NCBI GenBank assembly: GCA_903913865.1
Contig: CAIWMU010000111.1
Location: forward strand, 1-56,323
DNA length: 56,323 bases
Reading direction: 5' to 3'
Origin: an uncultured Verrucomicrobia subdivision 3 bacterium
GTDB lineage: Bacteria > Verrucomicrobiota > Verrucomicrobiia > Limisphaerales > UBA8199
A program made the position numbers and the translations under genes. Below are positions 1-56,323 of the stretch, one piece after another. The notes beneath the pieces were generated by a model. The model worked only from the letters and a program-made list of their open reading frames with translations. It did no database searches and was not told the DNA's origin. Position 1 is the stretch's first letter, and each line of letters begins with the position of its first letter.

Positions 1-62
1 ACCAACAACAACCCCCTGTCCCGGCCGGGAATCCCAACGGGATTCTGGCACAGAGCCCATGG

Positions 63-469
63 TTGCACCGCCGAGGTGCTACCATGGGTGAATGGTGCAC
101 AACCAAACAACCCTGGAAGGGTTGTGCCGTCGTAAAACCCGGGGAGGTTGGCAGGAGGTGCCTCAATGGGGCCAAACGGGCACAGCGCCCGATTGATTTG
201 CATTACCACGCCACAGCCGCTGCGGGTCAAGGCACCTGTTCGATCCCCCGGCACAACCACCTTCGGGGTTGTGGTGCACCTCCCACCCATACCCGGGGTA
301 ACGCCGCAGACGGCGCAACCCCGGGCTTTGGGGCTGAACCCCTTCGGGGTTCCCGGAAGGGGAACCATTGTCCGGAGGTTTCCACCATTGAACCATCAAC
401 CATAAGCGGCGCCGCAATGTTCTGCGCATCGAAACCATTGGATACCCACGAAAGGGGCATGTCAGGCAC
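63..469. repeat. Hairpin-rich interspersed repeat block, non-coding
   Basis: This stretch upstream of the sulfatase has overlapping open frames in several registers but no convincing protein. It holds regularly spaced perfect short hairpins: 7-bp arms at 107-113/119-125, 7-bp arms at 252-258/267-273, 5-bp arms at 302-306/311-315 and 7-bp arms at 336-342/346-352 with a TTC loop. Between them are C- and G-rich tracts such as an AACCCCGGG run. Read on the minus strand the sequence gives low-complexity peptides with recurring Asn-Pro-Glu-Gly and Pro-Gly-Leu-Arg-Arg motifs, which I remember from spurious hypothetical proteins in planctomycete and verrucomicrobial genomes. I infer a copy of a dispersed structured repeat (REP-like). 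Nothing else is recognised in bases 1-62. Confidence 0.6.
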
Positions 470-502
470 TTGCCATGCGCAACTGTTTATGACGCGTCAT
501 CT

Positions 503-2029
503 ATGACCACCAAACTCCTGCTCGCACTGGCAACAGCGACACTTCTTGCCCTCCCGGCAACTGCTGCGGAAAAGCCTCCCCAACCCAACATCCTCTACAT
601 TCTGGCCGATGATCTCGGCTATGGGGATGTGCATGTGAACAACCCGGAGTCGAAGATCCCGACACCGAACCTCGACCGTCTGGCAGCTGAGGGTATGCGC
701 TTCACAGATGCCCACGCCCCCGATGCGGTCTGCACACCCACCCGCTATGGATTACTGACAGGGCGCTATTGTTTTCGCTCCCGCATGAAGTCCGGCGTGT
801 TGAGCCCCTGGGGCCGGTCGCTGATTGAGGAAGGAAGACTCACCACCCCCGCCCTCCTCCGCCAGCACGGCTACAGCACCGCCTGTATCGGCAAATGGCA
901 CCTCGGATGGAATTGGCCCACCCGGGATGGAGAACCAGCCTCAAGCCGGGACGGTCTGGGAAACATCGATTTCACCAAACCAATTTCAGGAGGGCCCATT
1001 TCACATGGGTTTGACACCTTCTTCGGGGTGGACCTTCCCAACTTCCCCCCTTACTGCTTCATAGAGAATGACCACACGGTCGGCATCCCAAATGTGGCAT
1101 CCCCGCAGCAGAAGGGGGCGTTCAACCGACCCGGCCCGATGGTCCCGGGCTGGAACCTCACGAACATTCTCCCCGAAATCACCACACGCGCCGTGCGCCA
1201 TATCGAGGCCGCAGCAGCCAGCTCAAAGTCCAAACCGTTCTTCCTCTATTTCCCGCTCACAGCCCCCCATTATCCGGTCGTCCCCAGCCCGGAATTCAAA
1301 GGAAGGAGCAAAGCCGGGGACTACGGGGATTTTGTCACGCAGGTGGATTGGACGGTCGGCCAGGTCCTCTCAGCCCTGACCCGCACCGGCCTGGCTACAA
1401 ACACCCTCGTCGTCTTCACCAGCGACAACGGACCGGAAGTGGTCGAAGTGGAAATCGGCGCTTATGACCGCATCACCCGCTATGGTCACCGCAGTATGGC
1501 TGGCCTGCGTGGCGCGAAGCGGGATGCCTGGGAGGGCGGACACCGGGTTCCATTCATCGTCAGGTGGCCAGGTCACGTCCCGGCGGGAACCATCAGCGCC
1601 GAAATCATCTGCCATGTCGATCTGATCGCCACATGCGCCGCCCTCGTCGGAGCAAAACTCCCGGCCGACGCTGGCGAGGACAGCTACAACATCCTCCCCG
1701 CCCTACTCGGCAAGCCCCAACCCAACCCCATCCGGGAGGCCACTGTTCTCCATAGCGCTGGCTCCATTCTCGCCATCCGCCAGGGGGACTGGGTTCTCAT
1801 CGACGGCCCGTCAGGAGACCAAAATCACGAACCGCCCTGGTTCAAACAGGAGCGGAATTACAGCACAAATCGGCTTGCCGGTGAACTCTACAACCTCCGC
1901 GAGGATCTGGCCCAGGCCCACAACCGATATGCCGACAAGCCGGATGTCGCCCAAAAGCTGAAAGCCCTACTCACAAAATACAAGGCAAGTGGGCGCAGCA
2001 CACCTGAACCAGCTCCATTGAGACCGTAA
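503..2029 (+). CDS. Secreted sulfatase (S1 family, formylglycine-dependent)
   Basis: This enzyme hydrolyses sulfate esters, probably on algal or host polysaccharides, outside the cytoplasm. The ATG at 503 was chosen because it begins a clean signal peptide (MTTKLLLALATATLLALPATA); an upstream ATG at 470 would add 11 unrelated residues. From that start the calcium-binding Asp pair is at residues 36-37 (ILADDLGYGD). The sulfatase signature Cys-Thr-Pro-Thr-Arg has its formylglycine cysteine at residue 77, followed by LLTGRY. A GKWHLG motif and a FTSDNGPE motif complete the active site. The length, 508 residues, is normal for the family. The exact substrate cannot be read from sequence. No maturation enzyme (FGE or anSME) lies in this window, so it must be encoded elsewhere. 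Confidence 0.93.
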   Translation: MTTKLLLALATATLLALPATAAEKPPQPNILYILADDLGYGDVHVNNPESKIPTPNLDRLAAEGMRFTDAHAPDAVCTPTRYGLLTGRYCFRSRMKSGVLSPWGRSLIEEGRLTTPALLRQHGYSTACIGKWHLGWNWPTRDGEPASSRDGLGNIDFTKPISGGPISHGFDTFFGVDLPNFPPYCFIENDHTVGIPNVASPQQKGAFNRPGPMVPGWNLTNILPEITTRAVRHIEAAAASSKSKPFFLYFPLTAPHYPVVPSPEFKGRSKAGDYGDFVTQVDWTVGQVLSALTRTGLATNTLVVFTSDNGPEVVEVEIGAYDRITRYGHRSMAGLRGAKRDAWEGGHRVPFIVRWPGHVPAGTISAEIICHVDLIATCAALVGAKLPADAGEDSYNILPALLGKPQPNPIREATVLHSAGSILAIRQGDWVLIDGPSGDQNHEPPWFKQERNYSTNRLAGELYNLREDLAQAHNRYADKPDVAQKLKALLTKYKASGRSTPEPAPLRP

Positions 2030-2095
2030 CCTGCCCTGCACGGATCTGGCTGTTGGTGCCTCCCGGGTCCAATTCGGGGAACCGGCCAGCCGCTT

Positions 2096-3106
2096 CTATG
2101 CCTCCCGCTCGTTACCCACCCGCACCTGGGAGACCTCGGATTTGATATAATGGAGCAACACCGGTGCAAGGATCATCCCGGAAATCCCGAGCAACCTCTC
2201 ACCCACCACCAGACCCAGGAGGGTCAGCCACAAGGGATTGCCAATGCGGTGCCCAATGATCTTGCTGTTGAGAAGATACTCAAGCTTGTGAATGACAACG
2301 AGGTAGGCCAGAGCCACCAGCGCGGTGCGGGGACTGACCGTCAACCCGATCCCCACGATGACGATATTGCTCACGATGTTCCCCATCACGGGAACAAGAC
2401 CGCATAGGAACGTGAGTCCCACCACAACGATCTTGTGCGGCATGCCGGCCGCCACAACGAAAACCGTTGTCAGGGCCGTGTTGATCCCGGAAATGATGAT
2501 CTGCGCCCCCATCACCGTTCTGAAGGATGCGAACAGTGCCCGGAAGCGTTGGAGACAGGCATCCCAGGTCGAGGCGTAGAGGTTGCGCTCAGGGAAGTTG
2601 CTCAGGGACTTGAGCTGGTAAACTGGATTGAGAAAGTAACCCATCGCCACAAGGACACCGGCACCCAGAAAGACAATCTCCCGGCCTGCACCCCGGGCCG
2701 CCCTGGCAAAATTACCCCAATCACCGGTCATTGACTCCAGAATCGCGGAGCGGAAACTTTCGTAATCCTTGAATGGCAGCTCGAACTGGTAACGCTCCGC
2801 CAGACTCTGGATCACCGGAAAAGCCTCGTCCGCAATCTGGGGCAGATCCAGCAGGGTGCGGCTGATGAAGAGCCAGAGGCCAAACAGAATTCCAATCGCA
2901 AAAACACCAAAAACCCCCACCGTGAACCAGCGGGCACGCGTGCGCCGGCCCTGGATCAATTCAAGTGCCAGGAAGGCGAAAAAGGCAGCCAGCAGCAGAG
3001 GCGTCATCCGCAACACACCCGTGAGCAGAAGCACCGATGCCATGAGAAAATAGGAGAGCCGCACGGGGCTGGATTTGATCTGTGAAAAAAGTCGGGTGTC
3101 GCTCAT
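2096..3106 (-). CDS. AI-2E family transporter-like membrane protein
   Basis: Polytopic inner-membrane protein of 336 residues in the AI-2E/PerM family (PF01594). Members include exporters and Na+/H+-type antiporters, and the substrate here is unknown. The sequence shows N-terminal hydrophobic helices, a central soluble stretch (about residues 75-135), then a membrane bundle. The family-typical Gly-Leu-(Val)-Pro-Val-x-Gly loop appears as CGLVPVMGNIVSN, with a C-terminal GNPLWLTLLGLVVGERLLG segment matching the conserved end of the family. It starts 8 bases after the WYL regulator stop on the same strand, so rho, the WYL gene and this gene are probably transcribed together. Confidence 0.85.
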   Translation of the reverse strand: MSDTRLFSQIKSSPVRLSYFLMASVLLLTGVLRMTPLLLAAFFAFLALELIQGRRTRARWFTVGVFGVFAIGILFGLWLFISRTLLDLPQIADEAFPVIQSLAERYQFELPFKDYESFRSAILESMTGDWGNFARAARGAGREIVFLGAGVLVAMGYFLNPVYQLKSLSNFPERNLYASTWDACLQRFRALFASFRTVMGAQIIISGINTALTTVFVVAAGMPHKIVVVGLTFLCGLVPVMGNIVSNIVIVGIGLTVSPRTALVALAYLVVIHKLEYLLNSKIIGHRIGNPLWLTLLGLVVGERLLGISGMILAPVLLHYIKSEVSQVRVGNEREA

Positions 3107-3114
3107 TCGAATTC

Positions 3115-4155
3115 CTATGGTGGGATTTCAACCCCGGATGTGTGCGCGGTCCGCAGCCGTTCGGCGGCACTCCGGATGGATGCCACCAACTCCGGCGGGC
3201 TCAACGCAAGGGCATCCCCACCCCAGCTCAGGACCCACCGTTCAACCTCGCGAAAACTGGACAACTGGAAACTCAGATCAACTCCGCCATCCTCCAGATC
3301 CACCAGCTTCTGTGAATCGTGCCACTTCTTCTCCCGGATCATGTCCGCCACCCTGGAGTCAAAACGGATCACCACATCGTAGAGAGCCTTCCCCGAATGC
3401 ACACCAAAGCTGTGGCGCAACCTCGACTCAAGTGAGAACTTCTTCGGACGGGGAAAAACCACGCCGGTGGGCTTCACACTTCTGATCCGGGTGGGAACAA
3501 ACGTGCGCATGTCCTGCCTCAGATGGTCGAACGCAAACAGGAACCACTCCCCGTTGATGTTGGCCAGATGGTATGGATCTATGGTCCGTTCCTCTGCCTT
3601 GGTCTGCCCTGGCTTGCGATATTCGATCGCCAGTTGCTGCCTCTGGGAGGTGGCACGCGCCACGAGATCAAAAATCTCGAGGTCCAAAATCGGCTCAGCC
3701 CGGGTGCTGAAAGAGATGGCCTGCTGCGCCTCGGAAAGATCAAGCGATATCGTCTCCGGCATGGACTGGGTCATCTTCTTGATCGCGCTCAGCAGGGGGC
3801 GCTCAAAACTCGTGCCACGGTATTGCTGGAGGGCCTTCTCCGCCAGAAACAGTGCGACCAGTTCCCCCTCGGAAATCTGGATCGTTGGAAAACTCCCCAC
3901 CTCCTCAGTGTAACAAAAACCGTTTCTGCTCCCATCCCATTCCAGGGGCAGTTCAAGACTCGAGCGCATGAACTCGATGTCCCGGTAAACCGACTTGGTG
4001 CTGATCTCAAACTCCCGCGCCAGACTTGATGCGTTCGGATAGGAGCCGGATTGCACCTCCTGATGGATGCGCATCATCCGGTGCAGCGGCGGCCTCGATC
4101 GCGGTTCAGAGCGACCGGGCCGTGCGGATGATTTTTTTTCAGGCCTTGCCTTCAA
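3115..4155 (-). CDS. WYL-domain transcriptional regulator (HTH + WYL)
   Basis: DNA-binding regulator with an N-terminal winged helix (SSLAREFEISTKSVYRDIEFM is the recognition part) followed by a WYL ligand-sensing domain and the WCX C-terminal extension (RLRHSFGVHSGKALYDVV and later). The start is uncertain. The open frame reaches a TTG at 4203 directly after the rho stop codon. I prefer the TTG at 4155 because a GGGGGA Shine-Dalgarno sequence lies about six bases upstream. An ATG at 4077 would cut into the conserved RPPLHRM segment seen before the HTH in related proteins. Such regulators often respond to nucleic-acid ligands or DNA damage, but the target here cannot be inferred. Confidence 0.82.
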   Translation of the reverse strand: MKARPEKKSSARPGRSEPRSRPPLHRMMRIHQEVQSGSYPNASSLAREFEISTKSVYRDIEFMRSSLELPLEWDGSRNGFCYTEEVGSFPTIQISEGELVALFLAEKALQQYRGTSFERPLLSAIKKMTQSMPETISLDLSEAQQAISFSTRAEPILDLEIFDLVARATSQRQQLAIEYRKPGQTKAEERTIDPYHLANINGEWFLFAFDHLRQDMRTFVPTRIRSVKPTGVVFPRPKKFSLESRLRHSFGVHSGKALYDVVIRFDSRVADMIREKKWHDSQKLVDLEDGGVDLSFQLSSFREVERWVLSWGGDALALSPPELVASIRSAAERLRTAHTSGVEIPP

Positions 4156-4203
4156 AACAAGTCCCCCATGCTGCCCGCCCGGCCTGGGGCGGTGCACTCC
4201 CAA

Positions 4204-5346
4204 TTAAAGCAGCTTCGAGAGCAGTTCCTCGTTGGTCTTGTGCTTCTTCAACGCGGCAACGAGCGTCTCCATTGCCTCCACCGGGTTCAGGTCCACCATG
4301 GTCCGGCGGAGTTTGCGGACAGATTCAATCTGGTGCTTGGGAAACAGTTTCTCCTCTTTGCGAGTTCCGCTCTTGGGAATGTCAATGGCCGGGAAGAGCC
4401 GCCGGTCGGAAAGTTTCCGATCCAGAATCAACTCCATGTTACCCGTTCCCTTGAACTCCTGGAAAATCAACTCATCCATGCGGGACCCGGTGTCCACGAG
4501 GGCGGTGGCCAGAATGGTCAAGGAACCACCCTCCTCGATCTTGCGCGCCGAGGCGAACATCTTGCGGGGGATTTCCAGGGCGCGGGCATCCACACCGCCG
4601 GTCATCGTCCTGCCGCTGCCGCCATGCACACTGTTGTAGGCGCGAGCCACGCGGGTGATGGAGTCGAGCAGGACGAACACATCCTTGCCAGCCTCAACCA
4701 TGCGGCGGCACCGCTCGATCATGAACCGGGACAGGCGCACGTGCGTTTCCAGATCCTGATCGTTCGAGGAAGCCACAACTTCCGCCTTCACCGAGCGCTG
4801 AAAATCAGTCACTTCCTCGGGACGTTCATCAATTAGGAGGACCAGAACGTGAACCTCAGGATGATTCGTGGTGATGGCATTGGCGATCTGCTTCAGAATG
4901 GTCGTCTTGCCAGTCCTCGGAGAGGCGACAATCAAACCACGGGTGCCCTTGCCCAGCGGTGTCACCATGTCAATGACGCGTGTTTCGATCAGGTCGGGGG
5001 TTGTCTCAAGCCGGAACTTTTCGATCGGATCAATCGTGGTCAGGTTCTCGAAGCGGACGCACCGTGTGTATTCATCAAACGGCATTCCGTTGACACGGTC
5101 CACAGACTTCAACTGCGGGCTTGTGCCACGGTGCGGAGGTTGTGTGGGTCCCTCAACCAGGGCACCCTCACGCAGAAAATTTCGCTTGATGGTGTCCGGA
5201 GTGACGAAAATGTCCGTCGGCTTCGGATGGAAATGATTCTGGGAGGTTCGCAGGAAGCCGAATCCCTTCTCGGAAATCTCAAGATAGCCACCACCGGATT
5301 CGCCCGGGGCCTCTTTTGCTCTGTCGTTGTTTGTCTCTTTGCTCAT
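4204..5346 (-). CDS. rho: Transcription termination factor Rho
   Basis: Hexameric RNA-dependent ATPase helicase that ends transcription of untranslated RNA. The cold-shock-like primary RNA-binding domain is at about residues 20-90 (YLEISEKGFGFLR). Walker A is ASPRTGKTT (141-149) and Walker B is DVFVLLD (222-228). The catalytic Glu region IDERPEEV is near 172, and the secondary RNA-binding Q/R loops include GVDARALEIPRKMF. At 380 residues it lacks most of the N-terminal helical extension of the 419-residue E. coli protein and instead begins with about 18 charged residues. The upstream gap of 182 bases to the MFS gene shows no obvious regulatory hairpin. Rho often autoregulates, but no sign of this is visible here. 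Confidence 0.97.
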   Translation of the reverse strand: MSKETNNDRAKEAPGESGGGYLEISEKGFGFLRTSQNHFHPKPTDIFVTPDTIKRNFLREGALVEGPTQPPHRGTSPQLKSVDRVNGMPFDEYTRCVRFENLTTIDPIEKFRLETTPDLIETRVIDMVTPLGKGTRGLIVASPRTGKTTILKQIANAITTNHPEVHVLVLLIDERPEEVTDFQRSVKAEVVASSNDQDLETHVRLSRFMIERCRRMVEAGKDVFVLLDSITRVARAYNSVHGGSGRTMTGGVDARALEIPRKMFASARKIEEGGSLTILATALVDTGSRMDELIFQEFKGTGNMELILDRKLSDRRLFPAIDIPKSGTRKEEKLFPKHQIESVRKLRRTMVDLNPVEAMETLVAALKKHKTNEELLSKLL

Positions 5347-5528
5347 ACTTTCGATGTAATTTCGAAGGCCCCTTTGGAAAATCCCCGGGAACTTTTTAGA
5401 ATGTTGAATTCTTGGGAAGCTGCTGAACGGATCAGAAATGCAATAAATTACGGCAACTGACAGCAGATGACCCGCAGCTACGAACCTTCGATCACACCTT
5501 TACTAAACTCATTTCCCGCCCGGCGCAA

Positions 5529-6884
5529 CTAGATTTTGCGAATTTCTTCCTCCATCCGGAAGGTTTCAAACCGTGGCGCAAGCAAGTGATGGATAAAAAA
5601 GGTCACCAAATAGGCAAAGGCACAGATGGAAAAGAGCACCAGATAACCCTGCGTCACATTGTTGAGGGCGGTGAAGTGATCGAGCAATCTTCCCGTGAAT
5701 TTCTGGAAGATCATCCCTCCGACCGCCCCCGCCATGCCCCCCAATCCAATGACGGATGCAACCGTATGCTTGGGGAACATGTCGGAAACAGTTGTGTAGA
5801 GATTTGCCGACCACGCCTGATGGGCAGATCCGGCCAGACCGATCAAAAACACCGCCGGCCAGTCCCCCACTTTCGTCACAGCCAGAATCGGCAATACACA
5901 GCAGGCGAACACGAACATGCCCGTCTTGCGGGCTCTGGTGACGCTCCAGCCCAGCTTCGTCAGATATCCCGTCACCCAACCACCAAAAATGCTCAATACG
6001 GTGATCAGGGTGTAGATTGACACGAGCAACACCGCACTGTTTTTGATATCCAGCCCACGCGTTTTCTTGAAATAATCGGGCAGCCAGCTCAGGAAAAACC
6101 ACCACACGGGATCGGTCATGAATTTTGCCACCACAAAGGACCATGTCTGCTTGTGGGTCAGCAACCGGAACCAGCCGACCCGTCCCTTCTGTTCGGTTCC
6201 CTGCTCATCCAGGTCGCTGTGAATGTGCGCATTCTCAGCGGCCCCCAGGGATCGGATCTTTTGTGGAACGTTGTAAAAGGGAATCCAGAGGAACAACCAG
6301 AGAAACCCCGCAATACCGGCCGCCACAAAAGCCGCCTGCCATCCCCACTTGAGTGCAATAGCCGGGACGATTGCCGGTGCGATCATCGCCCCCACATTCG
6401 TTCCAGAATTGAAAATGCTTGTCGCAAGTGCCCGCTCCTTCTTTGGAAACCACAACGCCGTGGCCTTGATCGCTGAAGGGAAATTACCACCCTCCCCCAG
6501 TCCCAAGGCCAGTCGTGCATTGAAAAAGCCACTCACCGAGCCGACCATCGCATGTGCCATTGCCGCCACGCTCCACGCTGCAATGGAAACCGCATAACCG
6601 ATTTTCGTGCCGTAACGATCGATGAACCAGCCAAAACCCAGCAACCCGATGGCATAAGCCCCCTGAAATGCCGCCTGAACGTCCCCATATTGTTCATTCG
6701 TCCACTTCAACTCCACATCCAGAATCGGCTTGATGAGCGCCAGAATCTGGCGGTCGACGTAATTGATGGTGGTGGCGAGAAACAGCAGGGCGCAGATCAC
6801 CCAGCGGTAGTTCCCCATCTTCCCCAATGGCGCCTGGTTCTCACCCTTGGCGCTCTCGACAGTCCCGTTCGTGGTCTTAGGCAT
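5529..6884 (-). CDS. MFS transporter, ACS family (hexuronate/sugar-acid type)
   Basis: Twelve-helix major facilitator of about 451 residues resembling ExuT-type anion:cation symporters, which import hexuronates or similar sugar acids. Helix 1 ends with the family motif TTINYVDRQILALIKP. The loop 2-3 signature appears as GFGWFIDRYGTKIGY, and the GLGEGGNFPSAIKATALWFPKKERA stretch is characteristic of the ACS group. The ATG at 6884 was chosen; the longer frame from 6989 adds an unlikely hydrophilic, Cys-rich 35 residues. It is the first gene of a minus-strand run that continues into rho after 182 bases, though co-transcription is not certain. Substrate specificity is inferred only from family resemblance. 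Confidence 0.88.
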   Translation of the reverse strand: MPKTTNGTVESAKGENQAPLGKMGNYRWVICALLFLATTINYVDRQILALIKPILDVELKWTNEQYGDVQAAFQGAYAIGLLGFGWFIDRYGTKIGYAVSIAAWSVAAMAHAMVGSVSGFFNARLALGLGEGGNFPSAIKATALWFPKKERALATSIFNSGTNVGAMIAPAIVPAIALKWGWQAAFVAAGIAGFLWLFLWIPFYNVPQKIRSLGAAENAHIHSDLDEQGTEQKGRVGWFRLLTHKQTWSFVVAKFMTDPVWWFFLSWLPDYFKKTRGLDIKNSAVLLVSIYTLITVLSIFGGWVTGYLTKLGWSVTRARKTGMFVFACCVLPILAVTKVGDWPAVFLIGLAGSAHQAWSANLYTTVSDMFPKHTVASVIGLGGMAGAVGGMIFQKFTGRLLDHFTALNNVTQGYLVLFSICAFAYLVTFFIHHLLAPRFETFRMEEEIRKI

Positions 6885-7058
6885 GGATTTCTTGCGCCCA
6901 CAAAGCCAATTGCAACTTGACGACTCCCGCCCCGTCTGCGGTGGACAAAAAATGCTTTGCGGACTTGGTCGCCAGCTTTCACTGTGCAACGCCCCGGGTC
7001 AAGTCCCCATTCCTCCGAATTGTGCATCCACACCCGGGCCCTTACGGAGTTTCGACGC

Positions 7059-9422
7059 TCACCCCTGTCTGGGCAGCGAACCAGCATCCGGAAGCTTCGT
7101 CACCTTTCCAAACAGGAGTCGCAGGCTGTTCATCACCACAATCACCGTGCTTCCTTCATGGCCGATCACACCCAGAGTCAGTTGTATTTTCCCCAGCAGG
7201 GCAAAGGAAACGAGCACAACCACTGTGCCCAGCGACACAAAAAGGTTCTGCCTGATAATGGCCCGGGCCCTCTGGCTGAGGCGGTGCGCTGTCAGAAAAT
7301 TCTCCAAACGGTCATGCATCAGGACGACGTCCGCCTGCTCCAGGGCCGCATCCGCACCTCTTGCCCCCATCGCAACGCCGATGTGGGCGGCGGCAAGGCT
7401 CGGAGCATCGTTAACGCCATCCCCAACCATCGCGACCCGCTGTCCGGACCGCGTTAATTCCCGGATGGCCTCGAGCTTGTCCTCCGGCTTCAATTCGGCC
7501 CGAACATCGGCAAGGTTAAGTTCCTTCCTAAGATGCTCCGCTGCCGATTTTCGATCCCCGGTCAGCACCAAGGCACGCAATCCCACCCGCTCCATCTCGT
7601 CCAAAATGGCACGAGCCTGCGGGCGGATGTCATCCCGCAGCAGAACGCACCCCACCAGATTTCCCGAGGCAATCCAGATTCCTGAAACCCCGGGCTCCTG
7701 GGAAGGATCGCTGGCGGGCAGCCGCATGGTAGATCCCCCCTGCTCCATCTTTGCAAGCACCCACTCCCGCCGCCCCAGCAGGCAGACCTCGCCACGCAAA
7801 CGCCCCTTCAACCCCTGACCGGTGATTGATTCGAAATCATCCAGCGGCAACGCCTGCAACCCCTCCTGCTTTCCATGCCGTGTGATGGCCCGTGCCAAAG
7901 GGTGCGTTGATAGCTTCTCCATCGAATAGGCCAATGCCATCACCTCCTGCTCCCGCCCTGCGGGAAAGCTCAACACCCCCTCCACTTTAAGTTCGCCGGT
8001 GGTCAGCGTCCCTGTCTTATCCAGCGCCACGGTCGTGATCCCCGCCAGCTTTTCCACCGCCGCACCTCCACGGAACAAAATTCCCTGCCGCGCACCCCAG
8101 GCAATCGCCGCCAGCACCGCCGAGGGAATCGACAGCACCAAAGCACAGGGCGAGGCCACCACAAGCAGGGTCATCGTATGATAAAACGCGCTGTGCTCAG
8201 CCCCTGCCGGCGTGAACGGCCGCTGCTTGAAACCCAGCCACCAGACGAAGAACATCACGAACGAAAGTCCCAGCACACCATACGTGTAGTAGGAGCTGAA
8301 CTTGTCCGTAAATTGTTGTGCTGGAGCCTTTTGATGCTGGGCCTCCTTGATCAGCCGCACAATCTTCTGAAGAGAGCTTTGCGCTGCAGGACGCAACACA
8401 GTGATTTGCACCGCACCCCAGAGGTTCATCGTCCCCGCGAGCACACTATCCCCCCTTCCCTTCTCCACGGGTGTCGCCTCACCGGTCAGATTCGATTCGT
8501 CAGCAGCAGTTTGCCCCGAGATTACCTCGCCATCCACAGGAAATTGCGACCCCGGCTTGATCAGCAGCCGCACACCTGCCTGGAGACCGTCCACCGGAAC
8601 CTCCAACTCGTGGTCATCCGCATCCAGCATCGTTGCAGATTTCGGGGCCTCCTTGAACAGGGATTTGATCTCCCGCTGCGTCCGTCCCATGGCATAGTGT
8701 TCAAGTGCACCCGAAAAGGAAAAGAGGAACAGCAGCATCGCCCCCTCCCCCCATGCGCCAATGAAGGCGCTGCCCGCCGCGACCGCCAGCATCAAAAAAT
8801 GGACATCTATCGCCCGCTCCTGAAGGCGCTCCCATACCTCGTGCGCGGTAAACCAGCCTCCCGCAAGGTAGGCGGCAGCATAGGCAGCAAGAGCTACCCC
8901 TGCCTGATCGTGAAACGCCCAACCTGTCAACCCAAAAACACCACACAGCACCGCCGCCACCAGCTGGGATTTCCACTCATCCACATCGTGCTCGTGCTCC
9001 AGAAATTCCACATCCCTCTGCACCACCTTGGGCCAGGGAATATCCCGCCAACGCCAGAATTTCGGGGCCGTGGGACACGTCACCCTGGCAATGGTTGTGG
9101 CACTTTCTGAACGGGACACCAGAAGCCGCCCCTGCTCAAGTTCGGAAAGCGGCTGACCGCATGTCCCGCACGTGGTCTCCCCCCTCAACAGGCTGCAACG
9201 ATGCCCCATGCCCCCGGCTTCCGCCCGCTCAACCGTCGCGGTGATTCGGGCGGTGATCCGGGGAACATCCGTCTTTCCGAGTGTGGCCACGGAGATTGTC
9301 TTGCGGCTGCGGTCAATCGTCACCGCCTCCAGGGAGGGATCCTCCGCCAGAACATCCGCCACCGACCGGGCCAGGCACTTGCTCCGGTCCGGCTTTTCCC
9401 CACATTTTTCTTCAGCACTCAT
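7059..9422 (-). CDS. Heavy-metal translocating P1B-type ATPase
   Basis: ATP-driven efflux pump for soft or transition metals in the inner membrane. Visible motifs are the actuator LTGEATP (312-318), the membrane metal-site Ser-Pro-Cys (424-426), the phosphorylation site DKTGT (Asp 468), a THPLA nucleotide-binding motif and the hinge MVGDGVNDAPS. An SPC site rather than CPC argues against a classical Cu(I) pump and suggests the Zn/Cd/Co group. The N-terminus is odd. An HMA-like fold (residues 15-65) lacks the usual CxxC, and a separate cysteine cluster (Cys 76, 85, 88, with CGTCG) is followed by Cys 116 and a His/Asp-rich HEHDVD before helix 1. Length is 787 residues. It stands alone, divergent from pckG. 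Confidence 0.92.
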   Translation of the reverse strand: MSAEEKCGEKPDRSKCLARSVADVLAEDPSLEAVTIDRSRKTISVATLGKTDVPRITARITATVERAEAGGMGHRCSLLRGETTCGTCGQPLSELEQGRLLVSRSESATTIARVTCPTAPKFWRWRDIPWPKVVQRDVEFLEHEHDVDEWKSQLVAAVLCGVFGLTGWAFHDQAGVALAAYAAAYLAGGWFTAHEVWERLQERAIDVHFLMLAVAAGSAFIGAWGEGAMLLFLFSFSGALEHYAMGRTQREIKSLFKEAPKSATMLDADDHELEVPVDGLQAGVRLLIKPGSQFPVDGEVISGQTAADESNLTGEATPVEKGRGDSVLAGTMNLWGAVQITVLRPAAQSSLQKIVRLIKEAQHQKAPAQQFTDKFSSYYTYGVLGLSFVMFFVWWLGFKQRPFTPAGAEHSAFYHTMTLLVVASPCALVLSIPSAVLAAIAWGARQGILFRGGAAVEKLAGITTVALDKTGTLTTGELKVEGVLSFPAGREQEVMALAYSMEKLSTHPLARAITRHGKQEGLQALPLDDFESITGQGLKGRLRGEVCLLGRREWVLAKMEQGGSTMRLPASDPSQEPGVSGIWIASGNLVGCVLLRDDIRPQARAILDEMERVGLRALVLTGDRKSAAEHLRKELNLADVRAELKPEDKLEAIRELTRSGQRVAMVGDGVNDAPSLAAAHIGVAMGARGADAALEQADVVLMHDRLENFLTAHRLSQRARAIIRQNLFVSLGTVVVLVSFALLGKIQLTLGVIGHEGSTVIVVMNSLRLLFGKVTKLPDAGSLPRQG

Positions 9423-9733
9423 GTGTCTTTGGCACTTGCTCCATTACAAGCTCACCGATTGCCCGTCCAAATGCAATCAGTTCCTCCGACCGTAAAGGCT
9501 CGGGGACAATGACACACCGGGAATCCCGGGGGGGCGGCCGATGGAATACGACGGGTAAAAATCGAAGGTCAGACTATTATCACTTGACATGCTCCCCCTC
9601 CCCAGCATCAAGAAATTTCCACCTTGCCAACGCATCGCAGGATTGACCTTCACCCGCATAAATGCATACTCTCGCGCCCGGGAAGGACAACAACGGTGTC
9701 CTTTGTCGAACAGCCCTAATCAATAAAATAAAC
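9423..9733. other. Divergent intergenic region between P1B ATPase and pckG
   Basis: This stretch of about 310 bases must hold promoters for both divergent genes. A TTGACA hexamer sits at 9584-9589 on the plus strand, but no good -10 hexamer follows at 17 bases, so I do not call a promoter. The open frames here are short and lack family resemblance. Confidence 0.4.
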
Positions 9734-11509
9734 ATGCTCAATACAGAATCAGGTAAATGCCCCACCACGAACTCCATCGTGATCCAATGGGTCGATGAAA
9801 TGGCGAAGCTGTGCCAGCCCGACCGGATCTACTGGTGCAACGGATCAAAGGAAGAACGTCAGGCGTTGCTGGCCGATGCGGTCGCCGCAAGCATTCTTCT
9901 ACCCTTGAATCAGGAAAAGCTTCCGGGATGCTATTATCACCGCTCCAACCCCAACGATGTCGCCCGGGTTGAACAATCGACCTTCATCTGCACGATCGAC
10001 CAGGAGGAGGTGGGGCCGACGAATAACTGGATGGCCCCCAAGGAGATGTATGCGAAGCTCCGGGGAATGGCGCAGGGCAGCATGAAGGGCCGCACGATGT
10101 ATGTCGTGCCCTACCTGATGGGCCCGCCAGGATCCCCCCTGACCAAGGTCGGTGTGGAACTGACCGATTCCATTTATGTCGCTCTCAGCATGGGAACGAT
10201 GACCCGCATGGGCGTCGGCGCCTACAAGGAACTGGGTGACGGGGATGATTTCAGCCGCGGTCTCCACTGCATGCTGGATGTCCATCCCGATCGCCGGATC
10301 ATCGCCCACTTTCCGCAGGACAACACCGTCATCTCCGTCGGATCCAACTACGGCGGCAACGTGCTGCTCGGGAAGAAATGTCTCGCCCTGCGCCTTGGCT
10401 CGTTCCTGGGACGTCAGGAGGGATGGTTCGCTGAACACATGCTCATCATGGGCGTGGAATCCCCCACCGGCGAAAAAACCTACATTGCTGCCGCATTCCC
10501 CAGCGCCTGCGGCAAGACCAACTTCGCCATGCTCATCCCGCCGGCTCATTTCAAGGGATGGAAGGTATGGACCATTGGCGACGATATCGCGTGGATGAAA
10601 CCCGGCCCCGATGGCCGGCTCTACGCCATCAACCCGGAGGCTGGCTATTTCGGTGTCGTTCCCGGCACGAATTACAAGTCCAACCCGAACGCGATGGAGA
10701 CCATCTCCCGCGACACGATCTACACGAACGTGGCACTCACACCTGACCTCGACGTCTGGTGGGAAGGCAAAGACGGTCCAGCCCCTGCTGAATGCCTCGA
10801 TTGGAAGGGTAACAAGTGGACGCCTGACTCCAAGGAAAAGGCGGCCCACCCCAACAGCCGCTTCACAGCGCCGATGACCAACAACCCCATGCTCGCCCCT
10901 GAGGCCAACGACCCCCACGGCGTGCCCATCAGTGCGATCATCTTCGGCGGACGCCGCAGCGATACGATGCCGCTGATCTATCAGGCCTTCAACTGGGTCC
11001 ACGGCGTTTACATCGGTGCCACCATGGCATCCGAGATGACAGCCGCCGCTGTGGGTGGCGCAGGTCAGGTTCGCCGCGACCCCATGGCCATGCTTCCCTT
11101 CGCCGGTTACCACATGGGCGACTACTTCCGCCACTGGATCAACATGCACCGCCTCATCAAGAACCCGCCCAAGATTTTCAATGTCAACTGGTTCCGCAAG
11201 GGTCCGGATGGCAAGTTCCTCTGGCCGGGCTTCGGTGAGAACATGCGCGTGGTCAAATGGATCGTGGACCGTTGCCATGGACGCACCGATGCCCTCGAGA
11301 CCGCTCTCGGCTGGGTTCCCACCCCCGGAAGCTTCGACATGGAAGGACTCGAAGGGTTTGGACAGGAGCAACTCGATGCTGTGCAGGCGATTGTCGAGGA
11401 GGAACTGCACAAGGAACTCATCATGCAGGATGAACTGTTCATGAAGCTCTACTCCCACCTTCCGAAGGAACTTGTGTTTCAAAGAGAGCTGCTGAAAGCC
11501 CGCCTCTAA
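9734..11509 (+). CDS. pckG: Phosphoenolpyruvate carboxykinase (GTP)
   Basis: Converts oxaloacetate and GTP to phosphoenolpyruvate, GDP and CO2, the entry step of gluconeogenesis or the anaplerotic reverse. The protein of 591 residues has the GTP-type architecture. Near the N-terminus is a substrate-binding RGMAQGSMKGRTMYVVPY segment. The kinase-1a P-loop is AFPSACGKTNFAM, the kinase-2 metal site follows in WTIGDDIAWMK, and a C-terminal FNVNWFRKGPDGKFLWPGFGENMRV region completes the GTP-binding pocket. The ATG at 9734 starts the usual N-terminus; the longer frame from 9662 adds 24 unrelated residues. It ends with a strong intrinsic terminator, so it is probably monocistronic. Its last 17 or so bases recur downstream at 15261. 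Confidence 0.97.
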   Translation: MLNTESGKCPTTNSIVIQWVDEMAKLCQPDRIYWCNGSKEERQALLADAVAASILLPLNQEKLPGCYYHRSNPNDVARVEQSTFICTIDQEEVGPTNNWMAPKEMYAKLRGMAQGSMKGRTMYVVPYLMGPPGSPLTKVGVELTDSIYVALSMGTMTRMGVGAYKELGDGDDFSRGLHCMLDVHPDRRIIAHFPQDNTVISVGSNYGGNVLLGKKCLALRLGSFLGRQEGWFAEHMLIMGVESPTGEKTYIAAAFPSACGKTNFAMLIPPAHFKGWKVWTIGDDIAWMKPGPDGRLYAINPEAGYFGVVPGTNYKSNPNAMETISRDTIYTNVALTPDLDVWWEGKDGPAPAECLDWKGNKWTPDSKEKAAHPNSRFTAPMTNNPMLAPEANDPHGVPISAIIFGGRRSDTMPLIYQAFNWVHGVYIGATMASEMTAAAVGGAGQVRRDPMAMLPFAGYHMGDYFRHWINMHRLIKNPPKIFNVNWFRKGPDGKFLWPGFGENMRVVKWIVDRCHGRTDALETALGWVPTPGSFDMEGLEGFGQEQLDAVQAIVEEELHKELIMQDELFMKLYSHLPKELVFQRELLKARL

Positions 11510-11528
11510 AAGCCCGCTCTGTTCGTAT

Positions 11529-11557
11529 GGGGGCATGCGCAAGCATGCCCCCGTTTT
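11529..11557 (+). terminator. Intrinsic terminator of pckG
   Basis: A perfect 10-bp stem (11529-11538 with 11543-11552) closed by a GCAA tetraloop is followed by GTTTTC, 20 bases after the pckG stop codon. The GNRA loop makes the hairpin unusually stable. A decayed copy of the same terminator is found at 15300-15320. Confidence 0.88.
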
Positions 11558-11989
11558 CATTTACGTTACCGGTCGTTCCACCCTCCCCGGCAACTCCAAC
11601 GGCCGGGGACGGCTCCTGCTCCTTGGTTGCCTTGCGACCTCCTCCGTCTGCCTGTGGTTTCCTCCGTCAGCCTGCCAACCACTGAGTCGGAATATACCCC
11701 TGCCGCCCCCCCATATCGTTTGGTGGCCGCACATCCTGCCCCGGGGCCCGATCGCACATTTTCAACAGCAAAGGGTTGTCATGCATGCGCTGAAACCAAT
11801 CCACACCACTCTGCCCCGCAAGCAGTGATCACTTTTTGCTGATCAAAAAAAACTTAAAAAGCCTCTGGCATTCTTCAAAATCGGATGTAGGTTGGTCATG
11901 TTAACCATTATTGAAGTCCATGTCCCGTGTTCACGTCCACGGGACATCTTGCAGTTGTCTTAATTCAAAAGGAACCGTTACAACCATAA
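11558..11989 (+). promoter_or_regulatory. Leader region of the first LamG gene, with 10-bp hairpin
   Basis: Non-coding stretch between the pckG terminator and the LamG gene. A perfect 10-bp hairpin lies at 11920-11929/11938-11947 with an 8-base loop, followed by an AAAGGAACC Shine-Dalgarno region before the ATG. The middle part (about 11755-11880) aligns by eye with 15520-15640 upstream of the second LamG gene, sharing a CAGTGAT motif and a CTTAAAAA motif in the same order. This shows that the two leaders are homologous. The hairpin itself is not conserved in the second copy. No confident -35/-10 pair is seen. Confidence 0.55.
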
Positions 11990-14185
11990 ATGAAAAAGCT
12001 ATCCATTACCTTGGGCATCGTCACCCTCCTCACTGGCGGAAGCCTGCAACTGCAGGCCGACACGAACACTGGCTTGATCGCCAGTTATCCCTTGGCGGGG
12101 AATGCCAACGATACCACGGGCACCAACCATTGCGCCATCCACCGGGCCACCCCCACGACGGACCGTTTCGGAACCCCAAACGGAGCCTATGATTTCAACG
12201 GCACCTCCGCCTATCTGGGGTTGAGCCATAATTTCGACTTTAGCAGCATGTCGGGTCTGACCTTCTCGGCCTGGGTCAAACCGCATAACGGGGGTATGAT
12301 TTTCCATCAGGGAACAGGCGGAGAGGTCTGGATGAGCGTGGGCAGGGATGTGGCAGACTTCTCTGTCCATCTCAGCGATGGATCATGGTATGGAGGCGAG
12401 GTCCCTGTGTCGATTCCCACAAACCGATTCGTCAACCTCTGCGGGGTTTTTAAGAAAGGCCAGAAAGTTGAGTTATGGGCAGATGGGGTGCTGGTCAGCA
12501 CTACGAACGCACCCGACCTTTCCCTCCTGGAACCTGCCTTCGGCTATTTCCAGGCGAACATCGGCGTCTATCAGGATGCAGTTCATGGATTTCTCCCATG
12601 GTCGTTTTACGACGGGGCCATTGACGACCTCCGCATTTACAACCGCGCACTTTCCCCAGCGGACATCCGGGAACTTCAGGATGTCCCCGCACCCTACGAC
12701 ACCAACACAGCCCTCATAGCCTCCTACACCTTTTCCGGAAACGCCAATGACAGTGCGGGGACCAACCACGGCATCGCCTACCACACAACCCTGGTCCCCG
12801 ACCGGTTCGGCAAGCCCAGCGGCGCCTACAAATTCAACGGGACATCCTCCTACATTGGACTCAACCAGAATTTTGATTTCAAAACCATGGGGGATCTGAC
12901 CTTCTCCGCCTGGGTGAATCCGGTCAATGGCGGGATGATCTACTACCAGGGAACCGGTGGTGAGGTGTGGTTCAGCGTCGGTGCAGATGTGGTTGATTTC
13001 TCCGTCCATCTTGAAGATGGCAGTTGGTGTGGAGGAGAAGTTCCCGTTTCACTGCCGACAAACCGCTTCTTCAATCTGTGCGGAGTGTTTCAGAAGGGGA
13101 GCAAGGTGGAACTCTGGTTGGATGGATCCCTCGTGAGCGCCACAAACGCTCCCGACCTTGCCCTTTCTGAACCTGCATTCGGATATTTTCACGCCAATCT
13201 CGGGGTCTTGCAGTCCCCGAGGGATGGATTTCTGCGCTGGTCCTTCTTTGACGGGGTCATTGACGAACTTCGCATTTACAACCGCGCACTCTCCCCTGCC
13301 GATATTCGAGGACTGCAGGATGTCCCTGTCCCCTCCGACACGAACACGGCGCTCATAGCCTCCTACACGTTCTCAGGAAATGCCAATGACAGCGTGGGCA
13401 CCAACCACGGCACAGCCTACCACACGACACTGCTCCCGGATCGGTTCGGCAAGCCCAACGGTGCCTACAAATTCAACGGGACATCCTCCTACATTGCACT
13501 CGACCAGAATTTTGATTTCAAAACCATGGGGGATCTGACCTTCTCCGCCTGGGTGAATCCAGGCAACGGAGGCATGATTTATTATCAGGGAACGGGCGGT
13601 GAGGTCTGGTTCAGCGTCGGTGCAGATGTGGCTGATTTTTCAGTTCATCTCGAAGATGGCAGTTGGTGTGGCGGAGAAGTCCCGATTTCGGCTCCGACAA
13701 ATCGCTTTTTCAATCTGTGTGGTGTGTTCCAAAAGGGGAATAAAGTGGAACTTTGGGTGGATGGATCCCTGGTGAGCACCACCAATGCACCCAACCTTTC
13801 CCTTTTTGAGCCAACATTCGGATATTTTCACGCAAATTTTGGGGTCTTGCAGTCTCCGATGGATGGATTTCTGCGATGGTCCTTCTTTGACGGCGTCATT
13901 GACGAACTTCGCATTTACAACCGCGCACTCTCCACTGCCGATATTCGAGGACTGCAGGATGTCCCCCCACACGTGACCCTGGCTCAACCCACCCATTCGG
14001 GTGCCGCAGGCTTCAGTCTGGTGGTGAGCGGCAGTCCGGGAACCAGTTACTGCCTTCAGGCCACGACAGACCTTGCCTCAGGCAACTGGGTCAACATCAC
14101 CACAAACACAGCCCCCTTCTCCTATCTGGATACCAGCGCCACCAACACTCTGCGTCGATTCTATCGGGCGGTTTCCAGACCTTGA
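11990..14185 (+). CDS. Secreted protein with three tandem LamG/ConA-like domains
   Basis: Exported protein of 731 residues, presumably carbohydrate-binding or adhesive. A signal peptide covers residues 1-23. Three near-identical modules of 213 residues start at Asp 24, Asp 237 and Asp 450, each opening with DTNT(G/A)LIASY. Each carries a FNGTS(A/S)Y strand, a LTFSAWV motif and NLCGVF.KG.KVELW.DG, all typical of LamG jelly-roll domains. A C-terminal module of about 70 residues contains YCLQATTDLASGNWVNITT and ends RRFYRAVSRP, a tail common in verrucomicrobial secreted proteins and possibly a sorting or cell-surface signal (inference). Modules 2 and 3 are much closer to each other than to module 1, which implies recent internal duplication. 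A paralogue with two modules lies at 15748. Confidence 0.85.
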   Translation: MKKLSITLGIVTLLTGGSLQLQADTNTGLIASYPLAGNANDTTGTNHCAIHRATPTTDRFGTPNGAYDFNGTSAYLGLSHNFDFSSMSGLTFSAWVKPHNGGMIFHQGTGGEVWMSVGRDVADFSVHLSDGSWYGGEVPVSIPTNRFVNLCGVFKKGQKVELWADGVLVSTTNAPDLSLLEPAFGYFQANIGVYQDAVHGFLPWSFYDGAIDDLRIYNRALSPADIRELQDVPAPYDTNTALIASYTFSGNANDSAGTNHGIAYHTTLVPDRFGKPSGAYKFNGTSSYIGLNQNFDFKTMGDLTFSAWVNPVNGGMIYYQGTGGEVWFSVGADVVDFSVHLEDGSWCGGEVPVSLPTNRFFNLCGVFQKGSKVELWLDGSLVSATNAPDLALSEPAFGYFHANLGVLQSPRDGFLRWSFFDGVIDELRIYNRALSPADIRGLQDVPVPSDTNTALIASYTFSGNANDSVGTNHGTAYHTTLLPDRFGKPNGAYKFNGTSSYIALDQNFDFKTMGDLTFSAWVNPGNGGMIYYQGTGGEVWFSVGADVADFSVHLEDGSWCGGEVPISAPTNRFFNLCGVFQKGNKVELWVDGSLVSTTNAPNLSLFEPTFGYFHANFGVLQSPMDGFLRWSFFDGVIDELRIYNRALSTADIRGLQDVPPHVTLAQPTHSGAAGFSLVVSGSPGTSYCLQATTDLASGNWVNITTNTAPFSYLDTSATNTLRRFYRAVSRP
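12059..12697 (+). repeat. LamG module 1 (213-codon tandem unit)
   Basis: First of three in-frame 639-base units. It is the most diverged, with CAIHRATPTTDR where the others have AYHTTL.PDR, and MSVGRDVADF where the others have FSVGADV.DF. Confidence 0.8.
12698..13336 (+). repeat. LamG module 2 (213-codon tandem unit)
   Basis: Second 639-base unit, nearly identical to unit 3 in long stretches such as the segment encoding FKTMGDLTFSAWVNP. The exact conservation of unit length points to unequal crossing-over or gene conversion. Confidence 0.85.
13337..13975 (+). repeat. LamG module 3 (213-codon tandem unit)
   Basis: Third unit, leading directly into the C-terminal FYR-type module. Its opening (NANDSVGTNHGTAYHTTL) matches the modules of the downstream paralogue more closely than it matches module 1 of its own gene. 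Confidence 0.85.
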
Positions 14186-14210
14186 CGCAATGGCCGTGCC
14201 CTCTCGTTAG

Positions 14211-14240
14211 GAACGCTCCGCATAAGCGGAGCGTTCTCTT
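14211..14240 (+). terminator. Intrinsic terminator of the three-module LamG gene
   Basis: A perfect 11-bp stem (14211-14221 with 14226-14236) with an ATAA loop, followed by a short TCTT tract, lies 25 bases after the stop codon. Confidence 0.8.
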
Positions 14241-14335
14241 GATCGACCTCCGGCCGCTTTTGTAATGGGGGATGAGGCGAAACCCGGCAGCTGGGTTTCA
14301 TACCTTCATTTTCCACCACGTCCACAACAACCCGT

Positions 14336-15245
14336 TCAAATTGGGTGTGTCACCGGAAAAGAAACCCCAGCGTCCCTGAGGCTGTCCTCAATTGCCTGAA
14401 CCAACTGTTCCATCTCGGCAGGAAACAGTCGCCCGATATTCCCGATCCTGAAGGTGTCAGCGTGTGTCAGTTTGCCGGGATAGATGATCATCCCCCGGTC
14501 GCTCAACCGCCTGTAGAAATCCTCGAATGAAAAGGCAGGGTCCCGGAGGCACCTGAAAGCCGTGATTATGGGGCTCTGCACCTCGGGCTTCAGAAATGAG
14601 GAGAACCCAAACCCCTCATCCCCGAAAGAAGTCGGGCGTGGTTTTTCAGGTAGCGGCCATGACAACCCGCAATCCCACCCTCCTCCTCCAACTCGATCAG
14701 TGCTCGTTCTAACGCCAGCAGGCTGTGTTGGGGGAGTGAAACGAAACTGACCGTCTTTATCGCCCCCCCCTCAACTGGCCGAGCTGATCCAGACTGAGAG
14801 ACCGACTCCACCCTGAAGTGGCTCCAAGAACCGGACGCCGACAACAAATTACAAAAGCGAATCCCGGCACCCCTTCAATACACTTGTTCGCGGATGAAAC
14901 CACATAGTCGATCGAGCAGTCCTCAAAATCGATCGGAATGGCGCCGAGGCTGATCATCGCATCCACCCCGTAGATCTTCCCGTATTTGCGGGCCAGTCCG
15001 CCGTATTCGCCGATTGGGTTCAGGATTCCAGTGGTGGTCTCACAGTGGACTGCCGCAAAGTGCGTGATTTCCTTATACCTGGCGAGGATGCTCTCCAACG
15101 CGTCGACAGAGGGCGGTGTAGACTCGTCCGACCTGACAACGGCAGCGGGAATACGGGCCCGTTTCAGCATCTCAAGCATCCGCTCACCATATGCACCGTT
15201 CGTCAGCACCGCGACCTTGCCTTCGGGTGAAACACCCGTCTGAAA
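14336..15245 (-). pseudogene. phnW: Broken 2-aminoethylphosphonate-pyruvate aminotransferase (phnW-like)
   Basis: PLP-dependent fold-type I aminotransferase of the PhnW family, which would turn 2-aminoethylphosphonate and pyruvate into phosphonoacetaldehyde and alanine. The remnant begins near PEGKVAVLTNGAYGERM, so the N-terminal 70-80 residues are missing. It keeps VHCETTTGILNPI, the VDAMISLGAIPIDF loop and the PLP-lysine segment SSANKCIEG. It then changes frame near 14760-14775, where there is a run of eight C bases, continues as LALERALIELEEEGGI, and changes frame again near 14600-14615. It ends with FYRRLSDRGMIIYPGKLTHADTFRIGNIG and a stop at 14336. The 5' break abuts a vestige of the pckG 3' end. 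Truncation plus two frameshifts marks it as non-functional unless the homopolymer is a sequencing error. Confidence 0.85.
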
Positions 15246-15249
15246 AACA

Positions 15250-15325
15250 GCCGGTTCAAGGCCCGCCTCTAAAAGCCAACCCTGTTCATATGGGAGAATG
15301 GGCAAACCTGCCCCCGTTTTCATGT
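15250..15325 (+). pseudogene. Vestige of pckG 3' end and its terminator
   Basis: A 17-base identity with the pckG stop region (11498-11514) lies at 15261-15277 and still encodes Lys-Ala-Arg-Leu-stop. The following bases align with the pckG terminator. The stem has decayed to 5 bp (15300-15304/15309-15313), but the CCCCCGTTTTCAT tail is kept. This is a scar of a duplication that carried the end of pckG together with the LamG gene. Confidence 0.8.
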
Positions 15326-15747
15326 ATGCCACTCATCGTCCGATCCTCCCCGTTAAATCCGATGGATGGGGATGTTTTTCCTTCCTGTATATCGTCAAAC
15401 CACCTCCTTGTGCTTGTAGCTTTTGAGCAGGGGCTGACGACCATGGATTCCGAACATCCATCCCTCCTGCCCCCCTTGCATCGTCTGAGTGTCACATCCC
15501 CGCCCCGCATCAACTCCAATTTTTAAACAGTAAACCATTGCTTGTTATGTACTTGCAAACACCAACAACCCACAGAGATCCTCAAACAGTGATAATTATT
15601 CGTTTATAATACACTTAAAAATTCCGCTGGTATTCTCCGTATTCAGGAGTATGTTCCTATTATTACATCGTGAAAAATTGCAGGCCCTCTGTACAGGTTC
15701 GTGGGGCCGTGGTCAATCGTTGGAATCAAAAACCGGAGAAACATTGA
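15326..15747 (+). promoter_or_regulatory. Leader region of the second LamG gene
   Basis: Non-coding and increasingly AT-rich. Parts align with the leader of the first LamG gene. A TATAAT hexamer sits at 15605-15610 within CGTTTATAATAC, but the base group 17 bases upstream (TCAAAC) is a poor -35, so promoter status is tentative. A GGAG Shine-Dalgarno sequence lies about 10 bases before the start codon. No gene is seen here. Confidence 0.45.
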
Positions 15748-17298
15748 ATGAAACTGTTATCCATTAGCCTCAGCATCCTCGCCATCCTCGGTGGTGGCAA
15801 CAGCCAGAGCCTGGCCGATACAAACACAGGCTTGATTGCCAGTTATCCATTCTCGGGAAATGCCAATGACTGCGTCGGCACGAACCACGGCACAGCCTAC
15901 CACACGACCCTCGTGCCGGATCGGTTCGGCAGGACCAACGGTGCCTACGATTTCAACGGGACCTCATCCTACATCGCACTGGAGCACTTTGACTTAAAAA
16001 CCATGGGGGATCTGACCTTTTCCGTCTGGGTGAAACCGGTGGACGGGGGCATGATCTATTATCAGGGAACCGGTGGAGATGTCTGGTTCAGCGTCGGTGC
16101 AGATGTGGCTGATTTTTCCGTTCATCTCGAGGATGGCACCTGGTGTGGCGGAGAGATTGCTATTTCTCTCCCCACAAATCGCTTCTTCAATCTCTGCGGG
16201 GTGTTCCAAAAGGGGAACAAAGTGGAACTCTGGGTGGATGGATCGCTGGTGAGCAGCAGCAATGCACCCGACCTTGCTCTTTTTGAGCCAGCATACGGAC
16301 ACCTTCACGCCAATCTTGGGGTCCTACAGTCTCCGGTTAATGGATTTCTTCGCTCCTCCTTCTTTCACGGGGCCATTGACGAGTTTCGCGTCTACAACCG
16401 GGCGCTCGCTGCGGCGGACATTCTGGAACTTCAGGACATCCCTCCATCCTACGACACGAACACGGCCCTCATAGCCTCCTACACATTCTCGGGAAATGCC
16501 AATGACAGCGTCGGCACCAACCACGGCACAGCCTACCACACGACCCTGGTGCCGGATCGGTTCGGCAGGCCCAATAGTGCCTACGATTTCAACGGAACCT
16601 CATCCTACATTGCACTCGAGCACTTTGACCTGAAAACCCTCGGGGATCTGACCTTCTCCGTCTGGGTGAAACCGGTGGACGGGGGCATGATTTATTATCA
16701 GGGAACCGGTGGTGATGTCTGGTTCAGCGTCGGTGTTGATGTGGCTGATTTTTCCGTTCATCTCGAGGATGGCACCTGGTGTGGCGGAGAGATTCCGATT
16801 TCCCTACCCACAAATCGCTTCTTCAATCTCTGCGGTGTGTTCCAAAAGGGGAATAAAGTGGAACTCTGGGTGGATGGATCGCTGGTGAGCAGTTGCAATG
16901 CACCCGACCTTTCCCTTTTTGAGCCAGCATACGGACATCTTCACGCCAATCTTGGGGTCCTGCAGTCTCCTGTTAATGGATTTCTGCGCTCGTCCTTCTT
17001 TCACGGGGCCATTGACGACCTCCGCATATACAACCGCGCACTCTCCCCTGAGGACATCCAACGCCTTCAGGACGTCCCCACCGCCGTGGCGCTGAGCCAG
17101 GGAACCCAGCTCCCTGCGACCGGGTTTAGTGTTCTGGTGAGCGGCCAACCGGGGTCAGTTTACTGCCTGCAGGCCACGACATCCCTAAGTTCTGGAAATT
17201 GGGTAAACATCACAACCAATACCGCCCCTTTCACATTCCTGGACACCAGTGCCACAAACACAACCCACAGATTCTACCGGGCCGTGTCCATGCCTTGA
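15748..17298 (+). CDS. Secreted protein with two tandem LamG/ConA-like domains
   Basis: Paralogue of the three-module protein upstream, 516 residues. It has a signal peptide (1-23), then two LamG modules of 212 residues starting at Asp 24 and Asp 236, then the same C-terminal module (VYCLQATTSLSSGNWVNITT ... HRFYRAVSMP). Both modules have EHFDLKT where the upstream protein has Q/HNFDFKT, one residue shorter. Identical flanking architecture and the pckG vestige upstream show that the gene arose by duplication of a pckG-tail/LamG block. The function is not known; glycan binding or cell-surface adhesion is inferred from LamG only. Confidence 0.84.
   Translation: MKLLSISLSILAILGGGNSQSLADTNTGLIASYPFSGNANDCVGTNHGTAYHTTLVPDRFGRTNGAYDFNGTSSYIALEHFDLKTMGDLTFSVWVKPVDGGMIYYQGTGGDVWFSVGADVADFSVHLEDGTWCGGEIAISLPTNRFFNLCGVFQKGNKVELWVDGSLVSSSNAPDLALFEPAYGHLHANLGVLQSPVNGFLRSSFFHGAIDEFRVYNRALAAADILELQDIPPSYDTNTALIASYTFSGNANDSVGTNHGTAYHTTLVPDRFGRPNSAYDFNGTSSYIALEHFDLKTLGDLTFSVWVKPVDGGMIYYQGTGGDVWFSVGVDVADFSVHLEDGTWCGGEIPISLPTNRFFNLCGVFQKGNKVELWVDGSLVSSCNAPDLSLFEPAYGHLHANLGVLQSPVNGFLRSSFFHGAIDDLRIYNRALSPEDIQRLQDVPTAVALSQGTQLPATGFSVLVSGQPGSVYCLQATTSLSSGNWVNITTNTAPFTFLDTSATNTTHRFYRAVSMP
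15817..16452 (+). repeat. LamG module A of second paralogue (212 codons)
   Basis: In-frame 636-base unit, near-identical to the next unit, including the segment encoding DLKT(M/L)GDLTFSVWVKPVDGG. Confidence 0.8.
16453..17088 (+). repeat. LamG module B of second paralogue (212 codons)
   Basis: Second 636-base unit, joined directly to the C-terminal FYR-type module. It differs from module A by few substitutions. Confidence 0.8.
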
Positions 17299-17349
17299 TA
17301 GCAAAACCGTTGCGCCAGGGGAGGGCAGGTGCCCCCTGCCCCTGTAGTG

Positions 17350-17390
17350 TGAGTTTTTGAACCTCTGTTTGGGTTCAAAAACTCATTTTA
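17350..17390 (+). terminator. Perfect 14-bp hairpin, likely terminator of second LamG gene
   Basis: Arms 17350-17363 and 17372-17385 pair without mismatch around an 8-base loop, followed by TTTTAC. A G-rich imperfect hairpin at about 17318-17345 precedes it. The stem is AT-rich in its middle, so it could act in either direction. Confidence 0.7.
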
Positions 17391-17835
17391 CTATTCAGCA
17401 TCCGACCACTCCGCTCGAGATCCGGCGCTGGCGAGGTCTGAGGCAGTGTTCTTACGCTGGAGTCTCTGGTGTCGTAGACGGAAAAGAAGGACCACCTGCA
17501 TCCCACAAACAGCCGTGGGACGGTTTTCCGTCGCCCTGGCGAGACGGTTTTCAATTGCTTGAAGATCGTGAACAACCCAGTCTTTCATGCATGTCTGAAT
17601 TCCTTGCGTCACTTGGGATCACCAGTGGTCCAAAAACAAGCCCTGCAGACAGGGAGTGTGGGCGAGCCGGTCCATTGCCGGACAACACGGGTTACCTCTC
17701 TCACATTAGCGACCGCAGAAGCACAAACAGAAAATCGGGGATCAATCCCAACACAGCAGGGGCCAGCGCCCCGCGCCGATAATGCGGCTCCTCCGGATGT
17801 GAAGTTCTGCTCAGTTCCCCACCAACGAAACCCTG
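17391..17835. other. 445-base gap with small inverted repeats, no gene recognised
   Basis: Short frames exist in both strands but none resembles a protein family. Inverted repeats occur near 17505-17560, including a CCGTC...GACGG stem with a two-base bulge. The base composition and dense short hairpins resemble a degraded interspersed element, but no transposase reading frame or terminal repeat is visible. Confidence 0.35.
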
Positions 17836-20169
17836 ATGTTTAAGCTTACCAATAGGATTGCCTGCATCCGGGGCGTGATCCATGGATTGCCCGCCACCCT
17901 GGCGGTTGCGATCACGGTGACCGCTCAAGCCCTGCCCTGCACGTTACAAAATCCGAGTCTGAAGCTCCAATTCGAGCCACAGACAGGCCAACTCATCAGT
18001 TGCACGGACCTCCGCTCGCAGTGGAACCACATTAAGTCCCCCCCTGCGCCGACCGGCCTTTGGGAGCTGAACTTCACATGTTCTGGAAAGACCAACAAGC
18101 TGGAACCAGCAGCGGCTGCAAGTTTTCGGTTTGAGCCGGTAACGGCCTCCCGTGCCCTCCTGCATTGGTCCGGTTTTACACTTCCCGGAGCCGAAGCACT
18201 GGAAGTGACCGCCTCAGTCGCTCTTGATGCCGATGGCGCCTCCAGTTCCTGGGGGCTGCAGGTCTCGGCCATACCTGGCCTGCATCTGGACCGGATCCAT
18301 TACCCTCGTATTCCCGGCATTCGTTCCCAGCCAGACGAGCGGCTGGCTGTCCCTCTCTGGATGGGGCAGCTAAACCGCAATCCGAGAAAACTCCTCGCCG
18401 GATCCAAACCAATCCACCTTGAGTGGGAGTATCCCGGGCTGACATCCCTCCAGTGCATTGCCTACTACCGGGAACAGGGTCCGGGGTTTTTCCTCTCCAG
18501 CAACGATACGAACGGCTACAGGAAGAGCTTCCGCTTTTCCGGAAACACGAATGGTCAGCTGTTTTGCGAGTGGCAGCACCTGCCTGAGCATCGCACCGGT
18601 GAGGACTACACACTCCCCTACAGCGCAGTGCTGAGCACGTTCAACGGCGACTGGTTCACCGCTGCCGGGCAATACCGGACCTGGGCCACCAACCAGTTCT
18701 GGGCACAGCAAAGCCGCCTGAAGACTTCGGCATCCCCACCCTGGGTGACCAATACCGCCCTTTGGATCTGGAACCGTGGACGATCCCCCGGCGTGATCGC
18801 TCCCGCGCTCGCACTCCGGCGGCAACTGGGGCTGCCGGTGGGCATCTTCTGGCATTGGTGGCATGGGTGTGCCTATGACACCGGATTTCCTGACTATTTA
18901 CCCCCGCGGGAGGGCGATGAACCCTTCAGGAAAGCGCTGGATCAGGCACATGATCAGGACCTCCACGCAATTGTTTACATGAACCAGCGACTCTGGGGAA
19001 TGACCACACGCAGCTGGGAATTGGAGGGGGCGGCCCGTTACGCCGTGAAGGCGGCAGACGGCCGTATCAGGCCCGAAGTTTACAACACCTTCACAAAGCT
19101 ACCCTGCGCCTCCATGTGCATGGGCACGCCGTTCTGGCGAAACAAATATGCCTCCCTCGCGGAGGATGCGTTCAAGGAACTCGGTGTGGACGGCATTTAC
19201 ATGGATCAGGCCTGCAGTAGCATGGCCTGCTTCGACCCTGACCATGGGCATCCCATCGGCGGCGGACGCTATTGGGTCGATGGGTTCAAAACCCTCTCGG
19301 CGGACCTGCGCGCCCGATGTGCCAAACCAGCCCCGATCGTGCTCGCAGGGGAGGGATGCAGCGAGGGTTGGCTCCCCTATCTCGACCTGATGCTCTCACT
19401 GCAGGTCAGCAAGGAGCGCTACACAAATCCCCGGGATGGCTGGGAGCCGATCCCGTTTTTTCAAGCCGTTTACCATCCCTACAGTATTCTCTACGGCAAC
19501 TACTCATCCCTGACACTTCCACCCTACGATGACCTCTGGCCATCTGCCACCGCCCCCAAAAACAGTCTCGAACTTCTCGACCGCAAATTTTCACGGCAAT
19601 TCATGATGGAGCAGGCCCGATCTTTCCTCTGGGGCCAGCAACCCGCCATCGCCAACTTCCTGCCCAACCAACTCACCGAACGCCGGAGGGAAATCAACTA
19701 CGTCCTCCGCCTCGCCCGCATCCGGGCGCGCCATCTGGATTACCTCCTGAACGGCACCCTGCTCCGCCAGCCTGAGTTCGATGTCGAGTCAGCACGGTTT
19801 GGCAGCCCGGGAAGCAACCCCGGCCGATCTGTCGCAAAAACAGTGCGCCTGCCGTTGTCGCGTCTTTCCATCTACGCAGGTCAGCAGGGAACGCTGTCCG
19901 AATTTGAGGGATCCACCCCCACAGTGCTGGGTGCGGCATGGCTCGACCTCCGGGGCAATGTGGGCCTCTTTTACGCAAACCTGGGCGATTCCCCCCTGAC
20001 ACTGACACAAGTTGTGAATCAACCCGGCCATCCGCTGCCAAACCAGGGCCGCATTTTTGATTCGACCGAACCCAGGAAGCGTTTGATCGGCAGGTTCTCC
20101 CATGATCGCCCCCTCCTGCACATCACGATTCCCCCCGGGGATGTGCGGGTCATTGAACTGACGAACTGA
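17836..20169 (+). CDS. Secreted DUF6259-type putative glycoside hydrolase
   Basis: Large exported protein of 777 residues. The N-terminus (about 1-35) is a signal peptide ending near TAQALPC. An N-terminal beta-sandwich (about 40-280) precedes a TIM-barrel-like catalytic half. The barrel shows GLPVGIFWHWWHGCAYDTGFPDY, HAIVYMNQRLWG, a nucleophile-like Asp in LGVDGIYMDQACSSMACFD, and an acid-like position in VLAGEGCSEGWLPYLD. A C-terminal beta domain follows. This layout matches DUF6259 proteins, which I recall as distantly related to alpha-galactosidase/GH101-like hydrolases; catalytic residue roles are inference. It follows the LamG genes on the same strand but after a terminator, so it is likely separately expressed. 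Confidence 0.72.
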   Translation: MFKLTNRIACIRGVIHGLPATLAVAITVTAQALPCTLQNPSLKLQFEPQTGQLISCTDLRSQWNHIKSPPAPTGLWELNFTCSGKTNKLEPAAAASFRFEPVTASRALLHWSGFTLPGAEALEVTASVALDADGASSSWGLQVSAIPGLHLDRIHYPRIPGIRSQPDERLAVPLWMGQLNRNPRKLLAGSKPIHLEWEYPGLTSLQCIAYYREQGPGFFLSSNDTNGYRKSFRFSGNTNGQLFCEWQHLPEHRTGEDYTLPYSAVLSTFNGDWFTAAGQYRTWATNQFWAQQSRLKTSASPPWVTNTALWIWNRGRSPGVIAPALALRRQLGLPVGIFWHWWHGCAYDTGFPDYLPPREGDEPFRKALDQAHDQDLHAIVYMNQRLWGMTTRSWELEGAARYAVKAADGRIRPEVYNTFTKLPCASMCMGTPFWRNKYASLAEDAFKELGVDGIYMDQACSSMACFDPDHGHPIGGGRYWVDGFKTLSADLRARCAKPAPIVLAGEGCSEGWLPYLDLMLSLQVSKERYTNPRDGWEPIPFFQAVYHPYSILYGNYSSLTLPPYDDLWPSATAPKNSLELLDRKFSRQFMMEQARSFLWGQQPAIANFLPNQLTERRREINYVLRLARIRARHLDYLLNGTLLRQPEFDVESARFGSPGSNPGRSVAKTVRLPLSRLSIYAGQQGTLSEFEGSTPTVLGAAWLDLRGNVGLFYANLGDSPLTLTQVVNQPGHPLPNQGRIFDSTEPRKRLIGRFSHDRPLLHITIPPGDVRVIELTN

Positions 20170-20339
20170 GATTTCCAACCCGCGCCAAACCTTACATCAG
20201 AATGCAAGTGGTTGGTTGACAGGGTTCCTGGACGCAATTCCTGCCGGGCGGAAGAATATCTCACTCAAGCTGGAAAAATATTTGAACAAAACCGGGAGCA
20301 TCCAGTCCAATCATCATAAGCGAATGGTTTCGCTGTCCG

Positions 20340-20480
20340 TTTAGGGTTAGTATAGAGGTTTTGCTTGTGGTGCAGTTCGGGCAGCGCAAAAATAGTTGGC
20401 TGCACTACCCTTCTGAGCGCCTGGGTGAAGGCGTCCAAACCTCGTCGCCACTAAGGGCCGGATTTAATCCGGCTCTTTGT
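20340..20480 (+). ncRNA. Possible structured RNA with intrinsic terminator, upstream of accA
   Basis: The gap between the glycosidase and accA contains nested pairings. One is GAGGTTT near 20355 with AAACCTC near 20436. A second arm is GTGCAG with CTGCAC (about 20371-20404), and a third is CGCCT with AGGCG (about 20419-20432). A 10-bp hairpin at 20454-20463/20467-20476, with one G-U pair and a TTA loop, is followed by TTT. A three-way junction plus terminator would fit a small RNA or an accA attenuator. It does not match the consensus of 6S, SRP or tmRNA, or of any riboswitch I know, so the class is unknown and the call is tentative. Confidence 0.4.
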
Positions 20481-20543
20481 CTGTACACTTAGCGTCCCAA
20501 AACGGCGTTGCCTCAACACCCCCTTGCGGATAGTCTGTCCGGG

Positions 20544-21533
20544 ATGAAACATCAACTCGACTTTGAGAAGCCGATTGCTGACCTCCAGCACAAGCTCGAG
20601 GAGTTGAAAAAGCACCCGGAGACACACTCTCTGGGAATCAGCTTCGAGGAAGAGGTTTCCCTGATCGAAAAAAAGATCGAGGAAACCAGACGCCAGATAT
20701 TTTTGAACCTGAGCGCATGGGACCGCATTAAGATCGCGCGGCATCCCAAGCGCCCCTTTACTCTGGACTACATCGATCTGGCATTCACAGGCTTCTCCGA
20801 ACTCCACGGAGACCGCCTGTTTGCAGAGGACAGGGCGATCGTGGGCGGTTTTGCCACTATCGGGACACACAAAGTCATGGTCATCGGCACCCAAAAGGGT
20901 CGCGATACCAAGGAGAACATTCTGCGGAATTTCGGCTCAGCCCATCCCGAGGGCTATCGCAAGGCGCTCCGACTCATGAAATTGGCCGACAAGTTCGGCC
21001 TGCCCATCATCACGATCATAGACACCGCCGGCGCCTACCCGGGCATCGGGGCCGAGGAGCGGCATATCGCTGAGGCAATCGCTGTGAACCTCCGGGAGAT
21101 GATGCTTCTGGAAGTTCCTGTCATAGCCGTGGTCATTGGGGAAGGCGGTTCTGGAGGGGCGCTCGGCATCGGTGTGGCCGACCGGGTCTTGATTCTCGAA
21201 AACGCCTACTACTCCGTGATCAGTCCTGAAGGTTGTGCAGCCATCCTGTGGAAGGACCGCGCTGCTGCGTCAAAGGCGGCGGAGGCCCTGAAGATCACAG
21301 CGCGCCAACTCGTCGAGTTGAAGCTGGTGGACGAGGTCATCCCGGAACCTCTCGGAGGGGCACACGTCGACAAGAATGCGGCGGCACACAGCTTCCAGAC
21401 GGTCGTGCTCCAACATCTGGAGACCCTGAAGGCACTTTCCCCACGGGAGCGGATGAAGAAACGCTACGAGAAGTTCAGGGCATTTGGCCATTTTACTGAA
21501 AAGATCACAACCGAAGCCCCTGCGAAGGCCTGA
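20544..21533 (+). CDS. accA: Acetyl-CoA carboxylase carboxyltransferase subunit alpha
   Basis: Alpha half of the carboxyltransferase that, with AccD, moves the carboxyl group from biotin carrier protein to acetyl-CoA, giving malonyl-CoA for fatty-acid synthesis. The 329-residue protein starts MKHQLDFEKPIADLQHKLEEL, the family N-terminus. A longer frame beginning with TTG at 20508 is less likely. Crotonase-fold motifs are visible: LHGDRLFAEDRAIVGGFA, PIITIIDTAGAYPGIGAEERHIAEAIA, IGEGGSGGALGIGVAD and SPEGCAAILWKD. No accD is adjacent. manA follows 47 bases after the stop. Confidence 0.97.
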   Translation: MKHQLDFEKPIADLQHKLEELKKHPETHSLGISFEEEVSLIEKKIEETRRQIFLNLSAWDRIKIARHPKRPFTLDYIDLAFTGFSELHGDRLFAEDRAIVGGFATIGTHKVMVIGTQKGRDTKENILRNFGSAHPEGYRKALRLMKLADKFGLPIITIIDTAGAYPGIGAEERHIAEAIAVNLREMMLLEVPVIAVVIGEGGSGGALGIGVADRVLILENAYYSVISPEGCAAILWKDRAAASKAAEALKITARQLVELKLVDEVIPEPLGGAHVDKNAAAHSFQTVVLQHLETLKALSPRERMKKRYEKFRAFGHFTEKITTEAPAKA

Positions 21534-21580
21534 TCTCAACTAGTGACTGCGAACGCCGAAATGCCATCCCGGCATACCCA

Positions 21581-22615
21581 ATGCTCTACCCACTGATATT
21601 TCACCCAATTTTTAAGGAGCGTGTCTGGGGCGGCCGACGGCTCAAGGAGTTGTATTCCAAGGAATTGCCCGAAGGCGCAACGATCGGGGAATCGTGGGAA
21701 ATCAGTGACCGCCCCGGGGATTCCAGCATCATCGCCAACGGCCCCCTCGCTGGAAAGGATTTGCGTTGGCTCATGGAAAGGCACCCCGCAGAACTTCTGG
21801 GCAGCGCCCGTGCACAGAACGGCCGGTTCCCGCTCCTGATCAAACTTCTGGACTGCCGCGATACACTCTCCCTTCAGGTTCATCCCCCCTCGCACAAGGC
21901 TGGGCAACTCGGTGGGGAACCCAAGACGGAGATGTGGTTCATCGCCGATGCCATTCCCGGCGCGGAGCTTTTCGTGGGGCTCAAAAGCGGTGCAACTGCC
22001 GCTCAGTTCCGGCAAAAGGTTCATGAGGGAACCGTGGCTGATTGTTTCCACCGCATTCAGGTCAAAGCCGGTGACGCAATGTTCCTGCCGAGTGGAAGGG
22101 TGCATGCCCTCGGTGCCGGCATGGTGATTTTTGAAATCCAGCAAAACTCCGACACCACCTACAGGGTGTTCGATTGGAACAGGGTTGGTCTGGATGGAAA
22201 GCCCCGGGATCTGCATATCGCAGAGTCACTGGAGAGCATCGATTTTGAGGACTTTGAACCGGGTCTGGTTTCCCCCGATTGGATGTCTTTTGCGATCCCG
22301 AAGAAGAATTCAGGAGACGGCAACGCGTCCACCTCCTGCTGGGAAGGCTCCACCAGCCTTGAGATCCGCCATCTGGTGCAAGATGAGCTTTTTGATGTCG
22401 ATCTATTCAAATCCAATCAAGCAGCCACCTGCCACCTGAGGGGAGGATCGCTCCAAATCCTCGGCCTGGTGCAGGGCGGATGCCACATCCGATCCACGGG
22501 TGGTGATCTCGATTTAAGCCCTGGGCAGTTTTGTCTTATTCCAGCCAGCGTCCACGGGTGTGATGTCAGTCTGGATCCGGGAACCACCCTGATCTCAACC
22601 CAACCCGGAGACTGA
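21581..22615 (+). CDS. manA: Mannose-6-phosphate isomerase, type I
   Basis: Zinc-dependent cupin isomerase interconverting mannose-6-phosphate and fructose-6-phosphate. Zinc-site motifs are LQVHPPSHKA, KTEMWFI and the later SGRVHALGAG; EIQQNSDTTYRVFDWNR is the conserved C-terminal catalytic strand. Length is 344 residues, the short bacterial (Bacillus-like) form. It follows accA closely and precedes a small membrane protein. Together with the GDP-mannose mannosyl hydrolase at 37589 it suggests active mannose-nucleotide metabolism, but the genes are far apart. Confidence 0.95.
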   Translation: MLYPLIFHPIFKERVWGGRRLKELYSKELPEGATIGESWEISDRPGDSSIIANGPLAGKDLRWLMERHPAELLGSARAQNGRFPLLIKLLDCRDTLSLQVHPPSHKAGQLGGEPKTEMWFIADAIPGAELFVGLKSGATAAQFRQKVHEGTVADCFHRIQVKAGDAMFLPSGRVHALGAGMVIFEIQQNSDTTYRVFDWNRVGLDGKPRDLHIAESLESIDFEDFEPGLVSPDWMSFAIPKKNSGDGNASTSCWEGSTSLEIRHLVQDELFDVDLFKSNQAATCHLRGGSLQILGLVQGGCHIRSTGGDLDLSPGQFCLIPASVHGCDVSLDPGTTLISTQPGD

Positions 22616-22679
22616 TGGCATCTTGCCGCTTGTCACAACCCTGCCACTCGTTCATTTTGGGGTCTGGCAACCGCATCCT

Positions 22680-23114
22680 GTGAAAAAATTCTTAACAAGC
22701 TGGATAGTCAACACACTCGCTGTGGGTGTGGCTGTATCTGTCCTGCCCGGGTTGCACTTTAAGAACAACAACCTCTGGACTCCGTTCATTACCGCCCTTG
22801 TGCTGGGGATCCTGAATGCATTCATCAGGCCGCTTCTGATGTTTTTTGCCCTGCCGCTTCTGATCGTCACGCTGGGCCTGTTCACGCTGGTGATCAACGC
22901 GCTGGTCCTGAAGCTCGTGGGTTGGCTCCTTAGCGAGTCCTTTGCAGTCGATGGATTCTCCTCCGCGCTTCTCGGTGCAATCATCATCAGCATCGTCTCA
23001 ATGGTGTTGAACAAAATGATCGGCAACACCGATACCAAACCACGCAGTGAACGCAAATCGGCCGCCAAGAAAGCCGGTCCCCCCTCAGGCAGCGGTCCGG
23101 TGATTGACGTCTGA
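22680..23114 (+). CDS. Small membrane protein, phage-holin-4-like family (PF04020)
   Basis: Inner-membrane protein of about 144 residues with four predicted helices and a charged C-terminus. The pattern KKFLTSWIVNTLAVGVAVSVLPGL, LVLGILNAFIRPLLMFFALP and LGLFTLVINALVLKLVGWLL is typical of the PF04020 family (YvlD-like), which is named after holins but is mostly chromosomal with unknown function. The GTG at 22680 is preferred because family members begin directly with the first helix; a TTG at 22623 would add 19 residues. The gene sits 64 bases after manA on the same strand. Confidence 0.82.
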   Translation: MKKFLTSWIVNTLAVGVAVSVLPGLHFKNNNLWTPFITALVLGILNAFIRPLLMFFALPLLIVTLGLFTLVINALVLKLVGWLLSESFAVDGFSSALLGAIIISIVSMVLNKMIGNTDTKPRSERKSAAKKAGPPSGSGPVIDV

Positions 23115-23127
23115 GTGGACCGACAGT

Positions 23128-23739
23128 TCAGGCCACCCGCTTGTATGCGGCGTGGTTGGATGGAATCCCCCGCAGCAGGAACTCGGCCTCGAAATCAGTC
23201 ACAACCGTCCGCAACTCTTCCGGCGTTTCCATCAGTTCAAACTGTGGTGCCGTCAGGAACACCTCCTGCATCTGTTCGAAATAGCCCACATGATCGGTGC
23301 GCAGGTAGACCACCCCGCCCATTTGGAGCGCCATCCGGGCGATCGATGGAAACCGCTCCCCCACCAGCCTGTTGCGTGCATGTTTGCGCTTGGGCCAGGG
23401 GTCGGGAAAGTAAACATGAATGGCCTCTGCGGACTCGGGGGGCAGTAAATATTCAAGAAAATAGGCGCATTCAATTCGGAGCCCTGCCAGATTTGTAAGA
23501 CCAAGGCGGCGCCCCTTTCGGTCCAGTTTGCGCAATCTTCCCAACAATCGTTCAATGCCGATAAAATTCCGGTCCGGATTCTTCCGCGCAAACTGCGCCA
23601 GGAAAGATCCATCCCCGCTGCCCAACTCCACATGCAACGGCTGGGCCTGCACGAACATGCGGCTGAGGTCCAACCGGTCCACGATCGACGGCAGCCGATA
23701 CAACAGCGAAGACTCAAGATGACACGATGCTGATTCCAT
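23128..23739 (-). CDS. trmB: tRNA (guanine-N7-)-methyltransferase
   Basis: SAM-dependent enzyme making m7G46 in tRNA variable loops. The 203-residue protein shows the SAM-binding VELGSGDGSFLAQFA (37-51), NFIGIERL, the family hallmark YFPDPWPKRKHARNRL, and a C-terminal TDFEAEFLLRG. It lies 117 bases downstream of the gamma-glutamyltransferase gene, with a weak hairpin between, and converges with the small membrane protein gene. Confidence 0.96.
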   Translation of the reverse strand: MESASCHLESSLLYRLPSIVDRLDLSRMFVQAQPLHVELGSGDGSFLAQFARKNPDRNFIGIERLLGRLRKLDRKGRRLGLTNLAGLRIECAYFLEYLLPPESAEAIHVYFPDPWPKRKHARNRLVGERFPSIARMALQMGGVVYLRTDHVGYFEQMQEVFLTAPQFELMETPEELRTVVTDFEAEFLLRGIPSNHAAYKRVA

Positions 23740-23798
23740 TCAACCTTGCTATGGCTGATTCCGGCCACGTTTGCAAACAAAAGCCGCCTGAAATTTTA

Positions 23799-23837
23799 AG
23801 ATCCCCGCCAAAATGGACGGTCCCGGGCGCCGGATCT
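23799..23837 (-). terminator. Weak hairpin between ggt and trmB
   Basis: Outer 6-bp arms (23799-23804 with 23832-23837) plus inner CGCC/GGCG pairing, followed on the minus strand by TAAAATTT. It may end ggt transcription before trmB, but the loop is long and the pairing imperfect. Confidence 0.4.
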
Positions 23838-23856
23838 CACCACAACCGCAACAATC

Positions 23857-25548
23857 TCACCACCCGGCAACCACCCCGCCCACACGGGGATCCCCCGCAC
23901 CAATGAATCCCTTTCCGCGCACGGGGCGTTGAATGATCTGGGATGTGGAAATCGCCTTCTGGGTCTTGAGCACATGGCCACGCGCCTCAAGGGCGGTTCG
24001 CAACTCCACCGGCGTCTCCTCTTCGACGATCAACTCATCCGGAGACCACTGATGGTGCACCCGTGGCGCAGCAACAGCCTGCGCAGGTGTCATCCCAAGA
24101 TCCAGAACTTGCACCAGCTCAGTCAGCACCGTGGTGATGATCTTCGGCCCGCCTGCAGCGCCGAGTGCCAGAACCGGTTCCCCCTCCTTCAGAACAATCG
24201 TCGGGGACATGCTGGAAAGAGGCCGCTTGCCCGGCTCCACACAATTCGCATCCGCCCCCACCAGCCCGAAGGCGTTCCGCACCCCGGGTTGAATGGCAAA
24301 ATCATCCATCTCATTATTCAGGACCACCCCGGTTCCCGGCACCACCACTTTGGATCCGTAGGTCGTATTGATTGTTGCTGTGCAGGCCACCCAATTCCCC
24401 TCGTCATCAGCCACACAAAAGTGTGTGGTGTGCTTCTTGAACACATCACTCTCCCAGCCGGGCGGCATCCCGTGCCCGGGAACCTTCCCGGCGTGATCCA
24501 TGGAGATGCGGGAGATCAGGCCCGCCGCATAGGACTTGGAGAGGAGCCCTCGCGGCACACGCGCAAAGTCCGGATCCCCAAGCCAGTGCGCCCGGTCCGC
24601 GAACGCCAGTTTCATCGCCTCGGCAAAAACATGGGTCCTCGCCGCCGAATCCATCGCCGCCACGGGAAATGACTCGAGGATGTTTAACATCTGCAGCAGG
24701 TGGACGCCTCCGGATCCGGGCGGCGGGAAAGAAACCACCCGCCATCCCCGGTAGGTCGTTTCAACCGGTTCCCTGATCACGACGTTGTAGGTGGAGAAAT
24801 CCGCACTGGAAAGAATCCCCCCGTTGGCAGCCATCCAATCCCCGGCAGCACGGGCAAATCCACCCCGATAAAACCAATCCACACCTTCCTTGGCGAGATG
24901 ACGGTATGTGGCCGCCAGATCCTTCTGTTTCAACCGCTCTCCTGCGGCCAGTGGCCGCCCCTTGCGGAAGAACACCGCCTTGCTGGACTCAAACCTCTCC
25001 AAATCCTCTTTCGCGGAAGCGATGCGGTCCGCCTGCATCGCACTGAGCACAAAGCCCTCCTCGGCGAGACGTATCGCGGGAGCCAGCACCTCCGCCATGG
25101 TTTTCCTGCCGAAGTGCCCGATCGCGTAATCAAAAGCTGCCACCTCGCCCGGCACGCCGCAGGCAAGCGCTCCCGACTGGCTCAACCTCGTATCGGCCCT
25201 CCCCTCCCGCAGATACATATCCCGAGTGGCCTTCGCAGGGGCGGTTTCCCGCCCGTCGATCGCCACGACCTGACCGCCGGGCCTCCGGATCAGCATAAAG
25301 CATCCACCGCCAATACCTGAATTGTGACCATCCACCACGCCCAGTGCGAACCCCACCGCCACGGCTGCATCCACAGCGTTTCCACCCGATTTCAAAACTG
25401 CCAACCCGGCCTCACTCGCCTGCCGGTTTACTGATGCCACGATGCCCCGTTGATACCCATCCTCCCCTGTCACCGATCCTGCTATAACCAGACTGGAGCA
25501 CAACAGCCAGAGAACCCGGTGTCGGAAAATTCTTCTCATATTGAACAA
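23857..25548 (-). CDS. ggt: Gamma-glutamyltransferase (secreted)
   Basis: Ntn-hydrolase that cleaves the gamma-glutamyl bond of glutathione and related peptides in the periplasm. A signal peptide (about 1-28) precedes the large-subunit motifs GIVASVNRQASEAGLAVL, GGNAVDAAVAVGFAL and GIGGGCFMLIRR. Autoprocessing occurs before the nucleophile Thr in KKHTTHFCVADDEGNWVACT. The small subunit shows INTTYGSKVVVPGTGVVLNNEMDDFA and RPLSSMSPTIVLKEG. Length of 563 residues is normal. An in-frame ATG at 25539 is an equally good start. It follows the ABC exporter permease on the same strand. Confidence 0.95.
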   Translation of the reverse strand: MFNMRRIFRHRVLWLLCSSLVIAGSVTGEDGYQRGIVASVNRQASEAGLAVLKSGGNAVDAAVAVGFALGVVDGHNSGIGGGCFMLIRRPGGQVVAIDGRETAPAKATRDMYLREGRADTRLSQSGALACGVPGEVAAFDYAIGHFGRKTMAEVLAPAIRLAEEGFVLSAMQADRIASAKEDLERFESSKAVFFRKGRPLAAGERLKQKDLAATYRHLAKEGVDWFYRGGFARAAGDWMAANGGILSSADFSTYNVVIREPVETTYRGWRVVSFPPPGSGGVHLLQMLNILESFPVAAMDSAARTHVFAEAMKLAFADRAHWLGDPDFARVPRGLLSKSYAAGLISRISMDHAGKVPGHGMPPGWESDVFKKHTTHFCVADDEGNWVACTATINTTYGSKVVVPGTGVVLNNEMDDFAIQPGVRNAFGLVGADANCVEPGKRPLSSMSPTIVLKEGEPVLALGAAGGPKIITTVLTELVQVLDLGMTPAQAVAAPRVHHQWSPDELIVEEETPVELRTALEARGHVLKTQKAISTSQIIQRPVRGKGFIGAGDPRVGGVVAGW

Positions 25549-25571
25549 ATCACGCGCGGTTTCATGAAGGT

Positions 25572-27377
25572 TCAGCCCTTCAATTCATCCGAAAGATCAA
25601 ATTTATCAAAAACACGACCCAGAAATGCCACACCCAATGACACCTCCCCGACCAAAACCAGAGCCGCCGCTACGGATGCCACCGGGATCGCACTCCACAA
25701 GGCGCCGGTTGCAAACTTCAAAAGAAAAAATATCAGGCTGAACATCAGCGAGGCGGGAACCAACGCCACCACGAGGGCAAGCAACTGGCCCAGCATCAAA
25801 ATCAACCGCTGACCGGTAGCCTCGATGCCCTGGACAGCCTCCTTTGTGTGGAACCATCCCGGCAGGAGCAGAACGGCAGTATTGGGAATCAGGAGCAGAA
25901 GGAAATTGGTGACCGGAACTAGAATGCTGGCACCCAACCCAACTCCCAGAATGGCGGGAACTGGCACGCCCTTCACCCCGGCAAACAACAACAGGCTGCC
26001 CCCAACCCACAGCAACAACCACTGAACGGCAGTCAGAATCACCGCCGGAGCGAGCATTGAGCCCAGCACAACCTGCCAGCCTCGCATCGGATAGGTCTTG
26101 AGCAGATCCATCATCTGCAGGTCCTGACGCAAATCCTGCCTGAGCAGATGCGGCCCCAGAAGGATGCTCCACGAGAAAAGTATCCCGAACACCATCCCGA
26201 CAGCAGCACCCCATCCGGAACGCCCCAGGCTGGGACCGACACTGAGCCCCACCACCAGCAGCATGACGCTAAAGCCGATCCATAAGCGGGGACTGAAGCC
26301 CTGCCCCAGACTAAGCAGATTCTTCCAAAGCAACGCCACGGGCTTTGCGCCCACGGGGCCGAGTGGGAACGGATCCCGCCGCCGCTTCATCTCCTTCTGA
26401 GCAGCCTGCCAGTTGCCCGACCGGAACGCGGCAACCTTCTCCGCCATTTTCCTGGATGCCTCGACAGATGCCTCCTCAAAGGCCACGTTCGAGCGCACGA
26501 CCCACGCGTAATGGAGAAGCATCAACAGCAGTGCAGGACCAAACCCCGCCAGAAAGGAGGCCCGATCCGACGCAAGAAACGGACGGGCTATCACTCGAAA
26601 AGGATAGAGCACCACAGCGAGGGGGCCCGACCGGGTCGCCAGAAGAATGTAATCCCTGACCGCCTGAACATGTTGAACACCCTCAGCACTCCCCGGACCT
26701 TCCGCCGCCTTCTCAACGGCCACGGGTGTCACCACCTTTGCGGGCCAGGCGAATGATGGCAATCCTACCCAAACCCAGGCTGCAACGGAAACGCCGAGCA
26801 CGCCGACAAGCCCGAGAATGCAGAACCGCCGTTTCCAGGTCGTCAATCCACGATCCATTAGCTTGGTTTGCGCGAACGAGCCGGCCAGAAAATGCAGATT
26901 CAACGTCGAGAGCATCATCCACCACCCGGCCGCATGTATCCATGCCTGCCCGCCGAACCTCCGGGAAAACAACGTGAGCAGGAGTGTCGTGAAAAAGATG
27001 GCCAACTGGGAACGCAGGAGTTTGAAGTGGATCAATCCAGTCCTGCTCACAGGCGCCGGAAAGAGGAATGCAATCTCCGCCTCTGTAAAAGTCAGCGCCG
27101 CCCGCTGACTTGGGAACACCCAACTCCCGGCAACCACCACAAACAGGACCATCGCAACCACCGACTCCATCAACTCCGGGGTGATCCCAAAAAGTTGAAA
27201 TGAAGCCCCCTGCCCCCTGTGGGTTGACATCAGAACCGGCCGGAAAAAATACCAGTAAAAATAAAGAACCCCTACAATTCCCCCAAAAAGGTATTTCGGC
27301 TGGCGCAGGCGCCGGATGCGGACCAGCAAACGGTTCCGGGCGGTCTGCAGTTGCAAGTAAGCCAGGGCTGAAATCAT
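25572..27377 (-). CDS. Putative ABC exporter, membrane subunit
   Basis: Polytopic protein of 601 residues with at least a dozen hydrophobic segments in two clusters and a soluble stretch rich in charged residues (about 300-350). The sequence resembles the 'putative ABC exporter' permeases (PF16962) found in Planctomycetes and Verrucomicrobia; substrate unknown. The SQRAALTFTEAEIAFLFPAPVSR segment near the N-terminus is typical of ABC-2-like exporter subunits. Its ATG overlaps the stop codon of the ATPase gene by four bases, indicating translational coupling and a two-component transporter. Confidence 0.8.
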   Translation of the reverse strand: MISALAYLQLQTARNRLLVRIRRLRQPKYLFGGIVGVLYFYWYFFRPVLMSTHRGQGASFQLFGITPELMESVVAMVLFVVVAGSWVFPSQRAALTFTEAEIAFLFPAPVSRTGLIHFKLLRSQLAIFFTTLLLTLFSRRFGGQAWIHAAGWWMMLSTLNLHFLAGSFAQTKLMDRGLTTWKRRFCILGLVGVLGVSVAAWVWVGLPSFAWPAKVVTPVAVEKAAEGPGSAEGVQHVQAVRDYILLATRSGPLAVVLYPFRVIARPFLASDRASFLAGFGPALLLMLLHYAWVVRSNVAFEEASVEASRKMAEKVAAFRSGNWQAAQKEMKRRRDPFPLGPVGAKPVALLWKNLLSLGQGFSPRLWIGFSVMLLVVGLSVGPSLGRSGWGAAVGMVFGILFSWSILLGPHLLRQDLRQDLQMMDLLKTYPMRGWQVVLGSMLAPAVILTAVQWLLLWVGGSLLLFAGVKGVPVPAILGVGLGASILVPVTNFLLLLIPNTAVLLLPGWFHTKEAVQGIEATGQRLILMLGQLLALVVALVPASLMFSLIFFLLKFATGALWSAIPVASVAAALVLVGEVSLGVAFLGRVFDKFDLSDELKG

Positions 27378-28135
27378 TGTGAAGGTGGATTCACTGGCGT
27401 TGATGCCGTCCCTGCCTCGCTCGTCGCCCTGAAAAAGATTTCCTCCAGATCCGGAGATCCCTCCGTTCCGGAAAACCGTTGCCGGATCTCAGCCATTGTT
27501 CCATCCGCCACTTTGCATCCCCCCTTCAAGATAAGGATATGGGTGCAGATTTCCTCCACCAGATGCAAAAGGTGTGAACTGATGATGATCGCCGCCCCGT
27601 TGCCGGCACGCTTCAAAATGGAATCCTTCATCCGCCTGATGCCGAGCGGATCCAGTCCGGTGAGAGGTTCGTCAAAAAAGATCACTTCCGGGGCATGAAG
27701 GAGGCCGCAGGCAATCACCAGCTTCTGCTTCATTCCGCGGGAAAGTTCTGACGGAAGCGCGTCGCGCTTTCCAGCCAGTTCCAATTCCACAAGCAACCCC
27801 TCAGCCACAGCCTCAAACCCGGCCACGCCGTAAATCCGCGCCGTGAACACGAGGTGTTGCCATACCGTCAGGTAATCGAAAAGCCGGGGTTCATCTGTGA
27901 AAAATGCCAGTTGCTGCTTTGCGGCAATCGGTTGGCTGGCAAGATCGTTGCCACAGATGCGGACGGTTCCGCGGGTGGATGGAATGATTCCGGCCAATGA
28001 CCGTAATGTGGTGGTCTTCCCCGCACCGTTCGGGCCCACCAAACCCATTACCTCCCCGGGGCGAACCACCAGCGAAAGGTCCTTAACGGCTGTGAATTCG
28101 CCGTATAACTTCGTCAAGCCTTCAACTTCGATCAT
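27374..28135 (-). CDS. ABC transporter ATP-binding protein
   Basis: Nucleotide-binding subunit for the adjoining exporter permease. From the ATG at 28135 (MIEVEGLTKLYGEFTAVKDL) it shows Walker A GPNGAGKTTTLRSLAG, the Q-loop region in AFFTDEPRLFDYLTVWQHL, a degenerate signature LSRGMKQKLVIA, Walker B VIFFDEPLTGLDP and the switch ISSHLLHLVEE. The start at 28306 was rejected because it adds 57 residues without family support. The signature has SRGMK in place of SGGQ, as in many ABC-2 type exporters. Confidence 0.93.
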   Translation of the reverse strand: MIEVEGLTKLYGEFTAVKDLSLVVRPGEVMGLVGPNGAGKTTTLRSLAGIIPSTRGTVRICGNDLASQPIAAKQQLAFFTDEPRLFDYLTVWQHLVFTARIYGVAGFEAVAEGLLVELELAGKRDALPSELSRGMKQKLVIACGLLHAPEVIFFDEPLTGLDPLGIRRMKDSILKRAGNGAAIIISSHLLHLVEEICTHILILKGGCKVADGTMAEIRQRFSGTEGSPDLEEIFFRATSEAGTASTPVNPPSQ

Positions 28136-28379
28136 ACGCTCAACCTCTTCGATCTTGGCCTCATGCAGCGAACAGTAGAACGATCCGGACGGGGAGTAAA
28201 GATCAGCCTGACAGCCCCAAACCGGGCTCACGACAGTCCGGGATCCTGACCGCCCATCCTCACCCTCCAAAAAACTCCAGACCCCGGCTCGGTTTATTCT
28301 TGGCAATCCCCGGCATCGGGGCTAGGTATGTGGCGTTCTTTGAGAGAGGCGGGTCCAGAACACCCGCAAACACCATGGA
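28136..28379. other. Divergent intergenic region before the cobalamin riboswitch
   Basis: This gap separates the minus-strand ABC operon from the plus-strand riboswitch transcript and should contain both promoters. A small CCCCG/CGGGG hairpin is near 28306-28320 and a GCGGGT/ACCCGC pairing lies at about 28349-28366, just before the aptamer. No clear promoter hexamers are recognised. Confidence 0.4.
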
Positions 28380-28512
28380 CAAGGTTTAGGGAACCCCGTG
28401 CAAATCGGGGACGGTAGCGCCACTGTAACGGGTGACAAGCTCCCAAGGGCCACTGGCTAAAAGCCGGGAAGGCGGGAGTGAGGTTTGAGCCCGAAGTCAG
28501 GATATCTTCTTG
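28380..28512 (+). promoter_or_regulatory. Cobalamin (B12) riboswitch aptamer
   Basis: The sequence carries the ordered core of the AdoCbl/B12 class. GGGAACCCCGTGCAAATCGGG is followed by a CGGTAGC linker, the invariant GCCACTGTAACGGG (28419 onward), the GCCGGGAAGGC arm at 28463-28473, and the closing AGTCAGGATA box at 28495-28504. P1 can form between the AAGG near 28381 and the CTT/TTG bases after 28504. Binding of a cobalamin normally shuts off downstream expression. It is on the plus strand, so it controls the secreted-protein/pseudopilin operon and not the divergent ABC transporter. The ligand form (adenosyl or methyl/aquo) cannot be told from sequence. Confidence 0.9.
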
Positions 28513-28708
28513 CCCATGCTCGTCCTGGCACCCGCCGGATGCAATTCAGCGGGGCCAACTTCTCCGCCAAGAGAAGGATGAGGCCAGCCCGCCCGCTGTT
28601 CGGGATGGGATTCGATGAACGTTTTCGTTCTATGTCTGGTCGGTAACTGTGGCTTTTTCAGCCGGAGATCCCCATTCCCCGGAAACCTGGAAGGGTTTGA
28701 GTTCCGTC

Positions 28709-28762
28709 CTGGTCTCGATATGTCAAACGCCCCAACCGGGGCATTTTAGGAGAGACCAGATG
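28709..28762 (+). promoter_or_regulatory. Expression platform: stem occluding the ribosome-binding site
   Basis: An 8-bp perfect pairing of 28709-28716 with 28752-28759 covers part of the Shine-Dalgarno TAGGAGAG and ends directly before the ATG at 28760. Nested inside is a stable 5-bp GC hairpin (28729-28733/28738-28742) followed by TTTT, which could also act as a weak terminator. Such a stem would block translation when formed, consistent with the aptamer upstream. About 200 bases separate the aptamer and this stem, which is unusually long. Confidence 0.65.
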
Positions 28763-29758
28763 AAGTCCGTTTATTCGTTCACGATGGTTGCAGCCCTGCT
28801 GAGTTGCAACCTCCATTTCCAACACGCCACCGCTTCGGATATTTACCTTTCCGAACCGTTCACTCAGGATCCAATAGGGACCGGTGGATGGAATGTGCAT
28901 GGCGACCCTTCCCTCTTCAAGTGGGATGAGGCCCGCCATAACTTGTCCGTGGTCTGGGACTCCTCACGTCCCAACAGCTACTTCCATCACCCCATCGGCA
29001 CCACCCTGACCCGCTCCAACGATTTCATGCTGGGCTTCGACCTGCGCCTGTCGCAGGTGGAAATCGGCACACACTCAGGCATGCCCCTGACCTTTCAGTT
29101 TTCCATCGGACTCCTCAACCTTTCGGAGGCCATTACCCCGGACTTCCTGCGCGGCACCGGCTACACGGCACCGGATCTGCTGGAATTCACATACTTCCCG
29201 GATTCGGGATTTGGTGCAACAGTGGCCCCCACCATCATCTCTTCAGCCAACGATTACAACAGTGGTGGATTCACCTATCCGCTGGAACTGTCCACAGGTG
29301 CTGTTTATCACGTCGAGATGCGCTTCATCGCCGCGGAACAGCGTTTGGTGACGCGGGTCCTGCAGGATGGCAAACCCTTTGGCCCCATCAACGATGCACA
29401 GCTCGGCTCCTCGTTCAGCAATTTTGCCGTCGATCAGCTTGCCATCATGAGTTACAGCGATGGGGGTCAGGACCCCATGTGGGCTGGTTCGATTCATGCC
29501 GAGGGAATCATCGACAATCTTGTTCTGATCACACCCCCCCCTGTGGAAACCCACCGGGGCGGTTTCTCTCGAAACACCTGGCAAACCAGCGTTTTAAGCC
29601 ACTCAGGATGGTCCTACCAGCTCGAACGTTCAGAGGATCTGGCACGCTGGACTCCCGTTGGCGTTGCCATCCAGGGAAGCGGCCAGTCTTTGACCCTCTC
29701 CGACCCCACCCCTCCGGCTGTCAGTGCCTGCTACCGTGTGGCAGCGCGAAAGGAATGA
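28760..29758 (+). CDS. Secreted ConA-like/LamG-type protein under B12 riboswitch control
   Basis: Exported protein of 332 residues. The signal peptide runs from MKSVYSFTMVAALLSCNLHF to about ATAS. The mature part looks like a single jelly-roll domain (DPIGTGGWNVHGDPSLFKWDE; MLGFDLRLSQVEIG; GAVYHVEMRFIAAEQRLVTRVLQDG; IDNLVLITPP). The C-terminal 60 residues (YQLERSEDLARWTPVGVAI ... CYRVAARKE) match the terminal module of the two LamG proteins in this window. The ATG at 28760 is supported by TAGGAGAG and by the sequestering stem; the upstream start at 28649 lies inside the leader. The stop overlaps the start of the pseudopilin gene. The function is unknown; no metal- or corrin-binding motif is evident. 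Confidence 0.8.
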   Translation: MKSVYSFTMVAALLSCNLHFQHATASDIYLSEPFTQDPIGTGGWNVHGDPSLFKWDEARHNLSVVWDSSRPNSYFHHPIGTTLTRSNDFMLGFDLRLSQVEIGTHSGMPLTFQFSIGLLNLSEAITPDFLRGTGYTAPDLLEFTYFPDSGFGATVAPTIISSANDYNSGGFTYPLELSTGAVYHVEMRFIAAEQRLVTRVLQDGKPFGPINDAQLGSSFSNFAVDQLAIMSYSDGGQDPMWAGSIHAEGIIDNLVLITPPPVETHRGGFSRNTWQTSVLSHSGWSYQLERSEDLARWTPVGVAIQGSGQSLTLSDPTPPAVSACYRVAARKE

Positions 29759-30540
29759 TGTCCAACCATACATCAACGCCCCCTGCCCCCCGTCCCCAAG
29801 CTGGAACATTCCGGCGCCCGGGAGCGTTCACACTCGTGGAGTTGCTTGTCGTGATCGCGATCATTGCGATTTTGGCATCCCTCCTCCTTCCCTCGCTTAG
29901 CAAGGGACAGCAATCCGCAAAACGAATCAAGTGTGTCAGCAACCTGCACCAGCTCAGCCTGGCCCAAAGCCTCTACTGGGATGAATTCAATGGTTCCTGC
30001 TTCCGGTGGAAGGCCGGCGATACGAATGGCGGCCAGTTATTTTGGTTTGGATGGATGGGCGGGGGGGAGGAGGGCACCCGGGAATTCGATGCCTCGCAGG
30101 GAGCACTCCACGCTTACCTGAAAAACACAACCGTCAGCTTGTGTCCCGGCTTCGACTACTTCCTCCCCTGGGTCAAGCTCAAGGCAGCCGGGTTCTCGTT
30201 CGGTTATGGCTATAACTGGTTCCTCTCAGCCCCACCCGGATCACCCTTGATCCGCGTCAGCAACATTCCAAATCCGAGTGGATTGGTTCTCTTCGGGGAC
30301 GCCGCCCAGATCAACACATGGCAGGCTCCCGCCTCAAGGAGCAACCCGATGTTGGAGGAGTGGTATTACCTCGACTCGAGCACAACCCAGCCCAACGGGC
30401 ACTTCCGCCATTCGCAACGGGCAAACGCCGTTTACCTCGATGGCCACGTCGCACTTGAGAAAGCTGTTTCTGGATCATTCGACCGCCGGCTCCCGGCCGA
30501 AAATGTGGGAAGATTGCGCCCTGAGGTCCTGCAGTGGTAG
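29755..30540 (+). CDS. Type II-style pseudopilin (DUF1559-like)
   Basis: Protein of about 261 residues with a prepilin N-terminus. After a 23-residue proline-rich, basic leader comes GAFTLVELLVVIAIIAILASLLLPSL, the cleavage/N-methylation helix. The C-terminal motif RHSQRANAVYLDGHV is the 'H..ANA.F.DGHV' signature of PVC-group pseudopilin-like proteins. It would be processed by a prepilin peptidase and inserted in a secretion-type pseudopilus or the cell envelope. The ATG at 29755 overlaps the preceding stop (ATGA), so the two genes are translationally coupled and share the B12 riboswitch. Cys 136 is the only notable cysteine in the globular part. Confidence 0.88.
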   Translation: MMSNHTSTPPAPRPQAGTFRRPGAFTLVELLVVIAIIAILASLLLPSLSKGQQSAKRIKCVSNLHQLSLAQSLYWDEFNGSCFRWKAGDTNGGQLFWFGWMGGGEEGTREFDASQGALHAYLKNTTVSLCPGFDYFLPWVKLKAAGFSFGYGYNWFLSAPPGSPLIRVSNIPNPSGLVLFGDAAQINTWQAPASRSNPMLEEWYYLDSSTTQPNGHFRHSQRANAVYLDGHVALEKAVSGSFDRRLPAENVGRLRPEVLQW

Positions 30541-30618
30541 TGAAACCGCCTCTTGATTTTGATTCGGGTCGAATGGATGAATCCTCCATAGGATTCACTC
30601 GGGAAAGGGCTTGTCCCC

Positions 30619-31206
30619 TTACTTCTGGGCGTAATAGACAAACGCTGGCGGCACATTGAGGAGCACCGGCACCGTACGGACCGACGAAAACGCCTCCATG
30701 ACCCGCTTCCGATCAATGAGCGAGTGCTGGAACTGGATATACATTCCACCTGGGGGAAGGGCTTCACGGATCGCAGCCACCAAACGGGTCACCACATCTC
30801 CGGGTAAGGTTCCAAGAGGAATCCCGGAAATGACAAAACCGGGGCGCTGCGAGGATGGCCCCAGACGGGCGAGATACTCCTCGGCGGCATCCGCGATAAC
30901 ATGAACCCGTGAATTCAAGTTTCTCGCGGCAAGGTCCTGCTCAAGGAGACGCGCAAGCTCCGGGTTGATTTCGCACGCCATGATTCTCGCGTTGGGACAA
31001 CGTGCAGCCAATCTGGTCGTGAGTGAACCAGTGCCGGCCCCCAACTCAACGATCACACCACTGTAATCCCTGGGCACGGGAGAAATCATCCTCTTCACCA
31101 GAAACCGCTGCGAAGGAATCAAGGCTCCGGTCTGCCCCTGCTCGACCAGACCTGCAACCAGAAATTTCCAATAATGAACGAGGGTTCGTGGGGCCTCCAC
31201 CTTCAT
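30619..31206 (-). CDS. SAM-dependent methyltransferase (phospholipid N-methyltransferase-like)
   Basis: Class I methyltransferase of 195 residues. It starts MKVEAPRTLVHYWKFLVAGL at 31206; the longer frame to 31341 is Pro/Ser-rich and unlikely. SAM motifs are VIVELGAGTGSLTTRLA and IMACEINPELARLLEQDL, then VIADAAEEYL and a post-motif SGIPLGTLP. The family includes PmtA-type phosphatidylethanolamine N-methyltransferases and rRNA adenine-methyltransferase relatives. The SGIPLG motif with FVARL/FQHSL-like C-terminus favours the phospholipid group. The substrate is not proven. It lies 177 bases downstream of ybbR on the same strand. Confidence 0.78.
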   Translation of the reverse strand: MKVEAPRTLVHYWKFLVAGLVEQGQTGALIPSQRFLVKRMISPVPRDYSGVIVELGAGTGSLTTRLAARCPNARIMACEINPELARLLEQDLAARNLNSRVHVIADAAEEYLARLGPSSQRPGFVISGIPLGTLPGDVVTRLVAAIREALPPGGMYIQFQHSLIDRKRVMEAFSSVRTVPVLLNVPPAFVYYAQK

Positions 31207-31383
31207 GGGGGAAGAACATGGGGACGGACTCCCCCCAACGCCGACCCCTGATTGATTCGGGTTCGGATCCGGGGGGCTTTCTCCCGGCACTCGATGTGCC
31301 GGTATGCCATTGCTCTTACCGTGGCTGCCCATAAAACACAAGTTTGCGCAAAGTCCCTGCCGGAATCAATTCGCAATAAGCTC

Positions 31384-31806
31384 TCAGTTTGCGGGTGGGA
31401 AAAGCACCTGAACCTCCTGCGGTCTGACACGCACGAGCGTGACTCCCGCCGGAGTGGAGACCTCAATCCGTTTCCTCAATCCCTGGGCGGCTTCAATTCC
31501 AGTCAGATCCACAAGCACATGTATATCTCGCGGCTGCAACTGCTCCAGCACCCTGTTTTCTGCCTGCACCACCACCTCAACCTCCTTCGGGCTGACGCGT
31601 ACACGCCGGACGTCCGCTGCGGAGGACATGATCACCACCGGCAGACCCTGAAATGTCCGCATCCGCTGGTTCGATCCGAACCCCACCGGACTCTGATCCC
31701 GGACCAGGGCGAACGTGATCGCAATCCAGGTCAGCACCGCCAAAGCGAGTGAGAACAGCTTGAGCCAGAGATCCTCCAGCAGAAGATGGCGCAGAAATGC
31801 TATCAT
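31384..31806 (-). CDS. YbbR-like protein, CdaA partner
   Basis: Membrane-anchored protein of 140 residues with an N-terminal helix (WLKLFSLALAVLTWIAITFAL) and one YbbR domain outside the membrane (VRVSPKEVEVVVQAENRVLEQL and VLVDLTG). YbbR/CdaR proteins usually carry several such domains and modulate the diadenylate cyclase CdaA. This one has a single full repeat, so it is a short form. Its start codon overlaps the cdaA stop by four bases, consistent with coupled translation and a physical complex. Confidence 0.85.
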   Translation of the reverse strand: MIAFLRHLLLEDLWLKLFSLALAVLTWIAITFALVRDQSPVGFGSNQRMRTFQGLPVVIMSSAADVRRVRVSPKEVEVVVQAENRVLEQLQPRDIHVLVDLTGIEAAQGLRKRIEVSTPAGVTLVRVRPQEVQVLFPPAN

Positions 31807-32672
31807 TTGCCCATCTCCACAAATGGCGGCGAAGCCGCATCCCGCTTTGCGACTGAAGGGGGTCCGGGTGCCGCTGTCCTGCCGGCCCAGGCCCGGACAG
31901 AGCCCACCCAGTTCCGGGGACGGCTGGGAGTCACCACAACCGACGTGAGAAATGCACGGAGCTCTTCAAGCGTCACTCCCCGAACCAACTGACCCTTGTG
32001 GGCATAGGAAATCGCCCCGGTTTCCTCCGAAACAGCCACCACAACGGCATCCGTTTCCTCGCTCAGGCCGATTGCAGCCCGGTGCCTCGTCCCAAGGCTC
32101 TTGCTCAACCCCTGCAGCTGGGTCAGGGGGAAGATGCAGGCCGCATAAGCAATTCGATCTCCCTTGATGATCACCCCCCCGTCATGAACCGCGTTGTTCG
32201 GAAAGAAGATCGTCTCCAGCATCTCCGGCGTTGCCTCACAATCAACCACTATCCCGGATTCCACCGCTTCCTGTAATTGAATCGACTGCTCAATGGCGAT
32301 AAGGGCACCAATCCTGAGATCGGACATCCTCTCGGCAGTCTGGATGATCACTTCCACCGTCTCCCGCTGCTCGGTTGTGCTCGTGAAAAGGGGAAAGTTT
32401 CCCACCTCCGCCAGCATGCGTCGCAACTCGGGCTGAAAAATGACGAGCACCGCCAAAACGAGAAACGTTGAGAGAGTTCCAAGAAAATACTGCAGCACCT
32501 TCAGGTCAAGGAGGTAGGTGACCATCACCAGGGCGAGAAGAACGAGCAGGAAACCAGTAACCACCGGCGCACCCCGGGTGCCGCGAATGAAGCGAAAAGC
32601 ATAATAGATGCTGACGGTGAGGATCAGAATCTCCACCGCCGGTCGCCACCATACATGTAGTAAATCTACCAT
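31803..32672 (-). CDS. cdaA: Diadenylate cyclase CdaA (DGG variant)
   Basis: Membrane enzyme joining two ATP into cyclic di-AMP, a regulator of potassium, osmotic balance and cell-wall stress. Three N-terminal helices (about 10-85) are followed by the DAC domain with FFPNNAVHDGGVIIKGDRIAYAACIFPL and SLGTRHRAAIGLSEETDAVVVAVSEETG. The RHR triplet (196-198) is intact, but the canonical Asp-Gly-Ala is Asp-Gly-Gly (164-166). The catalytic Asp is kept, so activity is likely. The C-terminal 40 residues are a Pro/Ala-rich tail. It follows folP with a one-base overlap and precedes ybbR; the glmM usually seen in this operon is absent here. Confidence 0.93.
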   Translation of the reverse strand: MVDLLHVWWRPAVEILILTVSIYYAFRFIRGTRGAPVVTGFLLVLLALVMVTYLLDLKVLQYFLGTLSTFLVLAVLVIFQPELRRMLAEVGNFPLFTSTTEQRETVEVIIQTAERMSDLRIGALIAIEQSIQLQEAVESGIVVDCEATPEMLETIFFPNNAVHDGGVIIKGDRIAYAACIFPLTQLQGLSKSLGTRHRAAIGLSEETDAVVVAVSEETGAISYAHKGQLVRGVTLEELRAFLTSVVVTPSRPRNWVGSVRAWAGRTAAPGPPSVAKRDAASPPFVEMGK

Positions 32673-33520
32673 TATCTGCTACCCGCCAAAATTGCCTCTG
32701 TCATACGGATCGCCTGAACAGTCTCCGCAACATCATGCGTCCGGATGAATCTGGCACCGGACCCAACCGCCAGACACCCGCACGCCAGCCCGGCTGGCAG
32801 CCGGGAGGCAGAGTCGGCACCTGTCAGTTTTCCCAAAAACGATTTGCGCGACACCCCCACCATCACGGGACGCCCCAAAGCCGCAAACCGGCCAACTGAC
32901 GCAAGCAGGCTCACGTTGTGCTCGGGTGTCTTGCCAAAGCCGATCCCCGGATCCAATATAACTTGGTCAGATCCCACTCCGCAACGGTTCAAATGTTTCA
33001 ACCGGTCCGTAAAAAATTCCTCAACCTCAGCTGGAACATCCCGGTAGGCCGGATCATTCTGCATGGTGGCAGGCGATCCCCTCATATGCATGCACACATA
33101 TCCGACCTGCTCCCGTGCCACCAGTTCCCACATCTCAGTGTCGCCCCGGTTCGCCGCAACATCATTCACAATGCTCGCGCCCGCCTGCAACGCAGCCCTC
33201 GCAACAGCAGGTTTCATCGTGTCGATCGAAATCGGAACCCGTAGACGCCCCGCCAACTCCTCAATCACGGGAATCACCCGCCGCAATTCTTCAATCTCCG
33301 CCACAGGCACGGCTCCGGGTCGGGTGGATTCCCCGCCCACATCTATTATCCCGGCACCATCCACGGCCATTTTGATGGCGCGATCCACAGCTGCCTCCCG
33401 GCTCGTCCACATCCCCCCGTCGGAAAACGAGTCCGGAGTCAGGTTCAATATTCCCATGACGACGGCTGGCCCGGGAAATTCAAACCGATGCTGACGGGCG
33501 ATGAAAACCATCAGTCCCAA
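32672..33520 (-). CDS. folP: Dihydropteroate synthase
   Basis: Condenses p-aminobenzoate with 6-hydroxymethyl-dihydropterin pyrophosphate in folate synthesis. The 282-residue TIM barrel shows VMGILNLTPDSFSDGG, IIDVGGESTRPGAVPV, ISIDTMKP, DPGIGFGKTPEHNV and RPVMVGVSRKSFLGKLTG, with the C-terminal GCLAVGSGARFIRTHDVAETVQA. It is the first gene of a folP-cdaA-ybbR operon. The adjacency of folP and cdaA is widespread in bacteria. An alternative ATG lies three codons inside the given start. Confidence 0.97.
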   Translation of the reverse strand: MGLMVFIARQHRFEFPGPAVVMGILNLTPDSFSDGGMWTSREAAVDRAIKMAVDGAGIIDVGGESTRPGAVPVAEIEELRRVIPVIEELAGRLRVPISIDTMKPAVARAALQAGASIVNDVAANRGDTEMWELVAREQVGYVCMHMRGSPATMQNDPAYRDVPAEVEEFFTDRLKHLNRCGVGSDQVILDPGIGFGKTPEHNVSLLASVGRFAALGRPVMVGVSRKSFLGKLTGADSASRLPAGLACGCLAVGSGARFIRTHDVAETVQAIRMTEAILAGSR

Positions 33521-33722
33521 TCCCCACCCGCCACCATCTCAAGCGGCATATTGCTACAGGTCACATTCATCCCACCAGAATACCCGGAAAAATCCGGAAG
33601 ACCAACCGTGGTTTTCATGAAATCGACCTCAACAAGACGACGACACTAACCTATCACCAAAATGGTTGGGGTCCTAACCCGGAGAGAATGGAACATGCTC
33701 CCCGGCTCGTCCCGTATCGCTG

Positions 33723-35153
33723 TTACTCTCCCCCCAAACCGGGCGGGGCATCGATCACAAACACCTGATTGTAAACCGTTCCGTTCTGGGGAACTGGCCG
33801 AACGCAGGCAATCCGCTTTCCATCCGGTGAGAACACGCAGGATTCGGGACGTTGTGGTGATGCCCCCTCGGGGTTGGAAGGCAACCGGGTGGTCTTTCCC
33901 GTCGGATATTCTGTAACACACACAGATCCGTCCATCGCATGAGCCAATCGCCTACCATCAGGACTCCAGGTGAATGTTGAACTGATTGGCCAGCGGTTCG
34001 TGCTGAGTTGCACCGGGCTGCCCCCGTTCGGAGATACCGTCCAGAGTTGGGCAACCCCCTGATCGTCCTTCATCAGAAAGGCGATTCGGGAGCCATCCGG
34101 ACTGCATCGCAGCCAATGCCGGGTTCCCTGCAAGCCCGGATACTTCCGACCGCTGGTGAACGTGATCCGGCGTTGCGAAACCCCCAGCGGGGGAGCGGGG
34201 CGCTTCACACTTGTGCCCGCCAGAAGCCCATCCCCGGCACGGGTCAGATCCTCCGGAAGATCGGCAACAAAGACCTCGGAAAAAATCTCACCCGCAGCCC
34301 CCCGGACCAACCCTTGAAACGCCAGGGCATGCTTCTGGCGGCTGCCATCCCCTTTCTGATATCCATGATCCCCAACCCACCCCTCCTCAAATGCCTTCGA
34401 AATCTCATCCGAGCCCGGTCTGGGGTTCGCAACCGTTTTCGTGACTAAAACGGTGAAAGCCTCCCCGTCATGGTTGCGTGGATGATCCCGACTCACACGC
34501 ACCGGATGGCGTGGAATACTGACCCCGATATTTCGCAGGTTCATCTCATGTGTTCCGTCCTCCGTCGTGTTACCCGCAAGAACGTGATCTTCGTAGGTAA
34601 AGCTGACCCACTCCCCCTCCCCATCCCATATATGCACATGAGACCCCCCACGAAGTGCGCCCGGGGTGAACGGAGGGGTGATGTCCCGTGCGTCGAGGTT
34701 CTCCGCCGTAAGGGTACGGGTGTCCACGATGACCCCCTGCCTGTGATAAGGCCCATATTGCCAATCCTCGGATGGGTGCTCCGGGCCGAGGATGAACGCA
34801 ACTTTGGGCTCACGCGGATGAAAGGTTACAACGCCGCAATTGGCACCGTTCTTCGCTGTGTAAAGGACCTTCACCTCCCCGGTCTCCACATTCACCATCT
34901 CGATGCGACCCCCATCAAAACGATCACCTGCAGGATCGGAACGAACATCATAGACCACCCACTTGCCATCGGGGGACCAGACCCGGGTGTTGGTCAAAAT
35001 ATGCCCGCAGGGAGCCTTCGTAATCTGTCTTTCATTCATAATCATGCCTTCGCCATTAGCCAAAACTGTGGTCAAAAGAAAAAAGCAACCCATCCACAAT
35101 GCCCCCAGGGAGAGGAGGTTGCTGCGAAATGGTTCAGCGTGTCGGGTGCTCAT
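33723..35153 (-). CDS. DUF3748 beta-propeller protein (YidR-like, TolB-type repeats)
   Basis: Secreted or periplasmic protein of 476 residues with an N-terminal signal helix (LLSLGALWMGCFFLLTTVLA). The body matches DUF3748: QITKAPCGHILTNTRVWSPDGKWVVYDVRSDPAG, then IEMVNVETGEVKVLY, then YGPYHRQGVIVDT, and later WSPDGRRLAHAMDG and FSPDGKRIACVRP, which are PD40/TolB-type propeller blades. The role is unknown; homologues such as YidR are linked by gene context to sugar-acid or sialic-acid use. Its start overlaps the upstream sialidase-like gene by 20 bases, so the three genes form one operon. Confidence 0.85.
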   Translation of the reverse strand: MSTRHAEPFRSNLLSLGALWMGCFFLLTTVLANGEGMIMNERQITKAPCGHILTNTRVWSPDGKWVVYDVRSDPAGDRFDGGRIEMVNVETGEVKVLYTAKNGANCGVVTFHPREPKVAFILGPEHPSEDWQYGPYHRQGVIVDTRTLTAENLDARDITPPFTPGALRGGSHVHIWDGEGEWVSFTYEDHVLAGNTTEDGTHEMNLRNIGVSIPRHPVRVSRDHPRNHDGEAFTVLVTKTVANPRPGSDEISKAFEEGWVGDHGYQKGDGSRQKHALAFQGLVRGAAGEIFSEVFVADLPEDLTRAGDGLLAGTSVKRPAPPLGVSQRRITFTSGRKYPGLQGTRHWLRCSPDGSRIAFLMKDDQGVAQLWTVSPNGGSPVQLSTNRWPISSTFTWSPDGRRLAHAMDGSVCVTEYPTGKTTRLPSNPEGASPQRPESCVFSPDGKRIACVRPVPQNGTVYNQVFVIDAPPGLGGE

Positions 35154-36390
35154 TTGGGCTTGGTGCCGGTGAGGCGGCTGGAGTTGCTATGGCTTCCCTG
35201 GTGGCCTGCATCCGGCGAAACCCTGCGAATCTGTGGAACGTCATGTAGTTGGCATCATGGTTGTTCCTTGCACCACCCTCAGCATCATCCCAGGCTGTGC
35301 GCACCACAGCGATAATGTCGTCACCCTCAAAATCCCAGTCAGGATATTGAAAACCGTGACGCACAACATCCGGATGATGGAAGAGCATGGCCCGAATCTC
35401 CCACGTTCTCAAATCAGCTGAACACATCAATGCCAGACGGTTTCGGACACCTGCCGGTCGCACCGTCGCTCCGAGATCCATGGCCGGGGTCGCCAGAGCC
35501 CAGTATTTGTCGCTCACTTTATCATGCCGGATGACAAACTTTTTCGCCCCACCCGGGAACGGCATGAACCCGTTGGTCGGATTGAACCGCGCTACCCGTC
35601 CATCCCCGCTGATCTCAACACAGGCCGCCATCTCGGGGAGGTCTGCCGTATCCACGCGCAGGATGTTAAGCATCCTCCCATCCCGCCCCACAACGGCATT
35701 CCCTTCAAGCCAGGCATTGAAGCGCCCCCCGAGCCATGCGGCATCCCTGGACAGGAAGGTGCTGAAGGTCCAATTGGTGGCCTGCAAAAGATCTGAATCC
35801 ACAGGAACAGACAACATGCCTGCGCGATAGCGCTTCCCCCATTCGGTGCCACCCATGGCGTCCTCGAAGGCCCGCCACAACCGGCCGTCATGCTCCACAA
35901 CCGGCATCGGGGCCGTGTGGAACTGACCCGAACCAGCCAAAAGTCCGTTTCCAGCATCCCGCGGTTCAGTCCAGGTGACACCCCCATCCACGGAGCGCCG
36001 AATCACCACCCGGCCATGATGACGATCGGTCCCCATTAGATAGGCCGCCCCGTGATGCGCAAAAAGGTTGTTCCAAAACACTCCCGGGAGAGTGGCCGTC
36101 CTGCTCCATGTAAACCCGCGGTCAAGCGACCGGAACACAACCGTCGTGGGCCGCTCAAACTCCAGGCTCTTGGGCCCGAAAAGGTCATGGGATGCCAGAT
36201 AGGTGCCGTTGCTCAGCACCGCCAGACTTGGAGACCCTATGTAGAGGCCGCTACTCGCCGGGCTGTGGTCGATCACAATCCCCGGCGGTTGGGGAAAGGA
36301 TTGGCCATCCTCCGCAACTGCCACAGAAACCAGCGAAAGCCAAAGGATTCCCAGCCAACACCTGCCCCGTAATGTGATTTTCAAACTCAT
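35134..36390 (-). CDS. Sialidase-like secreted beta-propeller protein (I)
   Basis: Exported protein of 418 residues with a signal peptide (about 1-26, ending SVAVAEDG). Asp-box-type repeats VFRSLDRGFTWSRT and IRRSVDGGVTWTEP place it in the sialidase/BNR superfamily. Other family features are GSPSLAVLSNGTYLASHD near the N-terminus and the conserved Arg-containing GVRNRLALMCSADLRTWEI. The C-terminus ends with an Ala/Pro-rich tail. Activity may be exo-glycosidase on sialic acid or another ulosonic acid, or only glycan binding; the catalytic Tyr/Glu pair could not be assigned. It overlaps the upstream sialidase gene by four bases and the downstream DUF3748 gene by 20. Confidence 0.8.
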   Translation of the reverse strand: MSLKITLRGRCWLGILWLSLVSVAVAEDGQSFPQPPGIVIDHSPASSGLYIGSPSLAVLSNGTYLASHDLFGPKSLEFERPTTVVFRSLDRGFTWSRTATLPGVFWNNLFAHHGAAYLMGTDRHHGRVVIRRSVDGGVTWTEPRDAGNGLLAGSGQFHTAPMPVVEHDGRLWRAFEDAMGGTEWGKRYRAGMLSVPVDSDLLQATNWTFSTFLSRDAAWLGGRFNAWLEGNAVVGRDGRMLNILRVDTADLPEMAACVEISGDGRVARFNPTNGFMPFPGGAKKFVIRHDKVSDKYWALATPAMDLGATVRPAGVRNRLALMCSADLRTWEIRAMLFHHPDVVRHGFQYPDWDFEGDDIIAVVRTAWDDAEGGARNNHDANYMTFHRFAGFRRMQATREAIATPAASPAPSPNEHPTR

Positions 36391-37436
36391 GATCCGGTTG
36401 GGAATTTCGCGGGATCCACAACCACATGACGAATCCGCTCACGTTTCCATGTATAAGTGATGTGCAACAATCCGTCGCGGGTCTGAATCACTGCCGGATA
36501 GCTGTATTCCCCCGGTTCCTTCTCCAACACAACCACATCACGCCATGACTTTCCATCGGGTGAAACCGCCACATTCAGAGGACTCCGCCCCCGGGGTGTG
36601 TTGTTATAAACCAGAACATGCCTTTCATCCTTGATCGTCACCGCATCCGTCCCGGCATTGGGGTTGGGCAAATCGAGCAGGCTTAATGCAGACCAGGACT
36701 TGCCGCCGTCCCGGGACCAGGTCTCAAATACCTTTGCCTGACGGGTTCGCCCCACAGCTTGCAAAACCCCGCCCGGATGAAGCAAAACGCTGGGCTGAAT
36801 CGCGTCAATGGCCAATCCGCTTCCAATATCGGGAACAACCTTCGACCAGGTCCTGCCGAGATCCGAAGTCCTCTCAAAATGCACCCGCCATTTGCTGGGC
36901 TTCGTATCCGATTCCGCGCTCGAAGGACACAGGATCTCCCCCCCGGGCAATTGCACCGGCTTGTTCTTGATCGGACCAAGGAACCCCTCAGGCAGCCTGA
37001 GTCCCTCACTCCAGGTGGCTCCCCCATCGGCACTCCTCCTCAACATCCCCCACCATGTGGATGGACTGGGACCAACCTTGTAGAACAACATCAGGGGACC
37101 GGATGCGGGCTGAAAAAGAACCGGATTCCAGCAGGGCAGCCGGGTGCCATCTGTTTGCACACCAGTCGCGACCTCCACAGGGGCCGACCACTTGCCACCA
37201 CTATTTCGGGAGACCCAGATTCCCACATCCGGAGCCCTCTCCTCCCTGCCACCAAACCATGCCGCCACGAGTCCGCCCGTCTGCTCGGCAATGGTGGAGG
37301 CGTGACAGCTGGGGAATGGAGCACTCTCGTAGATGAATTCCCGCAAAACAGGTGCCAGTTCCTGCCCGGCAACCCCAAGGCTGCCGGACAACAGCATCAG
37401 GGCAAATACCATCACTGCAGGTGAACGTGTGCGCAT
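36387..37436 (-). CDS. Sialidase-like secreted BNR-repeat protein (II)
   Basis: First gene of the overlapping three-gene operon. The ATG at 37436 begins a signal peptide (MRTRSPAVMVFALMLLSGSL); frames starting at 37556 add 40 unrelated residues. The mature protein (about 325 residues) has at least four Asp boxes: SRNSGGKWSAP, RRSADGGATWSEG, ERTSDLGRTWSKV and SRDGGKSWSAL. The motif PSCHASTIAEQTGGLVAAWFGGREE belongs to the exo-alpha-sialidase-like family common in Planctomycetes and Bacteroidetes. It probably acts outside the cytoplasm on glycans; true sialidase activity is unproven. Confidence 0.83.
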   Translation of the reverse strand: MRTRSPAVMVFALMLLSGSLGVAGQELAPVLREFIYESAPFPSCHASTIAEQTGGLVAAWFGGREERAPDVGIWVSRNSGGKWSAPVEVATGVQTDGTRLPCWNPVLFQPASGPLMLFYKVGPSPSTWWGMLRRSADGGATWSEGLRLPEGFLGPIKNKPVQLPGGEILCPSSAESDTKPSKWRVHFERTSDLGRTWSKVVPDIGSGLAIDAIQPSVLLHPGGVLQAVGRTRQAKVFETWSRDGGKSWSALSLLDLPNPNAGTDAVTIKDERHVLVYNNTPRGRSPLNVAVSPDGKSWRDVVVLEKEPGEYSYPAVIQTRDGLLHITYTWKRERIRHVVVDPAKFPTGS

Positions 37437-37588
37437 ACTAACATCTACGATCTCCCCCATGCGCTGGCAAACTTTTTTGATTCTTATTGATGTCATTTGA
37501 AGCACCCCCTGGCCGGCCGGGCACCACCCCGCATTGAGGGGGAAAACACTTTCCACTACTCCGGCTATGACCTAGCCTCATTTCCCTG

Positions 37589-38098
37589 ATGGCCAACGAA
37601 AATGAATCCCGTCCGCTTTACGAACCGAACCCCGGCGAATGGCTTAGCAATGCCGACTTCGCAAACGTCGTGCGGCTCACCCCCCTGGTCTCAATAGATA
37701 TTATTGTCCGTGCCCCGGATCGCAGGGTCCTGCTCGGATGCCGCACAAGTGAACCAGCCAAGGGAGTCTACTTTGTTCCGGGGGGAAGGATCACCAAGAA
37801 CGAAACCCGGGCAGCAGCTTTCCGGCGACTCACGAGGATCGAATTGGGAGTCGAAAAGGAGCTTTCAGAGGCAAAATTCCTTGGGGCATTCGACCATCTG
37901 TATCTCACAAACCGTCTGGAACTCCCGGGCTTCGGCACCCATTACGTCGTCCTCGGTTATGAAATCAATCTGGAAATCAACTGCTCTGCCTTGCCAAGGG
38001 AGCAGCACGGCCAATACGTCTGGAGGCACGAACATGAAATCCTCACGGCAACCGACGTGCATCCCAACACGCAGGCATACTTCAAAACATCGGTTTGA
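37589..38098 (+). CDS. gmm: GDP-mannose mannosyl hydrolase (Nudix)
   Basis: Nudix-fold enzyme of 169 residues that hydrolyses GDP-mannose to GDP and mannose. The family-specific, degenerate Nudix box is present as GGRITKNETRAAAFRRLTRIELG, lacking the usual REExxEE glutamates as in E. coli Gmm. Other markers are the N-terminal PLVSIDIIVRAPDRRVLLG and the C-terminal substrate loop FGTHYVVLGYEI. It stands alone between two minus-strand operons. No neighbouring GDP-mannose genes are found, so a housekeeping or capsule-precursor role is inferred only from the family. Confidence 0.92.
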   Translation: MANENESRPLYEPNPGEWLSNADFANVVRLTPLVSIDIIVRAPDRRVLLGCRTSEPAKGVYFVPGGRITKNETRAAAFRRLTRIELGVEKELSEAKFLGAFDHLYLTNRLELPGFGTHYVVLGYEINLEINCSALPREQHGQYVWRHEHEILTATDVHPNTQAYFKTSV

Positions 38099-38210
38099 TT
38101 GTTCCCCGGCAAGAATCTCCAAGTCCACCAAAGAAGGGCTTTAAACACATACCTTCTCCCTTCTGCCATTTTGAAAGGCCACCAGAGCCAAAGGGCTCAC
38201 AGGGTCCAGA

Positions 38211-38606
38211 TCAACCTTGGTTCAGAAAAAGTGCCATGCAGGCAAGCAACTCGCGCTTGGTAAACGGTTTGACCAGATAGTTGTTGGGACCGATCTCAAG
38301 AGTTTGGTCAATATTCTCGCGATCCGCTTTTGCAGACGTGAAGATAAAAGGAATTTTCCTCGTCTCCTCCCCATTCAGCAAGGCCCGGCGCACTCCCGCC
38401 CCATCCAACTCAGGCATGAGCAAATCGCACAGAATCAGATCAGGGGCACTCCTGCGAATCTCCTCCAATCCCTTCAGCCCGTCCTCGGCAGTGACCACAT
38501 CGAACCCGGAAAATTCCAGCAGGTCTGCGGTCAGCGACCTTAAAGGCTCGTCATCCTCGATGACCAGAATGCGAATTTTGCCAGGTGTTCCGTTCTGGAT
38601 TGTCAT
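38211..38606 (-). CDS. Single-domain response regulator
   Basis: CheY-like receiver of 131 residues without an output domain. The acidic pocket is IEDDE, the phospho-acceptor is Asp 61 in LILCDLLMPELDG, the conserved Thr/Ser is FTSAKA and the Lys is in YLVKPF. It overlaps the stop of the upstream histidine kinase by four bases, so the two form a cognate pair. With no DNA-binding or enzymatic domain, it must act through protein contacts or a phosphorelay. Confidence 0.93.
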   Translation of the reverse strand: MTIQNGTPGKIRILVIEDDEPLRSLTADLLEFSGFDVVTAEDGLKGLEEIRRSAPDLILCDLLMPELDGAGVRRALLNGEETRKIPFIFTSAKADRENIDQTLEIGPNNYLVKPFTKRELLACMALFLNQG

Positions 38607-40627
38607 ATTGTTACAGAGGGTCGATCTACCGGAAGCAGAAGCGTGAAGGTCGTCCCAACACCAGGCTCCGATGTAAAACTGACGCTTCCACCGTGCAGGG
38701 CGGTCAAACGTTGGACAATGTTCAAACCCAGCCCTGTGCCGTTGCTGTGTCCCACGTTACTTCCACGCTCGAACATGCCAAACACACGGGGTTGATCCTG
38801 AAGAGGAATCCCAATTCCCTGATCGGAAACAGAAAGACGTAGTTCACCATTCTTCTGCGAAAGTTCCACTAGAATAACCGTCCTGGGACGGGAATACATG
38901 CTCGCATTCCGAAGAAGATTGATCAGAACATTCCAGAGCAAATCAGGATCAACCGTCGCCATGCAGGGACTCTGACTGCACTCGAGCCGGATTTGATGAT
39001 TCTGCCCTTCACCATAACGGCACTCCTCCACAACCCCGGCAACCACTGATGCCACATCCAAAAGACGAGGCTGGAACGGCATCTTCCCACTCTCTGCACG
39101 GCTCACAGCAATCACAGCGTCAAGCATCCGCTTCATCCGCTGAACCGCAAATTCCACCCTCTGGAACAGTTCCTGGCGTCGCCCTTCCCCGACAACGCTC
39201 GGCGGTTCCTGCAAAAGATCAATCGCCAGTTGGATCGCACTGATGGGTGTCCTGAACTCGTGCGATGTCATGGAAATAAACCGGCTCTTCAGTTCACTGG
39301 CCTCCCTTAGCGCATTCTCTGCCCGCTTCCGGTCGGAAATATCGATGAAGCTTGCCAGCAGGAAAACCCGGCCGCCGATCTGTGTTTGGGCCATGGTCTT
39401 CAAGATCGGAACATGTCTCCCGCTGGAGTGGAGAAGAATCCCCTCAACCTGCTCTATCGAAGACCCGGAGTTCCGGCCGGCACATACCCCCCCCGAGCAA
39501 CCCCCGACAAAAATCTGATGGCATCCTGTGCCCTTCAACTCCGTTTCGGATAACCCGCAAAGAACCGCAGCTGTCGGATTTGCGTCAAGGATGACTTTCT
39601 TGATGGGGTCGATGAGAAAAATCCCGGACTGAACCCCGTGAAACACCGCCCGCAAACGCTCATTGCTCTCGCGCAAGGTCTGGCTGGCACGCTCGCGCAT
39701 GATCACCCCGCCAAACGGTCCGGTCATTGCCCGAATCGTGTCAATCTCAGCTTGGTTCCACCGGCGCGGCCCCCGGCAATCCTCAAATCCCACAAAACCC
39801 CAAAAGCTGTTCCCCAACTGGATTGGGCACAACACAATGGATTCGATCCCCTGCTCCTTCAGCAGCTTCGTCTCAGACGGAGGAAATTCAGAGATAGGCC
39901 CATGGAGAGGCTGACCGGCAGCCATGAACTCAACCCACCGCGGAATAGCCAGGCCAGGTCGAAAATCCACCAATCCGGATCTCGCAGACAAATCGAGCTG
40001 GTTGGAATTGGCCCATTTAAACCGCCTGCTGGCCTGAAACCCGGTGCCATCCCCGGAGTCATGCCACTCGAAAATGTAGGCTCTGTCGGCATTGACCGAC
40101 CTTCCGAGCACTCCGAGTGCCGAAACCACATCCTCACCCACGGTGGAACCGGTCAGCAAAATTCTGCTTGCCTCAGCAACGGCCCCAAGCAGGGAGGCAT
40201 GCCTCCGAACTCCCTCCTCGGCAAGTTTTCTCTGTGTGAGGTCGTTGAATGAGCCAACCATTCCCCCTTCGTCTGTGGGGCTCAAGCACATTTCAACCGG
40301 CACCCAACTCCCATCCCCCCGACGCAAACTCAACTCAATGGCCACCCTTGAAGGCTCCGATGAATCCTCCAAGGCACGAATCCGATCCTCAATAACCCCA
40401 CGGTCCTGAGGATTGATGAAATCCAGAAACGGCAAGCCCAGGGATTTGGATGGCTCATGCCGAAGCAGTTCACTCCACGCCCGATTCACAAAAATAAGCC
40501 TTCCGCGGGAATCGGTCTCAAAAACAACCTCCCGCAGATTCTCCAACCTGAGTCGCGCCGACCGCTCGGTGGCAGCCAACGCCTCCACCAGACGGTAATG
40601 CGCCTGAGCGATTAGTTCATCGTTCAT
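38603..40627 (-). CDS. Soluble PAS-GAF-PAS sensor histidine kinase
   Basis: Cytoplasmic kinase of 674 residues with no transmembrane segment. PAS-1 is at about 25-135 (VVFETDSRGRLIFVNRAWSEL), GAF at about 140-310, PAS-2 at about 320-435 and HisKA at about 440-510 with the phospho-His 456 in ISMTSHEFRTPIS. HATPase_c at the C-terminus has a N-box NVLINLLRNA, a G1 box SVSDQGIGIP and a G2 box GTGLGLNIV. PAS-2 carries a compact Cys cluster (Cys 369, 377, 382) in the pattern CHQIF...C....C, reminiscent of redox- or metal-sensing PAS variants (inference). It overlaps the response regulator gene and starts 36 bases after the isochorismatase-like gene. Confidence 0.92.
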   Translation of the reverse strand: MNDELIAQAHYRLVEALAATERSARLRLENLREVVFETDSRGRLIFVNRAWSELLRHEPSKSLGLPFLDFINPQDRGVIEDRIRALEDSSEPSRVAIELSLRRGDGSWVPVEMCLSPTDEGGMVGSFNDLTQRKLAEEGVRRHASLLGAVAEASRILLTGSTVGEDVVSALGVLGRSVNADRAYIFEWHDSGDGTGFQASRRFKWANSNQLDLSARSGLVDFRPGLAIPRWVEFMAAGQPLHGPISEFPPSETKLLKEQGIESIVLCPIQLGNSFWGFVGFEDCRGPRRWNQAEIDTIRAMTGPFGGVIMRERASQTLRESNERLRAVFHGVQSGIFLIDPIKKVILDANPTAAVLCGLSETELKGTGCHQIFVGGCSGGVCAGRNSGSSIEQVEGILLHSSGRHVPILKTMAQTQIGGRVFLLASFIDISDRKRAENALREASELKSRFISMTSHEFRTPISAIQLAIDLLQEPPSVVGEGRRQELFQRVEFAVQRMKRMLDAVIAVSRAESGKMPFQPRLLDVASVVAGVVEECRYGEGQNHQIRLECSQSPCMATVDPDLLWNVLINLLRNASMYSRPRTVILVELSQKNGELRLSVSDQGIGIPLQDQPRVFGMFERGSNVGHSNGTGLGLNIVQRLTALHGGSVSFTSEPGVGTTFTLLLPVDRPSVTI

Positions 40628-40663
40628 ACCACCCTTGTAACCATCATGTCCTGCTTCAGCCCT

Positions 40664-41272
40664 TCATCCTACCAACGCCTTAACAACGTCCTCGCTTGTG
40701 ACCACCCCGGAATAGAGCGGATATACCTCCGACAGGTAAAACCTGTGCTCCACTTTCGTACGGCCGGAAATGCAATCGGCCGGAAACCAGACCCTGTAAT
40801 TCCGTTCATGCGCAGCCCGACCTGTCGAGTCAATACACAGCGAGGCCACCACCCCACAGATTACCACATCCCGGATATTTCGCTCCCTTAAAATGTCATC
40901 CAACCGGGTGTTCGAAAACGCATTCAACCCCCGTTTCCCCGGAACCTCAAGGATCCTGCTGCCAAAGCGGGCAAACTCAGGAACTGTCTGCGAACCTGAC
41001 GTTCCCGCCCGGAACGCGCCAGTGTCCTTGATCACTTTCAAAATGCCGATCGGCTCGCACAGTTCACTATAGTCCGGTGTAAACACAATCGGGGTGGCCA
41101 CAACCAAAGCATCTGTGGACGCCACGCGATCAATCAAACTGATCGTATTCCTCAGGGTCTGGGTCACCTGATCCGGATCCTCCAATGCCTTGTGCAGCGC
41201 TCCCTGCACCGCAAAATAGTCATTTTGGAAGCCAATCAGCAGAAAGGCTGTCGTGCTGGACGTCAAGAGCAT
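40664..41272 (-). CDS. Isochorismatase-family cysteine hydrolase, atypical Asp position
   Basis: Alpha/beta hydrolase of about 202 residues in the isochorismatase/nicotinamidase superfamily. Expected D-K-C triad positions: the Cys is in VICGVVASLCIDSTGRAA and the Lys in VPGKRGLNAFSNT, but the first strand reads LLIGFQNDYF instead of the usual (L/I)IDMQNDF, so Gly replaces the catalytic Asp. A nearby Asp (QNDYF) is conserved across the family. A cis-peptide GV-type motif precedes the Cys. The start at 41272 (MLLTSSTTAFLLIGFQND) is preferred over 41302. The substrate is unknown. It could be regulated with, or signal to, the adjacent two-component system. Confidence 0.82.
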   Translation of the reverse strand: MLLTSSTTAFLLIGFQNDYFAVQGALHKALEDPDQVTQTLRNTISLIDRVASTDALVVATPIVFTPDYSELCEPIGILKVIKDTGAFRAGTSGSQTVPEFARFGSRILEVPGKRGLNAFSNTRLDDILRERNIRDVVICGVVASLCIDSTGRAAHERNYRVWFPADCISGRTKVEHRFYLSEVYPLYSGVVTSEDVVKALVG

Positions 41273-41704
41273 GCGCCAAATCTGCCATAGAACCCGATAC
41301 AATCAAGCTCAGAATCAGGACCGATCCTGCCCTGAGACTCGCATCCATTCATCGTTTCGCTCGACCGGGGAATGAAGCCCTGGAGACATCTCCCTTGGTA
41401 TCCCCCCCGTTCGACAGGGCCGCAAAATCCAAGCGTGTGCAGCATGAGCTCCGCACAATAAGCCATCGTAACCAATTTAACCAAACAGCAATCCTGCGGA
41501 ATCCGCTTTGGATAAACAAAACGACCCGCCATAGTTGGCTGATTCCGGATCCATCGAGCCCCTTCGTAGACGCATCAATTCCATTGGTCATATGGTTTGT
41601 AAGGGAACTCTCTTGACGTCAGAGCGAGTCTCCCTCCAAATGGCTGGATGTTCAAGACCAAGACCCTTGCCACGAAGATGGCCGCAACCATCCAGGATAG
41701 AAAG
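41273..41704. other. Divergent intergenic region, nothing certain recognised
   Basis: Several short frames occur on both strands without family resemblance. A TTGACG hexamer near 41612 could be a -35 for the amidase gene, but no matching -10 is seen. Two in-frame ATG codons precede the amidase start used here. Confidence 0.3.
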
Positions 41705-42826
41705 ATGCCCACCCCTGCCCCGCTCTCGGTTCCCGACCGGAGGACGCTATCCCCTACGGGGCATCTATCCGATCGATTCCTTCGAACTTTGGCAACCCTG
41801 GTGGGTTTGGTCTGCAGCTGCATTTTCCTCATCGGATGCCGGACGCCGGTGCGACCAGGCACTCCGATAAGTCGCAAAGGCGACGAGATAATTGTGGCCG
41901 GACAATTGTTTCACACCGGCACAAAGGTGGTCACATGGATGGATCCGGGCGGTTATGACGCTTACCGGGTCGAACGCCGATTCGCGCCGATTGAGAATTC
42001 CTCATGGGAGGCCTCAAAAGCAGAGTTGCCGGAACTCTCAGGTCCAGCACGCTATAACATTCGCAAGGCCGGTCTGACAGACGAGGAATTGGAGCGAGTT
42101 CGGGGAGGGGGCTGGGATCTGCCATCCCTGCAAAAGGTCGTTGACCAGTTCGTCCTTCATTATGACGTGTGCGGAACCAGCAGGCAGTGTTTTAAGGTGC
42201 TTCAGGATTTCCGTGGTCTAAGCGTCCACTTCATGCTCGATATTGACGGCACCATCTACCAGACACTGGACTTGAAGGAACGCGCCTGGCACGCAACGAC
42301 CTCCAACACCCGCTCAGTTGGTATCGAAATTGCAAACATGGGTGCCTATGCCAGCGCAGAAAAGGGCCCACTCAAGGACTGGTATACGAACGATACCAAA
42401 GGTCCGCGGATCGTCCTTCCAGCGAGGATCGGGGATGGTGGTGTGCGAACCCGTGGGTTCATTGGACGCCCGTCACGCCCGAAGCCTGTTTCGGGCAATA
42501 TTCAGGGCAAGGATCTGCTTCAGTATGATTTCACCCCGGAACAATATGCCGCTCTGGCCCGACTCACTGCGTCACTATCCTTGATCTTCCCCAAACTCAA
42601 ATGCGACTACCCACGGGATACGTCCGGTAAACTCATCACACGCAAGCTTCCGGATCGCGAACTCCCCGGACTCACAGGCGTTATTGGCCATTACCATATC
42701 CAAACCGACAAGACTGACCCCGGCCCGGCTTTCCAATGGGATCGCCTGGTTTCGGATGCCAACCAGTTAAAATCACAGGGATTCTCAAAGCTCGCGGACA
42801 GAGCATCGCGAGGACACCTCCGCTAA
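41705..42826 (+). CDS. Lipoprotein N-acetylmuramoyl-L-alanine amidase (Amidase_2)
   Basis: Zinc amidase that cleaves the bond between MurNAc and L-alanine in peptidoglycan, anchored as a lipoprotein. A long basic N-region precedes the hydrophobic stretch and lipobox FLIGC. The catalytic domain shows FVLHYDVCGTSRQCF, SVHFMLDIDGTIYQTLDL, AWHATTSNTRSVGIEIANMG and the second zinc-ligand motif VIGHYHIQTDKTDPGPAF. An insertion between the halves (about 230-290) is unrelated to short bacterial amidases and resembles larger AmpD-type enzymes. The ATG at 41705 gives a 45-residue lead to the Cys; 41648 is another possible start. Confidence 0.88.
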   Translation: MPTPAPLSVPDRRTLSPTGHLSDRFLRTLATLVGLVCSCIFLIGCRTPVRPGTPISRKGDEIIVAGQLFHTGTKVVTWMDPGGYDAYRVERRFAPIENSSWEASKAELPELSGPARYNIRKAGLTDEELERVRGGGWDLPSLQKVVDQFVLHYDVCGTSRQCFKVLQDFRGLSVHFMLDIDGTIYQTLDLKERAWHATTSNTRSVGIEIANMGAYASAEKGPLKDWYTNDTKGPRIVLPARIGDGGVRTRGFIGRPSRPKPVSGNIQGKDLLQYDFTPEQYAALARLTASLSLIFPKLKCDYPRDTSGKLITRKLPDRELPGLTGVIGHYHIQTDKTDPGPAFQWDRLVSDANQLKSQGFSKLADRASRGHLR

Positions 42827-43161
42827 ACGGACTTTCGCCAGTGGGGGGACCTCTTGGACTGCTTTCAGAGGCCCCCATGTGAAAGCAGCAGTGAAACTGG
42901 GATTCCCCCCCCGTCGAAAAAGCGTCATTGGTTGTGGGGAAGCCCCTGCCCTCTTGCGATCCCCCCCGATTTGGCTGGGATTTCCATGACGGACTATGCT
43001 TCCGCTTGATGAGCACCCCGGACGAGAAATGAACCTGCCAAACAAATCCCTGAAGTGAAGACGTTTGTTCCTCCGCCCCTCAAAACCCCGGTAACTCCAT
43101 GAGGACCTTAAAAGAGCGCGCCACTTCCGGGAGTTTGGTAAACTGCGTCGACCACAAAAAA
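42827..43161. other. Convergent intergenic region between amidase and rpoC
   Basis: This stretch of about 335 bases contains C- and G-rich runs and a weak 5-bp CCTCT/AGAGG hairpin near 42848-42872 that could end the amidase transcript. No gene is recognised; the short frames have no family resemblance. Confidence 0.4.
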
Positions 43162-43183
43162 AGGCACCCCCGAAGGGGTGCCT
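43154..43183 (-). terminator. Intrinsic terminator after rpoC
   Basis: A perfect 9-bp GC-rich stem (43162-43170 with 43175-43183) reads on the minus strand with a UUCG tetraloop, followed by a T run. It lies about 30 bases after the rpoC stop and ends the large ribosomal/RNA polymerase operon. Confidence 0.92.
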
Positions 43184-43212
43184 GAGATTACTGCTGCGCT
43201 GCGGATTAGAGA

Positions 43213-46200
43213 TTAAAGCGTCAGCGGAGCGTCTGCGGGGCCCGTCAACTCCATCGGGGCTGAAGCCTCCACCGGTGGAGCTTCCTGTATCTCAACCAGT
43301 GGCTTGAGTTTGATCTTGCGGTGCAGATCAAATCCGCTGCCCGCCGGGATGATATGTCCCATGATGACGTTCTCCTTGAACCCTCGCAGATAATCAATCC
43401 GGCCACGGGTGGCGGCCTCAGTGAGAACCCGGGTGGTATCCTGGAAGGAAGCCGCGCTCAGGAAGCTTTCCGTTTCCAAGGAGGCCTTCGTGATGCCAAG
43501 CAGCACTGGCTGTGCTTCGGCCGGCTTTCCACCGACCTTCTCGACCCTCTGATTTTCATCCTCGAAGTCCAGCTTGTCAATCTGCTCACCCCAAAGGAAC
43601 AATGTATCCCCGGGTTCTGTGACGCGCACCTTGCGCAGCATCTGCCGGACGATGATCTCAATGTGCTTGTCATTGATGGTCACACCCTGCAAGCGATAAA
43701 CCTCCTGAACCTCGTTGACAAGATGCTCCTGCAATTCCTGCGGTCCGCAGATGTCCAGAATCTCGTGCGGATCAATCGGCCCCTCAGTCAACTGTTGTCC
43801 CTTGTGGACATAATCGCCCTTGAAAACGATCACGTGTTTGCCGATCGGAATGAGATGTTCCTCCTCCACACCGGTGCTCTGATCTTTGATGACGATGCAG
43901 CGCTTTCCTCTCACGCTGGACCCAAAGTCAACGATACCGTCAATCTTCGAAATCTCAGCAGCGTCCTTCGGCCTGCGCGCTTCGAACAACTCGGCCACAC
44001 GCGGCAGACCGCCGGTGATGTCCTTCGTCTTCGATGTCTTACGGGGTGTCTTCGCCATCAGCGTGCCGGCGACGATCTTATCGTCCTCACCGACAACGAT
44101 GTGCGCCCCTGAGGGAATCGGATAGTTGGCAATCGGCTCGTTATGCTCGTCAAAAATCACGATCTGGGGATGCAAATCCTCCTTGTGTTCAATGACAACC
44201 ATCGCCTCCTGGCCTGTGGTTTCGTCCGTTTCCTGCTTCATCGTGACTCCCTCGATGATATCGACGAACTTCACGCGACCCGCCTTTTCGGAAAGAATCG
44301 GGACGTTGTATGGATCCCACTGCACGAACGTTTCCCCCTTCTTAACACGGGAGCCGTCCTTAACTGAGATGACTGATCCAATGACGATGTTGTGCGCTTC
44401 CAATTCCCGACCGTCCTCAGCCAGAATGGAGACAGACCCGTTCTTGTTCAGAACGATGTTGTTCCCGTCCTCAAGCTTAACGAGGCGAAGCTCGTTGTAG
44501 CGGACTGTGCCTTCGAATTTGGACTTGATCTGCGGCTGTTTGAACACCTGGGATGCTGTTCCACCGATGTGGAACGTCCGCATCGTCAACTGTGTTCCCG
44601 GCTCGCCGATCGATTGGGCTGCGATAATGCCTGTCGCTTCACCCAGCTTGACCAGAAGGCCGGTCGCAAGATTTCTGCCGTAGCAGAGCATGCAGATTCC
44701 CTGTTTGCTCTCGCAGGTGAGAACTGAGCGGATCTTGACACGCTCAACGCCTGCAATATCCGTCTTGCGGGCTCTGATCTCATCAATCTCCTCGTTGGCC
44801 TTCACCAGGAGTTCCTTCGGATTTTGAGGATCGACGACATCGTCACATGAATAGCGACCAACCAGGCGCTCGCTCAACTTAACGACTTCATCCTCGCCCT
44901 CGTAGATTGCCTGAACCCAAATGCCGTTCGTGGTCCCGCAATCCTGATCCCGAATGATCACGTCCTGAGCCACATCAACCAGTTTACGGGTCATGTAACC
45001 GGAGTCAGCTGTTTTGAGTGCCGTGTCGGCCAGACCTTTACGAGCACCGTGAGTCGAAATAAAGTATTCGAGCACAGTCAGACCCTCACGGAAGTTCGAC
45101 AAAATCGGCTTCTCGATGATGTCGCCTGAAGGCTTGGCCATCAAACCGCGAACACCAGCCAACTGACGAACCTGCTGGCGGTTGCCCCGCGCTCCAGAGT
45201 CCACCATCAAGGAAACCGGGTTATACTCGTCCTTGCCCTGATTTGTTGCCAGCGTCTTCAACATGACGTTCGCAATCTGGTCTGTGCAGTGGGTCCAGAT
45301 ATCGATGATCTTGTTGTAGCGCTCACCCGGGGTGATGACACCCTTGCGATACTGTTTCTCAACTTCCCGAATCTGCTTCTGGGCGGCATCAATCTCCTGA
45401 TCCTTCTCCTTCGGAATGATCATGTCATCGATACCGATTGAGACACCGGCCTTTGTGGCCTCGCGGAAGCCCAACTCCTTGAGCTTGTCCAACATGATAA
45501 CCGTCTTGTCATGTCCGCAGATCTTGTAGCACTTCCAGATCAGGTCGCCCAACTCGCTCTTCTTCACCACCTTGTTCGGGAAACCCATTTCCATGGGCCA
45601 GATCTCGCTGAACACCACCCGACCGACCGTCGTCACAATCACCTTGCTGGTGCCATCACCAAACTCCGTCTTTGTGCCCCGGTCCGGGTTGCTCATACGG
45701 ATGCGCTCATGAGTTTTCACGGCACCGTCTCCAAGGGCGAAAATCACCTCGGTCTTCGACCCGAAAAGCCTCAATTCAACGAGGTTCGCCGGAAGCGGAG
45801 TCCGTGGTTCAGCCGTCAGATAGTAGCAGCCCAGCGTAATATCCTGCGTGGGCGTGATGATGGGTTTGCCGCTCGATGGGCTGAAAATATTGTTGGGAGC
45901 CAGCATGAGGAGGCGGGCCTCCAACTGGGCTTCAACCGACAGCGGCACGTGCACCGCCATCTGATCACCGTCGAAGTCGGCGTTGTAGGCTGTGCAAACC
46001 AGCGGATGAATCCGGATGGCCTCACCTTCGATAAGTTGCGGTTCAAACGCCTGCACAGAAAGCCTGTGAAGCGTGGGAGCGCGATTCAGAAGCACTGGAT
46101 GTCCGCGCGTCACCTCTTCCAGAATGTCCCACACCTCGGTGGTCTGACGCTCGATCATCTTCTTGGCGGATCGGACGGTATGAACGTAGCCCAATTCCTT

Positions 46201-47367
46201 GAGCCGGCGGATGATAAACGGCTCGAACAAAACAAGCGCCATCTTCTTCGGAAGTCCGCACTGATTCAGCTTCAATTCGGGACCGATCACGATCACCGAC
46301 CGGCCGGAGTAATCGACGCGCTTTCCAAGAAGGTTCTGACGGAAACGGCCACTCTTGCCCTTGAGCATGTCGCTCAGGGATTTCAGTGAACGATTTCCAG
46401 CACCGGTCACGGCACGCCCGTGGCGACCGTTGTCAAATAGCGCATCCACAGCCTCTTGTAACATCCGTTTCTCGTTCCGGATGATGACCTCAGGGGTCTT
46501 CAACTGCAGAAGGTTCTTCAACCGGTTATTCCGATTGATCACCCGACGATAAAGGTCGTTCAGATCCGAGGTCGCAAACCGACCACCTTCCAGCGGAACC
46601 AGCGGACGCAGATCCGGAGGAATCACTGGCAAAACTGTAAGAATCATCCACTCCGGACGACTCTTCGAACTCTGCAGACCCTGAAGGAGCTTGATCCGCT
46701 TTGCAACCTTCTTGCGGATTTGTTTGCTCTTGGTTTCGGTCATCGCGATCTGGAGGCTTTCGACCTGCTTTGCAAGGTCGACCCTGGCCAGACCTTCGCG
46801 AACGGCTTCAGCACCCATCTTGGCAAGGAATGCGTCCGCCCCGAAGGTTTCCCGGGCTTCCCGAAATTCCTGCTCGCTCAGAAGTTGGTTCAGCTTGAGG
46901 GGTGTTGAACCGGGATCAATCACCATGTAATCCTCATAGTAAATGACCCGCTCCAGATGGCGTGCCGTCATATCCAGCACAAGACCGATCCGGGAGGGCA
47001 TGCACTTGAAGAACCAGATATGGCACACGGGAACGGCCAGCTCAATATGGCCCATTCTCTCACGACGGACCCGCGCCAACGTGACTTCAACACCGCAGCG
47101 GTCACAAACAACCCCACGATGCTTGATCCGTTTATACTTTCCGCAGGAGCACTCCCAGTCCTTCACAGGGCCGAAAATACGTTCGCAGAACAACCCGCCC
47201 TTTTCCGGCTTGAATGTCCGGTAGTTAATGGTCTCGGGGTTCTTTACTTCCCCCTTGGACCATGAACGTATGGCTTCTGGAGAGGCGACGCAGATCGCAA
47301 CATGCTCCACCTGATTGACCTTCTCGAGACCGAGCAACTCACGGGCGCTTTCTTTCGTGCTAATCAT
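43213..47367 (-). CDS. rpoC: DNA-directed RNA polymerase subunit beta'
   Basis: Largest catalytic subunit of RNA polymerase, 1384 residues. The N-terminal zinc-binding site is [20 protein letters not shown]. The active-site Mg2+-binding [15 protein letters not shown] is intact. A second zinc site is in the [17 protein letters not shown] region, and the trigger-loop region includes [16 protein letters not shown] and [17 protein letters not shown]. The ATG at 47367 starts [14 protein letters not shown]; a GTG four codons upstream is possible. It lies 134 bases after the rpoB stop. The C-terminal 30 residues are Ala/Pro-rich. Confidence 0.98.
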
Positions 47368-47501
47368 ACAATATTCCACGGGCCATGGGGCTCTTCCCTT
47401 TCGTCGTTCGACGGAACGACCTGGAAAGGCCCCAAATCCGACCCAATTCTTTGTTCCAACTCCTGCTCTTTTTCCTGCTGCTTTTGTTGATCCTTATCCA
47501 A

Positions 47502-50500
47502 TCAACCCGCCGTCAAAACCGTTAACGGTTCCGCTGGCTGATCCACGGGATTCGAATAACCCACCTTGACGTCCAGCCCAAGGGACTGCATTTCCTTGAC
47601 GAGAACGTTGAAGGACTCAGGTATTCCGGCCTCAAGGCTGTTATCGCCCTTGACAATGCTCTCGTAAATCCGCGTGCGCCCCTGCACATCGTCGGATTTG
47701 ACTGTGAGCAACTCCTGCAGCGTGTAAGCCGCTCCATAGGCCTCCATGGCCCAAACTTCCATTTCTCCGAACCGCTGACCACCGTATTGTGCCTTGCCGC
47801 CCAGAGGTTGCTGGGTGACCAGTGAATAGGGGCCCACGGCGCGGGCGTGAATCTTGTCAGCCACCAAGTGGCCGAGTTTCATCATATAGATGTAGCCGAC
47901 GACGATCTCCTGATCGAAGGACTCACCGGTGCGCCCATCAAAGAGGCGGGTCTTCGCATGCTCCGGCAGGCCGGCCTGCTTCAGGTAGCCACGGATCTCC
48001 TTCTCCTTGATGCCGTCAAAGACAGGGGTCGCAAACCTCATTCCCAGAAGCTTGGCAGCCCACCCCAAGTGGGTCTCAAGCACCTGCCCCACATTCATGC
48101 GTGAAGGCACGCCGAGCGGGTTCAGGACGATGTCAACGCAGGTTCCATCCGCCAGATAAGGCATGTCCTCCTCGGCAACAATCTTCGCAACAACACCCTT
48201 GTTACCATGGCGACCTGCCATCTTGTCACCCACCGACAACTTGCGCTTCGAGGCGATGTAAACCTTAACGGACTTGATGACACCACTGTCCACGCCCTCA
48301 CCCGATTCAGCGCGCTCAAGCTCCTCGTCATACTGCATCTGCAGATCGTCGAACTTCTTTTTGAAGCTTCCGATAATCTCGTTGATCTTGTTCCGGATCG
48401 GCGACGGATCAATCTCGATGCGGTCATAAACCTGCGCCAATCGGCGCAGCAGCGTTTTGGTGATCTTCCTGTTCGCAGGAATGATGATCTCGCCTGTCTC
48501 ACTGTTGACGACATCCAACGGGATCTTTTCGCCAAGGAGAATGTTGCTCAGAGCCTCGGTCAGCTGCTCCCTCAACTCATCAGCCTTCTTCTTGTGGTCA
48601 TCCTCGACTTCCTTCGCATGGCGCTTCTCTTCGGATACGTTCGCACGCATCTCCCGGTCCGCTTCCTTCTTGGCGGAAACCTTGACATCCATGACGATGC
48701 CGTAGGTGCCGGAAGGAACCTTCAGGGAGGTGTCCTTCACATCCGCAGCCTTTTCACCGAAGATTGCCCGCAGCAACCGCTCCTCGGGAGCCAGTTCTGT
48801 TTCGCTTTTCGGAGTGATCTTGCCGACCAGGATGTCGCCAGGCTTCACCTCGGCACCAATACGAATGACACCATCCGGTCCAAGGTTCTTCAAAGCCTCA
48901 TCACCGAGATTCGGGATGTCGCGTGTGATCTCCTCGGGCCCGAGCTTCGTGTCCCGTGCGCCGACTTCAAACTCGTCGATGTGAATGGAGGTAAAGACGT
49001 CCTCCTTGACTATTCGTTCACTAATGAGGATGGCGTCCTCGAAGTTGTAACCGTTCCAGGGCATGAACGCGACAAGCACATTCCGGCCCAAGGCGAGTTC
49101 CCCGCCCTGTGTGCAAGGACCATCGGCGATGACCTGCCCCTTCTTGACGCTGTCACCCTTCTTGACGATGATTTTCTGGTTGATGCAGGTTGCCGCATTG
49201 CTGCGCATGAATTTCCGCACCTGATAGACCCAGATGCCCTTCTCGGCATCGGTCTTAATCTTCTTCTTTCCCTCGGCGAGTTTGCCGTCCGAGGTGATGA
49301 TGATCTGGGAACCCGTGATGGAAGCGACCTTTCCGGCCTCCTCCGCCACAATCACCGCCCGGGAATCGCGTGCAACCCGCTCCTCAAGACCCGTCGCCAC
49401 AAGCGGGGCGTCGGTCACGAGCAGGGGCACTGCCTGGCGTTGCATGTTGGAACCCATCAAGGCACGGTTGGCATCGTCATGCTCCAGAAACGGAATCAAA
49501 CTTGCCGCCACAGAGACCAACTGCTTGGGTGAAACATCCATGTAGTCCACATGGGGAGGCTCAACGTCAATGAAATCCCCACGACCACGACAGACAACGC
49601 GCTCAGTGGTGAATGTTCCCTTGTCATTCACCGGCGAATTCGCCTGGGCGATGACATACTTCTCTTCCTGATCGGCTGTCAGGTAGTCAAGGTGCCCGCC
49701 AACCTTGCCGGCATCGACCTTTCGATACGGTGTCTCGAGAAAACCAAAGTCGTTGATTCGGGCAAAGGTCGCCAATGATGCGATCAACCCGATGTTAGGC
49801 CCTTCAGGCGTTTCAACAGGACAGATCCGGCCATAGTGAGACGGATGCACGTCACGAACCTCAAATCCAGCACGATCACGCGAAAGACCGCCAGGTCCAA
49901 GTGCCGAGAGCCGGCGCTTGTGCGTCAACTCCGCCAAAGGATTGATCTGGTCCATGAACTGGGACAACTGACTCCGCCCAAAGAAGTCACGAATCACAGC
50001 CGAGAGGGCCTTCGGATTGATCAACTTCTGGGGTGACATTGACTCGACCCCCTGATCAAACAGCGTCATGCGCTCCTTGACGAGCCGTTCAGTTCTAGCC
50101 AAACCCACCCGGCACTGGTTGGCGAGAAGTTCGCCGACAGTCCTCACACGACGACTTCCAAGGTGATCAATGTCATCAAGGCTGCCTTCGCCCTTCTTAA
50201 GGCGCAGGAGATACTTCGTCGCTGCAACCAAATCTTCCTTGGTAAGAATGCGGCTATCGCCACCCTTGATTCCAAGCTTCTGGTTGATCTTATAGCGGCC
50301 AACCCGACCCAAATCGTAGCGCTTGGCGTCAAAGAACAGCCGCTTGATGAGCGCTCGAGCGTTTGCGGCGGTCGGTGGATCCCCAGGCCGGAGCCGGCGG
50401 TAAATATCCTTTAGGGCATCCTCCTCGTTCTTGGCAGGATCCTTCTTCATGCACTTGATGATGATCCCATCGTCCTGTGCAGTATCCACGACTTTGATCT

Positions 50501-51359
50501 TTGTGTGGCCCAACTCGGCAATCAGCTTCACCACAGCCTTCGAAAGCGGCTCAAAAGCACGGGCCACCACCAAACCCTTGTCCTCATCAGTCACATCCTG
50601 AACAAGAACCTTGTTTGCGAGATCCTCGCGCTTCTCCGCTTCCTTGACGCTGAGGTCCTCAACATCATAGAACAGTTTGAGAATTTCCTCGTCACTGCCC
50701 TTGTGCGGAGTGTCCTTGGACTTGGTCTCTGTTGTGTCAAGAAAAGCGAGGGCCCTGAAAAATGTGGTCGTGAGGAATTTGCGGCGGCGCTTCTTCCGGT
50801 CCAAATACACGTAGAGCAGGTCACTTGTGTCAAACTGCGCCTCATACCAGGAGCCCCGGTCCGGAATAATCCGGAAAGAATGGAGCATCTTGCCATTCGG
50901 ATGCTGGGTGGCCTCAAAGGCCAGACCAGGGGATCGATGCAACTGGCTGACGATGACACGCTCAGCTCCGTTAATAACAAACGTTCCCTGTGGGGTCATC
51001 AGGGGCAGTTCGCCCATGAATACCTTCTCTTCACGAGTCCCCTTCTCCTCTTTCAGGAGGAAGGTCACGTAAAGCGGTGCGCCGTAGGTCAATCCCTCGC
51101 GCAGACATTCCAACCAGTCAATCTTCGGCTCACCGATCTCGTAGGAATGGAAGTCAAGAATGCACTTTCCGTCGTAACTCTCAATGGGGAAAACCTCTGT
51201 GAATACGGCCTGGAGGCCAAGGTTCTTCCGTTTGGACTGGGGCACTTCAGCCTGGAGGAATTCCTTGTAGGAATTGGTCTGCAACTCGATCAGGTTGGGT
51301 GGAGAAATGATCTCCTTGATTTTTCCAAAATTAACTCTTTCAATCGCGCGCGATGGCAT
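47502..51359 (-). CDS. rpoB: DNA-directed RNA polymerase subunit beta
   Basis: Second catalytic subunit, 1285 residues. The rifampicin-binding cluster reads [47 protein letters not shown], which has the wild-type Ser/His/Ser positions expected of a sensitive enzyme. Active-site region [13 protein letters not shown], flap and C-terminal [28 protein letters not shown] are conserved. A large strong hairpin precedes the gene, separating it from rplL by 220 bases. Antisense open frames inside it are codon-bias shadows. Confidence 0.98.
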
Positions 51360-51536
51360 TGGTGACCTTAATATGACGGACAGCGGAATTGCCGTCCCAA
51401 ATTACTAATAACGACACAAGGCAAGTCCGCGCTGTTCAATAATGCGAACTTGCCAAACCTTAAAATCACACCGGTGACTACTATGGCAACCCTGGTGGTG
51501 ATTTACGAATAGTCCAGTGAACCTCTAGCGAAAAGT

Positions 51537-51564
51537 GGGGGCGGCGACATGTGCCGCCGCCCCC
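51537..51564 (-). terminator. GC hairpin between rplL and rpoB (attenuator-like)
   Basis: A perfect 10-bp stem (51537-51546 with 51555-51564) with an 8-base loop containing ACATGT is followed on the minus strand by ACTTTTCG. Only four consecutive T bases follow, so partial termination is expected. This matches the attenuator that lowers rpoBC expression relative to rplJL in other bacteria. Confidence 0.8.
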
Positions 51565-51579
51565 CCCCGTGACAAACAC

Positions 51580-51969
51580 TTACTTGATCTCGACCTTGGC
51601 GCCAGCTTCTTCAAGCTTCTTCTTGGCGGCATCGGAATCAGCCTTGTTGGCAGCTTCAAGCACGGTCTTGGGAGCGCCTTCAACGAGGGCCTTGGCTTCA
51701 GCGAGCCCCAGGCCGGCCTTGACTTCACGGACGGCTTTGATGACGGCGATCTTCTTGTCAGCCGGAGCCGAAACGAGAACCACGTCAAAAGCTGTCTTTG
51801 CTTCAGCAACGGGAGCGGCGGCTGCGCCACCCGCATTACCCGAGGCAACTGCAACGGGAGCAGCGGCGGTAACACCCCACTTGGCTTCCAGTTCCTTGAC
51901 GAGATCAGCGATCTCGATAACGGTTGCGTTGCTCAATTCTTCGACGATTTTTGCTTTATCTAGTGCCAT
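51580..51969 (-). CDS. rplL: 50S ribosomal protein L7/L12
   Basis: Stalk protein of 129 residues that recruits translation factors. The N-terminal dimerisation helix region ([25 protein letters not shown]), an Ala-rich hinge (about 33-56) and the C-terminal EF-binding domain ([23 protein letters not shown]) are all clear. It follows rplJ by 130 bases. Confidence 0.97.
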
Positions 51970-52099
51970 GTTAACCTTTCATTGCGTCTCGTCGCCCTGC
52001 ACGGCCATGCTGGTATTAAGCCCACTGCCTGTGAGCCGACGATTTACGTTGTTTGTGTTGATAATTCCCGGGAACCATACCGGTTCCAGGGAAAATTGC

Positions 52100-52627
52100 T
52101 TAGGAAGGCTGCCCTGAGGAAGCCTGATCGATCTTCGCCTGGAGAACCCGGGCCAGTTGAGTGGCAGGTGTGCCGAGCAGCTGCACGAGCTTGGTAGCCG
52201 GAGCGTTGAGAACGCCTAGCAGCTTGCCTCGCAGAACCTCCATCGAGGGCAGGTCGGCCAGAGTAGAGATATCCGATGCCTCGAGTCTCGCGTTGTTGAG
52301 AAACCCGAACTGGATCTTCAACTTGTCGAACTCTGATCCGAAGGTCTTCACGACCTTGGCGGCAACCGAAATATCCCGCTTCCCTGTGACGACGGCCAGC
52401 TGGCCTGCGAGTGCTCCGCTGAGATCGCTGACTCCAGCTTCCTTGGCAGCGATGCGAAAAAGGGAATTTTTGACAATGTGCACCTCTGCACCACCCTTGC
52501 TGAGGCGGGCTCGCAGCTCGGTTAGGTGACTGACTTTAAGCCCCCGGTAGTCGACAACAATGAAGAACGGGGAGGCGTTAAGCCGGGCTACGTATTCGTT
52601 TGTAAGGCTTTGCTTTTCAGGACGCAT
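52100..52627 (-). CDS. rplJ: 50S ribosomal protein L10
   Basis: Stalk base protein of 175 residues holding L7/L12 dimers. N-terminal RNA-binding part SPFFIVVDYRGLKVSHLTELRARL and VHIVKNSLFRIAA are typical. The C-terminal helix for L7/L12 binding is LLGVLNAPATKLVQLLGTPATQLARVLQ. Only 14 bases separate it from rplA, so no long L10 leader is available here. Confidence 0.96.
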   Translation of the reverse strand: MRPEKQSLTNEYVARLNASPFFIVVDYRGLKVSHLTELRARLSKGGAEVHIVKNSLFRIAAKEAGVSDLSGALAGQLAVVTGKRDISVAAKVVKTFGSEFDKLKIQFGFLNNARLEASDISTLADLPSMEVLRGKLLGVLNAPATKLVQLLGTPATQLARVLQAKIDQASSGQPS

Positions 52628-52641
52628 GGCAATGAAATAGG

Positions 52642-53337
52642 TTAGTGGGTGGCGAACTCGCGGATATCCACCCGCACCGGCGGACTCATCGTTGCCGAGA
52701 GGGTGCAGCTTTGAATATATGTGCCCTTCACGCTGTGTGGGCGGGCCTTGGCGACAGCCTCAATGACTGATCGCGCGTTCTCTTCAAGTTGAATGGGGGT
52801 GAAGGATGCCTTCCCGACCGGCACATGAATGTTGCCAGCCTTGTCGATCTTATACTCAACACGTCCGGCTTTGACTTCGCGAACCGCCTTTGCAGTATCC
52901 TCAGTCACAGTCCCGGTTTTGGGATTCGGCATCAGCCCGCGAGGTCCGAGGACCTTGCCGAGTTTACGAACTTCGCCCATCGCCTCAGGTGTGGCGACGG
53001 CAACATCGAAGTCAGTCCAACCTTCCTGACACTTCTTGATCATGTCATCGAACCCGACGTATTCGGCACCCGCCGCTCTGGCCGCGTCAGCCGCGTCTCC
53101 GCCCCGGGCGAAAACCAGGACACGGACAACCTTACCACTGCCGTGTGGCAGGGGTACTGTTCCGCGCACCATCTGATCGGATTGCTTGGGATCCACGCCC
53201 AGCTTGAAAGCCAGATCGATGGTCTCGTTGAACTTGGCCTTGGGAAACTTGGCGAGGACCTCGACAGCTCCCTTCAGCGCGTAGACTTTGCTCGAGTCCA
53301 CGACTTCCAATGCTTTCTTGTAACGTTTACTTGGCAT
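52642..53337 (-). CDS. rplA: 50S ribosomal protein L1
   Basis: Binds 23S rRNA at the L1 stalk and can repress its own operon. The ATG at 53337 begins [19 protein letters not shown], the family N-terminus; the longer frame to 53457 is rejected because its extra 40 residues have no family support. The signature [15 protein letters not shown] and the C-terminal [18 protein letters not shown] are present. Length is 231 residues. Confidence 0.97.
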
Positions 53338-53453
53338 TTTTGTGTTTGCGGTTAATGCGAGTCCGGAATATCCGGAACTCTCCCGCGTGTTTGGTTGTTG
53401 AGACGACGAAGTCCCCGGTGTCACCCGGGAACTCCGTAAAACTATAGCACAGA

Positions 53454-53879
53454 TCAACCGACAACATCAATCCCCATACTGCGGGCAGTTCCTGAAACAA
53501 CGCGGAACGCAGCCTCTTCAGTCGTGGAGTTCATGTCTTTCAGCTTGATCTTGACGATATCCAGAACCTGTTTCCGGGTCACCTTGCCGACCTTGTCCTT
53601 GTTCGGAACCTTGGAACCAGCCGTAATCCCGGCTGCCTTCTTAAGCAGAACCGAGGCGGGTGGTGACTTGGTGATGAAGGTGAAGGACTTATCCTGAAAC
53701 ACCGTAATGACCACCGGGATGATCATGCCGGCATCTTCCTTTGTCCGGGCGTTGAATTCCTTGCAGAACCCCATGATGTTCACGCCGTGCTGACCCAGTG
53801 CGGGACCGACGGGCGGTGCAGGGTTCGCCTGACCGGCTGGAATCTGAAGCTTGATAATGCCTGTAATCTTCTTAGCCAT
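53454..53879 (-). CDS. rplK: 50S ribosomal protein L11
   Basis: Binds the GTPase-associated centre of 23S rRNA, 141 residues. Typical motifs are [36 protein letters not shown] and [14 protein letters not shown]. It lies 37 bases after nusG and 116 bases before rplA. Confidence 0.98.
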
Positions 53880-53916
53880 AAAAATCTATAAGTAATTTTT
53901 CCAGTGGCAGTAAGGA

Positions 53917-54465
53917 CTAACCCTTCTCGACCTGCCAGTATTCCAATTCGACAGGCGTATTACGCCCGAAAATATTCACCGTGACCTTGAGCTTGCCGCG
54001 ATCCGGTTCAATCTCCTCAATCACACCACTAAAGTTAAGGAACGGTCCGTTGTTGATTTTGACGGTTTCACCAACATCGAAACTGACCTTCGGCTTTTCG
54101 TGCTCCTCAGAGTCAGATATCTGGCTCTTTATCGCTTCCACCTCATCAGTAGGGGTCGGTGTGGGAGGTTCACCACCCACAAAGCCGATGACCCCCTGGG
54201 TCTCCTTGATGAAATACCATGGAGCCTCGATGATCCTGTTGGACTCGTCGAGAAGCACCATGTCCACAAAGACGTAACCAGGCCAAAGCTTACGATTGGA
54301 GACAGTCTTTTTTTGGTTGCGAACCTCCACAACCTTCTCCATGGGAACAAGCACCTCGTTGATGTATTCCGACATCTCCTCAGGCTTGATCCTCTTCTCG
54401 ATGCTCTCTTTGACCCTCTGCTCCTGTCCTGCAAGGGTATGTATAACGAACCACTGGCTGCGCAT
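53917..54465 (-). CDS. nusG: Transcription termination/antitermination factor NusG
   Basis: Binds RNA polymerase and couples it to Rho or the ribosome. The NGN domain (MRSQWFVIHTLAGQEQRVKESIEKR ... KLWPGYVFVDM) and the KOW domain (VGETVKINNGPFLNFSGVIEEIEPDRGKLKVTV) are joined by an acidic linker (about 98-130) longer than in E. coli. Length is 182 residues. It starts 6 bases after the secE stop. Confidence 0.97.
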   Translation of the reverse strand: MRSQWFVIHTLAGQEQRVKESIEKRIKPEEMSEYINEVLVPMEKVVEVRNQKKTVSNRKLWPGYVFVDMVLLDESNRIIEAPWYFIKETQGVIGFVGGEPPTPTPTDEVEAIKSQISDSEEHEKPKVSFDVGETVKINNGPFLNFSGVIEEIEPDRGKLKVTVNIFGRNTPVELEYWQVEKG

Positions 54466-54471
54466 ATTTTC

Positions 54472-54732
54472 TTACAGTTTGAAGAGAATATAGGCGCGGA
54501 AGAAAACCTGATCCACTATCACAGTGAACAAGCCAATCAGCAGAATGGAAATGAACACGACAATCGTCGAGCCCTTTAGCTCGTCTCTCGTCGGCCAGGT
54601 GCACTTCTTCAACTCTTCGCGTGTCTGCCGTACGTATTCGGAGAAGCGCTCAAGCTGACCTGTGCGCCAAAGCCACGCGAACACTCCGCCGACAACGGCG
54701 ACCCAGATTATGATCCAAACCCAGTCTTGCAT
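54472..54732 (-). CDS. secE: Preprotein translocase subunit SecE
   Basis: Small essential component of the SecYEG translocon, 86 residues. The ATG at 54732 starts MQDWVWIIIWVAVVGGVFAW, giving an N-terminal helix, then the conserved amphipathic SEYVRQTREELKKCTWPTRDEL and the C-terminal membrane helix TIVVFISILLIGLFTVIVDQVFF. A longer frame running into the tRNA gene is an artefact. It lies between tRNA-Ser and nusG. Confidence 0.96.
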   Translation of the reverse strand: MQDWVWIIIWVAVVGGVFAWLWRTGQLERFSEYVRQTREELKKCTWPTRDELKGSTIVVFISILLIGLFTVIVDQVFFRAYILFKL

Positions 54733-54746
54733 GTTAAATTGATTGG

Positions 54747-54833
54747 CGGAGAGGGAGGGATTCGAACCCCCGTCCCGCTTACGCGGGAAGCGGTTTTCAA
54801 GACCGCCGCGATAGACCACTCTGCCACCTCTCC
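54747..54833 (-). tRNA. tRNA-Ser (UGA)
   Basis: The 7-bp acceptor stem (54748-54754 with 54827-54833), the long variable arm of class II tRNAs, and an anticodon loop CTTGAAA give anticodon TGA. CCA is encoded at the 3' end (54744-54746). It separates tRNA-Trp from secE. Confidence 0.95.
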
Positions 54834-54844
54834 GGCTTTATTGG

Positions 54845-54917
54845 CAGGGCGGGAGGGACTCGAACCCCCAACCGACGGTTTTGGAGACCGCTACTCTACC
54901 AATTGAGCTACCGCCCT
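54845..54917 (-). tRNA. tRNA-Trp (CCA)
   Basis: The 7-bp acceptor stem AGGGCGG/CCGCCCT (54846-54852 with 54911-54917), a D-loop with TTGGTAGAG and anticodon loop CTCCAAA give anticodon CCA. The 3' CCA is encoded (54842-54844). It follows tuf, as in many bacteria. Confidence 0.95.
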
Positions 54918-55004
54918 GCTGCCGTAGAGTATTTGCTGGTTTTACCAGACAAAAAAGGAGGCGGAGGAATCAACCCCCGCTCTCCAAATTTTCAATAGAT
55001 GCGA

Positions 55005-56195
<1,191 letters not shown>

Positions 56196-56250
56196 TGCTG
56201 TCTCCTGATGTTATATCTCGGTTTAATCTACGTTTACTAATTTTTAATGG

Positions 56251-56323
56251 AGCCCATGATCAGAATTGAACTGATGACCTCGTCCTTACCAAGGACGCGC
56301 TCTGCCAACTGAGCTACATGGGC
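56251..56323 (-). tRNA. tRNA-Thr (GGU)
   Basis: The 7-bp acceptor stem GCCCATG/CATGGGC (3' arm 56252-56258, 5' arm 56317-56323), TTGGCAGAGC D-loop and anticodon loop TTGGTAA give anticodon GGT. The 3' CCA is encoded at 56248-56250. The gene ends exactly at the window edge with its first base. The order tRNA-Thr, tuf, tRNA-Trp resembles the E. coli tufB operon. Confidence 0.93.

Follow-up and report, generated by a model that had tools for sequence, protein, structure and literature searches.

The window considered here, that is, the whole analysed stretch of 56,323 nucleotides, contains on its forward strand a gap of 374 bases between an open reading frame ending at position 20169 and the ATG of accA at position 20544, just as the initial annotation had counted. 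The downstream gene, accA (20544–21533, +), was identified by the Pfam ACCA domain (466.5 bits). The upstream frame (17836–20169, +) encodes a 777-aa DUF6259 protein and occupies the place that zwf and pgl hold in relatives; at 15748–17298 (+), a 516-aa protein consists, by eye, of two nearly identical halves of ~230 residues. The gap holds an RNA gene (20317–20481, +), which lies on the same strand as accA, ends before it and is present as a single copy in the window's genome. Its predicted start at 20317 is derived from a promoter-like element and its 3′ end from a terminator-like hairpin, giving a putative length of ~165 nt; matches in covariance-model searches span 20325–20481. The extent previously proposed for the candidate RNA, 20340–20480, starts too late: the RNA begins before 20340, because this position falls just past the first strand of a pseudoknot.

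The predicted core of the RNA is built of five helices, with two pseudoknots interlocked around the closing stem. This stem, helix b, pairs GAGGTTT (20355–20361) with AAACCTC (20437–20443) and encloses two arms, helix c (20367–20375 with 20400–20408) and helix d (20417–20421 with 20430–20434). A hairpin (20455–20475) follows, with TTT directly after it; hairpin and T run together make up the terminator-like element (20455–20481). Stem, arms and hairpin had all been described in the initial annotation and are present, but two helices of 9 and 5 pairs were overlooked. The longer one, helix a (20331–20339 with 20378–20386), crosses helices b and c, whereas the shorter one, helix e (20424–20428 with 20445–20449), has its 5′ strand within the loop of helix d and crosses d and b. 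The crossing of the closing stem by a and by e gives the RNA two pseudoknots, numbered 1 (helix a) and 2 (helix e). The strands, all on the + strand and with the 3′ strand of each helix placed from the alignment, are arranged as a b c a′ c′ d e d′ b′ e′, with the hairpin last. Three unpaired strands are conserved, namely, the joining strand AGGGTTAGTATA (20343–20354, +; consensus AGGGUUGGCAGA), the loop AGTTG (20394–20398, +) and the joining strand TCTGA (20412–20416, +). Identity of at least 90% is found at 11 of the 12 positions of AGGGUUGGCAGA and at each position of the other two, with AGUUG positions identical in 90–96 and UCUGA positions in 95–98 of 99 sequences.

Folding energy by itself provides moderate evidence for the structure (−51.9 kcal/mol, z = −2.47; 2 of 200 shuffles were equally good) and would be weak if taken alone; the decisive evidence is comparative. 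Among the 20 homologues collected first, 98.3% of 879 pair cells are paired and 20 of 44 pairs have changed on both sides. In an alignment of 101 copies (99 distinct), drawn from 100 of the loci, which were picked for diversity, standard pairs fill 97.7% of the 4331 cells, and both-sided changes occur at 38 of 44 pairs, amounting to 598 doubly changed cells. None of 500 shuffles matches any covariation measure in this alignment, and structures slid by 1–3 columns are merely 38–50% paired. A copy cut by a contig end (L018) was left out of alignment A2. The proportion of paired cells is 97.2% in helix a, 93.9% in b, 99.8% in c, 98.6% in d, 99.8% in e and 97.4% in the hairpin. Pairs changed on both sides number 8 of 9 in helix a, 7 of 7 in b, 8 of 9 in c, 4 of 5 in e and 9 of 9 in the hairpin, while helix d is nearly invariant. 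Part of the near invariance seen in helices d and e stems from selection, because about half of the alignment rows come from a pattern scan whose pattern itself requires GTGA and GCGT. Helices a and e covary strongly though both are absent from the search model that built the alignment. Pair columns contain 336 G–U cells versus 8 A–C cells and, therefore, the transcribed strand is the + strand. The covariance check proposed in the initial annotation was passed with the 20-homologue as well as the 101-copy alignment and, judged from these alignments, the covariation is as clear as in established RNA families.

Upstream of the RNA lies a putative promoter, which would be its own. It consists of a −35-like element, TTGAAC (20282–20287, +), recognized as a conserved upstream motif, and a −10-like element, GTCCAA (20305–20310, +), whose family consensus, RTCTNA, emerged from a motif search without a preset pattern. 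Exact TTGAAC occurs at most 80 nt upstream of the RNA in 54 of 62 loci, versus 153 of 11619 random flank windows (1.3%), the latter being 41 nt long, about half the span searched at the loci. Two of the 54 occurrences (L046 and L066) are found at unlikely places. RTCTNA was recovered by the free search in 85 distinct spacers, with TC in 83 of them and a distance of 17 or 18 nt past TTGAAC in 81; the motif reaches 6.4 bits, versus 2.8–2.9 bits in six shuffled sets. A separate motif alignment was anchored on GAAC, with 20 of the 101 rows lacking the anchor or having too short a flank; because of the anchoring, it is no evidence for GAAC itself. RTCTNA differs from TATAAT, and the conserved TTGAAC-N17/18-RTCTNA, while promoter-like, is unlike the standard sigma-70 promoter; a simple sigma-70 scan detected no site in the window. 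The combination of GAAC and GTCTNA resembles the promoters of ECF sigma factors, suggesting that the RNA is perhaps driven by an alternative sigma factor. A search for a regulon sharing the promoter motif yielded 33 matches in 15 genomes versus 16 in the reversed control, with no clear regulon, and the first motif search, in two genomes, gave 11 and 8 matches, near the reversed control, followed by genes that form no pattern.

At the 3′ end, the T run of the window is weak (TTTGTC; the best 8-nt stretch holds 5 T), and a simple terminator scan found no site in the window. Many families have a good T run, but it is short in the window and in several of its near relatives, and many copies in the window's own family have it short or broken. 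Its strength after the hairpin is similar with and without accA downstream, in a count that took in two weak duplicate rows (L004 and L082) beyond the 62 loci. Given the short or broken T run in the window's family, some read-through past the hairpin into accA is possible.

No family of Rfam 15 reaches its gathering score over this RNA in the window, and the region 20160–20600 has no Rfam match up to an E-value of 10. Three homologues (L068, L079 and L007) yielded scattered matches far under the cut-off, such as ar35 with 24.2 bits versus 45. The Rfam scan suggested earlier thus bears out, for the window and three homologues, the claim that the sequence fits no known RNA family and, by this measure, the RNA is a novel structured RNA. 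Elsewhere in the window, the scan identified a cobalamin riboswitch (28364–28527, +; 82.9 bits). No description of the RNA was found in the open-licence literature, in which small RNAs of Verrucomicrobiota appear to be little studied; a 2017 survey reportedly comprised 224 candidate RNAs.

Several known RNAs resemble it in part. 6S RNA (RF00013) is likewise stand-alone, single-copy and strongly structured, at 150–190 nt. However, 6S RNA is one long bulged hairpin, whereas the RNA described here has two interlocked pseudoknots, and the window's genome has a separate 6S RNA. With RybB and MicA it shares an ECF-like promoter pair and an intrinsic terminator, but these sigma-E-dependent RNAs are short, largely unstructured antisense RNAs, unlike the knotted core found here. 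HDV-like ribozymes, like this RNA, fold compactly into a double pseudoknot and have joining strands that are conserved. The two differ in that the 3′ strand of helix a sits between both strands of helix c, and the arrangement a b c a′ c′ d e d′ b′ e′ departs from that of HDV; for an HDV-like ribozyme, there was also no Rfam match and no sign of a cleavage site. Acido-Lenti-1 (RF01687) and Acido-1 (RF01686) are taxon-bound conserved structured RNAs that a table marks as not cis-regulatory (PMC2864571). They too are orphan, lineage-bound RNAs, but they belong to another order, have another architecture and do not match here at gathering cut-offs.

A blastn search with 161 bases of the RNA region, run on 40 relatives (own genome counted), recovered a single copy in each of 21, and covariance model R1 found the RNA in 53 of 116 genomes of Limisphaerales (Verrucomicrobia subdivision 3). 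A pattern scan of named genomes returned at least 117 stretches; among the matches listed were 80 loci, 77 of which contain model matches. Pattern matches from Caballeronia, Micromonospora and Desulfomicrobiaceae among the 80 loci listed are chance, since they have no model match. Records carrying the RNA are labelled Limisphaerales, Pedosphaera, Limisphaera or Verrucomicrobia subdivision 3. Three MAGs labelled Patescibacteria (L137), Methylacidimicrobium (L100) and Akkermansia (L141) carry the Limisphaerales RNA as well; their contigs are probably misbinned or mislabelled. Under strict filters, searches of the phylum identified 1 of 288 genomes with R1 and 1 of 387 with R2, in each case the window's own, and the R2 search of the class identified 29 of 286 genomes, every one in Limisphaerales. 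Distant relatives could be missed, because these searches scored just 7–10 candidates per genome with strict filters; the E-values are rough, the models having been calibrated short. The surroundings of pgl were fetched for 22 genomes of the order, 21 of which had no match in the blastn, R1 and R2 searches and one of which (G355) had a single weak match. Twenty of the 22 had pgl, and the unfiltered model gave nothing convincing (best 13.0 bits). In L230, from the same order, pgl directly precedes an accA-like gene, by eye, with no RNA between them. L107 has the RNA gene twice in tandem (2745–3141, −), and both copies possess a promoter-like pair and a terminator-like hairpin of their own. Neither the phage nor the plasmid collection had a match to the RNA, and a phage or plasmid origin was rejected; three viral contigs fit a short pattern, but they are chance matches, since their model scores are at most 13.7 bits.

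Gene neighbourhoods were compared at 62 loci from 60 genomes. accA is found downstream of the RNA in 34 of them, which is more than a random neighbour would be. Upstream, pgl is present in 36 loci, zwf in 31, and either or both in 40; 15 loci have none of the three genes nearby. Since the flanks examined span just 0.6–3 kb, these counts are lower bounds, and the gene names were Pfam-confirmed on one example each. In four loci without accA, the RNA faces Pfam-confirmed convergent genes, for an FAA hydrolase (L050), a histidyl-tRNA synthetase-like protein (L069), PEP carboxykinase (L085) and an FAD-binding protein (L096). Across the 62 loci, the neighbours vary while the RNA stays. zwf and pgl serve NADPH supply and accA serves fatty-acid synthesis; the usual site between them is most likely an inherited neighbourhood and at most a functional hint.

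Taken together, covariation, promoter-like and terminator-like elements of its own and changing neighbours make it likely that this is a stand-alone gene with a predicted promoter and transcript. We consider it probable that the gene encodes a noncoding, folded RNA of ~165 nt. Such an RNA would be transcribed alone, perhaps by means of an alternative sigma factor, and would act, free and folded, at a distance from its gene. The conserved unpaired strands AGGGUUGGCAGA, AGUUG and UCUGA would pack into one site that binds a protein or a small molecule, as in 6S- and SRP-type RNAs, with no pairing to mRNAs; this binding role is a guess. The initial annotation had offered two readings, a stand-alone small RNA, which we favour, and an attenuator of malonyl-CoA synthesis, which we do not. 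The latter would be a cis-acting leader, either a riboswitch or an attenuator, whose knotted core senses a signal and gates transcription past the hairpin into accA. Its appeal lies in the terminator-like hairpin directly after the core, in the weak T run of the window and in accA following on the same strand in 34 loci. However, 28 of 62 loci have no downstream accA (some flanks are just 1.5 kb or cut), so that the constant position expected of a riboswitch or attenuator fails, several copies face convergent genes, and the T run is of similar strength whether or not accA follows. Nor was an alternative antiterminator pairing found: core and terminator arms show no added complementarity (mean z of 0.41 in 33 sequences and 0.18 in 34, with a single value below −2 in all). 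The presence of accA in just 34 loci, the convergent genes and the missing antiterminator all point to a stand-alone gene, and the tandem copies of L107 were counted in the same direction. A leader of accA is thus unlikely as a general explanation, and a cis role within the window's own family has a similarly small chance.

A stand-alone RNA could also act by pairing with mRNAs, as sigma-E small RNAs of enterobacteria do, and the resemblance of GAAC-N17/18-RTCTNA to ECF promoters would fit such an antisense-type regulator under an alternative sigma factor. We regard this as improbable, since the conserved helices and both pseudoknots lock most of the RNA and the conserved unpaired strands lie inside the core. 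Moreover, no motif regulon was seen, and among mRNAs, of which the start regions of accA were examined, the RNA gave no signal of duplex formation (34 loci, mean z 0.15). A single copy of ~165 nt conserved across the order would equally suit a divergent housekeeping RNA, but the window's genome holds all four candidates elsewhere above cut-off, namely, 6S RNA at G000:C213, SRP RNA (RF00169) at G000:C79, tmRNA (RF00023) at G000:C212 and RNase P RNA (RF00010) at G000:C200. None of them matches at the RNA gene: 6S RNA is absent there at gathering scores and, within 20160–20600, up to an E-value of 10, and no tmRNA match exceeds the cut-off. This explanation is therefore highly improbable.

A bolder reading would see in this RNA a new, order-wide class whose two interlocked pseudoknots form a core of an undescribed type and whose gene stands by itself, controlled by an alternative sigma factor; the RNA would be catalytic, sense a ligand or control a protein. 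We advance this tentatively and with more doubt than assent. Given its clear covariation, the invariant joining strands of its knotted core and the unusual type of its putative promoter, the RNA offers biochemists a defined target in an order of soil and water bacteria that is common but hard to grow; its entry in RNA libraries would annotate a gene that is now blank in many genomes. Two genomes that hold a standard copy also carry a second, divergent one (L080:3001–3139, −, and L081:2379–2540, +; 45.7 and 37.5 bits with R1, respectively). The CUGAGCG segment differs in these second copies, suggesting that an older sister family of the RNA may exist.
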